A stretch of 54,893 nucleotides of DNA from Bacillus sp. 123MFChir2 (lineage in GTDB: Bacteria; Bacillota; Bacilli; Bacillales; Bacillaceae_G), in assembly GCF_000383235.1 (NCBI RefSeq), contig NZ_KB910951.1, positions 1 to 54,893 on the forward strand, written 5' to 3'. Below the pieces are notes generated by a model. That model was not told where the DNA came from, ran no database searches, and was given only the letters and a program-made list of their open reading frames with translations. Position 1 is the stretch's first letter. Every line of letters begins with the position of its first letter. The position numbers and the translations under genes are program-made. This document shows, one piece after another, positions 1 to 54,893 of the stretch.

Positions 1-162
1 TTTCTTCACGTAAAAGGTAGTAAGAAAAAACATATCAAACCGTTGTCATTCGCAGGTTTCACACGCTTGTTTCTTTGTGATATTCTGCCGTTTGAGTGGA
101 GAATTTGTTTGAAAGAAATACTGGCATTCCATCGGCAAATAAGTCAAATAGATACTGTATAA
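1..162 (+). CDS. possible 3' end of a gene cut by the window edge
   Basis: Frame 1 is open from the first base to a TAA at 160-162, giving 53 residues with no start inside the window. The peptide has a basic beginning and ends in HRQISQIDTV. I recognise no family. An open frame of this length can arise by chance, so this is only a candidate C-terminus of a gene to the left. The following 30 bases before the terminator at 195-220 show nothing else. Confidence 0.25.
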   Translation, partial: FLHVKGSKKKHIKPLSFAGFTRLFLCDILPFEWRICLKEILAFHRQISQIDTV

Positions 163-194
163 TTTTGGTTAATCAACACGTGTGTACACATAAA

Positions 195-220
195 AAGCCT
201 TCGCTGGGGTGCGAAGGCTT
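195..220 (-). terminator. terminator of the MarR gene
   Basis: AAGCCTTCGC (195-204) pairs with GCGAAGGCTT (211-220) around a 6-base loop. On the minus strand the stem is followed by TTTTTA, as expected for an intrinsic terminator of the leftward gene ending at 259. Confidence 0.75.
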
Positions 221-258
221 TAACGGTTCCCTAATGCAAGATACATAAAAGATTTCTC

Positions 259-678
259 CTAAATTAACTTTTGCGAAATAGCAATCATAATCTTCATTTC
301 TTCTTCAGATAAAGTAGAAAATCGTTCTTTCAAATACAACTTGTTCTGTTTTTCCATCTCAGCTACTAACTCTTTTCCTTTATCAATAATCTCCAAATAC
401 ACAACGCGGCGATCTGATGTACTACGCGAACGCGTTACAAGTCCTTTTTTTATTAGTTTTTCTGCAACAGCCGTAATATGACTATTCGATACATTCAATT
501 CATTCGCAACACGGGAAACCATTTCCTTTTGGTTTCGATTTAAAATACGTAACACGAGAAATTCATTCCACGGAATATAATCCTCAAAAATTTTGTTCAT
601 ATCATTACGGATTGTACGAAACATAGCAAAAAAATTTGTCGACAAATTCTCGATGAGCAACTCGCGATTGTTAACCAT
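259..678 (-). CDS. MarR family transcriptional regulator
   Basis: A 139-residue DNA-binding regulator of the MarR family, normally a dimer with a winged helix-turn-helix that senses small phenolic or oxidising compounds. The wHTH spans about residues 35-95 and includes the wing SRSTSDRRVVYLEI, which resembles the family signature. The longer frame begins with a GTG that lies inside the ribosome-binding site, so I take the ATG at 678, preceded by AGGGGTG nine bases upstream. It stands alone. A perfect inverted repeat sits directly upstream (701-738) and probably mediates autoregulation. The effector and targets cannot be told from sequence. Confidence 0.85.
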   Translation of the reverse strand: MVNNRELLIENLSTNFFAMFRTIRNDMNKIFEDYIPWNEFLVLRILNRNQKEMVSRVANELNVSNSHITAVAEKLIKKGLVTRSRSTSDRRVVYLEIIDKGKELVAEMEKQNKLYLKERFSTLSEEEMKIMIAISQKLI

Positions 679-700
679 TATATACAGCACCCCTATGTAC

Positions 701-738
701 TTAATATAGTTAAATAAAAATATTATGAACTATATTAA
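701..738 (-). promoter_or_regulatory. palindromic operator upstream of the MarR gene
   Basis: TTAATATAGTT (701-711) is exactly repeated in inverted form as AACTATATTAA (728-738), separated by 16 bases. It lies 22 bases upstream of the MarR start codon, where the promoter should be. MarR proteins commonly bind such AT-rich palindromes. That it is this protein's operator is inference. Confidence 0.6.
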
Positions 739-854
739 CGTACTTTTTTCATTTTGTCATCCATTTTATTTGGAAATTCATGTATCTTTTCTTTCTTGTA
801 TGGAAATAGATGATAAAAGTTGCTTTTATCAAATGCTGTACACTTGATCAGCGC

Positions 855-886
855 GAAAACAGGGTGCCTAGAAGCACCCTGTTTTC
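855..886. terminator. orphan hairpin with no recognisable upstream gene
   Basis: GAAAACAGGGTGC (855-867) pairs perfectly with GCACCCTGTTTTC (874-886) around CTAGAA. The downstream plus-strand sequence ATTTTCTTCC is moderately T-rich. Between the MarR promoter and this hairpin (739-854) I find no gene, so it may end an unrecognised short transcript. Confidence 0.45.
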
Positions 887-1047
887 ATTTTCTTCCCCCT
901 AATTAAACAGTGTATCCTTAATATAAAGTTTCGACATTGAAGGATGTCCCCATCAATTATAGTTTCACTACCTATACTTCATTTCCCTAAAAAATGTTAC
1001 AATAAACAAAAAGTTATTTTTTTCCAAAATAAGTGAGGGGGGTTAGT

Positions 1048-1488
1048 ATGAAGGAACAAGACGAGGCGTTTTCAGATTTAAATAGAAAAGAAAAAACACT
1101 TGTAATTAGTAGTATTTCGCTACTCATTTTTCTCGCATTGGCTTTTATATTTTTTGTTTATGTTGGTGTATTTCATCTTACTGGGGTCGAATATACATCT
1201 CGAACAGCTCTTCTTCTCTTTTTTATATTAAGCCTTGCTTTAGACATATTTAGTAGCTTTGGAATTGGTTTGTGTAAAATATTTTTTAGCGCTCCATTAA
1301 ACCAAATGCCTAAATGGCTCTCATTTCTCCTTCTTGCTATTTTACAAATTTCCTTTGATTGGATTACAATTCATATTACAGACGAATGGATTGATGGGGT
1401 TACCATCTCCAATATAGGTGAATTGTTGATTGTTCTAACCTTTTTCACAATTGATAAACTATGGATTACCGATAAGAAAAATAAGTAA
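1048..1488 (+). CDS. YrvL-like small membrane protein
   Basis: A 146-residue integral membrane protein with a charged N-terminal 25 residues and four hydrophobic segments (about 26-50, 60-80, 92-112 and 120-140). The GVFHLTGVEY stretch after the first segment recalls the YrvL family, whose B. subtilis member restrains the SigO-RsoA system; this assignment rests on memory of the family pattern and is tentative. The ATG at 1048 follows AGGGGGG by seven bases; a GTG at 1033 overlaps the ribosome-binding site and is rejected. The thioredoxin-like gene follows 64 bases later. Confidence 0.6.
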   Translation: MKEQDEAFSDLNRKEKTLVISSISLLIFLALAFIFFVYVGVFHLTGVEYTSRTALLLFFILSLALDIFSSFGIGLCKIFFSAPLNQMPKWLSFLLLAILQISFDWITIHITDEWIDGVTISNIGELLIVLTFFTIDKLWITDKKNK

Positions 1489-1552
1489 TATTACAAGCTT
1501 TCCGCAAAAAAACTTGATACAATATGAGAAAATATAGAAAGGAGTGTCATGT

Positions 1553-2107
1553 ATGACATTACAACAATGGTTTGAAAAAGGCATGTCCTTTGATACATAT
1601 GTAAATAATATGACAGTAAACCAATACGAATTGCTACACGTTTACAATAACTTCTTAATTCCAAATGAACTTCTTCCAATTTTAGAAACACGCCAAAATG
1701 ACAACTTAAAGGTTATCGTTTTAAGCGCAGATTGGTGCGGTGATGCCCTTCTTTGCGTACCAATTATGAAACGCATTTGCGAAGTTGCTGGCATCGAGAT
1801 GAGCTTACTTATTCGCGATGATAATTTAGAGTTGATGGATCAATATTTAACAAATGGTACAGCACGCGCAATTCCAATTTTTATTTTTATCGATCAAGAT
1901 GGGAAAGAAAAGGCAGTATGGGGGCCTCGAGCACCAAAAGTACAAGAGTTGGTTACCTCTATGCGTGCAACACTTCCTAATAAGGAAGATCCAGGGTTCG
2001 AAGAAAAACAGCAAAACATGTATGCAGAATTCCGTAAAACGTTAGCTTCTGACACTGCAATTTGGGAGCACGTCATGGGAAATATAATAGAAAAAATAGC
2101 AAAATAA
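1553..2107 (+). CDS. thioredoxin-fold family protein
   Basis: A 184-residue cytosolic protein with a thioredoxin-like core. SADWCGDALLCVPIMKRI (about residues 57-74) stands where thioredoxins carry WCGPC, but only the first cysteine is in its usual place and the next comes six residues later, so a classical CxxC dithiol is absent. IPIFIFID is the usual cis-proline strand. ATG 1553 is preceded by AAAGGAG nine bases upstream. It may act in thiol chemistry or have lost redox function. The gene ends in a terminator shared with uppP. Confidence 0.75.
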   Translation: MTLQQWFEKGMSFDTYVNNMTVNQYELLHVYNNFLIPNELLPILETRQNDNLKVIVLSADWCGDALLCVPIMKRICEVAGIEMSLLIRDDNLELMDQYLTNGTARAIPIFIFIDQDGKEKAVWGPRAPKVQELVTSMRATLPNKEDPGFEEKQQNMYAEFRKTLASDTAIWEHVMGNIIEKIAK

Positions 2108-2131
2108 AAAACTGCCCAATGGCAGTTTTTT
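2106..2131. terminator. bidirectional terminator between the thioredoxin-like gene and uppP
   Basis: Six A residues plus CTGCC (2106-2116) pair with GGCAG plus six T residues (2121-2131) around CAAT. It serves the convergent genes ending at 2107 and 2134. Confidence 0.85.
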
Positions 2132-2133
2132 CA

Positions 2134-2925
2134 TTATAAAACAAAGAAATAAAACACCGCAGCAAGAATGAAACGGTAATATGCAAATGGTGTTAATTTC
2201 ACACGAGATAATAATTTTAAGAATGAAACAATCGCTAACATCGCAACGACGAATGCAGTAATAAATCCGCTCGCAAATAATGGAAGATCTGCTGCACTTA
2301 ATTCATTCCAACTCTTAATTAAGTCAAGGCCTGTTGCTGCAACCATCATTGGTACTGCAAGAATAAATGTATATTCAGCAGCCGCTGTATGAGATACACG
2401 AGCTAATAACCCACCACTAATCGTAGATCCAGAACGTGAAAATCCTGGCCATAGTGCTAAACATTGAAACATTCCAATTGTGAATGCTTGTTTATAGGTA
2501 ATCTCGTCCAATGTTTTTGCTGTGCTTGGTTTTGAAAACTTTTCAGCAATAATCATTAAAATACCACCAGCAACTAGACTAATAACAACCGGGCCTGTCC
2601 CGAATAAAATCTCCTTGATTTTGCTATGAAATAAAAAACCAAGTAAACCAGCTGGAATCATTCCGATAATAATATGTAATAAGTTTAAAGATGGCCCTTG
2701 CTTTACTCGTCCAATTCCAACTAATGACCATAATCGTTTCCAAAATACAACAACAACTGCTAAAATGGATCCTAATTGCACAACAACTTCAAAGGTTTTT
2801 GCCTTATCTCCTTCAAACCCAATTAAATGCCCTGTTAAAATCATATGTCCTGTTGATGATACAGGTAAAAACTCCGTCAATCCTTCAACAGCACCCATGA
2901 TTAATCCAATTAACCAATCAGCCAC
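2134..2925 (-). CDS. uppP: undecaprenyl-diphosphatase (BacA/UppP family)
   Basis: Integral membrane enzyme that dephosphorylates undecaprenyl pyrophosphate so that the lipid carrier can be reused for peptidoglycan and teichoic acid synthesis; overexpression classically gives bacitracin resistance. The 263 residues match the family length. The catalytic signature [14 protein letters not shown] is at residues 14-27, and the second conserved motif, [13 protein letters not shown], lies near 160-172. The start is GTG at 2925, seven bases after TAAGGAGG. B. cereus-group genomes usually have several paralogs, so this may be one of them. Confidence 0.95.
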
Positions 2926-3107
2926 ACCCGTGCCTCCTTAATACCTTCTAATGCTTTATTCATACTTTATCATAATACCTCATCTTTACAAAACACGCAT
3001 CGTTTTTTTCAAATTCATTCTAAATACATGGATACGTATTACTTTTCTAAATCCTTATTCAATAGTATGATTGAAGCGGTTTGTTTGTATATTAGAAAGG
3101 AGTAAAT

Positions 3108-4466
3108 ATGAAAGAATCTTCATCAATTTCACAAAAAATAAAACAATTTGTCTTATTATTTTTCCCTATATTTGTTACACAAATATCATTATTTTCCATG
3201 AGCTTTTTCGATACTACGATGTCAGGCCATGCAAGCGCTACGGATTTAGCTGGCGTTGCAATTGGAACAAGTATATGGATTCCAATTAGTACAGGATTAA
3301 CAGGTATTTTAATGGCAACCACTCCGATTGTCGCTCATCTTATCGGTTCCAAACAAAAAGAAAAGGTCTCTCACATTGTGACACAAGCTGTATATTTAGC
3401 GATTTTTGTCAGCTTTATCGTTATACTAATTGGTTTTTTTGCAGTTTCACCTATTTTAAACGCCATGCATTTAGAGCAACGAGTAGCTCAAATTGCTAGT
3501 CAATTTTTAAGCATTATCGCATTTGGTATCATTCCACTGTTTGTTTATACAGTTCTCCGCGGTTTTATTGATGCCTTAGGAAAAACACGGACTACAATGA
3601 TTATCACTTTACTATCTTTACCGATTAATATTGTGTTGAACTATGTACTCATTTTTGGTCATTTCGGTTTCCCTAAACTCGGAGGAGTCGGAGCTGCGAT
3701 TGCCTCAACAATCACATACTGGTGTATTTTGCTAATCACAATTATCATTATTCGTACAAAAGAACCGTTCTCCCCATATGGTATCTTTCGATGTCTATAT
3801 CATCCCTCTCTACCCAGCTGGAAGGAATTATTAAAACTCGGGATACCTATTGGATTTGCAATCTTTTTTGAAACAAGCATTTTTGCTGCTGTTACGTTAT
3901 TAATGAGTAATTATAATACAACAACCATCGCTGCTCACCAGTCTGCAATAAACTTCGCGTCTCTTTTATATATGACACCACTTAGCTTATCTATGGCAAT
4001 GACAATTTCTGTCGGATTCGAAGTCGGTGCATCCAGGTATAAAGATGCTAAGCACTATAGCTTTATAGGGATTGGCTTGGCATTAGCGTTTGCATGTGTT
4101 TATTCGCTCTTACTATTTGTATTTGATGAAAATATCGCTTCTATTTATACAAATGATCCTGTTGTACACGACTTAACGAAACAATTTCTAGTATTTGCGA
4201 TTTTGTTCCAATTTTCCGACGCAGTTGCTACACCAGTACAAGGGGCACTTCGCGGTTATAAAGATGTAAATGTCGCTCTTATTATGACGCTCATCGCCTA
4301 TTGGGTCATAGGTCTGCCGCTTGGTTATATCCTTGCAACCTATACACCTTTAGCTGCAAAAGGATATTGGATTGGACTTATTTTAGGATTGGCTTTCGGA
4401 GCAATCTTTTTACTTGCTCGTCTATTACAAGTACAGAAAAAATATATTGTAGTCAAAAGCCGCTAA
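3108..4466 (+). CDS. MATE family multidrug efflux transporter
   Basis: A 452-residue polytopic membrane protein of the MATE (NorM/DinF-like) family, exporting drugs or metabolites by Na+ or H+ antiport. The two homologous halves are visible: the first begins around [22 protein letters not shown] (split by residues 18-40) and the second around [20 protein letters not shown] (245-265). GASRYKDA in the second half is also typical. Length equals the usual 440-460. ATG 3108 follows AAAGGAG. It is monocistronic, with a terminator overlapping the stop codon. The substrate cannot be predicted. Confidence 0.92.
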
Positions 4467-4480
4467 ATAGCGGCTTTTGA
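4453..4480 (+). terminator. terminator of the MATE gene
   Basis: TCAAAAGCCGCTA (4453-4465) and TAGCGGCTTTTGA (4468-4480) form a 13-bp perfect stem that includes the stop codon. Confidence 0.75.
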
Positions 4481-4542
4481 ACATCTGAAAGATACAAAAA
4501 GGGCAACTCTCTATTTTTTGCATCTGTTTATTTTTCTAATAG

Positions 4543-4794
4543 GTAACTACTCAGCTATACCTTTTAGAAATTTAGATTCTAGTGAAGATGTGTCTCTCTA
4601 TTACTTATAAATTCACTTTTGGGCACATAGACTGCTGTCATGCAAACAGGGCGGGAGCCTGTACGTATTTTCTATTTTCAAACTTTGCACGTAGCAGAAA
4701 TAGGCCCTGACCGCTCCTGTGCATCGCCAGTCCCTCTCGCCCATTTAAAAAGATACTTTTCTGCCTTTTTTTCATACAGTAACTGAGTAGTTAC
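4543..4794. repeat. chimeric repeat: 12-bp terminal inverted repeats around a bcr1-like core
   Basis: The element starts with GTAACTACTCAG (4543-4554) and ends with its exact reverse complement CTGAGTAGTTAC (4783-4794), 252 bp overall. Its middle (about 4600-4770) resembles the bcr1-like repeats elsewhere in this window, including ACGTAGCAGAAATAGGCCCT and GACCGCTCCTGTGCATCGCC. A second copy with the same architecture is at 48184-48459. No open frame of note lies inside, so it would be non-autonomous. This accounts for most of the 430-base gap between the MATE and L,D-transpeptidase genes. Confidence 0.75.
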
Positions 4795-4901
4795 TCTAAT
4801 ACATTAATTAATATCTGTAATATTACAAAAAAAGAATAGGATTCCTTATAAAAGAGAGCTATAATAGATTTTGATATTTCTAGAAAGGAGATTAATTGAA
4901 T

Positions 4902-5372
4902 ATGAGGAAAATTTTGATTGCACTACTACTCTGCTTTTCTTCTATGCTTCCTATTAAAGCAGTCAACGCAGAGACAAATCAGCCAGATCATTTGATAACT
5001 GTCAATGTTGCGACTAATAAGATGGCATATTATGAAAAGGGTAAGCTTATTAAAGAGTTTACAGTTGCTACTGGCAAAAGCAGTACAAAAACACCATTAG
5101 GAACGTACAAGATTGTTAACAAAATTAAGAATCGTCCATATTACAAAAGACACATTCCTGGCGGTGATCCACGTAACCCATTAGGAGATCGTTGGCTCGG
5201 TCTTGATGTAAATGGAACGAAAGGAACAACATATGCAATCCATGGAACCAATAATGTAAATGCGATTGGAAAATGGACTACACTTGGTTGTATTCGCATG
5301 TATAATGAAGATGTACATTGGTTATTTGATCGCGTTCCTGTCAATACAACTGTAACTATCACAAACAAATAA
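4902..5372 (+). CDS. secreted L,D-transpeptidase (YkuD domain)
   Basis: A 156-residue exported enzyme that forms or edits 3-3 (LD) peptidoglycan cross-links. A signal peptide occupies residues 1-24 (basic MRK, hydrophobic core, cleavage near VNAE). The YkuD domain follows, with HGTN at 114-117 and the catalytic motif TLGCIRM at 127-133, whose Cys130 is the nucleophile. There is no LysM domain, unlike some Bacillus relatives. ATG 4902 is 11 bases after AAAGGAG; a TTG at 4896 would be five bases after it and is the alternative start. The gene is monocistronic. Confidence 0.92.
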   Translation: MRKILIALLLCFSSMLPIKAVNAETNQPDHLITVNVATNKMAYYEKGKLIKEFTVATGKSSTKTPLGTYKIVNKIKNRPYYKRHIPGGDPRNPLGDRWLGLDVNGTKGTTYAIHGTNNVNAIGKWTTLGCIRMYNEDVHWLFDRVPVNTTVTITNK

Positions 5373-5435
5373 GCAATAACATATAAAGTAATTACTGTTT
5401 CATATGAATATATAGTTACATAATGCTTTTTTTTT

Positions 5436-5475
5436 GAGGAAAAATGTTCTTTTTTAAGAACATTTTTCCTCATTT
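5436..5475 (+). terminator. terminator of the L,D-transpeptidase gene
   Basis: GAGGAAAAATGTTCTT (5436-5451) pairs perfectly with AAGAACATTTTTCCTC (5456-5471) around TTTT. Confidence 0.7.
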
Positions 5476-5628
5476 AGAAACTATATTAAGAACTTATTAT
5501 AATAAGATATTTAAATATTAATTCTCTTTTCCAATATTTTTATTTATACTTTTGATTCAAGCCTCCCCAAGTGTATATTTCTTCCTTATAGCGCGTAACC
5601 TATCCATACAGTGAAAGGAGTTGCAACT

Positions 5629-5791
5629 ATGGACGAAACAGAAGAACAACAATCTTATCAAGAAGAGTTCGCACCGGAAATTTCACCTAGTTCATCCCCC
5701 CTCTCGCTTTTCGAATATGACGTTTTTAGTAGGAATTGTCGTATTTGCAGCTGTATTATTATTGCTAATTACCTTCGTATATTTTAAATAA
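5629..5791 (+). pseudogene. small single-pass membrane protein gene, frameshifted at a C tract
   Basis: ATG 5629 follows GAAAGGAG and opens MDETEEQQSYQEEFAPEISP, an acidic Glu/Gln-rich head. After a run of six C residues (5695-5701) the frame becomes Cys-rich nonsense ending at 5787. One frame over, the same DNA encodes MTFLVGIVVFAAVLLLLITF followed by VYFK and a stop at 5791: a perfect transmembrane helix. One base fewer in the C run would fuse head and helix into a protein of about 53 residues. So this is a frameshift mutation, a sequencing error, or a slippage switch. Function unknown; another tiny gene follows 17 bases later. Confidence 0.65.
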
Positions 5792-5808
5792 AAGACAGGA
5801 GGAGTAAT

Positions 5809-5958
5809 ATGGATAACAACCGAGCAAGTACAAGCAAACGAGTTGTAAAAACACAAAAAGGCTACGCCGGAGATTCTTTGGACAAACACCGTGCTATCGA
5901 AAATGCGAATCTTGTTTTGGCTAAAAAGGAGATTGGGCAACAAAACGAGAATTTATAA
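5809..5958 (+). CDS. small basic hypothetical protein (49 aa)
   Basis: ATG 5809 is preceded by AGGAGGAG at ideal spacing, and the frame runs to TAA at 5956-5958. The product is hydrophilic and rich in Lys, Asn and Gln (MDNNRASTSKRVVKTQKGYA at the start), without membrane segment or cysteine. It sits 17 bases after the frameshifted membrane mini-gene, so the two probably form one transcript. I recognise no family; its style fits the many small sporeformer proteins. Confidence 0.6.
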   Translation: MDNNRASTSKRVVKTQKGYAGDSLDKHRAIENANLVLAKKEIGQQNENL

Positions 5959-5960
5959 GG

Positions 5961-6038
5961 CGAAAGCGAGTTCAAGTCATGTTGTATTCTACATAACAGA
6001 AACTTGCATGTCGAAAAACCAAAATGGATTTATATAGA
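5961..6038 (-). repeat. bcr1-like repeat, half copy
   Basis: Read on the minus strand, this carries the left half of the bcr1-like consensus: a TATAAATCC start, TTTTTCGACATGCAAG, then CTGTTATGTAGAATACAAC. It stops before the conserved GTGGCAG...GCCAG half. Compare the full minus-strand copy at 44843-45030. Confidence 0.65.
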
Positions 6039-6041
6039 ATA

Positions 6042-6077
6042 ACAAAAGAAGTCCCTAATTTAGGGATTTTCTTTTGT
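6042..6077 (+). terminator. terminator of the two small genes
   Basis: ACAAAAGAAGTCCCTAA pairs with TTAGGGATTTTCTTTTGT with one mismatch. It lies between the small genes and the kinase-like gene. Confidence 0.65.
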
Positions 6078-6106
6078 ATGATTAATGAACGAAAGAGGCG
6101 AAAAAA

Positions 6107-7015
6107 ATGATAAACTATACGCACTACATTCAAAAAACACTCCCGGATTTACCTATCCATTCTTTTCATAAAGATGAAAGCGGCTGGGATAATGTTGCGA
6201 TTATCGTAAATGATGAATGGTTATTTCGATTTCCTAGAAAAATTGAATATGCCAAAAAAATTCCTCGTGAAAAACAATTGTACGAAGTTCTATTTCCTAT
6301 ACTGCAAACTGAGTTTATAGAAATACCGAACTATCATATTTTATATGATAACGAAGCGGATTCTATTCCTGTTTGTAGTTACTATAAAATGATTCACGGT
6401 GAACCATTCAAATCATCTTACTTACATAATCTTTCAATCAATGAAAAAGCACACATTGCCGCGCAACTAGCATCATTTCTTGCTGCTTTGCATACAGTCC
6501 CTACTACACTTGCAAAAGAATGGGGCTTTCAAGTTGAACAAACTATTAAACATTGGAAGGAATTATATATAAAACTAAAAGGTTATCTGTTTACCACACT
6601 TACAATAGAAGAAACTAATCGATTGAATACACTATTTCAAACATTTTTAGAACAACTATATACAAGTACTTCCTTACAAACCGTTATTCATGCCGACTTA
6701 ACACATAACCATATTCTATTTCATCCTCATACAAAAAAACTTGCCGGTATCATTGATATAGGAGACGCACAAATTGGTGATCCTGCATTTGATTTTGCTG
6801 GATTATATGCCGATTATGGACATGATTTTACATTAGAAGTTTACAACAACTATATTTCTTTAACAAAGAGCAAGGATAAAACCTTTTTCGAGCGAATTAC
6901 CTCCTTTTATCAATACAGCCCTATACTCCATGATCTCGTATACGGTTTCGAAGCAAATAATGAAAAAATAATTGAAACAAATAAACAAAGATTATTACAT
7001 ATTTTAAACAAATAA
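6107..7015 (+). CDS. aminoglycoside phosphotransferase (APH) family kinase
   Basis: A 302-residue cytosolic small-molecule kinase of the APH/choline-kinase fold. The catalytic loop HADLTHNHILF (about 196-206) contains the base Asp and the Asn position, and the metal-binding loop GIIDIGDAQIGDPAFDFAGL (about 215-234) replaces the DFG motif. The N-terminal WDNVAIIVNDEWLFRFPR gives the glycine-poor ATP loop and Lys strand. Family members phosphorylate aminoglycosides, macrolides, choline, homoserine or thioribose-type sugars; this chromosomal one need not be a resistance enzyme. ATG 6107 has a weak site, AGAGGCG. Monocistronic with its own terminator. Confidence 0.85.
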   Translation: MINYTHYIQKTLPDLPIHSFHKDESGWDNVAIIVNDEWLFRFPRKIEYAKKIPREKQLYEVLFPILQTEFIEIPNYHILYDNEADSIPVCSYYKMIHGEPFKSSYLHNLSINEKAHIAAQLASFLAALHTVPTTLAKEWGFQVEQTIKHWKELYIKLKGYLFTTLTIEETNRLNTLFQTFLEQLYTSTSLQTVIHADLTHNHILFHPHTKKLAGIIDIGDAQIGDPAFDFAGLYADYGHDFTLEVYNNYISLTKSKDKTFFERITSFYQYSPILHDLVYGFEANNEKIIETNKQRLLHILNK

Positions 7016-7040
7016 AAAGGTGCTTCTTTGCACCTTTTTT
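7014..7040 (+). terminator. terminator of the APH-like gene
   Basis: AAAAAGGTGC and GCACCTTTTTT around TTCTTT. Strong T tail. Confidence 0.85.
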
Positions 7041-7057
7041 CCTGCTCGCGCTCACCA

Positions 7058-7504
7058 TTAAGAAAGGTGATGTACAAACTCTGTACCAAAATGAAGACAT
7101 GCATCAACATCTTCATTTTCTGGCGTTAATTCCACTTTTAATCCGCCGAGTACGACTTTAGCTCCGCAGTCTTGTAATTTTTCAATTAAAATGTCAACAG
7201 CAGCTCCGTATTTCGGATATGCAGAATCCCCTGAACCAAACACTGCTGCTATTTTCCCTGTTAAATCCACTTTATCCATTTCATCATAGAAATCTAAGAA
7301 ATCATCCGGTAAATCGCCGTCTCCCCATGTGTATGCACCTAGTACAATTCCATCATACTCTTCTAGAATAGACGCTTTTGGTGACGACATAATATCAATG
7401 ACTTCAATTTCTTTTCCTGCCTCACGAATCGCCCCGGCAATATGATCTGCCATCTCCTCTGTATTTCCACTCATACTTGCAAAAATCATTACTAACTTAC
7501 TCAT
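7058..7504 (-). CDS. flavodoxin
   Basis: A 148-residue short-chain flavodoxin, an FMN protein that carries single electrons in place of ferredoxin when iron is short. The FMN phosphate loop ASMSGNTEEM is at residues 9-18, followed by GAYTWGDGDLPDDFLDFYDE (about 57-76) and FGSGDSAYPKYG (about 89-100), all diagnostic. ATG 7504 follows AAAGGGAGAGAG. Two Fur boxes (7572-7590 and 7613-7629) lie upstream, which fits iron-repressed expression as for the B. subtilis YkuN/YkuP flavodoxins. Confidence 0.95.
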   Translation of the reverse strand: MSKLVMIFASMSGNTEEMADHIAGAIREAGKEIEVIDIMSSPKASILEEYDGIVLGAYTWGDGDLPDDFLDFYDEMDKVDLTGKIAAVFGSGDSAYPKYGAAVDILIEKLQDCGAKVVLGGLKVELTPENEDVDACLHFGTEFVHHLS

Positions 7505-7571
7505 TCAACTCTCTCCCTTTATTATGTATCTCATTCTATTTATTTTTTGCACTCTTTTACAATCATCAAAC

Positions 7572-7629
7572 GATAATGATAACCATTATCAAATACAACA
7601 ATACTAGATTAATTGATAACAATTATCAA
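7572..7629 (-). promoter_or_regulatory. two Fur boxes at the flavodoxin promoter
   Basis: GATAATGATAACCATTATC (7572-7590) differs from the 19-bp Fur consensus at very few positions, and TTGATAACAATTATCAA (7613-7629) contains a 7-1-7 TGATAA...TTATCA box. On the minus strand a TTGATA -35 inside the second box stands 17 bases from TAGTAT, so Fur binding would block RNA polymerase. Confidence 0.85.
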
Positions 7630-7671
7630 AGTCAATGACCATTTTTGAAAAATTGATGAAAAGATACAAGC

Positions 7672-7700
7672 TTGTCCGGAAGACATTCATATACTATAAA
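7672..7700 (+). promoter_or_regulatory. SigA-type promoter of the candidate small RNA
   Basis: TTGTCC (7672-7677), 17-base spacer, TATAAA (7695-7700). An imperfect inverted repeat, CATTCATA (7684-7691) with TATAAATG (7695-7702), overlaps the -10 box and could be an operator. The Fur boxes are 43 bases further upstream and do not overlap this promoter. Confidence 0.5.
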
Positions 7701-7705
7701 TGAGC

Positions 7706-7776
7706 ATAGTTCTTTCTTAACCCTCTCTAACGGAAAGAAATAGAAGCAACTGCGAATATCGCAGTTGCCTTTTTTT
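7706..7776 (+). ncRNA. candidate FsrA-like small regulatory RNA
   Basis: About 70 nt between a plausible promoter and a strong terminator, without a start codon and ribosome site. The 5' part can fold as TTCTTTC (about 7710-7716) paired to GAAAGAA (about 7733-7739), exposing the loop TTAACCCTCTCTAAC, a C-rich sequence complementary to Shine-Dalgarno sites. The 3' end is the terminator GCAACTGCGA (7746-7755) / TCGCAGTTGC (7759-7768) plus a run of T. The C-rich loop, size and placement beside a Fur-controlled flavodoxin recall FsrA, the iron-sparing sRNA of Bacillus. The identity is inference. Confidence 0.55.
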
Positions 7777-7804
7777 ATTCTGAAATATACAGTGAAACTT
7801 ACAC

Positions 7805-8983
7805 TTATTCTTTCAATAGTTCCATTGCCGTTTGTAAAAATAATTGTGCACCGCGAATTAAAGCTGTTTCGTCTACATCAAATTTGGGATGATGATGTGG
7901 ATAGCGTGTTTCTTTATTTTCATTCCCTGTTCCTAGCTTTATAAAACAACCTGGGGCCTTTTGTAAATATGCAGAAAAATCCTCTCCCCCCATAGAAGGT
8001 GGCAGCGTGGTAATACTTTCTTTTCCAAACAATGTGATTGCACTATTTTCTACTATTTTTGTCACATACGAATCATTTATAACTGGATTATATCCATACC
8101 GATACGTATATGCGTACGCTGCATCATGCGCTGCTGTAGTTCCTTTTACAATTTGTTCAATAATCCCTTCAGATTCCTGTCTTAATCTGTTCTCAAAGCA
8201 ACGCACCGTTCCTATAATCGTTGCTGTCTCAGGAATAATATTATCGGTTGTTCCAGCATGAAATTGTGTAACCGAGACCACCCGTTGTTCAAATGCATCA
8301 GTCCGCCTTGAAACAAGATGCTGTAAATTTGTAATAATTTGTGCACCAATTACAATTGGGTCCACCGTTTGCTTCGGATGTGCAGCATGTCCTCCTTTTC
8401 CTTTAATATCAATAGTAAATACATCAGGTGCTGCCATCATCGATCCATAAGTAATTCCTATTTGCCCACTATCTAGTCCTGACATGACATGTAAACCGAT
8501 CACATAATCTACACCATCCATAACGCCTGCCTTGACCATCTCTTGCCCTCCACCAGGGTATTGTTCTTCAGCGTGTTGAAACAAAAGGCGAATTTCCCCT
8601 CCCCAGTCATTATCATATTTTGCTAAAGCTTCTGCCGCGCCTAATAAAATTGCCGTATGTGCATCATGACCACAAGCATGCATAATTCCTGGTACAATTG
8701 ATGCATATGGTTTCATTGTTTGCTCTTGAATTGGAAGTGCATCTATATCTGCGCGGATTGCAATGGTTTTACCTGAACCTTTTCCTTTTCGCGTTGCCAT
8801 TACACTGCATGCTGTTGGTCTTGTTAGATCAAAATAAGATAACGAATCCAATGTGTCATATACAAACTGTGATGTATGTCTTTCCTGAAATGACAATTCA
8901 GGGTGCTGATGCAAATAGCGTCGCCAATTTCGAATATTGTCTTCAGAAAGGTAACGTAACCAATCTACTTGAGATGTTTTCAT
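7805..8983 (-). CDS. M20 family amidohydrolase / N-acyl amino acid hydrolase
   Basis: A 392-residue zinc-dependent amidohydrolase of the M20D (hippurate hydrolase/IAA-amino acid hydrolase) group, removing acyl groups from N-acyl amino acids or related amides. Metal-binding motifs in order: GIMHACGHDAHTAILLG (about 95-111), HAEEQYPGGGQEM (about 131-143), and MGGEDFSAYL near residue 345. The dimerisation domain starts at KGKGGHAAHP (about 193). ATG 8983 follows AGGGAG by nine bases; the TTG at 8992 overlaps that spacing and is less likely. Monocistronic. Confidence 0.88.
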   Translation of the reverse strand: MKTSQVDWLRYLSEDNIRNWRRYLHQHPELSFQERHTSQFVYDTLDSLSYFDLTRPTACSVMATRKGKGSGKTIAIRADIDALPIQEQTMKPYASIVPGIMHACGHDAHTAILLGAAEALAKYDNDWGGEIRLLFQHAEEQYPGGGQEMVKAGVMDGVDYVIGLHVMSGLDSGQIGITYGSMMAAPDVFTIDIKGKGGHAAHPKQTVDPIVIGAQIITNLQHLVSRRTDAFEQRVVSVTQFHAGTTDNIIPETATIIGTVRCFENRLRQESEGIIEQIVKGTTAAHDAAYAYTYRYGYNPVINDSYVTKIVENSAITLFGKESITTLPPSMGGEDFSAYLQKAPGCFIKLGTGNENKETRYPHHHPKFDVDETALIRGAQLFLQTAMELLKE

Positions 8984-9099
8984 CCGCTTCAACTCCCTAT
9001 TCTATTTTTAACAATCTTATTCCACCATGAATGACCGTATTCCCTTGTTTAATGAGAGTTTATGTACTATCTTAGTTAGAAGTAGCATATTCTTGTCCT

Positions 9100-9144
9100 T
9101 TCCTTTGCAAAGGAATTACAATTCTATCTGGAATGTAATATAAT
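9100..9144 (+). promoter_or_regulatory. dlt operon promoter with an adjacent perfect palindrome
   Basis: TTACAA (9116-9121), 17 bases, TATAAT (9139-9144) is a plausible SigA promoter for dltX-A-B-C-D. Immediately upstream is the 16-bp perfect palindrome TTCCTTTGCAAAGGAA (9100-9115), which could be a regulator site. The transcript would have a leader of about 150 bases (9151-9302). I could not see a convincing ECF sigma promoter, although dlt operons are often under SigX/SigM-type control. Confidence 0.4.
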
Positions 9145-9302
9145 TGTTAAGTTAGGGATTTTCTTTTTTAACATTTAGTGCTACTATCAGAAAAGAGCCT
9201 TTCCGTCTTACATTTACCTAAAATGTGGAATTTTCGTGTTTTTCAAAGTGATGTAGGATATGATACTTACATACGAATACTATTTCATAGAGGGGGACAG
9301 AC

Positions 9303-9449
9303 ATGAAAATATTAAAAGAAATATGGTCTCAACCACTCACGCAATGGATTGCAAAAACTTGTTACTACCTTGCGATTTTATTTGCTTTACTATGGTTGTA
9401 TGGATTCCAAGATACAAATACAAGTACATTTATTTACAATGAATTTTAG
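9303..9449 (+). CDS. dltX: DltX, small teichoic acid D-alanylation membrane protein
   Basis: A 48-residue single-pass membrane protein placed 12 bases before dltA, too short for most gene finders. Sequence: an amphipathic head MKILKEIWSQPLTQW, a hydrophobic helix at about 16-34, and the conserved C-terminal tail TFIYNEF, the hallmark of DltX. Known work shows DltX is needed for D-Ala transfer to teichoic acids, the C-terminal motif probably acting with DltB and DltD at the membrane. ATG 9303 follows AGAGGGGG. Confidence 0.93.
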   Translation: MKILKEIWSQPLTQWIAKTCYYLAILFALLWLYGFQDTNTSTFIYNEF

Positions 9450-9461
9450 GGTGGGAGCGTT

Positions 9462-10976
9462 ATGAAGTTATTAGAACAGATTGAAAAATGGGCGCTTGAA
9501 ACGCCTGACCAAACTGCTTTTGTTTGGCGAGATGCGAAAATTACGTACAAACAATTAAAAGAAGACTCTGATGCATTAGCACATTGGATTTCTTCTCAAT
9601 ATGAAGATGACCGTTCACCAATTATGGTATACGGACATATGCAACCAGAAATGATTGTCTGTTTCCTAGGATGTGTCAAAGCTGGTCATGCATATATTCC
9701 AGTAGACGTCTCAATTCCAGCTGATCGTGTACTACGCATTGCGGAAAGTTCTGGTGCAAAGCTACTTTTATCTCCAACTGATGTTACAGTGGCTGATTTA
9801 CCAGTTGATATTATTGATGGAATCCAATTACAAGATATTCTTCTCACTCATAAAGGAAATGTCCCAAATCCTGAACATGCAGTAAATGACGAAGACAACT
9901 TCTACATCATTTACACATCAGGTAGTACGGGAAATCCAAAAGGTGTACAAATTACGTATAACTGCCTTGTAAGCTTTACAAAATGGACGGTTGAAGACTT
10001 CAACTTACAAACAGGACAAGTTTTCTTGAACCAAGCACCTTTCTCATTTGACCTATCTGTTATGGACATTTATCCATCATTAGTAACCGGTGGTACACTA
10101 TGGGCAATTGATAAAGATATGATTGCACGTCCAAAAGATTTATTTGCTTCTTTAGAACAATCAGATACACAAGTTTGGACATCTACACCGTCCTTTGCAG
10201 AAATGTGTTTAATGGAACCGTCTTTCTCAGAAGGTATGCTTCCAAATATGAAAACATTCTTATTCTGCGGTGAAGTATTATCTAATGATGTTGCAAAAAA
10301 ACTATTAGAACGTTTCCCAAAAGCTACGATTATGAATACATATGGACCAACAGAAGCAACTGTTGCAGTGACTGGTATTCATGTAACAAATGAAGTAGTG
10401 GAGAAATATAAATCTCTTCCAGTCGGTTACTGTAAATCAGATTGCCGCATCATTATTATGAAAGAAGATGGTACAATCGCAGCTGATGGTGAGAAGGGTG
10501 AAATTATCATTGTTGGTCCAAGTGTAAGTGTTGGATACTTAGGAAGCCCTGAATTAACAGAAAAAGCATTCACTGTTATTAACGAAGAACGCGCTTATAA
10601 AACAGGTGACGCTGGCTATTTAGAAAATGGACTTCTTTTCTATAACGGTCGTCTTGATTTCCAAATTAAACTACACGGTTATCGTATGGAGTTAGAAGAA
10701 ATTGAACATCACCTTCGTTCTTGTTCATATGTAGAATCGGCTGTTGTACTTCCAATTAAAAAAGGTGAAAAATATGACTACTTATTAGCGGTTGTTGTTC
10801 CGGGTGAACATACTTTTGAAAAAGAATTCAAATTAACATCTGCGATTAAGAAAGAACTCAATGAACGATTACCGAATTACATGATTCCACGAAAGTTCAT
10901 GTATCAATCTTCTATTCCAATGACACCAAATGGAAAAGTAGATCGTAAAAAATTATTGAGTGAGGTTACAGCATGA
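9462..10976 (+). CDS. dltA: D-alanine--D-alanyl carrier protein ligase DltA
   Basis: Cytosolic adenylating enzyme that activates D-alanine with ATP and loads it onto the phosphopantetheine arm of DltC. The 504 residues equal the family length. The adenylate-forming signature [12 protein letters not shown] is at 151-162, [13 protein letters not shown] at about 292-304, KTGDAGY near 385, and the C-terminal catalytic lysine loop [10 protein letters not shown] near 488-497. ATG 9462 follows GGGTGGGAG. Its stop codon overlaps the dltB start by four bases, indicating translational coupling. Confidence 0.97.
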
Positions 10977-12214
10977 CCCCATATGCATCATTTTATTTTT
11001 TCGCTATTGTAGGCATTTTGCTTATTCCTACCATTATTGCTGGGTTACGAGGGAAAATGCTGCGTAAATATAATGCGGTTGTAACACTTATTATGTTGGC
11101 TGTTATCTTTTCAGATAAACCAATACAAGCTGTTGCACTAGCAATATTTGCAATTTGGCAATTTATTTTGATTAAAGGTTATTTAGCATTAAGGCAGCGT
11201 GATAACAAAACTAGTATCTTTTGCACTGCTGTTGTTTTATCAATTTTACCGCTTATTTTAGTAAAAATTATACCTGCTGTACCAGCTTTAAAATCACTCG
11301 TACTTTTTGATATACCTGTTAGCAATTTGATTGTATTTCTTGGTGTACCAAATGGAACATTTACTGTTAGCAATTTGGTTGTATTTCTTGGTGTATCATA
11401 TGTAACATTTAGAGCTGTACAAATGATATTTGAAATTCGTGATGGTCTGATTAAAGAAATATCACTATTTAAGTTTTGGGAGTTTCTTTTATTCTTCCCA
11501 GCGATTTCAACAGGTCCGATCGATCGTTATCGTCGTTTCCAAAAAGATGTAGAGAAACCACCATCAGCAGATGAGTATAAAGCATTGCTTTATACAGGAA
11601 TCAATCGTATTTTCCAAGGTTTTCTTTACAAATTTATTATCGCTTATTTAATAAACAAATACCTTTTAGATACACCACTAACGAAACAATTTACATTTTC
11701 ATCAGTTATGACTGAGATGTATGCATATAGTTTCTACTTATTCTTCGACTTCGCGGGATACAGTGCATTTGTAATTGGTGTGAGTTACTTAATGGGGATT
11801 AAAACACCTGAAAACTTTAATAAACCATTTATAAGTCGTAACATTAAAGATTTTTGGAACCGTTGGCACATGAGTTTATCATTCTGGTTCCGAGACTTTA
11901 TCTATATGCGCTTTGTCTTTTTTGCGACAAAGAAAAAACTAATTAAAAACCGCTATACAATTTCTTATATCGGTGCTTTTTTAAACTTTTTCATTATGGG
12001 AGTTTGGCACGGACTAACGTGGTATTATATTGTCTATGGCCTATATCATGCAATTTTGTTTATTTCATTTGATATATTTGAACGAAAAAACAAAAAGCAT
12101 AAATTTTGGCCTAACAATAAGTTCACACACGTCCTGGCGATTATTATTACATTCCATTTCGTTTGTTTTGGTCTTCTGATCTTCTCAGGTCACCTGAACA
12201 GATTCTTTAGTTAA
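10973..12214 (+). CDS. dltB: DltB, MBOAT D-alanyl transferase, with an internal duplication
   Basis: Polytopic MBOAT protein that takes D-Ala from DltC and passes it across the membrane for esterification to teichoic acids. The catalytic His is His346 in [11 protein letters not shown], and [18 protein letters not shown] is the other conserved MBOAT motif. At 413 residues it is longer than the usual 385-400. The excess is explained by a tandem 16-residue repeat, [16 protein letters not shown] (116-131) then [16 protein letters not shown] (132-147), just before the conserved YVTFRAVQ. The second copy is the canonical one. Whether the longer protein is active is unknown. Confidence 0.96.
11318..11413 (+). 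repeat. 48-bp in-frame tandem duplication within dltB
   Basis: Units 11318-11365 and 11366-11413 both begin GTTAGCAATTTG and share TTGTATTTCTTGGTGTA; they differ at about seven of 48 positions, mainly in the last third. The divergence implies the duplication is not brand-new. Confidence 0.9.
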
Positions 12215-12271
12215 ACACCTTAGTGTAAAGACTAAGAAAATACAAATTATGATTATAAAGGAGAATTAACA

Positions 12272-12511
12272 ATGGCTGAATTTAAAGATCAAGTATTAGA
12301 TATTTTAGAGGAAGTTTGTGAAAACGACATCGTAAAGGAAAATACAGATGTACAATTATTTGAAGAAGGAATTCTTGATTCTTTCGGTACAGTATCCTTA
12401 TTAGTAGAATTCCAAGAACGTTTAGGCATTGAAGTGTCTATTTCTGACTTTGACCGTGACGAGTGGGCAACACCAAACATGATTATTAAGAAACTGGAAG
12501 ATATGCGATGA
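12272..12511 (+). CDS. dltC: D-alanyl carrier protein DltC
   Basis: Acidic acyl-carrier-type protein of 79 residues that holds D-alanine as a thioester on a 4'-phosphopantetheine attached to Ser37 in [12 protein letters not shown] (residues 33-44). ATG 12272 follows AAAGGAG. It starts 57 bases after dltB and its last four bases overlap dltD, so all four genes are one operon. Confidence 0.97.
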
Positions 12512-13683
12512 AACAACCAACGTTTGGCCCGATGCTTCTAGCATTTGCTCTTTTTTGCGTGGTGTTATTTATTCCATCACGCTTCCTTTTACCACTTATC
12601 GGGGAGCAAAAGGTCGACGATGCCGCAACATCTTTAAAGAAAGAAATGTTTCAAGGCATTGCAATGCAACAAAAGATGCTAGAAGATCCAAAATTCCTTC
12701 CGATGTATGGTTCATCGGAATTTTCTCGATTGGATGTGTACCATCCATCTAACTACTTTAAAGTAAAAAATCAAGAATTTACACCGTTTCTTATCGGTCG
12801 CGGTGGAACACAAAGTCTTACCCATGTATTAAGTTTAGCTTCCTCGATGGATCAGTTAGAAAATCGCAAAATCGTCTTTGTCCTTTCGCCACAATGGTTC
12901 GTAAAGGAAGGTTTAGATGAAGTGCATTTTGCGCCAAACTTTTCGTCTCAACAAGCGTATCATCTTATCTTTAACAATGACTTAAAGCCTGAGATGAAAA
13001 AGCAAATTGCTAAGCGCTTATTAAAATATGAAATTGTTCAAAAAGACACACTCCTAAAAACTTCTTTAGAAGGAATTGTGTATGATGATACAAAACATAA
13101 TGTGAAAGCAGCGGCGACAAAACCATTTGCATACGTATATCGTAATATTTTAGACCGCAAAGATTTAGTTGCATCAATATTCGATATTAAACCGCGAAAA
13201 ACACATATAGATCCTGAATTAAAATCGCTTGCTTGGGAAGAAATTCGTAAGCGCGCAGAAAAAACTGGTGAAATAGAATCTAAAACAAATCCGTTTGGCA
13301 TTGAAGATCCGTACTATAACAAAGGAATTAAGAAAAAATTAGAACGTCTAAAAGGCTACCGATCAAATGAATCATTCAATGAATCACCAGAGTATGACGA
13401 TTTCCAATTAGTCTTAGACATTTTAAAACAGTCGCATGCAAAACCTTTGTTTATTTCTGTTCCTGTTAATGGTCCATGGTACGATTATGCTGGATTCCCG
13501 AAAGAACGCCGTGATGTATACTATAAAAAAATTAATGAACAAATTACCAAAGCTGGATTCCCAGTTACAGACTTTTCGAGCCATGAATATGATAAGTATT
13601 TCTTAAAAGATACGATGCATTTAGGTTGGAAAGGCTGGGTATATGTCGACGAGGCACTTCAACAGTTTTATAAAAGTAACTAA
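12508..13683 (+). CDS. dltD: DltD, D-alanyl-lipoteichoic acid biosynthesis protein
   Basis: Membrane-anchored extracellular protein of 391 residues that completes D-Ala transfer onto lipoteichoic acid. One N-terminal anchor helix (about 7-28) is followed by an SGNH-hydrolase-like domain. [15 protein letters not shown] (about 70-84) contains the conserved catalytic Ser region, and [18 protein letters not shown] near the C-terminus carries the Asp/His pair. Start ATG overlaps the dltC stop. The terminator at 13687-13718 ends the operon. Confidence 0.96.
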
Positions 13684-13686
13684 GAA

Positions 13687-13718
13687 GAACGCTTGAATAT
13701 TTCAAGCGTTCTCTTTTT
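13687..13718. terminator. bidirectional terminator after dltD
   Basis: GAACGCTTGAA (13687-13697) and TTCAAGCGTTC (13701-13711) around TAT, followed by T-rich sequence. Shared with the convergent gene ending at 13718. Confidence 0.88.
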
Positions 13719-14803
13719 TACTTATAAACCGTACTTTGTAATCTAGTTAGTGTTTCCTTTGCCTCTTTCATCACTCTCATGATAGTTTGCTGGGCCCCTT
13801 CTATTTGTGCTAAAGACGAAGCCTGCCCTGCCCAAAGTGACATATACTCACGATTATTCTGTTTCACCGCTGCTTTGCGAATATCTGTTGTTAATGCATT
13901 TTGAATTGGATATGCAGGAAATTTCTCTTCTTTATTTTTTAATTGTTCGATAAAGTCATTTTGAATTCCTCTTGCATATTTACCTGAAAATGCACGTGTC
14001 ATTGTCGTACTTTGGTCTGCACTCTTTATAATTGCCTCTTTGTGTGCCTTATGAGCTGCACTTTCATAACAAGTTAAAAATGCTGTGCCCATTTGTACTC
14101 CTTCGGCACCGAGTGCATAAGCTGCCACTACTCCCCGTCCATCCATGATTCCACCTGCTGCAACAATTGGAATATGAGGAATAGCATCAACAAGCTGTGG
14201 AATCAGTGCAGTTGTTCCAATCATAGAATCTTGTTCTTTCCCTAGAAATGTCCCGCGATGTCCTCCTGCCTCACTACCTTGTCCTACAATAATATCTACG
14301 CCTAAATGGGCTAATACTTTCCCTTCTGCCATATTTGTTGCCGTACCAATTATTTTTATCCCATGTCTTTTTAACAGCTCTATTTCTTCCTGTTTTGGTG
14401 TATCAAAAGTAAAACTAAAAACAGGTACATTCTCCTCGATAAGAACTTTCAGCTGTTCTGTATAGTTCTCTGGTAACTGTACCGTTTGCTTTACGATCTC
14501 CAATTGCAATTGTTCACAAATAGGTTGTAATAAATGTTGTGCTTCCTCTACTTGCTTTTCATTTATTTGTACGTCTTTTGTAATGAACAAGTTCACTGCA
14601 AACGGTTTATCTGTCAACTGGCGAATAGCACGTACCGCAAGGCGAACTTCTTCAGAACTCATATATCCTGCACCTAATGTTCCTAATCCTCCACTATTAG
14701 ACACAGCAGCTACTAACTCTGGTGTTACAACTGTTCCTGCCATACCGGCTTGAATAATTGGATATGTAATTTGCAGCTTCTCACATACTCGACTATAAAA
14801 CAT
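13718..14803 (-). CDS. NPD/FabK-like flavin-dependent oxidoreductase (nitronate monooxygenase family)
   Basis: A 361-residue FMN-binding TIM-barrel protein. QAGMAGTVVTPELVAAVSNSG (in two parts, residues 17-37) and GTLGAGY form the N-terminal flavin site; GQGSEAGGHRG and AAGGIMDGRGVVAAYALGAE are the phosphate-binding loops; TMTRAFSGKYARGI is also characteristic. Members oxidise alkyl nitronates, and FabK is an enoyl-ACP reductase; the sequence fits nitronate monooxygenase better. ATG 14803 follows AAAGGGGAG; the longer reading frame upstream lacks a site. Divergent from the S66 peptidase gene. Confidence 0.82.
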   Translation of the reverse strand: MFYSRVCEKLQITYPIIQAGMAGTVVTPELVAAVSNSGGLGTLGAGYMSSEEVRLAVRAIRQLTDKPFAVNLFITKDVQINEKQVEEAQHLLQPICEQLQLEIVKQTVQLPENYTEQLKVLIEENVPVFSFTFDTPKQEEIELLKRHGIKIIGTATNMAEGKVLAHLGVDIIVGQGSEAGGHRGTFLGKEQDSMIGTTALIPQLVDAIPHIPIVAAGGIMDGRGVVAAYALGAEGVQMGTAFLTCYESAAHKAHKEAIIKSADQSTTMTRAFSGKYARGIQNDFIEQLKNKEEKFPAYPIQNALTTDIRKAAVKQNNREYMSLWAGQASSLAQIEGAQQTIMRVMKEAKETLTRLQSTVYK

Positions 14804-14912
14804 TTTTTCTCCCCTTTCTCTTATATTTTCTTGCCCACCAAAACCATTTCCTTCTTTCCTCAATTATTGAAGACCCATTACATGAATATAGTGTAAGAAA
14901 GGAGGGAATTTG

Positions 14913-15815
14913 ATGCAGTACCCAGAACCGTTACAATACGGAGATACCGTTATGATCATTGCTCCAGCAGGTCCACCATCTATCGAGAACATTCTTCAAG
15001 CAAAACGAAAATTCGAAGAGATGGGCTTATTCGTTATCATTGGAAAGAGTGTACAAGAAAAACGGGGCTATTTAGCTGGAGATGATACCGTCCGTCTTCA
15101 TGACTTACACCATGCCTTTACAAATCCATATGTAAAAGGAATTTTTTGCGCTAGAGGGGGATATGGGGCTGGTCGCCTTCTACCTTCTATTAACTATGAA
15201 CTCATTCGAGATAACCCAAAAATTTTCTGGGGTTATAGTGATATTACAGCCTTACACATCGCTTTTGGACAATTTGCAAGGCTCGTCACTTTTCATGGTC
15301 CTATGATGGAGGAAGTTGGCAAAGGGCTCGATACTCTTTCTTTTTCCTCTTTCAAACAACTATTTCGTCCGCACTCTATCATTCTAGAAGGAGCAGCGTT
15401 TCTTCACTCTTTCAATTGTTGTATCACCGCTCCTCTTGTCGGAGGAAACTTAAGCGTAATTACAAGTACACTTGGTACACCGTACGAAATTGATACAACA
15501 GATAAATTATTATTATTAGAAGAAATCAGCGAAGAGCCTTATCGTGTTGATCGTATGTTAAATCAATTACGCTTAGGAAAGAAGTTAGAACAGTGTGCTG
15601 GCGTTATTTTTACAAGTTGTCACAAGTGTACATCTTCAAAACCGGCTTTACCTATTTCCGAAATTCTATATGATTATATTCTCTCTTACAATATTCCCCT
15701 TTTGTATAACTTACCGATTGGTCATATAAGGCCAAATATAGGCGTTCCTCTAGGTGTCCCTTCTACAATAAACGGGAAACTAAGAACACTCTCTATCTCT
15801 TCTGGTATAAAGTGA
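14913..15815 (+). CDS. S66 family LD-carboxypeptidase
   Basis: A 300-residue serine peptidase of family S66, which removes the terminal D-Ala from muropeptide tetrapeptides during murein recycling; MccF-type members instead inactivate microcin C-like peptides. Motifs: VMIIAPAGPPS (about 13-23), ARGGYGAGRLLP (about 81-92) and the nucleophile segment WGYSDITALH (about 107-116), with the Glu/His part in EEISEEPYRVDRML. ATG 14913 is seven bases after AAAGGAGG; the in-frame TTG just before it is less likely. Confidence 0.87.
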   Translation: MQYPEPLQYGDTVMIIAPAGPPSIENILQAKRKFEEMGLFVIIGKSVQEKRGYLAGDDTVRLHDLHHAFTNPYVKGIFCARGGYGAGRLLPSINYELIRDNPKIFWGYSDITALHIAFGQFARLVTFHGPMMEEVGKGLDTLSFSSFKQLFRPHSIILEGAAFLHSFNCCITAPLVGGNLSVITSTLGTPYEIDTTDKLLLLEEISEEPYRVDRMLNQLRLGKKLEQCAGVIFTSCHKCTSSKPALPISEILYDYILSYNIPLLYNLPIGHIRPNIGVPLGVPSTINGKLRTLSISSGIK

Positions 15816-15835
15816 AACTTTAATCAGTGGGGGGG
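15810..15835 (+). repeat. short dispersed repeat, copy 1
   Basis: AAGTGAAACTTTAATCAGTG plus a run of G directly downstream of the carboxypeptidase stop. A near-identical stretch (one T to C change) is at 46966-46990. Not part of the bcr1-like family. Confidence 0.5.
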
Positions 15836-15881
15836 TTTCTTCATCCTCCACTTCTCTTCTTCGTTTTCTCTCAATCTTATA

Positions 15882-15918
15882 GGAAAAAGGAGAAGCTTGT
15901 CTTGCTTCTCCTTTTTCC
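15882..15918 (-). terminator. hairpin between the carboxypeptidase and Asn-rich genes
   Basis: GGAAAAAGGAGAAGC (15882-15896) pairs perfectly with GCTTCTCCTTTTTCC (15904-15918) around TTGTCTT. It can serve the convergent genes on both sides. Confidence 0.7.
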
Positions 15919-15923
15919 ATTCA

Positions 15924-16124
15924 TTAATTCTTGTTGTTGTTATTGTTGTTATTCTTATAATTCCACATGTTCCAACCATAACAGCAGCTATTCTTATTGT
16001 TATTCTTGTTATTGTTGTTATTGTTATTGTTGTTATTATTGTTATTGTTATTGTTATTGTTGTTGTTCCACATGTTCCAACCATAACAGCAGCTATTCTT
16101 GTTGTTGTTGTTGTCGTTAGCCAT
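15924..16124 (-). CDS. Asn-rich low-complexity protein with duplicated Cys/Trp motif
   Basis: A 66-residue protein made of long asparagine runs and two copies of NSCCYGWNMWN, one at each side of a run of about twenty Asn. No signal peptide or membrane segment. ATG 16124 lies ten bases after GAGG in AGAGGATGG. The codons AAC and AAT form a degenerate trinucleotide microsatellite, so length variation between strains is expected. Function unknown; the CC-Y-G-W pairs could bind metal or cross-link, as in some spore-surface proteins, but that is speculation. Confidence 0.6.
   Translation of the reverse strand: MANDNNNNKNSCCYGWNMWNNNNNNNNNNNNNNNNNNNNKNNNKNSCCYGWNMWNYKNNNNNNNKN
15961..16100. repeat. 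35-bp direct repeats flanking a TTG/TTA microsatellite
   Basis: The 35 bases at 15961-15995 recur exactly at 16066-16100; both begin TTCCACATGTTCCAACC. The 70 bases between them are almost entirely TTG/TTA triplets. In-frame recombination or slippage would change protein length by multiples of one residue. Confidence 0.9.
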
Positions 16125-16192
16125 ATATCCCCATCCTCTCTTGGTCAAGCTACTAATACTATATGTCCCCTTGAAAGAATGGTAACGGCAAT

Positions 16193-16591
16193 TTATTGAT
16201 AATAGTTAAAAATTCTTCCCGAAGCAATATCAGCAATTTCTGGAGGTGTAAATGTTTTATCAAGATCTGTGCCAATATTTAAGACCGCTGTCGCTTCCAC
16301 ATCAATGCTTTCAAATAACTCTTTTCCACGAATCGAAATAACAGGTGCATCCTCAGGCAATGCAGCTTGTAAAAATTCAAGTTGCGTAAAAAATGGTAAA
16401 ATCCATCTTCCGTCTCCCTGAAAATAGCGTAAATGCACTATTCCTTGTGAATCTCCTTCTTCTATATCAACTGTTCCTGCAACATAAACGTGTGTTGTTA
16501 ATAACGTTTCATAAAATTCTTTTTGTTTTTGTTTGTCTTCATCAGCTAATACTAATAATGTCTCTATTTTTTTTACTGGAATATGTGCCAT
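16193..16591 (-). CDS. SseB-like protein
   Basis: A 132-residue protein with an SseB N-terminal-type domain: ETLLVLADEDKQKQKEFYET, then VYVAGTVD, then LPFFTQLEFLQAAL, the pattern of this family named after E. coli enhanced serine sensitivity protein. ATG 16591 is six bases after AGGGTGG; the 46-codon upstream extension has no such site and is AT-rich. Biochemical role unknown. Monocistronic. Confidence 0.65.
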   Translation of the reverse strand: MAHIPVKKIETLLVLADEDKQKQKEFYETLLTTHVYVAGTVDIEEGDSQGIVHLRYFQGDGRWILPFFTQLEFLQAALPEDAPVISIRGKELFESIDVEATAVLNIGTDLDKTFTPPEIADIASGRIFNYYQ

Positions 16592-16775
16592 ACGCCGCCA
16601 CCCTGCTTTCAAAATTATTGTAATGTAATTATACAAAATATTCTCATTTTTTTCTATAAAATTATTTTTTACTATAACATCAACAGTAATGAAAACTAAG
16701 TTACTTCTTCGTTCTCTTTCCTCTAACAATGTTAATTCTAACTGATATGGAACATATCTTCTCTAAATGAAATAA

Positions 16776-16800
16776 GCTCTCCATACTTCAGGAGAGCCTT
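16776..16800 (-). terminator. terminator of the CPBP gene
   Basis: On the minus strand GGCTCTCC and GGAGAGCTT form a stem of seven pairs around TGAAGTAT, followed by TTATTT. The CPBP stop codon lies inside it. Confidence 0.6.
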
Positions 16801-17831
16801 TCTCTTTCATCTGCTTTTTTTATCACAACTGTATCATTCACTAGTTCCACTTTTACATAATCACGTTCTTCTAAACCTAAATGATTGACCGCTTCATCTG
16901 GTAATTCAACAGCCATGTAGCGCTCTGTGAAGACAACTTGACTATATGTAGCTTGCTCTGCAATCAAATCAGCTTGTTTTACTTCTTGAATACTTCGCAA
17001 TGATGGCAGTCCAACTTCTTTTACAGTGCGCCAATTTCGACGGATAAAGGGAATAAGCCATAATAAGCTAATAATAATAACAACAAGGCCGATCCATAAA
17101 TTACTCTGCGCTTGCAGCTCAGCAATTTTTACCGGTTCCTGTGCGCTGCTATTACTAAATTGAATAATGGTAACAACAGTATTGTTTAATGCATGCACAA
17201 TTATATTTGTCCATAAGCTTTTCGTTTTAATGTATAACAGACACATCACAACACCGAATAAAAAAGCACCAATCACATCTATGTGCCCAAATCCAAAAAT
17301 CAGTGAAGAAATGATAATGGCCCGTTTCATCCCCCACTTATACGCCATTCGGTTTAAGAAAAAGCCCCGAAAAATCACTTCTTCCATAATTGGAGCAAAT
17401 ATGCAAGCTGAAATGACACTAAAAATCGTTGTAAAAGTAGTGCTCATATCAATCACATTTCCATCACTTAATAAATCAACTAGAAAATCAGGAATCAGCT
17501 GAGCTAGTATGTAAAATTGAATAAAAGAAATACCAAATGAAAAAATCATTCCCATAGCCGTCGCAATTAAAATAAGTCGCCATGGAATAGATGATGGTTT
17601 ATCAAAAAAACTTGTAAATACTGCGTTATTTTTTTGCATCTTATAAAATAACCACAGTAATGGAAAAGCAAAGAAGACTAGGGTACCTGAGACAAATTCG
17701 AATAAATTATCTTCAGCACCTGTTAGATCTAGTGAAAGATATACAATGAATGAACCTAAAATCATCCATCCAAAAAAACTGCGAAGTCGAATACGCGAAA
17801 ATGCAAGATTAATAGAAAACACCTCCAACAT
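16788..17831 (-). CDS. CPBP family intramembrane metalloprotease with a C-terminal AbrB-like tail
   Basis: Polytopic membrane protein of the CAAX-protease/bacteriocin-processing (CPBP, Abi) family, with the active-site motifs EEVIFRGFFLNRM, FGHID and HALNNT in order across the central domain. The last 60 residues (FTERYMAVELPDEAVNHLGL onward) look like a short swapped-hairpin AbrB/SpoVT-type segment, unusual for the family. Start is uncertain: ATG 17831 has no ribosome site, but GGAGGTG (codons 3-4 of that reading) stands eight bases before an ATT codon at about 17813, so initiation at ATT is conceivable. The reported start is the nearest ATG. Confidence 0.82.
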   Translation of the reverse strand: MLEVFSINLAFSRIRLRSFFGWMILGSFIVYLSLDLTGAEDNLFEFVSGTLVFFAFPLLWLFYKMQKNNAVFTSFFDKPSSIPWRLILIATAMGMIFSFGISFIQFYILAQLIPDFLVDLLSDGNVIDMSTTFTTIFSVISACIFAPIMEEVIFRGFFLNRMAYKWGMKRAIIISSLIFGFGHIDVIGAFLFGVVMCLLYIKTKSLWTNIIVHALNNTVVTIIQFSNSSAQEPVKIAELQAQSNLWIGLVVIIISLLWLIPFIRRNWRTVKEVGLPSLRSIQEVKQADLIAEQATYSQVVFTERYMAVELPDEAVNHLGLEERDYVKVELVNDTVVIKKADERERLS

Positions 17832-17861
17832 GATATATATATACAGCTTGAAAAACCAACA

Positions 17862-17985
17862 TAAACCACTTTTTTAGATGTGAGAGAGCGTCTAGCCATA
17901 CTTAGAGCGGTCAGGGCCCTTTTCTGCCACGGACAATGTGAAAATAAAGGAAGCAAACAAAAAGTGAATATATCTATATTATAGT
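17862..17985 (-). repeat. bcr1-like repeat, degenerate copy
   Basis: The minus strand carries CGTGGCAGAAAAGGGCCCTG, ACCGCTC, GGCTAGACGCTCTC and ends near GTGGTTTATG. The left half is worn. With the operon terminator it explains the 250 bases between the CPBP and ABC permease genes. Confidence 0.7.
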
Positions 17986-18049
17986 ATCAATACGCTGCAA
18001 TTTCTTCCTTTTTTACAAACTTATCCCTGCATCATCCTACAACTCTTCA

Positions 18050-18082
18050 AAATAAATCCCCGCTTTAGCGAGGATTTATTTT
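18050..18082 (-). terminator. terminator of the GntR-ABC operon
   Basis: AAATAAATCCCCGC pairs with GCGAGGATTTATTTT (one mismatch) around TTTA and overlaps the stop codon of the last gene. Confidence 0.75.
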
Positions 18083-18858
18083 TATAACACATCACGTTTT
18101 TGGAACAATGCACTGGAAGCAACGAGTAAAATAACAAAATGAGCTAACACAAATAACAAAGAAGTTGTAAAGCTAAACTCTGTAAATATTGGTTTTGCTC
18201 CTTGACTTAATAACTCATTACTATCATACATATTTAAATTCAAGTGAAACAATACAATGTATTTTGCTATACCTTGAGCAAATTGAAATACTAGCATTTT
18301 TAACATTCCCTCTATGAAGAAGAAAAATAGGGTAATTACTAATGGTAAAACTGATTTTCTAAAAATATTCGCTAGCAAAAATGCAACTGTTGGATAAAAG
18401 ACTATCGGTAAAATATTATATGCAAAACGTTTTAATAAAATTGCAAAAGTTACCGCTCCAGTGTCACTGCCAAATGCGATGAGACCAATTAACATGGCTG
18501 TAAATAAAGAAACAATACATACCAATAATATAGCTAAGAGAACAGTAATATACTTTGAAAATAAGATCGTAACTCGTTTTCTTGGACGAATTAACAATTG
18601 TTTAATTGTCCCTTTTTGAAATTCCTCTGTAATTGTGCGGGATGCTAACGTAACTCCAAAGATTGTTGCAAACGTAACAATCATGCCAATATTTTGCTCT
18701 GCAAACATCATAAACCCTTCGATTTTCAATTCAGGTGGAGCCCATTTTTTAATAATAACTGCTGCTGCAATTTCTAATACTGCTAGCACTACTAATAAAA
18801 TATACATACTCTTTTTCGCATGCAACTTTAAAAATTCATTTTGAATTAACTTTATCAT
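18082..18858 (-). CDS. ABC-2 type transporter permease
   Basis: A 258-residue integral membrane subunit with about six helices (roughly 18-36, 52-72, 98-125, 135-160, 165-185, 230-250). The segment EEFQKGTIKQLLIRPRKRVT between helices 2 and 3 is the cytoplasmic coupling region of ABC-2 permeases related to BcrB/YxdM-like drug exporters. It abuts the upstream ATPase, sharing one base, so the pair forms one transporter. Substrate probably a cell-envelope-active peptide or lipid, given the YtrA-type regulator of the operon. Confidence 0.85.
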   Translation of the reverse strand: MIKLIQNEFLKLHAKKSMYILLVVLAVLEIAAAVIIKKWAPPELKIEGFMMFAEQNIGMIVTFATIFGVTLASRTITEEFQKGTIKQLLIRPRKRVTILFSKYITVLLAILLVCIVSLFTAMLIGLIAFGSDTGAVTFAILLKRFAYNILPIVFYPTVAFLLANIFRKSVLPLVITLFFFFIEGMLKMLVFQFAQGIAKYIVLFHLNLNMYDSNELLSQGAKPIFTEFSFTTSLLFVLAHFVILLVASSALFQKRDVL

Positions 18859-19760
18859 TATGCTTTCACTCCCCCTGTAACTGCTAAGAATTCATCTTCT
18901 AATGATTTATTTTGAACGGTTACACCGTACACAAGAACATCAGCATTCACTAAATTTTTCACAATTTGCGGAATTTCCTCTTTCATGACAGATACAATAA
19001 TTTTGTTTTCTTGTATGGTTCCATTAATCAGTTCATTCGCTTCCTCTACTTGATTCACTTCAAAGGCTACCATAATCTTGTCATCACTTTTTATCTGTCC
19101 ACGTAAATTATACTCTTGCACAAATTTTCCCTTCTTAATAATAACAACACGATCACACATCAGCTCTATCTCACTTAATAAGTGACTTGATACAATGACT
19201 GCAATGTTTTCTTCTTTTGCTAAACGCTGTAAGTAATCTCGAATTTCACGAATTCCCGCTGGATCTAAACCATTTGTCGGCTCATCTAAAATTAAAATTT
19301 TCGGATTATGCAGTAATGCTTGCGCAATCCCTAAACGTTGTTTCATACCAAGAGAATATGTTTTTACCTTTTTATGAATTGCATGTTCTAGTTCAACAAG
19401 CTTTACAATTTCAGCAATTCGTTCTTTACCAATTGGTGTAACAGCCATATTGGCAAAATGTTTTAAATTTTGCATTCCCGTCATATATTCATATAGTTCC
19501 GGGTTCTCTACAATCGCTCCAATATACTCTAGCGCTTTTTCACGTTCAGTACGCATACTATGACCACAAATTGTAATATCACCTTCTGTTACTGAAATCA
19601 GCCCTGTCATCATCCGAATTGTCGTCGTCTTTCCACTTCCATTTGGTCCAAGGAAGCCGTACACTTCCCCTTCCTGTACTTCAAACGAAAGACCACGAAT
19701 AATTTCAGCACTGCCTATTTTTTTATGAACATTTTCTAATTTCACTACTACATTTCCCAA
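18858..19760 (-). CDS. ABC transporter ATP-binding protein (BcrA-like)
   Basis: A 300-residue ABC ATPase. Walker A GPNGSGKTT (about 38-46), Q-loop region, signature YSLGMKQRLGIAQALL (about 135-150), Walker B ILILDEPTNGLDP (about 155-167) and the switch histidine in VSSHLL. The C-terminal 80 residues are the extension seen in BcrA-type bacitracin/lantibiotic exporters. Translation starts at TTG 19760, eight bases after GGAGG in AAAGGAGGAATAGGCA. Partner of the permease at 18082-18858. Confidence 0.92.
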   Translation of the reverse strand: MGNVVVKLENVHKKIGSAEIIRGLSFEVQEGEVYGFLGPNGSGKTTTIRMMTGLISVTEGDITICGHSMRTEREKALEYIGAIVENPELYEYMTGMQNLKHFANMAVTPIGKERIAEIVKLVELEHAIHKKVKTYSLGMKQRLGIAQALLHNPKILILDEPTNGLDPAGIREIRDYLQRLAKEENIAVIVSSHLLSEIELMCDRVVIIKKGKFVQEYNLRGQIKSDDKIMVAFEVNQVEEANELINGTIQENKIIVSVMKEEIPQIVKNLVNADVLVYGVTVQNKSLEDEFLAVTGGVKA

Positions 19761-19774
19761 TGCCTATTCCTCCT

Positions 19775-20566
19775 TTAAATTTCTAACTTTTTGTCGATGA
19801 TGTAGGATGTTATGAATATGAAGAGAACGGTCGATAACAAGGTAAAGCATATATACGAAATACTTGCCCCTTCATTCACATAAAATGATGTTTCGAAAAA
19901 ACCATTTTTATCTATAAATTTAATATTTTTAGTAAAAAATACATATCTATTTACTTTTTCTAAGAGAGTAGTTATAAAAAATTGAATTCCAGCTAGAAGC
20001 AAAAAGAAGAATATAAATAATACCTTACTTAATAACGAATTCACATTAAAAAGTTTTATAACTGCAATTATGATATATATAGAAGCTAAACAACTCGTTA
20101 AATCTATAATCCATAAAAAGATAGAAAAGAAATGATGAAACAATCCAAATTTATAAAAGTATTGCAGCGCTTGCTGAATCTCTCCATTTTTGTTTTTCCC
20201 GTAAATATCTAAAGAAAAAAAGTGAACAAATCCTAAAGCTATTAATGACAGTAGAACAATCATTATTGTAAAAAACAATAGGTTGGCACATATATATTTT
20301 TTAGCAGGAATAGCTGTATATCGAATCATAGAATTTTTTAACATTCTTCGAAAAGATAAGGCGGCTATCAAACTAATAGAAAATACTGTTATACTAAATA
20401 ATAATATAAACAAAACTAATATTACGTTTTGTTTTGTTGGAGTCATGTGCTTAGAAGAACCCATAAAATTAAATAATAGAATAAGCGAAAGCGTAATAAA
20501 TCCTACGTAAATAATCCATATTTTCTTTTTATTACAGTTATATAAATAGTGAAGAAGTTGATTCAT
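19775..20566 (-). CDS. membrane protein of the YtrA-type ABC operon
   Basis: A 263-residue hydrophobic protein with about six predicted helices (near 18-36, 48-70, 90-112, 140-165, 178-200, 238-258) and basic loops. No database family is obvious. Its ATG overlaps the stop of the preceding ATPase gene by four bases and has AGGAGG upstream, so it is almost certainly the permease partner of the 20563-21261 ATPase, comparable in position to YtrC/YtrD in B. subtilis. Lower sequence conservation is normal for such permeases. Confidence 0.75.
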   Translation of the reverse strand: MNQLLHYLYNCNKKKIWIIYVGFITLSLILLFNFMGSSKHMTPTKQNVILVLFILLFSITVFSISLIAALSFRRMLKNSMIRYTAIPAKKYICANLLFFTIMIVLLSLIALGFVHFFSLDIYGKNKNGEIQQALQYFYKFGLFHHFFSIFLWIIDLTSCLASIYIIIAVIKLFNVNSLLSKVLFIFFFLLLAGIQFFITTLLEKVNRYVFFTKNIKFIDKNGFFETSFYVNEGASISYICFTLLSTVLFIFITSYIIDKKLEI

Positions 20567-21261
20567 TGCCCAAAAACCTCCTTGAACAACTCATGTACTG
20601 CTTTTCCTCTTTGAAAACGAAGATCTTCTACATTTTCATGTAACACAATTTCTCCATCTTTTAAAAAGATCACTTCATCAAACAAGTTTTCAATTTCACT
20701 AATTAAATGAGTCGAAATTAAAATTGTACAGTCTTCGCGATAAAATTGGAGAATTAACTCTAGTACATGCTCCCGTGAGACAAGATCGATTCCGCCAAGC
20801 GGTTCATCTAATACATAAAGTTTTGCATGCCTTGAAAAGGTTAAAATCAGCTGTAATTTTTCTACCATTCCCTTTGATAAAGCATGAATTTGTTCTTCTA
20901 ATGGAATTTTCAACTTTGCAATTGTATCCACCGCTTTTTGAATATCGAAATCTTCGTAAAAATCGCGATAAAAAAACAAAGCATCTTTTACAGTCATCCA
21001 CTCTTCAAATATCGGACGGTCGGACATGAATGAAATGATTTTTTTCGTTTCTCGACTTACTTTCTTATCAGCAATGAAAATATCTCCTTGAGACGGATGT
21101 TGTAAACCTACAATCATTTTCAGCAGCGTCGTTTTTCCGCTACCATTATCCCCAACAAGACCAATAATTTTCCCTTCTGTTATTGTGATGTTTACATCTC
21201 TAATAACAGCTTTTAAATCGTAACGTTTCCATAGATTCTCTATTTTTACTAATTCTCGCAA
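20563..21261 (-). CDS. ABC transporter ATP-binding protein (YtrB-like)
   Basis: A 232-residue ATPase: Walker A GDNGSGKTTLL (about 37-47), signature LSKGMVEKLQLIL, Walker B LYVLDEPLGGIDLVSREHV and switch histidine STHLIS. The degenerate signature (SKGM instead of SGGQ) is common in YtrB-type proteins. It overlaps the GntR gene by 13 bases and the membrane-protein gene by four, placing all in one polycistronic unit. Confidence 0.9.
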   Translation of the reverse strand: MRELVKIENLWKRYDLKAVIRDVNITITEGKIIGLVGDNGSGKTTLLKMIVGLQHPSQGDIFIADKKVSRETKKIISFMSDRPIFEEWMTVKDALFFYRDFYEDFDIQKAVDTIAKLKIPLEEQIHALSKGMVEKLQLILTFSRHAKLYVLDEPLGGIDLVSREHVLELILQFYREDCTILISTHLISEIENLFDEVIFLKDGEIVLHENVEDLRFQRGKAVHELFKEVFGQ

Positions 21262-21638
21262 CTGTTCTCCCCCTTTTTCTCTTCTAATGAAGAATGAAGA
21301 ATGGACAACATTTCCTCTTCTGAAAACCCTAAGTTGTTCATTCCATTTATAAAGGCATGAAGCAACTCTTTCGCCATATCTTTTCGCAGCTCCATAATTT
21401 TCTCTCCTTCAGTTGCTACATATCTTCCCATTCCTCTACGTGTCTCAACGATACCCTCGCGTTCTAACTCCTGAAATGTACGTTGAATTGTATTCGGGTT
21501 CACTTGTAACTCACCCGCTAATTCACGTACAGAGGGAATTTTACTACCAGGCAATAAATGACCTGTTACAATTTCCTTTTTTATAAATTCCATCACCTGA
21601 ATGTAAATTGGAATGTTGGGAGAAAATTCAATTTCCAT
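21249..21638 (-). CDS. GntR family transcriptional regulator (YtrA subfamily)
   Basis: A 129-residue repressor with an N-terminal GntR winged helix (IYIQVMEFIKKEIVTGHLLP, residues 11-30, then SKIPSVRELAGELQVNPNTI and TRRGMGRYV) and only a short C-terminal dimerisation part, the layout of the YtrA subfamily. YtrA-type regulators control ABC exporters induced by cell-wall antibiotics. ATG 21638 follows TAGGAGG. The perfect palindrome at 21658-21681 is its likely operator, so the operon should be self-regulated. Confidence 0.9.
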   Translation of the reverse strand: MEIEFSPNIPIYIQVMEFIKKEIVTGHLLPGSKIPSVRELAGELQVNPNTIQRTFQELEREGIVETRRGMGRYVATEGEKIMELRKDMAKELLHAFINGMNNLGFSEEEMLSILHSSLEEKKGENSCEN

Positions 21639-21657
21639 TTCTTCCTCCTATTGTTTT

Positions 21658-21681
21658 AGTGTACTAACTAAATAGTACACT
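21658..21681 (-). promoter_or_regulatory. YtrA-type operator
   Basis: AGTGTACTA (21658-21666) and TAGTACACT (21673-21681) form a perfect 9-bp inverted repeat with a 6-base spacer, 20 bases upstream of the regulator's start. The placement over the promoter/leader is typical for autorepression. Confidence 0.75.
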
Positions 21682-21712
21682 ATGATACAAAAAATGTAAA
21701 CTTTTTCTCACA

Positions 21713-21750
21713 AAAAAGAGCGCCCTATACATATAGAGCACTCTTTTTAT
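21713..21750 (-). terminator. terminator of the nrd operon
   Basis: AAAAAGAGCGCCCTATA pairs with TATAGAGCACTCTTTTT (two mismatches); the minus-strand tail is six T. It follows nrdF. Confidence 0.85.
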
Positions 21751-22139
21751 TAAAAGTTAAATACAAAATCATCATCTGATAATTTTTCAACATTTGTCGC
21801 TTTCACATAACCATTTCCTTTTACAGAGAAAAAGTCATGGTTTTTCGTATCTGTACGTAAACCGTTTAATACGATTGGATTAATTTCTTCTTCTTCAAAG
21901 TGCGGTTCTAATCCTAAGTTCATTAATCCTTTATTCGCATTATAACGAACGAAACGATTTACTTCTTCCACAAGACCAATCGATGTATAAATTTCATCTG
22001 TATATGCTGTTTCAATGTCATACAGCTCTAGTAACAAATCTTTCGTTTCTTTCTGTACTTCTTGTTGTTCTTCTGCAGAAAGCTCTGCAAAAACTTGTTG
22101 TGCTAAAATACCGACGAATACGCCGTGGATGGACTCGTC
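21750..22139 (-). CDS. nrdF: NrdF, ribonucleotide reductase class Ib beta subunit, exon 2
   Basis: C-terminal 129 residues of the small subunit. It begins exactly at DESIHGVFVGILAQQ, carrying the Glu and His of the second iron/manganese-binding helix pair, and ends DDDFVFNF, the C-terminal tail that docks to NrdE. Joined to exon 1 (22610-23188) it gives 322 residues, the normal NrdF length. The MKTK codons seen just upstream in frame belong to the intron. Without splicing the metal site could not form. Confidence 0.93.
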   Translation of the reverse strand, partial: DESIHGVFVGILAQQVFAELSAEEQQEVQKETKDLLLELYDIETAYTDEIYTSIGLVEEVNRFVRYNANKGLMNLGLEPHFEEEEINPIVLNGLRTDTKNHDFFSVKGNGYVKATNVEKLSDDDFVFNF

Positions 22140-22609
22140 CTTAGTCTTCACATAGGTTCGCTATTCCTATATCGCTTTCGCAGCTTACTGTTACCAGTAA
22201 GAAGAGACCATATCACCTACCTTTACAGGTAGCCTTCCATTTCGATTTAAGGGATTTTCACCCACCGCTTGGCCCTACTCCTATTGCGGAATTTCACCGC
22301 CTACGGGATGGTCGTTGAACGTTCCTTTATCTATATATCGCACCCACCATTGTTTGTATAACTTACGATGACGGATGCGGCTGGCTGTGCCACCCGATAA
22401 CCCATATTTTTTCCGTACATGTTATCGCCAGATAAAGGCTTCGCTGCTGATTATCCTCCTTTGGCTATCCCCCAATCTATCTTGGATAAATTAAGAATAA
22501 GCTGTATGAATCTTCTCGTCAATATCGTGATGAAAAGGTCCACAGTAGGACTTCCCAGCAATTAGAAAGGTTTTTCAATCGACATTACTGCCGAAAGCCG
22601 CTAAAGTCA
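22140..22609 (-). other. group I intron in nrdF, without an internal ORF
   Basis: 470 nt. The 5' splice site is CCGT|TGAC: exon CCGU pairs with intron GCGG as helix P1 with the obligatory U-G wobble at the junction. Conserved core elements follow in order: P (AATTGCTGGGAAGTCC), R (GTTCAACGACCATCC) and S (GATATGGTCTC). The intron ends in G (ACTAAG|GAC). An in-frame TGA starts directly at the splice site, so unspliced mRNA gives truncated NrdF. No endonuclease gene is present, so it is immobile or relies on another enzyme. Confidence 0.92.
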
Positions 22610-23188
22610 ACGGATTATTAAATTAATAATTTCTCCACTCGCCGTTAATTTTCCTTGCCCTGCTAAATACAGCGGATAGAAGAATCCACTATAGAACAAG
22701 TAGCTTTCTAAAAACACACTTGCTACCATTGCCATATATAGCTCTTTTTTTGTTACTTGAGGCTTTAATAAACGACGGTAGTAATTTGTAATGATGCTTG
22801 ATTTTTTCTCAAGTAATGGATGTGTATCTACCCATTCAAAAATTCCATCAATTTCTTCTTCAGTTGCAAGCGTTGTGAAAATATGGCTGTAACTTTTCGC
22901 ATGTACTTCTTCCATAGCTCCCATGAACGCAAGTACACTTTTTGCTTGTAAGTTCTCAAGGTGGACAAGAATGAGTGGCATTCCCTCGCCGCCTTGCTTC
23001 GTATCTAGAAGTGTTAATCCTCCAAGTACACGCTTATAAGCAATTTGTTCTTCCTTCGATAACTGCACCCACGTATTTTTGTCAGAAGAAACAGCGATCT
23101 CCTCTTCTGTCCAAAACTGAGCGATGTTTTGCTTCCAAAACATTAAACTAAAATCGTCTTCTTTCTTGTTCCAGTTTACCGCGCGCAT
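22610..23188 (-). CDS. nrdF: NrdF, ribonucleotide reductase class Ib beta subunit, exon 1
   Basis: N-terminal 193 residues of the radical-generating subunit, from MRAVNWNKKEDDFSLMFWKQ to EIINLIIR. GGLTLLDTKQGGEGMPLI and MGAMEEVHAKSYSHIF contain the first metal ligands and the radical tyrosine (in HAKSY). The intron interrupts immediately before the second metal-binding motif. The start ATG 23188 has a weak ribosome site (AAAGGGGCG). It is the last gene of nrdI-nrdE-nrdF. Confidence 0.94.
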
Positions 23189-23218
23189 TGAATCGCCCCT
23201 TTATTATATTGTTGCATC

Positions 23219-23331
23219 GTTCTAACGTGCGGTAAAACTTCCATTTCATAATGAAAATCTAACCGCACGTTAGAACGTAAATTTGATAACTTAGCATGAG
23301 CAGGGTTTTTGTAAACCCTGCTCATGCTGTT
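23219..23331 (-). other. two strong hairpins in the nrdE-nrdF spacer
   Basis: GTTCTAACGTGCGGT (23219-23233) and ACCGCACGTTAGAAC (23262-23276) form a perfect 15-bp stem with a 28-base loop. A second perfect stem, GCATGAGCAGGGTTT with AAACCCTGCTCATGC (about 23298-23331), sits just upstream in the transcript. The second could act as a processing or attenuation site limiting nrdF expression. Confidence 0.65.
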
Positions 23332-23332
23332 T

Positions 23333-23527
23333 TATATATCCATTTTTTATTTTTCGACAGCTAAATCCCTGCTATGCAGAATAAAAAGTAACCTACACTC
23401 GTTTTCTCTTTCTGTTTTACTTCGCATGTGGCAGAAAAGGAACCTGACCGCTTCTATGCATGGCCAGATACTCTCTTCCATCCAAAAAGAGGGGTCTTAT
23501 CTCATTTTTTTATTGATGTATATATAA
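23333..23527 (+). repeat. bcr1-like repeat inside the nrd operon
   Basis: Near full-length plus-orientation copy: TTTTTATTTTTCGACAGC, CTGCTATGCAG, GCATGTGGCAGAAAAGG, CTGACCGCTTCTATGCATGG, CCAGATACTCTC, ending near a TTTTTTTATTG. It fills the spacer between nrdE and nrdF, transcribed antisense by the operon. Confidence 0.8.
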
Positions 23528-23565
23528 TAACTATCAATTGTATACTCTTCTACTAAAAGAATACA

Positions 23566-23913
23566 TTATACTGTGCAGGCTACACACTCTTCCACACTTA
23601 ATTTACGTGTTCTTGTGTAGTACAAGCTCTTTAATCCTTTTTTATGAGCATAAATATAATAACGTGCTAATTCACGAGTAGAGATATCACTATTTACATA
23701 AAGAATTGTACTAATCCCTTGGTCAATATGCTCTTGAATTTCTGCGATTAAATCAATGAGCTTAAACTGATTCATATCGTAAGAAGATTTGTAGTACCAG
23801 AACGTATCCTTTGATAAATACGGCATTGGATAATACGTCGTTGCATTCGCATACGTTCTTGATTCAATTTGACTTACGATCGGCATCACGCTTGCAGTTG
23901 CATTTTGAATATA
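23566..23913 (-). CDS. nrdE: NrdE, ribonucleotide reductase class Ib alpha subunit, exon 2
   Basis: C-terminal 115 residues, starting YIQNATASVMPIVSQIESRT and ending SVEECVACTV, where the two terminal cysteines form the shuttle pair reduced by NrdH-type redoxins. YYPMPYLS and GISTILYVNSDISTRELARY are standard NrdE motifs. Splicing to exon 1 (25126-26862) after the GGT codon yields ...APTQSIG-YIQNAT..., 694 residues in total. Confidence 0.94.
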   Translation of the reverse strand, partial: YIQNATASVMPIVSQIESRTYANATTYYPMPYLSKDTFWYYKSSYDMNQFKLIDLIAEIQEHIDQGISTILYVNSDISTRELARYYIYAHKKGLKSLYYTRTRKLSVEECVACTV

Positions 23914-25125
23914 CCTATTGTTACTCTATCCAAATGATAGGGGATGGTCATTTCTGCCATCCTCTCATAGTTTCCCATGAGAGCAGACTGTATCATAAAC
24001 TACTATAATACCGTGGGTGGTTAGTCCCTGAGTGAATTTTTCTGTGGCAATCTTCGCAATAACAAATTAAATTATCTAAACTATTCGCTTCTAGGTAATC
24101 GTTACAAAGAACAAATGGTTTTATATGATGAACAGACATTTCTTGACCATATTCTTCCTCTGTAATCCCACACCTTTGACACATATAGTTATCCCTTTCA
24201 CGCGCTTCTCTTCTCTGATTTAACCAGTTAGGACCATAATATTTTCTATTTCCATGTTTATGTCCTAATCCAGTCCAATTCGGATTATTTTCAGCAGTCA
24301 TTCGTCCTATCATAGAGGAATGACTTGAGTAACATTCCCTACTGCAATACGAATACTCATGCTTTTCTTTTAAAGAAGGGGCTTTATAAAAGTTATTATT
24401 ACATGTTGGATGATCGCAAATAGTATTAAAGGTTTGTGGTTTCTTTTTACTATCCGTATAACATTTCCTCAAACAATACTTCGCCTTATCTTGTCGAGAA
24501 TTATGGACAATAAACTCCTTTCCACATGTAAGACAAGTCTTTTCTACTTTTTTATTTAGTAGCAGTTTGTGACATACTTTCGAACACGTTCTAGTTCTAG
24601 AGTTTTTCACTAGAAATTCTGTCTTACATATTTCACACTCTTTTTCTGTTCTCTGTTTAAATTGCTTATAGCATTTATCATCGCAAAATTTTTGCTCTTT
24701 TTTATTCGTTTCAAAATCTTTACCACAATATTGACACCTAATTACTTTTCTTTTTCGTTCACTTAAAGATCTACATTCTTTTGAACAAAATTTAGCTGTT
24801 GCTTATCTATATTGAGGAATTTTGAAATCCCCACCACAAAATTCACATATTTTACTAACCATAGTAGTTTCCCTCCACGTCAGTCGTTGAACCTTTATCT
24901 AGTTACCATCTAGATACTTGGCTGCGGATTTTCCATTCAAAAAACTACATTTAACTATTTCCCCATAAAATGCAATTTTTTAATATCTTCCCTTTTTACC
25001 GTACCGTTGAAGTTAGCAACGCCCTTACCTACATCACTGCGATAAGTTGGTAGAAAGATCTTTAGGAGTTCCCCGCAATTCGAAGGGTTCATTTTACACG
25101 TCACCGTATAAACGGGCTATTCCTA
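23914..25125 (-). other. group I intron in nrdE carrying an HNH endonuclease gene
   Basis: 1212 nt. The 5' junction is ATAGGT|TAGG and the 3' end is CAATAGG|TAT. Core elements are near-perfect: P (AATTGCGGGGAACTCC), Q (AATCCGCAGCCAAG), R (GTTCAACGACTGACG) upstream of the ORF, and S (GATACAGTCTGC) near the 3' end. The HNH ORF lies between R and S, i.e. in the P8 loop, a usual location. An in-frame TAG stands directly after the splice site, so active NrdE requires splicing. Confidence 0.92.
23993..24862 (-). pseudogene. intron-encoded HNH homing endonuclease with zinc-ribbon array, interrupted by a stop codon
   Basis: From ATG 24862, eight bases after the strong site GTGGAGGG, the frame reads 19 codons to a TAA at 24803-24805 and then continues open for 269 codons to 23993. 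The full product would be 289 residues: five Cys4 modules (such as CQYCGKDF...KFCDDKC and CLTCGKEF...KYCLRKC) followed by an HNH nuclease domain (CQRCG, VHHIKPF, NSLDNLICYCEDCHRKIH). The stop falls inside the first module. The 269-codon remainder has no good start, so the endonuclease is probably inactive, or made shorter from an internal codon such as GTG 24610. Confidence 0.85.
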
Positions 25126-26862
25126 ACCTATGCTTTGCGTCGGAGCCACTGCAAGTCTATATGAATGATACATTCCATTCTTTTGTACAAGTTCTTTTAA
25201 TTGTATCCATTCTTCCTGAGTCGGGATATGAATATCCTCAAACAGCTTCTGTACTTTTTCTGTACGAGGACGATAATCTGTCGTTTCATATTTTTCAAAG
25301 TATACGCCAGTTGCGTAATCTGATTTTTCAAAGTCTTTAAAGGTTTGTCCTTTTTCTTTAGCAATCAACATACTCTTTTCTATTGAGTAATAGTTCATAA
25401 TCATAAAGAACGTACGGACGTAATCTTTTGCTTCTTCACTTTCATAAGCAATTTTATTTTTCGCCAAATAGCCATGTAAGTTTAATGCACCAAGACCAAC
25501 TGAATGTAATTCTTCATTTGCCTTCTTCACAGTCGGTGCATTCGGAATGACTGTCATATCAGAAACAGCCGTTAAAGCCTCCATACCTGCATGAACTGCC
25601 TCACGAATTTCTTTATTCTCCATCACATTCACGATATTTAGTGAACCTAAGTTACAGTTAATATCACGGCGGATAATATCATCTGTACCATAATCATTTA
25701 TTTCAGATGTTTCTTGTAACTGGAAGATTTCTGTACAAAGATTCGACATCTTCACAGTTCCAATATCCTTTAACGGATGTTGTTTATTTGCATTTGATTT
25801 AAACATTAAGTATGGATAGCCAGACTCAAGCTGAATCATTGCAATTTTAATGAGCATATCACGTGTGCTAATATCAAGCTGTTTCTTCTTGATATTCGGA
25901 TTGCTCATCAGTTCGTCATACATTTCATCAATATCGATATCGTCTAAATGTTTTCCGTACTCTTTATACACTGTATAAGGAGCGAAAACATAGAATGGTT
26001 CGTTTTTCTCAGCAAGCTCAAAGAACTTACTTGGAACGATAATTCCGATGGAAAGAGACTGAATACGACTCTTCTCGTCGGCATTTATTTTTTTTGTATC
26101 GAGGAACTCAATAATATCCCAATGGAAGATATTTAAATATACAGCTCCTGCACCTTTTCGTTGCCCCAACTGATTCGCATATGAAAACGAATCTTCAAGT
26201 AATTTCATAACTGGTACAACACCGCTTGCTGCGTTCTCAATACCTTTAATTTGTTCACCGCGTGCTCGTAGTTTGCTCAAGTTGAGCGCTACGCCTCCAC
26301 CAATCTTACTTAACTGCATCGCTGTATTAATATTAAAGCCAATCGAGTTTAAGCTGTCGTCCATCTCTAACAAGAAACAAGACACCATTTCTCCTCTTCT
26401 GCTTCTACCTGCATTTAAAAAGGTTGGTGTCGCTGGTTGATAGTTTTGTTTGACAATCATGCTTGCAAATTGCTTCGCCTTTTGGGCGTTTCCTCGACCT
26501 AAGTATAACGATACAATTGCCACGCGATCAGGATAACTTTCTAAGTATTGCTTTTGGTCATTCGTTTTTAGCGCGTAATCTTTATAAAACTTAGATGCTG
26601 CCATATAAGATTGAAACTCGAACTTTTCGCCATATGTGATTTCGTATACAGCCTCTACCTCGTCCATCTTATATTCGCTTAACACATCATAGTAGTAGTC
26701 ATGCTCTAACATATACTCGATGCGTTCTGTCACGCTATCAAAACGAACGGTATTCTCTTTCGCCTCTTCCATAAAGACAGCCAGTGCCTCTTTATCTTTG
26801 TGAAGCTGATAGAACCCGTCCTGCATTTGCGTGATCTCATTATTCAATTCAATGTGTCGCAA
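25126..26862 (-). CDS. nrdE: NrdE, ribonucleotide reductase class Ib alpha subunit, exon 1
   Basis: The 579-residue catalytic part that reduces ribonucleoside diphosphates to deoxy forms. Visible: MVSCFLLEMDDSLNSIG with the redox cysteine, KIGGGVALNLSKLRARG, MSNLCTEIFQ with the radical cysteine region, INCNLGSLN with the partner cysteine, and PNAPT/HSYRLAVAPTQSIG at the exon end. The short N-terminus without an ATP cone is class Ib. Start ATG 26862 lies within the nrdI 3' end (14-base overlap), showing tight coupling. Confidence 0.96.
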
Positions 26863-27208
26863 TCTCCAGCACCCTCTCTTTAAAAAATTCTACATCTTTA
26901 TTTGTTCCAGATAACTCAAATTTTGATACAACCGGCACTTCATATCTCGTTGCAATTTTGTCTGCACTTGCCCCAAACATATCTCCCCAATTGCGATTTC
27001 CGCTTGCAGCTACACCTTTCAAGCATTCATGATTACGCTCTAAAAATTGCAAAACACGTTCCGGTACATTTCCAAAACCTGTTGTATACGTAATAAGGAC
27101 ATATTCTTCATCTAATACGAGATTTTCATTAATTTGAACGGCCGGCATATTTAATTTGTGAATGAAACGCTTCACGTTTCCTGTCATAGAATCATATGCA
27201 ATTAACAT
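26849..27208 (-). CDS. nrdI: NrdI, flavodoxin-like class Ib reductase activator
   Basis: A 119-residue FMN protein that supplies superoxide/peroxide to build the Mn(III)2-tyrosyl radical of NrdF. The phosphate loop DSMTGNVKRF is at residues 6-15, TTGFGNVPERVLQFLERN follows at about 42-59, and ASGNRNWGDMFG at about 69-80. ATG 27208 follows AAAGGAGGGTC. First gene of nrdI-nrdE-nrdF. No nrdH-like gene is adjacent. Confidence 0.95.
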   Translation of the reverse strand: MLIAYDSMTGNVKRFIHKLNMPAVQINENLVLDEEYVLITYTTGFGNVPERVLQFLERNHECLKGVAASGNRNWGDMFGASADKIATRYEVPVVSKFELSGTNKDVEFFKERVLEIATH

Positions 27209-27259
27209 CTCCGACCCTCCTTTTGTATCTTTTTACATCATGTTCGTTCTTGATGAATT

Positions 27260-27306
27260 CTCTATATATTGTATTACTTTTTAAAAAAGGACACAAGATA
27301 TATGTA
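27260..27306 (-). promoter_or_regulatory. tandem NrdR boxes upstream of nrdI
   Basis: CTCTATATATTGTATT (27260-27275) and ACACAAGATATATGTA (27291-27306) each resemble the NrdR box ACACWATATATWGTGT. Their centres are 31 bp apart, three helical turns, the standard geometry. NrdR, an ATP/dATP-sensing repressor, is expected to bind here. The 290 bases further upstream (27310-27526) hold only AT-rich sequence with no gene that I can support. Confidence 0.8.
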
Positions 27307-27526
27307 TAATTTCTTTCTTTTTAAAAATTTATTTTTTCGACAAAAAAGGCCGTTCTTTTTACAATACAAAGAATATGAAACAACATTCTAAAACACATGT
27401 CAATAAAGTGTATTTCAAAAAAGTTGTCAACGGATTTACCCACATTTCCAAAAAAGTTCATCGTAGCAAATTGTCAAAAAAAGAAACATACATGCGAAAT
27501 CTATTTCTCATTTGTCAAAAAAAAAA

Positions 27527-27555
27527 CGAACAGTTTCCCTATTAGAAACTGTTCG
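27527..27555 (-). terminator. terminator of the 27600-27917 gene
   Basis: CGAACAGTTTC (27527-27537) and GAAACTGTTCG (27545-27555) with a long run of T on the minus strand. Confidence 0.88.
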
Positions 27556-27599
27556 AAACCGGTTACACATTTTTTCTATCGTTTATTTGAACTGTACTC

Positions 27600-27917
27600 C
27601 TATTCATAATATTCTATGCGCACAATATCGTTCAAAAATATATGATAGAAAATTTCATCTTTACATTGCATCGTAAAAACAGGTGATTCTTCATCGAAAT
27701 ACGCAATCGTACCTTTAACTTTTTGAATCGAATTTTGAAGTTTTGCTACTACAAGCACACTTCGTTCTTGTTCATATGCTTTTTTTAATTGTCCGATGAT
27801 TTCCTTCATTCGCTTTCGCTTCTCCGGAAACATAACCATCCCAACAAATTTCCTTCCTTTTTCATCTTTCCAAAAACAGTCCCAGTGCGGAAGTATTCCT
27901 TGCTTAAACTCTCCCAA
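27600..27917 (-). CDS. hypothetical protein with YolD-like C-terminal half
   Basis: A 105-residue soluble protein. The first half is basic (KGRKFVGMVMFPEKRKRMKE); the second half, VKGTIAYFDEESPVF to FHIFLNDIVRIEYYE-like ending (IFLNDIVRIE), forms a small beta barrel pattern seen in YolD-like proteins. I cannot assign a function. ATG 27917 is preceded by GGGAGAGGAG. It is followed by a strong terminator, so it is monocistronic. Confidence 0.6.
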   Translation of the reverse strand: MGEFKQGILPHWDCFWKDEKGRKFVGMVMFPEKRKRMKEIIGQLKKAYEQERSVLVVAKLQNSIQKVKGTIAYFDEESPVFTMQCKDEIFYHIFLNDIVRIEYYE

Positions 27918-27959
27918 ATAAACTCCTCTCCCTTCTCATTATCCGACTTTTAGCATGCC

Positions 27960-28154
27960 TTACGAGCGCGGCATTTCCATATATGTATAAATGATTTTCC
28001 CGCCATGCTGTGCGTTACCTCGAAAATGTTTAAAATCCTCTCTCTCTACTAAAACTTCACGAAATGTATAAAACACTTCTTTTGTTGCAATGTATTCTTG
28101 TATTTCATTATTTTTCAGCTGATCTAAAATCATATTTACTTGTTGTTTATCCAT
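27960..28154 (-). CDS. hypothetical protein (64 aa)
   Basis: ATG 28154 stands after AGAGAGGTGAT. The product, MDKQQVNMILDQLKNNEIQE onward, has a helical N-terminal half and a FKHFRGNAQHGGKIIYTY stretch; it is hydrophilic with no membrane segment or cysteine. No family recognised. It may be cotranscribed with the 27600-27917 gene, 42 bases downstream. Confidence 0.6.
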   Translation of the reverse strand: MDKQQVNMILDQLKNNEIQEYIATKEVFYTFREVLVEREDFKHFRGNAQHGGKIIYTYMEMPRS

Positions 28155-28276
28155 ACTAATCACCTCTCTGTCGTATTTTTATTTCACGACTACTTCTATA
28201 CGCTCCTAATACAGCAAATCATTTCTTATCATGCTAACTCTTATGATACAATAAAATGGACACTAGGAGGGATAAC

Positions 28277-28834
28277 ATGATTCGGAAAGCAAAACAAACA
28301 GATGCTCAAGCAATATCTCCATTATTGTACAACGCACTGCATGAAATTGCTGAAAAATTAACAGGTGGCACAAATGAAACGGAAGTTCTAGAAGGTTTAG
28401 AATATTGGTTTTCGAAAAAAGAAAACCGACTCAGTTATGAAAATTGTTTTGTTGAAGAACGAGATGGAAAAGCTGTTGGTATTATTGTAGCCTACCACGG
28501 AAGTGAAGCGACTCAACTAGATGAACCAATTGTGAATCGGTTACGAGACGTTCAACAAGATTCTTCTATTATATTAGAAAAAGAAGCAGAAGAAGATGAA
28601 TATTATATTGATACTCTATCTGTTTCATCTACATATGGCGGACAAGGTATCGGTTCAAATTTAATTCTTGCAGCTGAAACTTTCGCTCAAGAAGAAGGGC
28701 ATGAGAAAATCTCATTGCTAGTAAACTTAGAAAACAAACCTGCGTTTTCTCTTTATAAAAAACTCGGCTATACACAAGATAACACACTTATGCTTGTGGG
28801 CGAACCATATGCTCATTTAGTTAAACATATATAA
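28277..28834 (+). CDS. GNAT family N-acetyltransferase
   Basis: A 185-residue acetyl-CoA-dependent acyltransferase. The acetyl-CoA loop is SSTYGGQGIGSNLILAAETF (about 121-140, with the QGIG of the Q/RxxGxG/A motif) and the final beta bulge NKPAFSLYKKLGY follows. Substrate unknown. ATG 28277 follows TAGGAGGG at seven bases; an in-frame ATG at 28256 lies upstream of that site and is not used. A 21-bp perfect hairpin overlaps the stop. Confidence 0.88.
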   Translation: MIRKAKQTDAQAISPLLYNALHEIAEKLTGGTNETEVLEGLEYWFSKKENRLSYENCFVEERDGKAVGIIVAYHGSEATQLDEPIVNRLRDVQQDSSIILEKEAEEDEYYIDTLSVSSTYGGQGIGSNLILAAETFAQEEGHEKISLLVNLENKPAFSLYKKLGYTQDNTLMLVGEPYAHLVKHI

Positions 28835-28878
28835 TACAACGGCACAATTATTATTTCATAATTGTGCCGTTGTATTAT
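28831..28878. terminator. 21-bp perfect inverted repeat between convergent genes
   Basis: The 21 bases at 28831-28851 are exactly complementary to 28858-28878; loop TATTTC. The stem includes CAACGGCACAATTAT. It serves the GNAT gene and the convergent phosphatase gene. Confidence 0.75.
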
Positions 28879-28896
28879 ATATAGAGTATGACACCT

Positions 28897-29496
28897 TTAT
28901 GTATATGTTACAAATGCATTTCCTTCCATTACTTCATGAAAAGTATAAATTGTACATCCCCACGGGTTATTCCGCAATAGCAGTGGTCCACGCCACCCAC
29001 GCATACGTAACTCTTTCCCAATCATCGTATTAAAATAACTATGCCCAATAAGGGTAACCCGCTGATATACATTTGCATATCCAACTAGTACATCGGCCGC
29101 TTGTTTTGCTCTTCTTTGTGCTTCTACATGGGATTCAACATCCTTCGAATAACCAATCGTCCAAAGTGCCCTGCCCAAAAACAGCCATACTTCCGGTTTA
29201 CACTTTACCCAGTTTGGAACAGGTAAAAGAGAAGGAACAGCAGCTTCGCGAAAAAGCGAATTCTGTATAAACATAACATTGCTAGTCAACATCGTTGCTG
29301 ATTGAACAGCTATTTTTTGATCACTCGATACGATAAATTTAGAGGATTCAACGACTTCCATCGCTTCCATTGGGATTTCCATTTCTCTCATAATATCTTC
29401 ATTCTCGTATCTTTGCTGCCACCCTTGAAATTCCTGTACTGTAATGGCTTTCTTTTGAACACTAGAGCTTCCATGACGTATGAAAGAAATTTGCAT
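28897..29496 (-). CDS. histidine phosphatase superfamily protein
   Basis: A 199-residue member of the phosphoglycerate-mutase-like branch. The phosphohistidine motif is ISFIRHGSSS (residues 3-12) and the second catalytic His is in VTLIGHSYFN (near 155-164). RHG followed by three Ser is atypical (usually RHGET), so the substrate may be unusual. ATG 29496 is eight bases after GGAGAG; the GTG at 29505 overlaps that site. Confidence 0.82.
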   Translation of the reverse strand: MQISFIRHGSSSVQKKAITVQEFQGWQQRYENEDIMREMEIPMEAMEVVESSKFIVSSDQKIAVQSATMLTSNVMFIQNSLFREAAVPSLLPVPNWVKCKPEVWLFLGRALWTIGYSKDVESHVEAQRRAKQAADVLVGYANVYQRVTLIGHSYFNTMIGKELRMRGWRGPLLLRNNPWGCTIYTFHEVMEGNAFVTYT

Positions 29497-29546
29497 CTTT
29501 CTCACTCTCCGTTCAACACTTTTCTATTATAGAAACACACCTTATA

Positions 29547-29705
29547 TTATTCAGTACTTCCATCTTCATGACTAGAAAAAGAAGACGTACTATCCGCTCC
29601 CTCATAGTATATGTATGTTCCATGTTCACGAATCACTTTTAACTTCGCATATGCAAATAAAAATAACACAATAGATATAAAACTCCCCACAATCTCAAAT
29701 ACCAT
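29547..29705 (-). CDS. small single-pass membrane protein (52 aa)
   Basis: ATG 29705 follows CGGAGACG. The peptide MVFEIVGSFISIVLFLFAYA starts with a transmembrane helix and ends with a Ser/Asp/Glu-rich tail (ADSTSSFSSHEDGSTE). It lies 50 bases upstream of the phosphatase gene in the same direction and may be cotranscribed. No family recognised. Confidence 0.6.
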   Translation of the reverse strand: MVFEIVGSFISIVLFLFAYAKLKVIREHGTYIYYEGADSTSSFSSHEDGSTE

Positions 29706-29915
29706 TTTATCGTCTCCGTTTCATAACACTCCTATATTCACCTTACAATAAATGTGAGAATCTTACTATAAATTAATTGTGAAAAATTACTATTTTTTTC
29801 AAAAAAATAGCATGGAAACATTTACAAAATTGAAAATATCGTTCAAAATAAAGAAAAATACAAAAGAACGAAACTAGTTCTCTTTTTCAAAAAAATGTAA
29901 CAAGGAGAGTTGTTT

Positions 29916-30101
29916 ATGGAAATCGCAGAAGCTGGAGATATCATTGAATTTAAAAACGGTTTACAAGGGCGCGTTCAAAAAGTAAATAAAAACTCCGTTA
30001 TCGTCGATGTAACAATTATGGATAATTTTAGAGATTTAGATATGGAACCGCTTACTGTTGTCAATCATAAAAACTATACAATTCTTACGCAACATACATA
30101 G
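29916..30101 (+). CDS. DUF2187 family protein (YkvS-like)
   Basis: A 61-residue small beta-rich protein: GDIIEFKNGLQGRVQKVNKN then SVIVDVTIMDNF, the typical KOW-like pattern of DUF2187/YkvS. ATG 29916 is six bases after AAGGAGAG; the TTG at 29910 is too close to it. B. subtilis ykvS lies near the queuosine (ykvJKLM) genes, as here. Role unknown. Confidence 0.8.
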   Translation: MEIAEAGDIIEFKNGLQGRVQKVNKNSVIVDVTIMDNFRDLDMEPLTVVNHKNYTILTQHT

Positions 30102-30109
30102 AATACTAG

Positions 30110-30135
30110 AAAAGAGGGGGCAAGCCCCCTCTTTT
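30110..30135. terminator. bidirectional terminator between the DUF2187 gene and queF
   Basis: AAAAGAGGGGGC and GCCCCCTCTTTT form a 12-bp stem around AA with A/T flanks on both sides. Confidence 0.85.
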
Positions 30136-30136
30136 C

Positions 30137-30634
30137 TTAACGATTATCTACTGTTTCTGGATATAAATCATGATTCATTAAACGATATTCAGCCATTTTT
30201 TCATATTTTGTTCCAGGGCGTCCATAGTTACAATATGGATCAATCGAAATACCGCCGCGTGGTGTAAATTTGCCCCATACTTCAATATAGCGTGGATCCA
30301 TTAGTTTAATTAAGTCATTCATAATAACATTCATACAATCTTCATGGAAATCTCCATGATTGCGGAAACTAAATAAATATAACTTTAAAGATTTACTCTC
30401 TACCATTTTTTGTTCTGGAATATAGCTAATATAAATTGTCGCAAAATCTGGTTGTCCTGTTTTTGGACATAAACTTGTAAACTCTGGACAATTAAATTTT
30501 ACAAAATAATCACGATTTGGGTGATTATTATCAAATGTCTCTAAAATTCCTGGACTATATTCAAATAAATATTTTGTATTTTGATTTCCTAATAATGTTA
30601 CATCTTTTAAATCTTCATCTTTTCTTCCAGTCAT
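30137..30634 (-). CDS. queF: NADPH-dependent 7-cyano-7-deazaguanine reductase QueF
   Basis: A 165-residue tunnel-fold enzyme that reduces preQ0 to preQ1 with NADPH, the last free-base step toward queuosine in tRNA. The catalytic cysteine is in [14 protein letters not shown], and the family signature for NADPH binding, [20 protein letters not shown], is present in full. Length equals unimodular QueF. It is the fourth gene of queC-D-E-F, 18 bases after queE. Confidence 0.97.
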
Positions 30635-30652
30635 CTAAAAAGCTCCCTTCAC

Positions 30653-31369
30653 TTATACACCGCGTTTATTCCCCCACACTAAAGCGTGGAGCTGCGGTAA
30701 TACTTTTGCATCATTCATTTCCTTACATTGCACTGCTTTATCAATCAGCCACTCATATTTCATAAGAAGACGCTGAATTAATGAAGCATCATCAGTCGTC
30801 TTTGTATCATCGTTTCCAACTTGCAAGAAAAATGGAACGTGCGGATAACGTTCATGCACTTCTTTTGCATATACAAAATCTTGATCATCAAATACAACCA
30901 CTTTTAAACTAAAATCTTTTCCGTCTAACTTATCAATAATTGCATCTAACATAACAAAATTCGTTGTCATCTTTGAACTTGGCGGCTTCGGTGAGATTGT
31001 CACCTCATCTATATGAAGCAACCAATCTTGCCATTTACTTCCTTGCGTTTCAATTGCTGTACGAATGCCGTTCTTTTTTAATAAAGAGGTCAATTCTCCT
31101 AAATGCTTCAGCAATGCAGGATTTCCACCAGAAATCGTTACATGCGAGAAATTTTCACCGCCAATTTGGACAAGTTCAGAAAAAATTTCTTTCGGCGACA
31201 TTTGACGAATTTGCTCTTTCGCAGAACCATCCCATGTAAATGCAGAATCACACCATGCACAGCTATAATCACAACCGGCTGTGCGAACAAACATTGTTTT
31301 TTGTCCAACAACCATTCCCTCTCCTTGAATTGTCGGTCCAAAAATCTCCAAAACAGGAATGTTACTCAC
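30653..31369 (-). CDS. queE: 7-carboxy-7-deazaguanine synthase QueE
   Basis: A 238-residue radical SAM enzyme converting 6-carboxy-tetrahydropterin to 7-carboxy-7-deazaguanine. The cluster-binding cysteines are in TAGCDYSCAWCDSAF (about residues 31-45), preceded by EIFGPTIQGEGMVVGQ, typical for QueE. SGGNPAL follows the cluster. Start overlaps the queD end by eight bases. Confidence 0.96.
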   Translation of the reverse strand: MSNIPVLEIFGPTIQGEGMVVGQKTMFVRTAGCDYSCAWCDSAFTWDGSAKEQIRQMSPKEIFSELVQIGGENFSHVTISGGNPALLKHLGELTSLLKKNGIRTAIETQGSKWQDWLLHIDEVTISPKPPSSKMTTNFVMLDAIIDKLDGKDFSLKVVVFDDQDFVYAKEVHERYPHVPFFLQVGNDDTKTTDDASLIQRLLMKYEWLIDKAVQCKEMNDAKVLPQLHALVWGNKRGV

Positions 31370-31856
31370 CCATCATCCACTCCCGTCTTACTTCTGCATA
31401 GCTCGTTGGTGTTTCAAATAAGCGCACAAACTCAACAAGCGCCCCTTTATATTCATTTTGCCTGGCACCTTTTGTTAACGCTTCTTCCATTTTCTCGAAA
31501 ATCCATACAACCATATTTTCAGCAGTTGTATTCATAGCTGGAAGTGTTTCATTCAAGTAACGATGATCTAAATATATTTCAATTTCATTTTTCCAAATTT
31601 CTTTTATATCACCAAAATCAATCGCTAAGCCAATTTCATTAACATAACCACTAATTCCAAAAATCACTTTATACGTATGGCCATGAAGGTTTTTACATTT
31701 CCCTTCATAACAGTGCAGATGGTGGGCAGCATCAAACGTAAATTCTTTGCTAACCATAACACGCTTATTATGATATTTCAGTTGCTTGCGCTCGATGTCC
31801 TGATCAATTTTTTGTAAATTTTCAACAATGCGAAATCCAAAGAAGTCTTGTGTCAT
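31362..31856 (-). CDS. queD: 6-carboxy-5,6,7,8-tetrahydropterin synthase QueD
   Basis: A 164-residue zinc enzyme of the PTPS family that makes 6-carboxy-tetrahydropterin from dihydroneopterin triphosphate. Zinc ligands appear in FDAAHHLHCYEGKCKNLHGH (with AAHHL and LHGHTY), and the catalytic Cys is in CYEGKC. The N-terminal 35 residues are an extension. ATG overlaps the queC stop (TAATG). Confidence 0.95.
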   Translation of the reverse strand: MTQDFFGFRIVENLQKIDQDIERKQLKYHNKRVMVSKEFTFDAAHHLHCYEGKCKNLHGHTYKVIFGISGYVNEIGLAIDFGDIKEIWKNEIEIYLDHRYLNETLPAMNTTAENMVVWIFEKMEEALTKGARQNEYKGALVEFVRLFETPTSYAEVRREWMMGE

Positions 31857-32518
31857 TATGCTTTCGCTCCTTCACGTTCTTGTACATATTTATCAAGTCC
31901 TGCTTTACGAAGCTGACACGCTGGACATTCACCGCAGCCATCACCAATAATTCCGTTATAGCACGTTAACGTTTTTTCACGGACAAATTCAAATGCTCCA
32001 AGCTCATCTGCCAATTTCCACGTTTCTGCTTTATCAATCCACATAAGTGGTGTATGAATAACGAATGGATAATCCATCGATAAATTTAATGTAACGTTTA
32101 ACGATTTCACAAACACATCACGGCAATCTGGATAACCGCTAAAGTCTGTTTCACACACACCCGTCACGATATGACGTGCCCCTACTTGTTTCGCTAACAC
32201 AGCCGCAAACGATAAAAACAATAGGTTACGTCCATCCACAAATGTCGACGGCAACTCGCCATCTTCATGTGTAATTTCCATATCTGTACGAGTTAATGCA
32301 TTAGGAGCTAGCTGATTTAACAAGCTCATATCAAGTACAGTATGCTTCACACCTAATTCTTTTGCGATTTCTGCCGCACAGTCAATTTCGAGTTTATGAC
32401 GCTGATTATAATTAAACGTCACTGTTTCTACTTCTTCAAATTGTTCAAGTGCCCAAAATAAACATGTTGTACTATCTTGACCACCACTAAACACAACAAC
32501 TGCTTTTTCCTTTTTCAT
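31856..32518 (-). CDS. queC: 7-cyano-7-deazaguanine synthase QueC
   Basis: A 220-residue ATP-dependent enzyme forming the nitrile of preQ0 from 7-carboxy-7-deazaguanine. PP-loop [10 protein letters not shown] at residues 10-19; four zinc cysteines in [16 protein letters not shown] near the C-terminus. The start is chosen at ATG 32518, ten bases after AGGAG; ATG 32527 is only two bases from that site. First gene of the operon, behind the preQ1 riboswitch. Confidence 0.96.
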
Positions 32519-32587
32519 TTCACTCATTCTCCTCTTTTTTCGATTCCAAGAAGAAAGAGCGTTCTTGAACTGTCATACTAAAAAAAA

Positions 32588-32653
32588 CAAAACAATATCA
32601 AAAAAGACATTGTTCTCTGCTTAGTTTTTTATAGAGGGAGTTCGCGAACCTCT
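32588..32653 (-). promoter_or_regulatory. preQ1 class I riboswitch with terminator
   Basis: On the minus strand AGAGGTTCGCGAACTCCCTC (about 32653-32634) is followed by TATAAAAAACTAA (to 32621): the conserved P1 hairpin, C-rich loop and A-rich tail of preQ1-I. Next comes the terminator AACAATGTC, TTTTTT, GATATTGTT and a run of T (about 32615-32588). Bound preQ1 should favour termination and so reduce queCDEF expression. Confidence 0.92.
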
Positions 32654-32789
32654 CCCATGCTATGCATGGATTGTCTTCTTTAACTTGCACCTTATATTGT
32701 AACACACCGAGTATATGAGTGGAAAACGTCTATTTTTTCTGTTTTTTCCAAAAATAACATTCATTTTCTTCCATATTAATAGTATGATG

Positions 32790-32990
32790 ATTATATATAA
32801 ATCCACTTTGATTTTTCAACCTATAAATCGTTGCTGTGCAGCATACATCATGCTAGCTACCGGCCTGATCCTTTTGTTTAAAACCTGGCATGTGGCAAGA
32901 AAAGGCCCTGCCCGCTCCTATACGCGGCCAGACGCTCTCGCCCTACCCTAAAAAGAAAATGGTTTTTATATCATTTTGTATTTATCTATA
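32790..32990 (+). repeat. bcr1-like repeat, full-length copy
   Basis: Plus orientation: TATAAATCCACTTTGATTTT at the left end, CGTTGCTGTGCAGCATAC, GGCATGTGGCAAGAAAAGGC, CCTGCCCGCTCCTATACGCG, GCCAGACGCTCTCGCC, and ends GTTTTTATATC. It occupies most of the space between the riboswitch and the histidine kinase gene. Confidence 0.82.
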
Positions 32991-33028
32991 TCAAACCCTT
33001 TATTTCTCGATATAAGGAGGTTTTAAAG

Positions 33029-34291
33029 CTGAAGCTTTTTATTATGTACCTCTTCATAAATATATTATTTATTTTAGTTACAATGTTGATTTATCATTTA
33101 TTTTGGAGTGAAAAAGGAAATCGCTCTCCAAAGCTCAATTCGTTTGTATTTATTCTCTCTTGCAGTATTACTACCATTGTCTGTATGTCGTTTGCTGCAA
33201 AAGCAGATTACGGTTTTCAATATGATTTCCGACATATCGTGCTCGTTGTCGGTACATTATCTGGAGGACCAGTCGCAGGTGGTGCCATTTTAGTTGTTAT
33301 GAACATTTATCGTTTTTTTATTGGGGGCAACGGGTTCATACCTTCTCTTATTGCATCTTTCATCTTGTACATTTTTCTCATTACAACATATAACATGTAC
33401 ATAAAAGGGAAAATCAAAACAAAAATGTATTTAGCTTTTTTCTACAGTCTTATTTACGGCATTGGCTGGATTCCTTATTTTCTATCTATCGTTTCAAATC
33501 CAAAGGACTATACCCCTTATCTTGTTACATATGAGTTATGCACAATTATAGGAACAATTTTAATTTTATACTTAATGGAAGTTTTACAATCACAAGTCCG
33601 CCTTGCAAAGGAACTTGTAAACGCCGAAAAATTTCATCTCATCGGTGAGATGGCTGCTTCTATTTCACATGAAATTCGAAACCCACTTACATCAACAAGA
33701 GGATTTCTTCAATTACTACAATCAAAAAGCTATTCAGAACAAGAAAAATTGTTATATTTAGACATCGCTATGCGCGGTATTGACCAAGCAAATCATGTAT
33801 TAACAGACTACTTAACATTTGCAAAACCAAGTATTGAAAAAGTACAACTATTACAGTTAGAAGAAGAATTACTTCATGCAATGATGCTCATGACACCATT
33901 AGCAAACCTTTCTAACGTTCGTATCCATTATACGAAACAAAGTAAAACATTTTATATAATGGGAGAAAAACAAAAGCTCAATCAATGCCTTTTAAACATT
34001 ATAAAAAACTGTATTGAAGCAATGCCAAACGGCGGTGATCTTACATTTACTGTAACACCTGCTAATAAACATATACAATTACATATTCAAGATACCGGAA
34101 TCGGCATGAGTACCGAACAAGTAAAACGTCTTGGTTCTCCTTTCTACTCTACAAAAGAAAAAGGAACAGGCCTTGGAATGATGGTTGTCTTTAGTATTAT
34201 AAAAGCAATGAATGGTAAAATTGACATCACTAGTAAGAAAAATATTGGGACAACTTTTCTTCTTATATTTCCCTTAACAAAAAAAACGTGA
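33029..34291 (+). CDS. sporulation-type sensor histidine kinase, possible CTG start
   Basis: A membrane histidine kinase with a 5TM-5TMR-like N-terminus (five or six helices in the first 195 residues, with GTLSGGPVAGGAILVVMNIY) and cytosolic kinase core: H-box MAASISHEIRNPLTS, N-box IIKNCIEAMPNG, G1/G2 DTGIGM and KGTGLGMMVVFSIIKAMNG. Resembles KinB-type kinases feeding the Spo0A phosphorelay. The strong site AAGGAGG stands eight bases before CTG 33029 (peptide start LKLFIM), while the first ATG (33044) is 23 bases away, so CTG initiation is likely. 420 residues. No adjacent response regulator. Confidence 0.85.
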   Translation: MKLFIMYLFINILFILVTMLIYHLFWSEKGNRSPKLNSFVFILSCSITTIVCMSFAAKADYGFQYDFRHIVLVVGTLSGGPVAGGAILVVMNIYRFFIGGNGFIPSLIASFILYIFLITTYNMYIKGKIKTKMYLAFFYSLIYGIGWIPYFLSIVSNPKDYTPYLVTYELCTIIGTILILYLMEVLQSQVRLAKELVNAEKFHLIGEMAASISHEIRNPLTSTRGFLQLLQSKSYSEQEKLLYLDIAMRGIDQANHVLTDYLTFAKPSIEKVQLLQLEEELLHAMMLMTPLANLSNVRIHYTKQSKTFYIMGEKQKLNQCLLNIIKNCIEAMPNGGDLTFTVTPANKHIQLHIQDTGIGMSTEQVKRLGSPFYSTKEKGTGLGMMVVFSIIKAMNGKIDITSKKNIGTTFLLIFPLTKKT

Positions 34292-34311
34292 TGCATCTGC
34301 ATCACGTTTTT
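34282..34311. terminator. terminator after the histidine kinase
   Basis: AAAAACGTGATGCA and TGCATCACGTTTTT around TC, a perfect 14-bp stem. It also covers the stop of the small gene on the other strand. Confidence 0.85.
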
Positions 34312-34418
34312 TTTGTTTCATCTACAAGTTCCGCAAAAGTCTTCACTTTCCCATGCGGCTGCTTTTGTTCTTTTCGTGCTTTCCATTGCCTCTCTTGCTC
34401 TCGTTTTTTATTACCCAT
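34302..34418 (-). CDS. very small basic protein (38 aa)
   Basis: ATG 34418 follows AAAAGGAGTTG. The frame encodes MGNKKREQERQWKARKEQKQ then PHGKVKTFAELVDETKKT, highly charged and helical, ending inside the terminator. Similar tiny Lys/Gln/Arg-rich proteins are frequent in sporeformers. No family name assigned. Confidence 0.6.
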   Translation of the reverse strand: MGNKKREQERQWKARKEQKQPHGKVKTFAELVDETKKT

Positions 34419-34503
34419 TATTTCAACTCCTTTTCAGATGTCCTTATATATGTTCCAACATATGAAGTAGGAATATACATATACTGAGTGGTGCAAAAAC
34501 TAC

Positions 34504-34536
34504 AAAAAAACCATCAGCTAGTAAATCAGCTGATGG
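34504..34536 (-). terminator. terminator of the DinB-family gene
   Basis: CCATCAGCT (34511-34519) and AGCTGATGG (34528-34536) with seven T on the minus-strand 3' side. Confidence 0.88.
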
Positions 34537-34546
34537 AAGTTTCACT

Positions 34547-35077
34547 TCATCTTTGCAAAATGGCATGTTTTGCTTCTTTTAACTGTGTAAGATGACGCTG
34601 TTCGTGTAAGTCTAAGAATTGTACCCATTGATATAAATTAAGTTCATCAAATACAGGATGTTTGAGCGATTTTTCAAATAGTTCTTTTTCATTTACAATG
34701 CTATGAAGAACATGTAAAAGCTTTTCTCTTGAACTTTGCAGCAATTGTATCATTTGAGCTTTTTTCATTAACGTTTCTGTTGGTTGCATTTGTTGAGGGG
34801 CTTCTCTCTTTTTTGTTCGATCGAGTGTAGTTTGAAGGTCTTTTGGTGGGACAACTTTTTTTTCAGTTTTATGAAGCGCATATACAATAGCAGATGTAAC
34901 AGATTGTTCAACAAGATGAAGGTGATGTAACACTTGCATAATACTCCATTTATCACGGCGCGGTTTCATATTAATTTCTGTATCAGTTAGCATTTCAATT
35001 TCTGATAAAAGTTTCTGTCTCGTAGACGCCATACCACGTAACAATGTTTCCATATTCATATTTGCATAGGATTGCAT
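34547..35077 (-). CDS. DinB family protein
   Basis: A 176-residue four-helix-bundle protein of the DinB/YfiT superfamily, usually a metal-dependent thiol transferase or hydrolase of unknown substrate. WSIMQVLHHLHLVEQSV provides the first metal histidine(s) and LDLHEQRHLTQLKEAK the C-terminal pair. Two adjacent ATGs exist (35080, 35077); the second is seven bases after GGGGAG. Confidence 0.82.
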   Translation of the reverse strand: MQSYANMNMETLLRGMASTRQKLLSEIEMLTDTEINMKPRRDKWSIMQVLHHLHLVEQSVTSAIVYALHKTEKKVVPPKDLQTTLDRTKKREAPQQMQPTETLMKKAQMIQLLQSSREKLLHVLHSIVNEKELFEKSLKHPVFDELNLYQWVQFLDLHEQRHLTQLKEAKHAILQR

Positions 35078-35102
35078 CATATTTCTCCCCCCTTATTTGG
35101 TT

Positions 35103-35134
35103 AAAAAGAGGCGCTTCTTTTTAAGAAACACCTC
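35103..35134 (-). terminator. terminator of the M3 peptidase gene
   Basis: On the minus strand GAGGTGTTTCTT, AAAA, AGAAGCGCCTC then TTTTT; one mismatch in the stem. Confidence 0.7.
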
Positions 35135-35223
35135 ATTCGTTTTATTATTCCAAATTTTCTTTTATTATCTCATTTTTCCCGATAATTGTCGATTGCAAAT
35201 CCATAAAAACTAATGTATTTTTT

Positions 35224-36918
35224 TTACAATTTTGTGTCATCTACTCCATTTAACCAACCATGAATCTCATCGATTACACCTTTCACACATCCATCAGCAA
35301 ATGGTGATGTTAAATTAGCTATCTCAACTAATTGTAAGAATGATTTACTACCACCTTGACGGCAAAGATGAACATAATCTTCCCATGCCTCTTGACGATT
35401 CTCCCTAGAACGTTTCCAAAATTGGAATGCACAAATTTGTGCTAACGTATAGTCAATGTAATAAAATGGTGAGTTATAAATATGCGCTTGACGTTGCCAA
35501 AATCCTCCGCGCTCTAAATAATCATTTTCTTCATAATCACGATGTGGCAAGTACTTTCTTTCAATATTACGCCACGCTTCTTTTCGCTCAGCAGGTGATG
35601 CTTCTGGATGTTCATATACAAAATGCTGGAATTCATCAACAGATACACCATATGGTAAAAACAACAATGCTGAACTTAAATGTGAGAAATAATACTTCTC
35701 TACATCTTCTCCAAAGAATAATTTCATCCATGGCCACGTGAAAAACTCCATACTCATAGAATGAATTTCACACGCCTCATATGTCGGCCAGTTATACTCT
35801 GGAACTTCATAGTGGCGGCTTTCATATACTTGAAAAGCATGTCCTGCTTCATGCGTTAACACATCAATGTCACCAGACGTTCCGTTAAAGTTCGAGAAAA
35901 TAAACGGTGCTTTATAATTTTCAATATATGTACAATAGCCTCCGCCAGCTTTTCCTTTTTTCGCAACAAGATCTAATAAATTATTTTCTAACATAAAATT
36001 AAAAAATGTATTTGTTTCTTCTGACAGTTCTTTATACATCGTTTTGCCGTGATTCACAATCCAATCCGCATCACCTTTTGGCACTGCATTACCAGATGGA
36101 TATTCAAAATTCTCATCATAATAAGCAAGCTTCTCTACTCCAATACGCTCCTGTTGCTTTTGTCTTAGTTCAGTTGCAACAGGAACAATATAATCAAGTA
36201 CTTGTTTGCGGAAATTCGCAACCATCTCTGCATTGTAGTCTGTACGATACATTCTTGCATATCCAAGCTCAACAAAATTATTAAAACCAAGTTTCTTCGC
36301 CGTTGTCGTTCTTACTTGAACAAGTTCATCATAAATACGGTCTAACTCTTCTTCATTCTCTGCTAAAAAGCCATAATATGCTTCACTTGCTTGTTTACGC
36401 ATATTACGATCTCTGTTCTCCATAAACGGAACAAGTTGTGATAGCGTTCGTTCTTCTCCTTCAAATAAAATTTTAGCTGCCGCTAATAACTGTGTGTACT
36501 GAGAAGACAACTTGTTTTCTAACTGTAAATCTGCTACTACATCATCAGAGTATGTTTTCATTTCAGCCTCTGCAAGTGCAAATAACTGTACACCATAATA
36601 TTCTTCTAATTGTTTTCGAAATGGAGATTGTGTTAATGCCTCGTAATATTTTGTTACATATCCCTTCACAATTGGTGAATATTCATCAAAGAAATCTTGT
36701 TCTGCCTTATAAAATTCATCCGTCGTATCTACACTATGACGAATATAACATATGTTATACATCGTGCTAAAATCATTACGAATCTCATTAATCTGTGCAA
36801 TTACTTCTTTTTGTTCTTCCACTTTTTTAGCACTCTGAAACTGTTGTAAAGTCTCCGCAAATCTGTCTTTCACTTCATCCATATTCGGACGTTTATATTC
36901 ATAATTCTCAAATGACAT
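35224..36918 (-). CDS. M3 family oligoendopeptidase (PepF-like)
   Basis: A 564-residue cytosolic zinc metallopeptidase cutting short peptides. The zinc motif HEAGH is in DVLTHEAGHAFQVYESR (near residue 350), with the third ligand in EACEIHSMSMEFF about 25 residues later. Length is typical for the PepF/M3 group of Bacillus. Start ATG 36918 follows AAAGGGGC. Monocistronic. Confidence 0.92.
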   Translation of the reverse strand: MSFENYEYKRPNMDEVKDRFAETLQQFQSAKKVEEQKEVIAQINEIRNDFSTMYNICYIRHSVDTTDEFYKAEQDFFDEYSPIVKGYVTKYYEALTQSPFRKQLEEYYGVQLFALAEAEMKTYSDDVVADLQLENKLSSQYTQLLAAAKILFEGEERTLSQLVPFMENRDRNMRKQASEAYYGFLAENEEELDRIYDELVQVRTTTAKKLGFNNFVELGYARMYRTDYNAEMVANFRKQVLDYIVPVATELRQKQQERIGVEKLAYYDENFEYPSGNAVPKGDADWIVNHGKTMYKELSEETNTFFNFMLENNLLDLVAKKGKAGGGYCTYIENYKAPFIFSNFNGTSGDIDVLTHEAGHAFQVYESRHYEVPEYNWPTYEACEIHSMSMEFFTWPWMKLFFGEDVEKYYFSHLSSALLFLPYGVSVDEFQHFVYEHPEASPAERKEAWRNIERKYLPHRDYEENDYLERGGFWQRQAHIYNSPFYYIDYTLAQICAFQFWKRSRENRQEAWEDYVHLCRQGGSKSFLQLVEIANLTSPFADGCVKGVIDEIHGWLNGVDDTKL

Positions 36919-37029
36919 AGAACGAGCCCCTTTCTTTTCTAAAAAACATTCCCTTACTATAATTCCATATACTTCGTAAATTCCCTTTATTCATCAGTAA
37001 ATTTCATCCTACTTATTGCCGTGAGTACT

Positions 37030-37135
37030 ATAAATTCATTTTAATTTTCCGACATACAAATCGCTTCTATGTGCGGTCAGATCCTCTCATCTCCCTCTAA
37101 AAAAGATTTATGCCGTTTTTAATCTTATATATAAG
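37030..37135 (+). repeat. bcr1-like repeat with internal deletion
   Basis: The left end (CTATAAATTCATTTTAATTT, TCCGACATACAAATCGCT) joins directly to the right end (TCTATGTGCGGTCAGATCC, TCTC, GATTTATGCCGTTTTT). About 90 bases of the middle, including GTGGCAG, are missing. It fills the gap between the peptidase and MarR genes. Confidence 0.7.
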
Positions 37136-37169
37136 GAGCTTTTTTTGCTCACGGATAGCAAAAATAATA

Positions 37170-37200
37170 AAAAACTTTGAACTATACATTCAAAGTTTTT
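37170..37200 (-). terminator. terminator of the second MarR gene
   Basis: AAAAACTTTGAA and TTCAAAGTTTTT around CTATACA, followed by more T on the minus strand. Confidence 0.85.
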
Positions 37201-37202
37201 CA

Positions 37203-37649
37203 TCATTTCTCATATTTCCCTATCTTTTTTAACAACATTAAGAGTTGATCTTTTTCATCATTTGATAACATATGAAATGATTCATGTATGACTTTCTCAT
37301 GGTTTGGAAAGATACTAGAAATTAATTGTATCCCTTGTTCTGTTAAATGAGCATAAATAACACGACGGTCATTATGGCTAGGTTTTCGCTCAACAAGTCC
37401 TTTTTTCTCTAATTTATCAACAACATATGTAATACTACCGCTCGCAATTAAAATTCTTTCCCCAATTTGCTGCAATGGTTGAGTTCCCTTATGGTATAAC
37501 AATTCTAGTACAGCAAACTCGGTTGGGTTTAATCCATTGCTTTGAATAGATTTATTGGCCGTATCCATAACAGAGCGGTGCACGCGTGATAAAGCGATAA
37601 ATACTTTTAATGTTTTAGAAACATCTGCCTCTTCATACTGAGATGGCAT
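37203..37649 (-). CDS. MarR family transcriptional regulator
   Basis: A 148-residue wHTH regulator. ERILIASGSITYVVDKLEKK is the recognition region and SHNDRRVIYAHLTEQG is the wing with the family DRR signature. Only one cysteine-free dimer interface is visible, so it is not an obvious thiol sensor. ATG 37649 follows GGGTGGGAG; the upstream 11 codons overlap a palindrome, AATCTCT...AGAGATT (37670-37693), which may be its operator. Confidence 0.85.
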   Translation of the reverse strand: MPSQYEEADVSKTLKVFIALSRVHRSVMDTANKSIQSNGLNPTEFAVLELLYHKGTQPLQQIGERILIASGSITYVVDKLEKKGLVERKPSHNDRRVIYAHLTEQGIQLISSIFPNHEKVIHESFHMLSNDEKDQLLMLLKKIGKYEK

Positions 37650-37669
37650 AACACTCCCACCCTTCGCTA

Positions 37670-37693
37670 AATCTCTTTTCAAATAGAGAGATT
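37670..37693 (-). promoter_or_regulatory. possible MarR operator
   Basis: AATCTCT (37670-37676) and AGAGATT (37687-37693) are perfect inverted 7-mers ten bases apart, just upstream of the MarR start at 37649. Short arms make chance occurrence possible. Confidence 0.35.
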
Positions 37694-37811
37694 ATATCCA
37701 ATTTAAACAACACTGCCATATTTCAACATATTACATCAAAAAACTATAAAAACACTACACATTTCAGAATATTTTTATATAATAAAATTAAAAACAGAAG
37801 GAGAAGCAATT

Positions 37812-39308
37812 TTGAGTGTAAAACTACGCAACATATTTTTATATATTTTGCTTGTTATATTTCCAACCCTTTGTATTAGTTCTATCTTGTTTTTATACGA
37901 AAAATATACAATGGAAAAAGAAAATAAACAAGCCGCTCATACAGTCGTATTTTTATATAGAGACTACTTAGACCGTTATCTAGGAGAAGCAACATCTGCA
38001 TTAGAAATGCTGGCGATGGTTATTAGCGCAAAAGCGCAAGATGATACTGAAATACAACATGTTCTACATAGTACAGATGAAACCGACGATCGATTTGATG
38101 GCCTGTATTATGCAAATGCTGATTTGAAAGTTACATTATCATCATCGGGATTAAAAGATCCTATCGATATTACTGATCGTTCTTATGCAAAAGAAGCTTT
38201 AAAAACTAAACAGACGACAGTTTCATCCGCAATTACAGATCGTGCTTCTGGCCATAAAGTGATTGTGATTGCCACTCCTGTTTTCAATGAAAACAAAGAT
38301 ATTTCTGGGCTGCTATTAGCGAGCCTACGATTTGACTATATTGCAACGTCTTTAAATGCAATCAAACCAGAATATCACTTTGAAGTACTGGATAAGTATG
38401 GAGTTACATTTTTACACGATAATAATCCAAAATTCGCCCCAACAAACACACAACAAATTACTGTTCCATTAACAAGATTGCCGTGGAGCGTTGCTATTTA
38501 TCCGTTACCTATTGAAGAAACTATTTTATATCATAACGTCTTTATGAATTGTTTAATAACATTATTTCTTATGACTATTTTATTTTTAGTTATCAAATAC
38601 ATTCTTCTAAAAAGACAAACAAAATTAGAAAGAAAACAAAATGAAGTACAAAAACTCGAATTAGTTGGTTCCTTCGCTGCAAGCACAGCTCACGAAATCC
38701 GCAATCCTCTTACAGGTATTAGAGGACTCATTACTCTTTTGAAAGAAACGCATACAAATGAAAAAGACCAATTTTATTTTTCTGTTATTGAGAAAGAAAT
38801 TGAAAGGATTAATGAGATTGTCAGCGAATTCCTTATTCTTGGGAAACCAACTGCTATTATTGAAAAAACATACGATTTAAGAGATATTGTAAAAGAAGTT
38901 TCGTTAATTATTCAATCCGAGGCAAATTTACATAATGTTGAACTTTCCATACATATGCCTAAACAACCAATTCCGATTTGCTGTTCAAACGATCATATTA
39001 AACAAGTTATTTTAAATATTACAAAAAATTCTTTTGAAGCAATGTCACGTGGTGATACATTGACGATTACAATCGAATCAAACAAAAATACGGCACAATT
39101 GCAAATCAAAGACACTGGAAAAGGAATTCCAAAACACATTCAAAAGCATATTTTCCATCCGTTTTTCACAAACAAAGAAACAGGAACGGGACTAGGCCTT
39201 GTCATATGCAAAAGAATCATTGAAATTTATAATGGTCAAATTACGATTGAAAGTACAGAAAATATAGGAACAACAGTAGGCATTATTCTCCCGCTCTATT
39301 CACGGTAA
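37812..39308 (+). CDS. sensor histidine kinase with extracellular cache domain
   Basis: A 498-residue membrane kinase: TM1 at about 7-28, an extracellular dCache-like sensor (about 30-235, containing DITDRSYAKEALKTKQT), TM2 near 240-262, then HisKA and HATPase domains. H-box AASTAHEIRNPLTGIRGL, N-box NITKNSFEAMSRGD, G-boxes DTGKGIPKH and ETGTGLGLVICKRI. The orphan layout without a response regulator is typical of Spo0A phosphorelay kinases. Start TTG 37812 after AGAAGGAG. A Spo0E-type gene converges on it 24 bases away. Confidence 0.9.
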   Translation: MSVKLRNIFLYILLVIFPTLCISSILFLYEKYTMEKENKQAAHTVVFLYRDYLDRYLGEATSALEMLAMVISAKAQDDTEIQHVLHSTDETDDRFDGLYYANADLKVTLSSSGLKDPIDITDRSYAKEALKTKQTTVSSAITDRASGHKVIVIATPVFNENKDISGLLLASLRFDYIATSLNAIKPEYHFEVLDKYGVTFLHDNNPKFAPTNTQQITVPLTRLPWSVAIYPLPIEETILYHNVFMNCLITLFLMTILFLVIKYILLKRQTKLERKQNEVQKLELVGSFAASTAHEIRNPLTGIRGLITLLKETHTNEKDQFYFSVIEKEIERINEIVSEFLILGKPTAIIEKTYDLRDIVKEVSLIIQSEANLHNVELSIHMPKQPIPICCSNDHIKQVILNITKNSFEAMSRGDTLTITIESNKNTAQLQIKDTGKGIPKHIQKHIFHPFFTNKETGTGLGLVICKRIIEIYNGQITIESTENIGTTVGIILPLYSR

Positions 39309-39340
39309 TCATCCCTTTTCCTTATGGGATGATTACTTTA
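39305..39340. terminator. bidirectional terminator between kinase and Spo0E-like genes
   Basis: GTAATCATCCC (39305-39315) and GGGATGATTAC (39326-39336) with T on both outer sides. Confidence 0.75.
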
Positions 39341-39602
39341 TAAATGTTGTCCAAAACGCATTCGATTTCTCATTGTGTGCGATTTTTAAAAATGATGTTT
39401 TTATCATTAACAACCATTTCGACACCTTTTTCTCTTTGCAGCGTTGATATTTTACAATAAGCGTGTCCAATTCTTGACTTACTTGAATTGTCTCCAAGCT
39501 ATTAAATCCATTTGTAAGCCCTAAATGAATCATTTCTTCACGCTTCACATGAATATCATACAAAAGCTTGTCCATTGTAGATTTTCTTTTTACTACAAAC
39601 AT
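39333..39602 (-). CDS. Spo0E-like aspartyl-phosphate phosphatase
   Basis: An 89-residue helical-hairpin protein of the Spo0E family, which dephosphorylates Spo0A-P and so delays sporulation. The signature SQELDTLIVKYQ is at residues 42-53, with the companion pattern REEMIHLGLTNGFNSLETIQ before it. The C-terminal 35 residues (from KKVSKWLLMIKT) are longer than in the minimal family. ATG 39602 follows GAGGGGG at six bases; the upstream TTG overlaps that site. Confidence 0.82.
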   Translation of the reverse strand: MFVVKRKSTMDKLLYDIHVKREEMIHLGLTNGFNSLETIQVSQELDTLIVKYQRCKEKKVSKWLLMIKTSFLKIAHNEKSNAFWTTFIK

Positions 39603-39617
39603 GCATATCCCCCTCAA

Positions 39618-40014
39618 TATCCTTTCATAATCTGTATTCCATTCTTATTAAGAATGGAACTTTCTGTTTCTCTCCTTATTACATAAGAACATTCAGAAAA
39701 TTAAACATTTTCTCCCTATAATTTACAAATCTTTATCCTCACCTTGAGAATTATTACAAATTATTCTATCTTTGTAAATACATTCGCAATAATAGACATT
39801 TTTTTTGTTTTATTTTAATGAAAATCCCTCTCAAACAAAGAAATCTTCCTTTTCACAATTTTATTTTCGACATTTTGTGCGTTTAAATTCATTCAAAACG
39901 TAAACGATAACAGTAAATTATCATTTATACCACACCACTGAGTGCAATTGATTCGACTTACCGTTAATAGATGAAAATATGGATGCTTTGTATGATCCGA
40001 AAGGAGATTTGTAC
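39618..40014. other. AT-rich intergenic region
   Basis: About 400 bases between the Spo0E-like gene and the deacetylase gene. I see no gene, repeat or hairpin of note, apart from unassigned AT-rich stretches that could hold a promoter for the downstream gene. Confidence 0.5.
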
Positions 40015-40788
40015 ATGCGAAAATATATGATAATCTTTTTCCTTACCGCCCTACTACCAATCGTAACCTTTTCTGCGCCAACCTACGCTCACACAAATAA
40101 AGTAGCAATTGTCATTGATGACTTTGGAAATAATATGAAGGGCACAGAAAAAATGCTCTCACTGCCTATCCCGTTAACTGCTGCAGTTATGCCATTTCTT
40201 CCATCTACAAAACAAGATGCGACATCAGCTCATCAAAAAGGACACGAAGTGATTATTCATATGCCAATGGAACCGGTAAAAGGTAAAAAAGAGTGGCTTG
40301 GCCCAAAAGCTATTACAACCGATTTAAGTGATGCTGAAATTAGAAGTCGTATCAAACAGGCAATTGAAGAGGTTCCATTCGCAATTGGAATGAACAATCA
40401 TATGGGTTCAAAAGCAACGGCTGATGAAAGAGTGATGCGCATTATACTATCAGTTTGTAAAGAGCATGGCCTCTTTTATTTAGATAGTAAAACAAGTCCG
40501 CACAGCGTTGTCAAAAAAATTGGGGAAGAGATTGGTGTACCTATTGTCGAAAATAAACTATTTTTTGATGATCTATATACTTCGGCTCACGTATCGAAAC
40601 AAGCAAATATTCTCTTACAAAAGGTAAGAACTGAACCTGTTATGGTAGCGATTGGTCACGTTGGTCCTCCAGGAGAAATTACATCTTCTGTCATTCGATC
40701 TTATATTCCTAAAATTCAAGAAAAAGCTGATTTTATTTTCTTATCTGATCTTGTAGCGCCAGCCCCGCCTGTTTCTTCACAAAAATAG
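40015..40788 (+). CDS. secreted divergent polysaccharide deacetylase family protein
   Basis: A 257-residue exported protein of the DUF610/YibQ group, related to NodB deacetylases. Signal peptide at residues 1-24 (MRKYMIIFFLTALLPIVTFS, cleavage after TYA), then VAIVIDDFGNNMKGTEKML with the metal/catalytic Asp pair, HEVIIHMPMEP, GMNNHMGS with the histidines and LDSKTSPHS. Probably acts on envelope glycans. ATG 40015 follows AAAGGAGAT; an upstream in-frame ATG at 39979 would spoil the signal peptide. Confidence 0.88.
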   Translation: MRKYMIIFFLTALLPIVTFSAPTYAHTNKVAIVIDDFGNNMKGTEKMLSLPIPLTAAVMPFLPSTKQDATSAHQKGHEVIIHMPMEPVKGKKEWLGPKAITTDLSDAEIRSRIKQAIEEVPFAIGMNNHMGSKATADERVMRIILSVCKEHGLFYLDSKTSPHSVVKKIGEEIGVPIVENKLFFDDLYTSAHVSKQANILLQKVRTEPVMVAIGHVGPPGEITSSVIRSYIPKIQEKADFIFLSDLVAPAPPVSSQK

Positions 40789-40814
40789 AGAGAGGCTTCA
40801 GCCCCTCTCTATTT
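40783..40814. terminator. bidirectional terminator after the deacetylase gene
   Basis: AAATAGAGAGAGG and CCTCTCTATTT pair around CTTCAGC. Serves the convergent CBS gene as well. Confidence 0.7.
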
Positions 40815-41441
40815 CTAAATGCGGTCTACATGACTAACTCGAAAACCCCTTTTTTCTAATTTTGCTATTAATGCTTCTAACTCTTGTTGATTCAAATCAT
40901 CTGTTAAATTAACGATAACGCGTCTAATATACTGATCTCCATTATCTAACGTAAATAATCCCCCGATATTATATAGCTTTAATAATCTACCAAGCTCTTT
41001 AATGATTCCTTTCGACTCATGCGTCGCTAATGTTAATATATATCCACCAGTATGCATTCCAAACGAGTCTTCAATCACATCAAAAATATTAGAATGTGTT
41101 AAAATGCCTATAAACTCATGATAATCATTTAGTACAGTTAAAAAAGGCAATCTACGAATTGTATAAAAAGCCCTAAAGAAAGAATCACGTTCAAAAATAA
41201 AAGCCTGCTCATCTTTCATTAGCTCAGAAATACTTTCTTTCTTTTCTTCTTGCTCCTTACACCTATTCTCTAACACATCCACTTTATAAATAATCCCTTT
41301 AAATGTCTTACCGTCCTCTGCTAAAACAGGAATCGCTCTATATCCACTGTGCTCCATTATCTCTAAAGCTCGCTCCGTCTCTTCATTTTCGAAGCAGGTT
41401 ACAACTAGTTGCTTCAGAAGAAAATGATTTTTAACTCGCAA
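40815..41441 (-). CDS. CBS-domain protein with C-terminal ACT-like domain (CbpA-like)
   Basis: A 208-residue cytosolic protein: two CBS motifs (about 12-60 with SGYRAIPVLAEDGKTFKGII, and 70-125 with RLPFLTVLNDYHEFIGILTH), then an ACT-like domain (GGYILTLATHESKGIIKELG, about 134-205). The CBS plus ACT order matches cyclic di-AMP binding protein CbpA of Listeria, so c-di-AMP or adenylate sensing is likely. TTG 41441 is eight bases after GGGGAGG; the longer ATG reading begins before that site. Identity as CbpA is inference. Confidence 0.75.
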   Translation of the reverse strand: MRVKNHFLLKQLVVTCFENEETERALEIMEHSGYRAIPVLAEDGKTFKGIIYKVDVLENRCKEQEEKKESISELMKDEQAFIFERDSFFRAFYTIRRLPFLTVLNDYHEFIGILTHSNIFDVIEDSFGMHTGGYILTLATHESKGIIKELGRLLKLYNIGGLFTLDNGDQYIRRVIVNLTDDLNQQELEALIAKLEKRGFRVSHVDRI

Positions 41442-41566
41442 AATACGTTCCTCCCCACATGACGACATGTAATCTATATATAATAAGGAGAGCCGTATTT
41501 TATGAGTAAAACTTCATGAGTAAAACGCTTTCATTTTTTTGAATTACTCCCTAACAGTTTGTAATT

Positions 41567-41592
41567 CTCTTTAGGTACTTCTACCTAAAGAG
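41567..41592 (-). terminator. hairpin after the MtnB-like gene
   Basis: CTCTTTAGGTA (41567-41577) and TACCTAAAGAG (41582-41592) form a perfect 11-bp stem with a GAAG tetraloop on the minus strand. The following sequence is only weakly T-rich. Confidence 0.6.
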
Positions 41593-41601
41593 ATCCTTCG
41601 A

Positions 41602-42231
41602 TTACATCACCGAACTTTTTGTTCCTTTAATCATTAACAATTTTACGTGGTAATTCATTAAATACTCTAATCCCTCTAACCATTTTTTCGTTTCTTCTGG
41701 CGTTGTTCCCCAAACAAGTAATCCATAATTGTGAACAAGCACAGCTCCGCCTCCTTTTGTAAAGCAAGGCACACTCTCTTCTAACAAATTCGCAAAGTTA
41801 CTTTCATCTTCTACGATTGGAATTGTAATACTTGTAATTCCTTCTTTTCCAAAAACACGTTCTACATTTCTCTGTTCAAATGTTACTTCTCCTTCTTTTC
41901 CATATAACTCCGACATTAGGTGACTATCAACTGTTTGTACTTGTAAAATACATTCTGCCTGACTTTTCTTATAAATATCTGCGTGCATAAATGATTCAGA
42001 AGCCGGTTTCTCATCGAACGCAAATACCGGTTCACATGTACTATTAACTACAATAAAATCATCTTCTACAAATAGTCCTTTATCTTTTCCTTCTATATTA
42101 ACTAAAAACGTAAGCGGATCTTCGGACGTACGCATTGATAAACTAATTTTTGTCCCATAAAACCAATCGCGAAGAGCCAATTCCATCTTAATATCCCGTA
42201 ATTCTTTCCATTTTTTCAAAAACAATAACAC
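41602..42231 (-). CDS. MtnB-like class II aldolase family protein lacking the zinc histidines
   Basis: A 209-residue homolog of methylthioribulose-1-phosphate dehydratase and class II aldolases: LRDWFYGTKISLSMR, KPASESFMHADIYKKS, TVDSHLMSE and GGAVLVHNYGLLVWG align with family landmarks. In active enzymes zinc is held by HxH in LHVHTVDS and by the His of RNHG. Here these read LQVQTVDS and HNYG, so all three histidines are replaced. It may be a pseudoenzyme or metal-free paralog. GTG 42231 follows GGGGGTG. Not near other mtn genes. Confidence 0.75.
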   Translation of the reverse strand: MLLFLKKWKELRDIKMELALRDWFYGTKISLSMRTSEDPLTFLVNIEGKDKGLFVEDDFIVVNSTCEPVFAFDEKPASESFMHADIYKKSQAECILQVQTVDSHLMSELYGKEGEVTFEQRNVERVFGKEGITSITIPIVEDESNFANLLEESVPCFTKGGGAVLVHNYGLLVWGTTPEETKKWLEGLEYLMNYHVKLLMIKGTKSSVM

Positions 42232-42372
42232 ATTGTCACCCCCGTATTGTTATCTTCTATTTCTATGTAAAGGCAATATTTTTTGATAATTCTAAAAATT
42301 TAATTGAATTATCACATGAGAACACCTTTTTGTCAATATGCTTTTGCCGTGTTCCCTAAACTTTATCAAAAT

Positions 42373-42401
42373 AAAAAGAGCCCTTATTATAGAGCTCTTT
42401 T
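42373..42401 (-). terminator. terminator of the 42387 gene
   Basis: AAAAAGAGC and GCTCTTTT(T) around CCTTATTATAGA, with A/T flanks. The stop codon is inside. Confidence 0.65.
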
Positions 42402-42629
42402 ATTTATCATAATTTGCAGCATAGCATTCTTCTCTTGTTCATTAATAATGCGTAATTTACGCAGTATATATGCATATAAAATGATCTTCTCATGCACTCT
42501 TTTCTTCACCTCTGCTCCCTTCTTTCCTTTAACCAACTTTTTTTCTATTGGTAAATTATATGAGCAGTAAGAGAAAAAGTGTCCTTTTTTTTGTAAATTC
42601 AACTTCTTGTGAGTGTTGTTTTTTTCCAT
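42387..42629 (-). CDS. small basic hypothetical protein (80 aa)
   Basis: From ATG 42629 the product is basic and helical: KKLVKGKKGAEVKKRVHEKI then ILYAYILRKLRIINEQEKNA. The amphipathic pattern and a terminator exactly at its stop support a real gene, although the ribosome site (AGG, eight bases before) is weak. It is divergent from the radical SAM gene. Family unknown. Confidence 0.5.
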   Translation of the reverse strand: MEKNNTHKKLNLQKKGHFFSYCSYNLPIEKKLVKGKKGAEVKKRVHEKIILYAYILRKLRIINEQEKNAMLQIMINKRAL

Positions 42630-42682
42630 ATATATGCCTATACTAAACAATGTAATTTTAAATTAAAGTTGAGGATAAAAAT

Positions 42683-44449
42683 ATGAACATTATTATTAGT
42701 ACGTTAAACGCAAAATACATTCATACAAATCTAGCAATTCGTTATATTAAGGCATATGCCCAGCCAGAATTTGATCTTGAGATGGCTGAATATACGATTA
42801 ACGATCCTGCCATGAATATCGTTACAGATTTACATAGGCGCAAACCTGATGTAATCGGATTTAGCTGTTATATTTGGAACATAGAAGAAACAATTGAAGT
42901 CATTCAAATGCTTAAAAAGATTAATCCAAATCTTATTATTTTTGTTGGTGGGCCAGAAGTTACATACGATGTGCCCTATTGGCTCAAGCGTGTTCCTGAA
43001 ATTGATTTTATTATTATCGGTGAAGGCGAAATTGCTGTAAAAAACCTTCTATTTGAAATACAAGGTACACAACAATTTGAAAACCTTGACGGTATTGGAT
43101 TCAGAAAAGATGATGGTAACTATGTAATCAAACCACAACGTGAGAAACTAAATTTAAAAGAATTACCATCTCCATATCGTTTCCCGGAAGATATTCCACA
43201 TTTAAGTAAACGCATTACCTATATCGAGACGAGCCGTGGTTGTCCGTTTAGCTGTCAATTTTGCTTATCTTCTATTGAGGTCGGCGTCCGTTACTTCGAT
43301 CGTGAACGCATTAAAGAAGATATTCGCTATTTAATGCAAAATGGTGCACGTCTTATTAAATTCGTCGATCGTACTTTTAACATTAGTCGTAGCTACGCAA
43401 TGGAAATGTTTCAATTTTTAATTGATGAACACGTAGATGGAACTGTATTTCAATTTGAAATTACAGCCGATATTATGAGACCTGAAGTCATTGAATTTTT
43501 AAATACACATGCTCCTCCAGGTTTGTTCCGCTTTGAGATCGGTGTACAATCTACAAATGATCAAACAAACGACCTTGTAAAACGACGTCAAAACTTCGAA
43601 AAATTGACAAGAACCGTTACAATGGTTCGCGATGGACAGAAAATCGATCAACATTTAGACTTAATTGCCGGACTTCCTGAAGAGGACTATCAATCCTTCC
43701 GAAAAACATTTAATGATGTCTTTGCGTTAAGACCAGAAGAATTACAACTTGGCTTTTTAAAGTTACTGCGTGGTACAGGACTTCGCCTGCGAGCAAATGA
43801 TCATCAATATATATATATGGAGAATGCACCGTATGAAATGCTTGGAAATAATGTACTATCATTTGATGATATTATTCGAATTAAACAAGTTGAAGATGTC
43901 TTAGAAAAATATTGGAATGCCCATCGTACGGACAACACTGTGTCATATATCGTATCCCATGCATTTGATACACCTTTTGACTTCTTCCAAGAATTTGGCT
44001 CTTACTGGGATACACAAGGGTGGATACGAATTGGACATCAACTAGAAGATTTATTCCAACGCCTGTATCAATTTTTACAATCAAGAAATACTGCGAATCT
44101 TCCTATCATTAAAGGTTTAATGACAATCGATTATTTACAAAATCATAAATATCGTCCGCGTAAATCATGGACAACAGAACAAAGGAAAAAAGAAGAGGTA
44201 AATGCCTACTATAAAGGAATTCTAGAACATCCAAACATTCTAGGAGATAAGTTTGCTGCTCTTCAATTAGCAGAAAAAGACTTGTATAAACACACGATTG
44301 TAGAGAATATACCATTTGATTACCACCATTACATGAAGCATGGTAAAATAATTTCTAATCCTTCTATCCTTGTAGCTTACTACAATCCGAAAACAACACA
44401 ATGCAAATTATACGCAGCCGATGAAAGCACATTTTCAAATTTAATATAA
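42683..44449 (+). CDS. B12-binding domain radical SAM protein (DUF4080 type)
   Basis: A 588-residue enzyme. Residues 1-140 are a cobalamin-binding Rossmann fold (IGFSCYIWNIEETIEVIQML, VGGPEVTYD, GEGEIAVKNLL). The radical SAM barrel follows with cluster motif SRGCPFSCQFCLSS near 187-200, GQKIDQHLDLIAGLPEEDY and ELQLGFLKLLRGTGLR. The C-terminal 180 residues match the DUF4080 layout. B12-radical SAM enzymes often methylate unreactive carbons; the substrate here is unknown. ATG 42683 follows GTTGAGGA. Confidence 0.9.
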   Translation: MNIIISTLNAKYIHTNLAIRYIKAYAQPEFDLEMAEYTINDPAMNIVTDLHRRKPDVIGFSCYIWNIEETIEVIQMLKKINPNLIIFVGGPEVTYDVPYWLKRVPEIDFIIIGEGEIAVKNLLFEIQGTQQFENLDGIGFRKDDGNYVIKPQREKLNLKELPSPYRFPEDIPHLSKRITYIETSRGCPFSCQFCLSSIEVGVRYFDRERIKEDIRYLMQNGARLIKFVDRTFNISRSYAMEMFQFLIDEHVDGTVFQFEITADIMRPEVIEFLNTHAPPGLFRFEIGVQSTNDQTNDLVKRRQNFEKLTRTVTMVRDGQKIDQHLDLIAGLPEEDYQSFRKTFNDVFALRPEELQLGFLKLLRGTGLRLRANDHQYIYMENAPYEMLGNNVLSFDDIIRIKQVEDVLEKYWNAHRTDNTVSYIVSHAFDTPFDFFQEFGSYWDTQGWIRIGHQLEDLFQRLYQFLQSRNTANLPIIKGLMTIDYLQNHKYRPRKSWTTEQRKKEEVNAYYKGILEHPNILGDKFAALQLAEKDLYKHTIVENIPFDYHHYMKHGKIISNPSILVAYYNPKTTQCKLYAADESTFSNLI

Positions 44450-44453
44450 GTAT

Positions 44454-44488
44454 AAAAAAATGAGACGTTTATGAACGCCTCATTTTTT
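44454..44488. terminator. bidirectional terminator after the radical SAM gene
   Basis: AAAAAAATGAGACGTT and GAACGCCTCATTTTTT (one mismatch) around TAT. Shared by the gene ending at 44480. Confidence 0.82.
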
Positions 44489-44632
44489 CTTGCCTTTTTT
44501 TGAATTACGATTTGCATATTTTGCAGAGCTTTCATTTTCATACTCAACTGCAAATTCTGCATCCGGTAAACTCTCTTTTGGAGTTTGATTGTTCCTTGCA
44601 GCCGCGTTATGCTTTACTTTTCGTTTTACCAT
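44480..44632 (-). CDS. small lysine-rich protein, possible minor spore protein (50 aa)
   Basis: ATG 44632 follows AAGGAGTG at six bases. Sequence: MVKRKVKHNAAARNNQTPKE, an acidic middle DAEFAVEYENES and the basic end KKGKKK. The size and Lys/Asn/Ala-rich composition resemble minor small acid-soluble spore proteins such as SspO, but I cannot confirm a match. Monocistronic with a strong terminator. Confidence 0.6.
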   Translation of the reverse strand: MVKRKVKHNAAARNNQTPKESLPDAEFAVEYENESSAKYANRNSKKGKKK

Positions 44633-44842
44633 ACGAAACACTCCTTAATCCTTTATATAAGGTGTCCCACAATCAGGGATATGTCGCTTTTCAATTTGCA
44701 TTTATATAATGCTTGTAATACTAATATGTACAGCAAAACTCTACTCTATAGATGGTAACTGTTAACAAGTTGCGAATACGCAATGTGAGGAAATGCTATA
44801 TAACAGAAAGGTCAATCCTTTCTATATATGTCCAAATTAAAA

Positions 44843-45030
44843 AAACGACATAAAAACCTCTTTCTTTTCAGGAGAGGACGAGAGCATCTGGCCGTGCATA
44901 GAAGCGGTCAGAGCCTTTTCCTGCCACATGCGATGTTTTAAAACAAAGGGTGCAAGCGAGTGCAGGTCGTGTTGCAGTCTGCATAACAGCAACTTATATG
45001 TCGAAAGATTAAAATTGATTTATATACCTT
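44843..45030 (-). repeat. bcr1-like repeat, full-length copy
   Basis: Minus orientation: ATTTTAATCTTTCGACATAT, GTTGCTGTTATGCAGACTGC, GCATGTGGCAGGAAAAGGCT, CTGACCGCTTCTATGCACGG, CCAGATGCTCTCG, AGGTTTTTATGTCG. The best-preserved member in the window. Confidence 0.85.
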
Positions 45031-45050
45031 AAAAACAAGGAGCGATGAAT

Positions 45051-45386
45051 GTGAAGAAAAAGCAACCAATCGACTCTCCCATTCTTGATGAAACCATTCC
45101 GCATCAAATGAATTTCCCGTCGTTTAAAGGAACTGGCATCACAATGCAGCAACCATTCACTAATGAATATGACGTGGTTATTGGCGATAGCCAATATAAT
45201 TCAGAAAATAGCCCTCTAAATCATTGGAGCGATGATATCGATCCTGCTATTATGTCCGGAGACCAATGGGTGCATCCAACGAATGATATCGGTTGGATTG
45301 CTGAAGAAAACCAAGAATTACTATCCAAAAACAATAATGATGCAGAAGATATTTTTATGCATCCACAGTTTGGCATTAATGATTAA
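45051..45386 (+). CDS. DUF3905-like protein
   Basis: A 111-residue hydrophilic protein. The core VVIGDSQYNSENSPLNHWSD followed by IDPAIMSGDQWVHPTNDIGW is strongly patterned and, from memory, matches DUF3905, a Bacillaceae family of unknown function. GTG 45051 is eight bases after AAGGAG; ATG 45045 is only two bases from that site. It begins 20 bases after the bcr1-like repeat. Confidence 0.7.
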   Translation: MKKKQPIDSPILDETIPHQMNFPSFKGTGITMQQPFTNEYDVVIGDSQYNSENSPLNHWSDDIDPAIMSGDQWVHPTNDIGWIAEENQELLSKNNNDAEDIFMHPQFGIND

Positions 45387-45389
45387 TAC

Positions 45390-45429
45390 AGAAAAGCGAT
45401 TCTATTTTAAAAGATAGAATCGCTTTTCT
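45390..45429. terminator. bidirectional terminator
   Basis: AGAAAAGCGATTCTATTTT and AGATAGAATCGCTTTTCT form a stem of about 16 bp; it ends the DUF3905-like gene and the convergent potassium transporter gene. Confidence 0.85.
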
Positions 45430-46778
45430 TATCCAATAATAACCCGCTCTTTCGGATATTTATATCGAGGAGGTCTCTCTCTGCCCCCAATTACCAATAT
45501 GAACGTTAAAATACCAATCCGCCCAATAAACATAAGCACAATTAATATTAACTTTCCAATTGTTGTGAGTTCTGATGTAATTCCAGTCGATAATCCAGTT
45601 GTTCCAAATGCTGAACACACTTCTAAGACGAGGTTCAATAATGGAAATGGTTCTGTTATACATAAAATAAATATCGCCACCGCGCATAGCAATGCACCCA
45701 TCAATGTAACAACAAACGATTTTATAATATCTTCTTCATGTAATTGTCTTCCGAATACACGTACGTTTCTACTACCTTTTGCAAAGTTATACAATACGAG
45801 GATACTAACGGCAAATGTTGTTGTACGAATGCCGCCGCCAACAGAACTTGGCGAAGCTCCAATAAACATTAATATACTCATAAAAAATAGTGTCGGCGGT
45901 GAAAATTCTTGAATATCTATCGTTGCTAAACCACCACTTCTTGTTGTAACAGATTGAAACAATGTATAAAACAGCATTTCATCCCATGATTTCCCATGCA
46001 AAAAATGACTCCATTCTAACAAAAAAATAACGATTGTTCCAATAACGATTAAAGAAAAGAACGTTGTCGTTGTAAGTTTTGTAAATAAAGAAAAGCGAAA
46101 TAATTTATCTTTCTTTCTACTCATATATTGCTTTATCTCAATCAATACAGGGAAACCAATTGCTCCTAAAATAATGAGGAACATATGGATAATTTGTACA
46201 ATATAATCTTCTTGGTACGGTATAAGCGATTCGCCCGTCAAATCAAATCCACCATTCGTTGTTGCACTAACAGATGCAAAAAAACCATGAAAATACGCTT
46301 CCTTCCAGCTAGGGAAGTAATGTAAAAATCTTGTTCCTAATAAAAGCGCACCAAGCACCTCAATTGAAATAATCAATATTAAAATCGAGCGCATTAACTG
46401 AACAAGCCCTGCTAAATTCCCTTGATTTTGATCTGCCATAATTAATCGCCGCTGCTGCAAACCTATTTTCTTCCCTGTAATCATCCAAACAAACGTACCA
46501 AGTGCCATAATGCCAAGTCCGCCTAATTGTAAAACAAGTGCTAATATCACAATACCTGCTGTACTAAATGTATCGGGAATCGACACAGTAGATAACCCTG
46601 TTACACTTACAGCACTAACAGATACAAATAAAGCATCAATAAATGGCAATTTCACTCCTGGTTTTAAAACAAATGGCATGCTTAATAATATTACCGATAT
46701 AATTACAGCAATGCCATAAAATACAGCGATGAGCTGCACTGGCCTTAAACGTCGCAACCAATTTTTAATAACTTTCAT
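45429..46778 (-). CDS. Ktr/Trk-type potassium uptake membrane subunit (KtrB/KtrD family)
   Basis: A 449-residue channel-like membrane protein with four pseudo-repeats of the M1-P-M2 motif. The filter segments are visible as VSVTGLST (about 58-65), ATTNGGFD, VTTRSGGLAT and AFGTTGLSTG, each with the key Gly. It needs a cytosolic KtrA/KtrC RCK subunit, which is not in this neighbourhood, as for the stand-alone ktrD of B. subtilis. The ATG has a weak site, AAGTGATGG. Confidence 0.92.
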   Translation of the reverse strand: MKVIKNWLRRLRPVQLIAVFYGIAVIISVILLSMPFVLKPGVKLPFIDALFVSVSAVSVTGLSTVSIPDTFSTAGIVILALVLQLGGLGIMALGTFVWMITGKKIGLQQRRLIMADQNQGNLAGLVQLMRSILILIISIEVLGALLLGTRFLHYFPSWKEAYFHGFFASVSATTNGGFDLTGESLIPYQEDYIVQIIHMFLIILGAIGFPVLIEIKQYMSRKKDKLFRFSLFTKLTTTTFFSLIVIGTIVIFLLEWSHFLHGKSWDEMLFYTLFQSVTTRSGGLATIDIQEFSPPTLFFMSILMFIGASPSSVGGGIRTTTFAVSILVLYNFAKGSRNVRVFGRQLHEEDIIKSFVVTLMGALLCAVAIFILCITEPFPLLNLVLEVCSAFGTTGLSTGITSELTTIGKLILIVLMFIGRIGILTFILVIGGRERPPRYKYPKERVIIG

Positions 46779-46965
46779 TCCATCACTTCTTTAACTTTTT
46801 TTGCGTAAAATGCTTTAAAATTCAAGCTACTATAAATAATGAACACACCACATATCATATCATTTTACAACATTTCATAACAAGGAATAGACAATTTTTA
46901 ACGTTCGAGCAATAGGCAGTATGACCAATATGCTCTGTAACAGTTGCATGCTCTTGCTGCTCCAC

Positions 46966-46990
46966 AAAGTGAAACTTCAATCAGTGGGGG
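46966..46990 (+). repeat. short dispersed repeat, copy 2
   Basis: AAAGTGAAACTTCAATCAGT followed by GGGGG; the counterpart is at 15810-15835. The 150 bases to its left (46810-46960) hold no gene that I can support. Confidence 0.5.
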
Positions 46991-47012
46991 TCACTGTCTC
47001 TTAATGCAGGAT

Positions 47013-47050
47013 AAAAAAATCCAGCTAGTTTTAACTAACTGGATTTTTTT
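47013..47050 (-). terminator. terminator of phaC
   Basis: AAAAAAATCCAGCTAGTT and AACTAACTGGATTTTTTT (one mismatch) around TT. Confidence 0.88.
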
Positions 47051-47064
47051 ATCCCTATCCATTC

Positions 47065-48150
47065 CTAGTTTGAGCGTTCTTCAAGCCAATTCCCAACTGT
47101 TGGATATGTTTGCTTTACCGCTGTTTTGCCGTATACAATTGACATATGCCCCGTTGGAATACATACATACTGCTTATCTACGCTCGAAATATGATCTAAT
47201 AAAGCTTCCACTTGACATGGAAGTGCAATATGATCACGTTTCGCAGAAATATTTAATACGTTTGCCTTAATATTTTCCAACTTAACCTGTTGACCGCGAA
47301 TCACAAGCTCACCTTTCACTAGCTTATTTTTTTGATAAAATTCTCGAATCCATTGACGATATGCTTCTCCCGGAAACGGAATTCCATCTGCGACCCATTT
47401 TTGAACTAATCTCCAACTTTCTACAAACTGCTCATTTTCTGAACGATCAAGAAGTGCTACATAAGGACCGACAAAATTTGAAATTGGCTTTAACATTTTA
47501 TTTCCAAAATCAATCATTTCCGGAGGGATATTTCCAAATGTATCTACCGCTTTATCTAAGTTAAAATATTTTTCATCTAATAGCGGTCCATATAATCCGG
47601 TATCAGAGAAGTCAAATGGGCTCGTCATAAAAATTAAATTACGAATTGGCATATGTGGGTGAAGTGCAGCGTAAATAGACGTTAATGTTCCTCCCATGCA
47701 ATAACCAAGCAAAGAAATTTCTTCTGCCTTTGCTGTACGCAGTACCTTTTTCACAGCTTTTGCAATGTAATCGAGAACAAAATCATCAAATTTCAAATGA
47801 CTATCTTCTAAACCAAATGTTCCCCAGTCTAGCATATACACGTCAAAACCACGATCCACTAAATATTCCACTAAGCTATTCCCTGGCGTTAAATCCATAA
47901 TATAAGGCTTATTAATAAGAGCATAAATTAACAAAATAGGAACAGAATGCGTCTTTTCTTTCTTCGGAATGTAACGATATAACTTCGTCTTATTTTTCGT
48001 CCAAATCACTTCTTTCGGCGTTAAGCCTACTTGCGGCTCTGGCTCACGAAGTAACACTTCACTTGCTCGTCTAAAGCGTTGATATGCTTTTCGATATTCC
48101 TCTGGATACAACTCTAATTGTTTTTCCCATTCTGCTCTGAGCATTGTCAT
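47065..48150 (-). CDS. phaC: class IV polyhydroxyalkanoate synthase subunit PhaC
   Basis: A 361-residue polymerase that joins (R)-3-hydroxyacyl-CoA into PHA on granule surfaces, working with PhaR. The lipase-like box GYCMGG at 149-154 contains catalytic Cys151; YMLDWGTFGLEDSHLKFDDF and the C-terminal GHMSIVYG (catalytic His) are family landmarks. ATG 48150 is eight bases after AAAGGAG. Separated from phaB by a hairpin and a repeat element of 276 bp, which is unusual spacing for an operon. Confidence 0.96.
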   Translation of the reverse strand: MTMLRAEWEKQLELYPEEYRKAYQRFRRASEVLLREPEPQVGLTPKEVIWTKNKTKLYRYIPKKEKTHSVPILLIYALINKPYIMDLTPGNSLVEYLVDRGFDVYMLDWGTFGLEDSHLKFDDFVLDYIAKAVKKVLRTAKAEEISLLGYCMGGTLTSIYAALHPHMPIRNLIFMTSPFDFSDTGLYGPLLDEKYFNLDKAVDTFGNIPPEMIDFGNKMLKPISNFVGPYVALLDRSENEQFVESWRLVQKWVADGIPFPGEAYRQWIREFYQKNKLVKGELVIRGQQVKLENIKANVLNISAKRDHIALPCQVEALLDHISSVDKQYVCIPTGHMSIVYGKTAVKQTYPTVGNWLEERSN

Positions 48151-48183
48151 GTTCACAACTCCTTTGTTTTATATTTCTTTTCG

Positions 48184-48459
48184 GTAACTACTCAGTCATA
48201 CACTTCATTTAGAAGTTTGGTAAGGAGTATGATTCCAGCGAAACCTCCTTATTACCTATAGCAAGTTATTTTCATTTTTCAGCATATAGATTGCTGTCAT
48301 GAAGATAAAAATGGACCTACACTTTGCTACCTTTCTTTGTTTTAAAACTTTGCACGTGGCAGGAAAAGGCCCTGTCCGCTCCTATACATAGCCAGTCCCT
48401 CAGGGCCACTTAAAAAAATGCTTTTCTGTCGGTTTTTCATAGAGTGACTTAGTAGTTAC
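48184..48459. repeat. chimeric repeat with terminal inverted repeats, second copy
   Basis: GTAACTACTCAG (48184-48195) and CTTAGTAGTTAC (48448-48459, one mismatch to the exact complement) bound 276 bp. The interior contains the bcr1-like sequence CACGTGGCAGGAAAAGGCCC, GTCCGCTCCTATACATAGCC. Same orientation and structure as 4543-4794. It lies between phaB and phaC. Confidence 0.75.
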
Positions 48460-48471
48460 TCTTTTCGAAAG

Positions 48472-48508
48472 AAAGAAGTGCATACCTATCATAGACATGC
48501 ACTTCTTT
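48472..48508 (-). terminator. terminator-like hairpin after phaB
   Basis: AAAGAAGTGCAT (48472-48483) and ATGCACTTCTTT (48497-48508) form a perfect 12-bp stem; on the minus strand it is followed by CTTTCG. It could reduce read-through from phaB into phaC. Confidence 0.6.
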
Positions 48509-48517
48509 GTTGTTAGA

Positions 48518-49261
48518 TTACATATATAAACCGCCATTAATATTTAATTGCTGACCTGTAATGTACGCACCATCTCGGCAAAGGTATACAACACCTTTTG
48601 CAATCTCATCAGCTTGACCGAAACGTTTCTTTGGAATTTTCGCTACAATTTGCTCGCGAACATTTTCTGGAACTTCCGCTACCATCTCTGTATCAATAAA
48701 GCCTGGGCAAATCGCATTTACTGTTACATTTGTTCTTGCAAGTTCTAATGCTAGTGATTTTGTAAATCCAATCATACCAGCTTTTGCAGCTGAATAATTT
48801 GTTTGTCCAAATCCACCAGCTTGGCCAATAATAGAAGAGATACTAATAATTCGCCCCTCTTCAACTTCCGTTATGTATGGAAGTGCAGCACTTGTTGTAT
48901 TAAATACACTGCTTAAATTCACATCGATAACGCGCTCCCAATCTTCACGATTTAACTTTTTAAATGTACGATCTCTCGTAATTCCAGCATTATTAACTAA
49001 AATGTCCACTTTTCCAAAGTGCTGTACTGTTTCTTCTACAAGACGCTTTGCATCTTCTAACTTAGAAACATCTGCTTGACAAGCATACACATCATGTCCT
49101 TCTTTTGCTAGCTCATTTACAAGGTTCTCCGCAGCATCTTTACTGCTATTGTAGTTAATTACTACCTTTGCACCTTCTGCTACTAGTGCCACTGTAATTG
49201 CCTTTCCAATCCCCTTTGCTCCACCCGTTACAATTGCTACTTTTCCATGTAATTGAGCCAT
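48518..49261 (-). CDS. phaB: acetoacetyl-CoA reductase PhaB
   Basis: A 247-residue SDR enzyme making (R)-3-hydroxybutyryl-CoA from acetoacetyl-CoA with NADPH. Cofactor motif TGGAKGIGK at residues 12-20, NNAG in ILVNNAGITRD, catalytic Ser in SISSIIGQ and YSAAK. Very similar to FabG, but its place between phaR and phaC identifies it as PhaB. ATG follows AAAGGGGGAGC. Confidence 0.93.
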   Translation of the reverse strand: MAQLHGKVAIVTGGAKGIGKAITVALVAEGAKVVINYNSSKDAAENLVNELAKEGHDVYACQADVSKLEDAKRLVEETVQHFGKVDILVNNAGITRDRTFKKLNREDWERVIDVNLSSVFNTTSAALPYITEVEEGRIISISSIIGQAGGFGQTNYSAAKAGMIGFTKSLALELARTNVTVNAICPGFIDTEMVAEVPENVREQIVAKIPKKRFGQADEIAKGVVYLCRDGAYITGQQLNINGGLYM

Positions 49262-49409
49262 TTTTGCTCCCCCTTTGTTTTAATTTGCGGCTACATGATG
49301 GATGGATTTCGCTTAGATGTACACCGCATAATGCATGTATACATTTATAAATAATATATCGCCCTAGAAAGGCCCTTACGCTTTCTGAACGAATATATAT
49401 TTAACGAAA

Positions 49410-49877
49410 TTATTTTTTTGGATCTTGTTTCGCTTGTACAGCTGGCATTTGTAGTTTTTCTAATATTGCATTCTGCCCTTCTAATAACTCTAAAATTTTA
49501 TCTAATTTATTTTCTAGTGTCCGAATATCTTGTTTCACTTTTGTTACATCACGTTTTATTGTAGGTGATTGTCCGAGGGATTCTGTATTTTCCTCTAAAA
49601 ACTCTTCAATATTGTCAACTTTGTTTTCTAAATTAATAACAAGGGAAGCAACTCGCGCAATATCTTCTTGCGTTGGGATATTTACTTTCTCTAAATACCC
49701 TTTCGTTGCATCGTTCATCATCTTTTGATAAAACAAGTTCAAATCTAAAACGCTTCCCATCCATGCAGAATACTCTTCTGTCTTGACTGTTTCATTAAGC
49801 GTTTTTCCCCAAAACTTTTCTGTCTGTTCGTAAACTTCCTTCCAAGCCTGTAGTGGATCGAGTTTTTGTTCAATCAA
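49410..49877 (-). CDS. phaR: class IV PHA synthase subunit PhaR
   Basis: A 155-residue helical partner of PhaC, required for class IV synthase activity. Residues 1-60 (LQAWKEVYEQTEKFWGKTLN) are typical, and 75-150 form a coiled coil (INLENKVDNIEEFLEEN, LENKLDKILELLEGQNAIL). Start is TTG 49877 with AAGGAGTG upstream. Divergent from phaQ with a 216-base promoter region. Confidence 0.92.
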   Translation of the reverse strand: MIEQKLDPLQAWKEVYEQTEKFWGKTLNETVKTEEYSAWMGSVLDLNLFYQKMMNDATKGYLEKVNIPTQEDIARVASLVINLENKVDNIEEFLEENTESLGQSPTIKRDVTKVKQDIRTLENKLDKILELLEGQNAILEKLQMPAVQAKQDPKK

Positions 49878-50011
49878 TTCTCCTACACTCCTTCATTTCG
49901 TTATCGAAATCGATACAAACAATTGAAATAATTCAATCTATTCATTATTTTCCAATATTCTAACTAAAAGTTCAAGGGTGTATTTATTTTTTCTATTTTC
50001 AAAAAAATGAA

Positions 50012-50040
50012 TTGACAAAAAATACAGATAGGTGTAAATT
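50012..50040 (+). promoter_or_regulatory. SigA-type promoter of phaQ-phaP-phaJ
   Basis: TTGACA (50012-50017), 17 bases, TAAATT (50035-50040), about 54 bases before phaQ. The perfect -35 supports it. PhaQ, a PHB-sensing PadR repressor in B. megaterium, is expected to act near here. Confidence 0.65.
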
Positions 50041-50093
50041 GCACATATAAGAAAAAAATCCCAATTAACTGATTCATGAGGTGATGCACAATC

Positions 50094-50543
50094 ATGCTAC
50101 AAAATGAACCAGAAAAAAAAGAAAGTTTGGAAACGTCCCAAACGAAACAACCAAACTCCATGCCAAAAAACTTCTTAGTTCCATTCCTGCTTCTCTGTCT
50201 TAAAGACTGGAGTCTTCACGGTTACAAACTCATTCAAATGCTAATGGATATTGGCTTTTCTTCTATTGATCAAGGTAATGTATATAGGACTTTGCGAAAG
50301 TTAGAAAAAGAAAACCTCATATCTTCCACTTGGGATACAAGTGAAGGAGGTCCAGCAAAACGAATTTATTCTTTAACGGAATATGGAGAGGAATATTTAA
50401 CTTCATGCGCTACGTCATTTGAACAATACCAACAGATGCTTCGTACATTTTTTAACCTATACACAAATGCATTCTTCCCATTTTCCACGGTTTCAGTAAA
50501 GGATGAAAAGTCTTCATCAACTTCTGGTGATACAGCAGATTAA
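50094..50543 (+). CDS. phaQ: PhaQ, PadR-type repressor of PHA granule genes
   Basis: A 149-residue PadR-family regulator: FLLLCLKDWSLHGYKLIQML is the first helix pair and QGNVYRTLRKLEKENLISST the recognition region, followed by a short helical C-terminal part. In B. megaterium PhaQ represses phaP and senses PHB directly. ATG 50094 follows GAGGTGATG. phaP starts 43 bases after its stop. Confidence 0.88.
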   Translation: MLQNEPEKKESLETSQTKQPNSMPKNFLVPFLLLCLKDWSLHGYKLIQMLMDIGFSSIDQGNVYRTLRKLEKENLISSTWDTSEGGPAKRIYSLTEYGEEYLTSCATSFEQYQQMLRTFFNLYTNAFFPFSTVSVKDEKSSSTSGDTAD

Positions 50544-50586
50544 TCTGCGTTCACAATATGTAAAAATTTTATTTGGAGGTCAAGTC

Positions 50587-51111
50587 ATGGAAACGAAACC
50601 ACACGAACTTGTTGATGCATTCTGGAAAAATTGGTCACACTCTCTTTCCCTTTTCTCTTCAGCGGGAAAACAAATGGAACAACTTACATTAGAAACGTTG
50701 AAACATCAGCAGGAAGCTTTGCATAAATTAACAGAAAGTACGAAGGAAATCGAAAAAGAAATCCAGCAATTTTCAGCACAAGCAAACACACAATATACTG
50801 AATATGTAAAGCAATTCGCCGGAAATTCCTTTAATGAACAAATGGATGGATGGCACGAAAAATGGAATGAACTTTCCAATCAGATGCAACAGATCACTGT
50901 GTCTCCAACAAAAACATCTCTATCTTTACTTTCACAAACAAGCGAACAGTTCGAAGAAGCAGTGAAGCAACTAATTAGCCAACAACAACAACAACGTGAA
51001 GAGGTTCAAAAGAAAATGGAAAGTTTTTTAGAAGAATTCAAATCCATGCAACTAGACCTCGTAAAAAAGTTCGAGGAAAACTCAAAAAATCTATTTACTT
51101 CCATGAAGTAA
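50587..51111 (+). CDS. phaP: phasin PhaP
   Basis: A 174-residue amphipathic, Gln/Glu/Lys-rich helical protein coating PHA granules. ELVDAFWKNWSHSLSLFSSAG is the characteristic N-terminus and the rest is coiled coil (TLKHQQEALHKLTEST, QLISQQQQQREEVQKKM). ATG 50587 follows TTGGAGGTC. Cotranscribed with phaQ and phaJ. Confidence 0.93.
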   Translation: METKPHELVDAFWKNWSHSLSLFSSAGKQMEQLTLETLKHQQEALHKLTESTKEIEKEIQQFSAQANTQYTEYVKQFAGNSFNEQMDGWHEKWNELSNQMQQITVSPTKTSLSLLSQTSEQFEEAVKQLISQQQQQREEVQKKMESFLEEFKSMQLDLVKKFEENSKNLFTSMK

Positions 51112-51212
51112 GAAAAATGTGGCAACTAACTGCAAAAAATACTCTTTCTTTTCTTTCCCCCTTTGCATCTGGATGGCTCACATTTTTCAACATGGAAAAG
51201 AAGGAGGAAGAA

Positions 51213-51656
51213 ATGAATCCTTTTCGAGAAGCAGAATCGGTTCATGAGCTTTATTATGATGACATTCACGTAGGGGATCAAGCTTCTTTAACAAAAACGA
51301 TTGCAAACGAAGATATTATTACATTTGCAAAACTTACGGGCGATGTAAATCCCATTCATCTCCTTGATTCTTTTGCCAAAACAACGATGTTTAAAGAACG
51401 CATTGCTCATGGTATGCTCGTTTCTAGCTTTATTTCAACAATACTTGGCACAAAGCTTCCTGGAAAAAACACCATTTATTTATCACAAAATATCGCATTC
51501 CGTGCCCCTGTAAAAATCGGAGATACACTACGTGTTATCGCTGAAGTCATTGAAAAACGCGATGATAAAAGAATTATTACCTTACAAACAAACATATATA
51601 ATCAATACAATAAAGTTGTTGTAGAAGGTACAGCAACCGTTATGAAAAAAGAGTAG
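51213..51656 (+). CDS. phaJ: (R)-specific enoyl-CoA hydratase PhaJ (MaoC-like)
   Basis: A 147-residue hot-dog-fold hydratase diverting fatty-acid beta-oxidation intermediates into (R)-3-hydroxyacyl-CoA for PHA. The catalytic Asp/His segment is FAKLTGDVNPIHLLDSFAKT, followed by RIAHGMLVSSFISTILGTKL. ATG 51213 is five bases after AAGGAGG; the frame is open back to ATG 51117, only six bases after phaP, but that start has no site and its extra 32 residues are not typical. Confidence 0.9.
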   Translation: MNPFREAESVHELYYDDIHVGDQASLTKTIANEDIITFAKLTGDVNPIHLLDSFAKTTMFKERIAHGMLVSSFISTILGTKLPGKNTIYLSQNIAFRAPVKIGDTLRVIAEVIEKRDDKRIITLQTNIYNQYNKVVVEGTATVMKKE

Positions 51657-51672
51657 CGCTGCTACTCTTTTT
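51646..51672 (+). terminator. terminator of phaQ-phaP-phaJ
   Basis: AAAAAGAGTAGC (51646-51657) and GCTACTCTTTTT (51661-51672) around a short GCT loop. Confidence 0.88.
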
Positions 51673-51790
51673 CATTTCATCCAAGAACTGTTAGTCTCTC
51701 CGATTACTTCCGCGTATGAGTGAAATTCAAACACATACAATAACATCATCAGCTGTTATAAGCTGAAAATGAAAAAAGGGAGTTTATACT

Positions 51791-51976
51791 ATGGCGAAAA
51801 CAAATAAATTACTTGTTCCTGGTGCTGAACAAGCACTAGAACAGTTTAAGTATGAAATTGCACAAGAATTTGGTGTGAATCTAGGATCGAACACAGCTTC
51901 TCGTTCAAATGGATCTGTCGGCGGCGAAGTAACAAAACGTCTCGTTTCCCTTGCACAACAACAGTTACGTGGATAA
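51791..51976 (+). CDS. alpha/beta-type small acid-soluble spore protein
   Basis: A 61-residue DNA-coating spore protein that protects spore DNA and is degraded on germination. The GPR protease site falls in [10 protein letters not shown] (about 20-29) and the second conserved block is [23 protein letters not shown] 51791 follows AAAGGGAG. One of several paralogs expected in this group. A forespore (SigG) promoter is expected but not clearly visible. Confidence 0.96.
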
Positions 51977-51999
51977 TAAATAAAATAAACAATGGATTT

Positions 52000-52024
52000 G
52001 AGGCAGATATTCTCTGCCTCTTTA
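52000..52024 (+). terminator. terminator of the SASP gene
   Basis: GAGGCAGA and TCTGCCTC around TATTC, then TTTAC. Confidence 0.78.
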
Positions 52025-52162
52025 CTATTTACAACTCTCCACCACCCATCAGCACTTTCCTCTCCTCGTAGAAAGTACAACAATGAAATATTCACACAAA
52101 AACCTTATAACGAGTTGACAGACTATACTATTACTTATATACTTTACGTAATAGCATATTTC

Positions 52163-52301
52163 CAAAGGGGAGTAGCGTCAGAGAAAATATTCTCTGAAAC
52201 AAAGTCGTCATTACGTGGAACTATGTTCCTCCGGCTTTGTTGGCATAGTTTATTACATATGTCTAGCAAGACCTTTGCCTATTAACGGCAGAGGTCTTTT
52301 T
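52163..52301 (+). promoter_or_regulatory. yybP-ykoY (Mn2+) riboswitch with terminator
   Basis: AAAGGGGAGTAGCGTC (from about 52164) starts the aptamer, and CCTCCGGCTTTGTTGGCATA and CTAGCAAGACCTTTGCC close it. AGACCTTTGCC and GGCAGAGGTCT (about 52269-52296) plus a T run form the terminator, so Mn2+ binding should prevent termination and raise expression. It precedes a TerC gene, as for B. subtilis ykoY. Confidence 0.92.
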
Positions 52302-52415
52302 TGCATTCATTTCTAAATTCCTCCGCCGTTAATAGAGCTGATTTTTGGTGAAGCTAAACAATGGGGAATTTTCTTCTTTTTGTTTAGCGCTTATACAAAC
52401 GAGAGGAGAATGTAA

Positions 52416-53222
52416 ATGGAACTATCTTTATTATTGCAGTATGGTTGGGTATTACTTATTTTAGTCGCTTTGGAAGGAATTTTAGCAGCGGATAATGCAC
52501 TTGTTCTTGCAATCATGGTAAAACACTTACCGGAAGAAAAACGAAAAAAAGCTTTATTTTACGGACTTGCAGGTGCATTCGTATTCCGCTTTGGATCATT
52601 GTTTATGATTTCATTTCTTGTCGATGTATGGCAAGTACAAGCAATTGGTGCTGTTTATTTAATGTTTATCGCTGTGAATCACCTTGTAAAAACGTATGTT
52701 AAAAAGAATGAAACTCATCAAGAAAAAGAGAAAAAAGAAAAAGAGAAAAAACAAGAAAACTTTTGGTGGACTGTATTCAAAGTAGAAGTTGCTGATATTG
52801 CGTTTGCTGTTGACTCTATTTTAGCAGCGGTTGCATTAGCAATGACATTACCGAAAACAAACCTTGGTACAATTGGCGAACTTGATATCGGACAATTTGC
52901 TGTTATTTTCGCAGGTGGTATGATTGGATTAATTATTATGCGCTTTGCCGCATCCGCTTTCGTAAATTTACTGCAACGTAAACCTGGATTAGAAACTGCT
53001 GCATTCATGATTGTAGGTTGGGTTGGTGTAAAATTAGCAGTCTATACGTTAGCTCACCCTGCATTAGGTATCATTCCACATGAATTCCCAGAATCAACTA
53101 CTTGGAAAATTATATTTTGGGGTGTATTGCTTACAATTGGTGCAGGTGGTTGGTTCTTATCAAAAGAAATAAATCCAAGCGTACAACAAGATTCAAAACA
53201 ATATAATGAAAAAGCGCTGTAA
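52416..53222 (+). CDS. TerC family membrane protein (YkoY-like manganese exporter)
   Basis: A 268-residue polytopic protein. The TerC motifs ALEGILAADNALVLAIM (about 18-34) and KVEVADIAFAVDSILAAVAL (about 126-145) hold acidic residues in membrane helices. The loop ETHQEKEKKEKEKKQEN is highly charged. TerC proteins such as YkoY export Mn2+ or metallate secreted enzymes, which fits the upstream Mn riboswitch. ATG follows GAGAGGAG. Confidence 0.92.
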   Translation: MELSLLLQYGWVLLILVALEGILAADNALVLAIMVKHLPEEKRKKALFYGLAGAFVFRFGSLFMISFLVDVWQVQAIGAVYLMFIAVNHLVKTYVKKNETHQEKEKKEKEKKQENFWWTVFKVEVADIAFAVDSILAAVALAMTLPKTNLGTIGELDIGQFAVIFAGGMIGLIIMRFAASAFVNLLQRKPGLETAAFMIVGWVGVKLAVYTLAHPALGIIPHEFPESTTWKIIFWGVLLTIGAGGWFLSKEINPSVQQDSKQYNEKAL

Positions 53223-53240
53223 TCTCAGCGCTTTTTCTTT
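53209..53240 (+). terminator. terminator of the TerC gene
   Basis: AAAAAGCGCTG and CAGCGCTTTTT around TAATCT, overlapping the stop codon. Confidence 0.88.
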
Positions 53241-53301
53241 TTTCTTCAAAAATAGGTGCGGTTTCTCAATTATTGAAAATGTATTATATTATACAACTTT
53301 T

Positions 53302-53315
53302 TGTTAACGCTTTCA
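53302..53315 (+). promoter_or_regulatory. cre-like site (CcpA)
   Basis: TGTTAACGCTTTCA matches the catabolite-response consensus TGWAANCGNTNWCA at all defined positions but one. It lies 122 bases before the formate/nitrite transporter start. Confidence 0.55.
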
Positions 53316-53333
53316 TTAAAAAAGGTGTCCTTT

Positions 53334-53351
53334 TTGTGAAATATTGCACAA
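53334..53351 (+). promoter_or_regulatory. Rex/Fnr-type operator
   Basis: TTGTGAAATATTGCACAA differs by one base from a perfect TTGTGAA-N4-TTCACAA Rex operator, and it also contains TGTGA-N6-GCACA, close to the Fnr box. It precedes TTGAAA (about 53358), a possible -35. Confidence 0.7.
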
Positions 53352-53436
53352 ACTTATTGAAAGTAAGAGCAAATACGTGTACTTTATTCATATAAAGAAT
53401 ATTAATAATTGATGTATTGAAGGAGCGTAATGTTTT

Positions 53437-54285
53437 ATGCTAGAACAAGGAGTAGATTACGTTATACAACTCGCAAAGAAAAAGACAAAAATGCTAAATA
53501 ACAATCCGATGGAATACTTTCTTCGAGCAGCGCTAGCTGGTATCTATATCGGCTTTGTTATTGTAGTGTGTTTTAAATTAGGAAATTTCTTTCATGATGC
53601 ACATTCACCTGCAACATATTTAGCATCTTCTTCATTTTTTGGAGTCGCACTTATTTTAATCATATATGGCGGAGCTGAATTATTTACAGGAAATACAATG
53701 TATTTCACCATTTCAACTTTACGAAAAGAAACAACTGTTGTTGATACACTTCGCAACTGGGGTGCTTGTTATCTAGGAAACTTAGTAGGGGCAGTATTTT
53801 TCGCAGCACTCTTTTATGCAACTGGTATTTTTGAAACGATAAGTCACAATCACTTATTAAATGAAGTTGTCGCAGGAAAGATGGGCGCATCAACAATACA
53901 CTTATTTTTCAAAGCTATCTTATGTAACTGGCTTGTTTGTCTTGCATGTTTTCTTCCATCTCAAGTAAAAGGAGATACAGCTAAAATACTTGTAATGATG
54001 TTTCTTGTATTTGCTTTCTTCTTATCAGGATATGAACATAGCATCGCAAATTTGTCACTATTTTCAATTGCTCTACTTGTTCCACATCCTGATACAATTT
54101 CTTTTGCGAATGCAATTCATAACTTAATTCCAGTTACAATCGGTAACATAATTGGTGGATCTGTATTTGTCGGTATGGTGTATCATTATTTGACTAAAAC
54201 AAAAAGTGAAACAGAATCTGTAAAAACAGAAATGGATTCCATACAAACAGAAGAAATTATCCCATTACCAGCACATGTAAAATAA
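53437..54285 (+). CDS. formate/nitrite transporter family protein
   Basis: A 282-residue pentameric-channel-type FNT protein with six helices, moving formate, nitrite or a related anion. The N-terminal FLRAALAGIYIGFVIVV, GGAELFTGNTMYF (usual selectivity loop near 76-88), NWLVCLACFL and SIANLSLF with the helix break are typical. The acidic C-terminus (SETESVKTEMDSIQTEE) is an extension. Upstream Rex- and cre-like sites suggest redox and carbon control. Confidence 0.92.
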   Translation: MLEQGVDYVIQLAKKKTKMLNNNPMEYFLRAALAGIYIGFVIVVCFKLGNFFHDAHSPATYLASSSFFGVALILIIYGGAELFTGNTMYFTISTLRKETTVVDTLRNWGACYLGNLVGAVFFAALFYATGIFETISHNHLLNEVVAGKMGASTIHLFFKAILCNWLVCLACFLPSQVKGDTAKILVMMFLVFAFFLSGYEHSIANLSLFSIALLVPHPDTISFANAIHNLIPVTIGNIIGGSVFVGMVYHYLTKTKSETESVKTEMDSIQTEEIIPLPAHVK

Positions 54286-54297
54286 GCACACGTCGAA

Positions 54298-54335
54298 AAC
54301 ATGCGTTCCAAATTGATTGGAATGCATGTTTTTTT
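54298..54335. terminator. terminator between the FNT gene and the TnpB fragment
   Basis: AACATGCGTTCCAA and TTGGAATGCATGTT (one mismatch) around ATTGA, with a T run on the plus strand. Confidence 0.82.
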
Positions 54336-54893
54336 AGTAACTTCCAACACGTTTAATCATAATAGTTGAAGAAATTTCTCCAGATTCTTTTCCTTTTTTA
54401 CTTTTGTCACCTCTTGAATACAATTGCCGTGTCCGTAAATCTTTCCATTCTTGATTGGAAATGTTTTGTTTCATGCGTTCATAAAAGGCTTTTCGACCAC
54501 CAAAAATAACAGGCGGTAATGTACCGTTTGCAATATGCGTTTCATACATCGTAATTTTTTGTTCTAATTTTTGTTTTCGCTTTCGCAAACCGTTTAAACA
54601 AACGTCTAATGGTACCTTTTTGGGCCTTTTTCTACCACTTTCATACTCTTCTATTTTTTGTATGGTTTGTTCTAACTTTTTTTGAGTGTTTTCTACATAA
54701 ACAGGAAGGAGCTCTTTTTGAGAGGAAATGATGGTTTGTGCTTGTAAAACTGCATCTTCACAATAACGTTTATTTAAGGAATACACATGTTGTAATTTCT
54801 TGATCAATTCTTTATCGTGATGTCCTTCTGTTAAACGATTAAAACTATAACGTTTAGCACTTTCAAATGTACGAATCAAATCAAGAAGTTGTT
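54334..54893 (-). pseudogene. truncated TnpB-like (IS605/IS1341 OrfB) protein fragment
   Basis: The frame enters from the right edge (QLLDLIRTFESAKRYSFNRL) and is open for 186 residues to 54334. The N-terminal pattern (RTF...YSFNRL.EG), GGRKAFYERM and RTRQLYSRGDKSKKG are typical of IS605-type OrfB/TnpB RNA-guided nucleases. Instead of the large RuvC-like part it ends after SSTIMIKRVGSY. No catalytic Asp/Glu triad or zinc ribbon remains in the window, so the copy is truncated. The start lies beyond the edge. Confidence 0.7.

What the first reader, a model, noticed from the sequence alone, without database searches (positions are those of the whole stretch)
23914..25125. nrdE group I intron with a five-zinc-ribbon HNH endonuclease broken by a nonsense codon
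The intron ORF reads ATG (24862, strong ribosome site), 19 codons, TAA (24803-24805), then 269 open codons. Five Cys4 modules in tandem before an HNH domain is an unusual DNA-recognition layout; such arrays probably lengthen target contact. A single stop in module 1 suggests the element is at the decay stage of the homing cycle: splicing must be kept, because nrdE is essential, but mobility is lost.
Basis: partly seen in the sequence, partly recalled or inferred. Interest (0 to 1): 0.75.

Follow-up and report, generated by a model that had tools for sequence, protein, structure and literature searches.

The report
Broken homing-nuclease gene in nrdE intron
An intron of the self-splicing kind sits inside a bacterial gene for making DNA building blocks and still has the parts needed for splicing, but the gene for the DNA-cutting enzyme it carries is interrupted by an early stop, while mostly intact relatives of that enzyme sit in introns of similar genes elsewhere.

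Summary
Confirmed. A 1,212-nt group I intron (25125-23914, minus strand) interrupts nrdE after APTQSIG; phage G nrdE is continuous across exactly this junction. Its ORF starts at ATG 24862 with a strong Shine-Dalgarno, stops at TAA 24805-24803, then stays open for 269 codons: four whole Cys4 modules, the second half of the broken first one, and an HNH domain. The ORF fills the P8 loop, and its Shine-Dalgarno is also the P3 3' strand.

The decay reading is supported by relatives. Nine loci in unnamed Bacilli genomes carry homologous HNH ORFs (7 open, 2 broken) in group I introns of another ribonucleotide reductase gene (class II, nrdJ) near the same APTxS motif; all nine keep the searched core motifs. 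Two Enterococcus phages have a two-module relative in an nrdE intron. The HNH lineage thus occurs in reductase introns of two classes, in ribozymes only about half alike.

Not supported: that tandem Cys4 modules before HNH are unusual; arrays of 2-6 recur in viruses and plasmids. No convincing internal start was found. Reads and same-species copies were not available; splicing and cleavage could not be tested, and the main surveys were not held. A new member of a known kind.

The parts
25126..26862 (-). nrdE exon 1 (class Ib ribonucleotide reductase large subunit), ends ...APTQSIG
   Evidence: ORF; colinear with phage G nrdE; start codon TTG 26862 is the tool's choice, not tested
23914..25125 (-). 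group I intron, 1,212 nt
   Evidence: Rfam RF00028 E 2.9e-9, 43 bits, under gathering 50; exon junction from phage G; helices
23566..23913 (-). nrdE exon 2, starts YIQNATASVMP
25123..25125 (-). in-frame TAG directly after the 5' splice site
   Evidence: sequence; such stops are described as usual in passages of PMC3073962 and PMC3984707
25082..25087 (-). P3 5' strand
   Evidence: paired with 24876-24871 in the fold of the shortened core, not in the full-length fold
25072..25077 (-). P4 5' strand
   Evidence: paired in both folds
24923..24928 (-). P4 3' strand
   Evidence: paired in both folds
24882..24889 (-). R element and P7 5' strand
   Evidence: P7 pairs 24885-24882 with 23989-23986 in the full-length fold
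24871..24878 (-). P3 3' strand, which overlaps the Shine-Dalgarno of the intron ORF
   Evidence: SD duplex -9.8 kcal/mol; for P3 in the shortened core
24861..24870 (-). P8 5' strand (10 bp), holds the first two bases of the start codon
   Evidence: 27 of 20,000 shuffles reach a 10-bp match; forms in the shortened core, not in the full-length fold
24803..24862 (-). first piece of the HNH ORF: ATG, 19 codons, TAA
24803..24805 (-). in-frame TAA inside Cys4 module 1
24773..24847 (-). Cys4 module 1, split by the stop
24671..24736 (-). Cys4 module 2
   Evidence: model
24572..24637 (-). Cys4 module 3
   Evidence: model
24461..24535 (-). Cys4 module 4
   Evidence: model
24332..24418 (-). Cys4 module 5
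   Evidence: model
24029..24181 (-). HNH nuclease domain
   Evidence: Pfam PF01844 E 4.9e-8; residues invariant or nearly so in alignments
23993..24802 (-). second piece of the HNH ORF, 269 codons plus TGA
23997..24006 (-). P8 3' strand, coding for the last residues of the ORF
23984..23989 (-). P7 3' strand

Best explanation
This is a group I intron that entered nrdE by homing. Its HNH homing-endonuclease gene lies in the P8 loop, bounded by a 10-bp P8 helix that holds both ends of the ORF. The ribosome site overlaps the P3 3' strand, so translation of the nuclease and folding of the ribozyme probably compete. The nuclease gene has fairly recently acquired a nonsense codon in its first Cys4 module. 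The ribozyme keeps P1, P3, P4, P6, P7, P8 and P9 elements (P10 is weak), so nrdE is probably still spliced while the intron can no longer spread by itself. The HNH belongs to a lineage found in group I introns of ribonucleotide reductase genes of two classes, near the conserved APTxS motif. Shown: intron, exon limits, ORF pieces, the stop, helices by complementarity and folding, related intron ORFs and two other broken copies. Inferred: splicing, former nuclease activity, loss of mobility, competition between translation and splicing.
For: Rfam match and exon junction. All 16 cysteines of modules 2-5 and the HNH residues invariant among nine relatives are kept after the stop. AlphaFold model of the second piece, 19 aligned sequences: mean pLDDT 85, pTM 0.41, each module strand-strand-helix. 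P1 and P4 form in the folds of the full intron and of the shortened core; P7 forms in the first, P3 and P8 in the second. SD duplex -9.8 kcal/mol at ATG 24862 against 0.0 to -5.3 at the six in-frame ATG, GTG or TTG codons after the stop. Of nine nrdJ-intron relatives 7 have an open ORF and 2 are broken: L144 by one stop between modules 1 and 2, L141 by two stops in the matched stretch with modules 1-2 out of the HNH frame. All nine keep the P4, P7 and 3'-splice-site motifs within the mismatches allowed. HNH tree of 29 rows: 19 other-virus and plasmid rows group apart from the seven reductase-intron rows and the Paenibacillus plasmid protein, support 90/95, short of the tool's star; two far rows fall outside.
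Against: No reads and no same-species copy were available, so an assembly error is possible. The intron and its nrdJ relatives all score under Rfam's gathering cut-off, and three of the nine nrdJ introns gave no Rfam match at E <= 0.1. P3 and P8 do not appear in the full-length minimum-energy fold, whose nested model cannot hold P3 and P7 together. The seven reductase-intron rows are not one clade in the tree (two changes, 0% of 200 bootstrap trees with one). The Paenibacillus relative shows no recognisable intron. Nuclease supplied in trans could still move the intron (PMC3984707 passage).
Confidence: 0.74

Rival explanations
1. The stop is a sequencing or assembly error and the endonuclease gene is intact.
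For: A single stop in an otherwise kept frame of 269 codons with all 16 module cysteines after it; 7 of 9 nrdJ-intron relatives are open.
Against: Two of nine relatives are also broken, so real decay occurs in this family. I did not test assembly quality; no reads are available.
Confidence: 0.12
2. The gene still makes an active nuclease with fewer modules, by an internal start, reinitiation after the stop, or readthrough.
For: Relatives have fewer modules: nrdJ-intron proteins four, the phage Sw5 protein two. The frame after the stop is kept.
Against: In-frame ATG, GTG or TTG codons after the stop are at 24610, 24472, 24313, 24301, 24184 and 24139. The two that precede module 5 have SD energies of -0.4 and -3.7 against -9.8 at the true start; the best, -5.3, lies inside the HNH domain; no such codon lies between the stop and module 3. 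Rarer start codons were not scanned.
Confidence: 0.1
3. The early stop is favoured: it keeps ribosomes that start in P3/P8 from running through the P8 3' strand and P7, and so protects splicing of an essential gene.
For: The Shine-Dalgarno overlaps the P3 3' strand and both ORF ends lie in P8. A review reports that ribosome occupancy of core sequence in the td intron causes a splicing defect (PMC3073962 passage).
Against: No population data. Seven of nine relatives keep a long ORF beside a kept core. A neutral nonsense change explains the same facts.
Confidence: 0.04

Closest known systems
nrdJ group I introns with four-module HNH ORFs in unnamed Bacilli genomes (L130-L133, L141, L142, L144-L146)
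   Same: homologous HNH with tandem Cys4 modules, 39-45% identity; ORF between P7 5' and P7 3'; near the APTxS motif of a ribonucleotide reductase
   Different: class II gene (my recognition), inserted at APTG|STG, 9 nt upstream of the homologous point; ribozymes 48-55% identical to the window's (four of the nine compared); four modules; six of nine have an exact TATAAT before the ORF
Enterococcus phage Sw5 and vB_OCPT_Carl nrdE intron HNH
   Same: intron in nrdE; HNH 64% identical over 80 residues
   Different: two Cys4 modules, extra C-terminal part, insertion near AP|NGSIAYVN (read); Sw5 ribozyme 48-53% identical
Paenibacillus urinalis plasmid HNH protein (WP_274336786.1)
   Same: 42% identity over 98% of the second piece, the widest match in the plasmid and phage searches
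   Different: six modules; no group I intron recognised around it at E <= 0.1
PHROG 1271 HNH endonuclease family; HFTV1 five-Zn-finger protein
   Same: HNH with Cys pairs before it; phrog_1271 E 9.1e-28 for the window's second piece
   Different: HFTV1 protein is 29% identical; no intron was recognised at HFTV1's locus at the gathering score
I-BanI, B. anthracis nrdE group I intron
   Same: group I intron in nrdE of a Bacillus
   Different: GIY-YIG nuclease of 253 aa in a 1,102-nt intron, from a table in PMC1995217 (passage); its insertion site was not compared
I-TwoI (phage Twort nrdE) and I-TevIII (phage RB3 nrdB)
   Same: HNH homing endonucleases in group I introns of reductase genes (PMC1995217 table passage); the T4 copy of I-TevIII is inactive by a deletion while the RB3 copy works (PMC2988022 passage)
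   Different: sequences not compared here

Membership tests
group I introns | conserved catalytic core with P3, P4, P6, P7, P8 and R/S elements | tested here: met
   Rfam E 2.9e-9, though 43 bits is under the gathering score of 50; P3, P4, P7, P8 strands found; P1, P4, P7 in the full-length fold and P1, P3, P4, P8 in the shortened core
group I introns | U at the 5' splice site paired in P1; G at the intron end | tested here: met
   GGU|UAGG and AAUAGG|UAU; U25126 pairs with G25117 in P1
group I introns | self-splicing | not testable with these tools
   needs RNA work
HNH homing endonucleases | HNH catalytic motif with its metal ligands | tested here: met
   Pfam PF01844 E 4.9e-8; invariant and nearly invariant columns
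HNH homing endonucleases | gene lies in an intron whose insertion site is the nuclease target | tested here: inconclusive
   location shown; target cleavage not testable
HNH homing endonucleases | complete reading frame | tested here: not met
   TAA after 19 codons; therefore filed as a broken copy, not as a working member
multi-Cys4 HNH proteins (PHROG 1271 like) | several CxxC...CxxxC modules before HNH | tested here: met
   phrog_1271 E 9.1e-28; module inventory

The most novel reading that the evidence does not exclude
One homing-endonuclease lineage with a variable-length Cys4 array has followed the conserved APTxS loop of ribonucleotide reductase between class II genes of Bacilli and class Ib genes of phages and Bacillus, moving between different ribozymes. 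Adding or losing modules (2, 4, 5 and 6 seen) is how it re-registers on targets shifted by a few codons.
Probability: 0.3. Interest if true: 0.55.

Novelty: new member of a known kind. Interest (0 to 1): 0.4.

Why it matters
It gives a clear example of a homing intron whose nuclease gene is broken, with open and broken relatives at a nearby site in another reductase gene, so gain and decay can be counted. The shared HNH lineage in class Ib and class II reductase genes makes target shifting by module arrays testable. The overlap of the ribosome site with P3 is a simple case of possible conflict between nuclease translation and splicing.

Tried and rejected
Looked for the host's own genome: none held. 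Looked for close copies of the intron ORF in the species-genome collection with six exact peptide patterns: only two Weissella matches over 66 residues of HNH. Looked in viral contigs: six distant HNH relatives, none for the plasmid protein's patterns, no exact match to a 33-nt core stretch. Intron DNA against phages and plasmids: partial matches only (with exon included mostly hits nrdE); the nrdE-nrdF region by megablast against phages: no match. Tried to reach close kin of the host through nrdE: one protein search and six DNA searches; best DNA identity 72%, so close kin were not reached. Same intron lineage as the nrdJ introns: rejected on present evidence, the ribozymes are about half alike and no nearer than to the Sw5 intron. 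NCBIfam gave only matches far under their cut-offs. PDB by sequence: best 5h0m, an HNH endonuclease, E 5.5e-6. Rfam at the gathering score on 40 loci, among them most multi-module relatives, found group I introns only in L031 and L033, but it also missed L010, which does hold one, so these negatives are weak; at E <= 0.1 none was found in L009 and eight multi-module viral loci. The first HNH tree (105 rows) lost L131-L133 through a faulty motif filter of mine; the second (29 rows from 27 loci picked by hand plus the window) put them back. The module count is rough: some zero counts come from wrong frames (L043) and several contigs are near copies (L093/L094/L096, L046/L053, L048/L059). For L146 the tool counted one TAA; my scan finds no stop before 40 residues past the VHH motif, near the natural end, so L146 is counted as open. 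L143, the eighth match, was dropped from the nrdJ count: two modules, no reductase exons or core motifs seen. Papers that probably bear on this but are not held: Tourasse and Kolsto 2008, Nord 2007, Landthaler 2002; so whether this very intron is already described could not be checked. Nine text searches were made; by title and start of abstract none listed a paper on tandem-module HNH proteins in reductase introns, which is no proof of absence.

Full report
OBSERVATION. All features lie on the minus strand. nrdI (27208-26849), nrdE exon 1 (26862-25126), the intron (25125-23914), nrdE exon 2 (23913-23566) and nrdF (from 23188) follow each other (nrdI and nrdF named by my recognition of the proteins). 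Exon limits were tested with phage G, whose nrdE has no intron: 120 residues before the junction match 55110-55469 and 115 residues after it match 55470-55814, with nothing between. In one search I count 100 rows that match at least residues 4-578 of exon 1 (47-70% identity, 98 genomes of 299); in all 100 the open frame is 693-786 aa, so it runs on past this point and the site is not interrupted. Partial rows were not counted. Rfam Intron_gpI matches at E 2.9e-9 in a local search but at 43 bits, under the gathering score of 50.

ANATOMY OF THE INTRON. Strands of P3, P4, P7 and P8 can be placed. P3 and P7 form a pseudoknot in group I introns (established knowledge), so a nested fold can show only one of them. 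The full-length minimum-energy fold contains P1, P4 and P7 but not P3 or P8; the fold of the core with the ORF loop cut short contains P1, P3, P4 and all ten pairs of P8, but not P7. P10 is weak (duplex -1.4 kcal/mol). P8 is a perfect 10-bp match; 27 of 20,000 shuffles of its two 36-nt surroundings gave one as long. Its 5' strand includes the first two bases of the ATG and its 3' strand codes for the last residues of the ORF, so the ORF fills the P8 loop. The Shine-Dalgarno (duplex -9.8 kcal/mol, the lowest value of the positions scanned) overlaps the P3 3' strand. A ribosome on the ORF and a folded ribozyme should therefore exclude each other (inference). The first intron codon in frame with exon 1 is TAG. 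A review states that most group I introns have such a stop, and that ribosome entry from an intron ORF can harm splicing (PMC3073962, passages).

THE BROKEN GENE. ATG 24862, 19 codons, TAA 24805-24803, then 269 codons to TGA. The frame after the stop is not chance: in 2,000 shuffles of the intron the longest open run was 138 codons. It keeps the 16 cysteines of modules 2-5 and the HNH residues that are invariant among nine aligned relatives. About 5.6% of single substitutions in it would create a stop, so the absence of a second stop is expected (P 0.64) at 1% neutral change and unlikely (P 0.01) at 10%: the break is recent on that scale, if nothing selects for the frame. Six in-frame ATG, GTG or TTG codons follow the stop; none combines a good ribosome site with a useful position. 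The AlphaFold model of the second piece (19 sequences, mean pLDDT 85, pTM 0.41) gives each module as two strands and a helix, with uncertain arrangement of the modules to one another. Fold comparison could not be run.

RELATIVES. tblastn found 54 phage and 36 plasmid records. The widest match is a six-module HNH protein on a Paenibacillus urinalis plasmid, 42% identical, with no group I intron recognised around it. Two Enterococcus phages carry a two-module relative inside a split nrdE; Rfam sees the Sw5 intron weakly (23 bits, E 0.0026). In 398 genomes of the class of a Weissella genome (Bacilli), 11 matched at E <= 1e-8; the best four (L130-L133) are ORFs with four modules in group I introns (Rfam E 1e-9 to 1.5e-6 for the 5' parts, all under the gathering score) that split a class II reductase gene at ...APTG|STGTMVG.... 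In 249 genomes of one order 8 matched at E <= 1e-15; 7 are such introns (two already known) and one, L143, is a two-module protein outside any seen intron. That makes nine nrdJ loci. All nine keep the searched P4, P7 and 3'-splice motifs within one or two mismatches. Rfam at E <= 0.1 matched L130-L133, L141 and L145, not L142, L144 or L146, whose intron status rests on motifs and on 62-73% identity to the others. Seven have an open ORF. L144 has one in-frame stop between modules 1 and 2; L141 has two stops inside the matched stretch and its first two modules are not in the HNH frame. L133 and L145 are 94% identical, so the nine are not nine independent cases. The name nrdJ (class II) is my recognition of the exon proteins, not a family search.

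WHAT THIS SAYS. A broken nuclease gene beside a kept ribozyme is seen three times in this family (window, L141, L144), as the homing-cycle idea expects. In the second tree 19 other rows fall apart from the seven reductase-intron rows and the Paenibacillus protein with support 90/95, short of the tool's star; the seven do not form one clade (0% of 200 bootstrap trees), and the plasmid protein sits nearest the window's (84/64). The window's ribozyme is only 48-55% identical to four of the nrdJ introns and no nearer to them than to the Sw5 intron; about 100 nt of its core are 75% identical to group I introns of Bacillus phages, in phage Grass at the end of the annotated terminase large subunit. 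So nuclease and ribozyme seem to have different histories. The three insertion points, AP|NG, APTG|S and APTQSIG|Y, lie within about 15 nt of each other on the aligned motif, which I recall as the substrate-phosphate loop of the reductases.

HOW COMMON THE LAYOUT IS. So arrays of several Cys4 modules before HNH are a recurring design.

LIMITS. The species was not identified by any search; the gene content looks like the Bacillus cereus group to me (recall). Whether this exact intron is already in print could not be settled: the main survey papers are not held. RNRdb reports over 100 curated group I introns from its reductase entries (PMC2795772, passage), and a review notes recA, nrdE and nrdF introns in the B. 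cereus group (PMC3984707, passages), so an nrdE intron as such is not new.

VERDICT. The wider point, a multi-Cys4 HNH lineage in reductase introns of two classes, is the part worth following.

Noticed in passing
window 23218-23277 and 23286-23335: Two large hairpins in the nrdE-nrdF spacer (28-nt arms 86% complementary; 23-nt arms 87% complementary). The terminator-like match at the second is on the plus strand, so against nrdEF; the scan found 1 where shuffles give 1.0. Could be a B. cereus-type repeat (recall).
   Followed up: partly
window 32615-32658: PreQ1 riboswitch, 53 bits, upstream of a queC-like, queD-like and queE-like gene run on the minus strand (gene names recalled).
   Followed up: no
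L130, L132, L133, L144, L145, L146 upstream of the intron ORF: Six of nine nrdJ introns hold an exact TATAAT between P7 5' and the ORF start (not tested against chance), as if the nuclease had its own promoter; the window's ORF starts about 20 nt after P7 5' and has no room for one.
   Followed up: partly
L041 1-6019: Enterococcus phage Carl has nrdE in pieces separated by an I-HmuI-like ORF and the two-module HNH ORF, and nrdF in two annotated pieces with another ORF between.
   Followed up: no
L031 2956-3310: Group I intron (74.5 bits) overlapping the annotated end of the terminase large subunit of Bacillus phage Grass, not annotated in the record.
   Followed up: no
L134 1387-2163: A three-module HNH ORF lies between two parts of a phage tape-measure-like protein (protein named by recall), possibly another split gene.
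   Followed up: no
phage search: Four matching records of Prevotella phages and four records at 90-95% identity appear in the tallies (probably the same ones) but not among the listed rows; they were not looked at.
   Followed up: no
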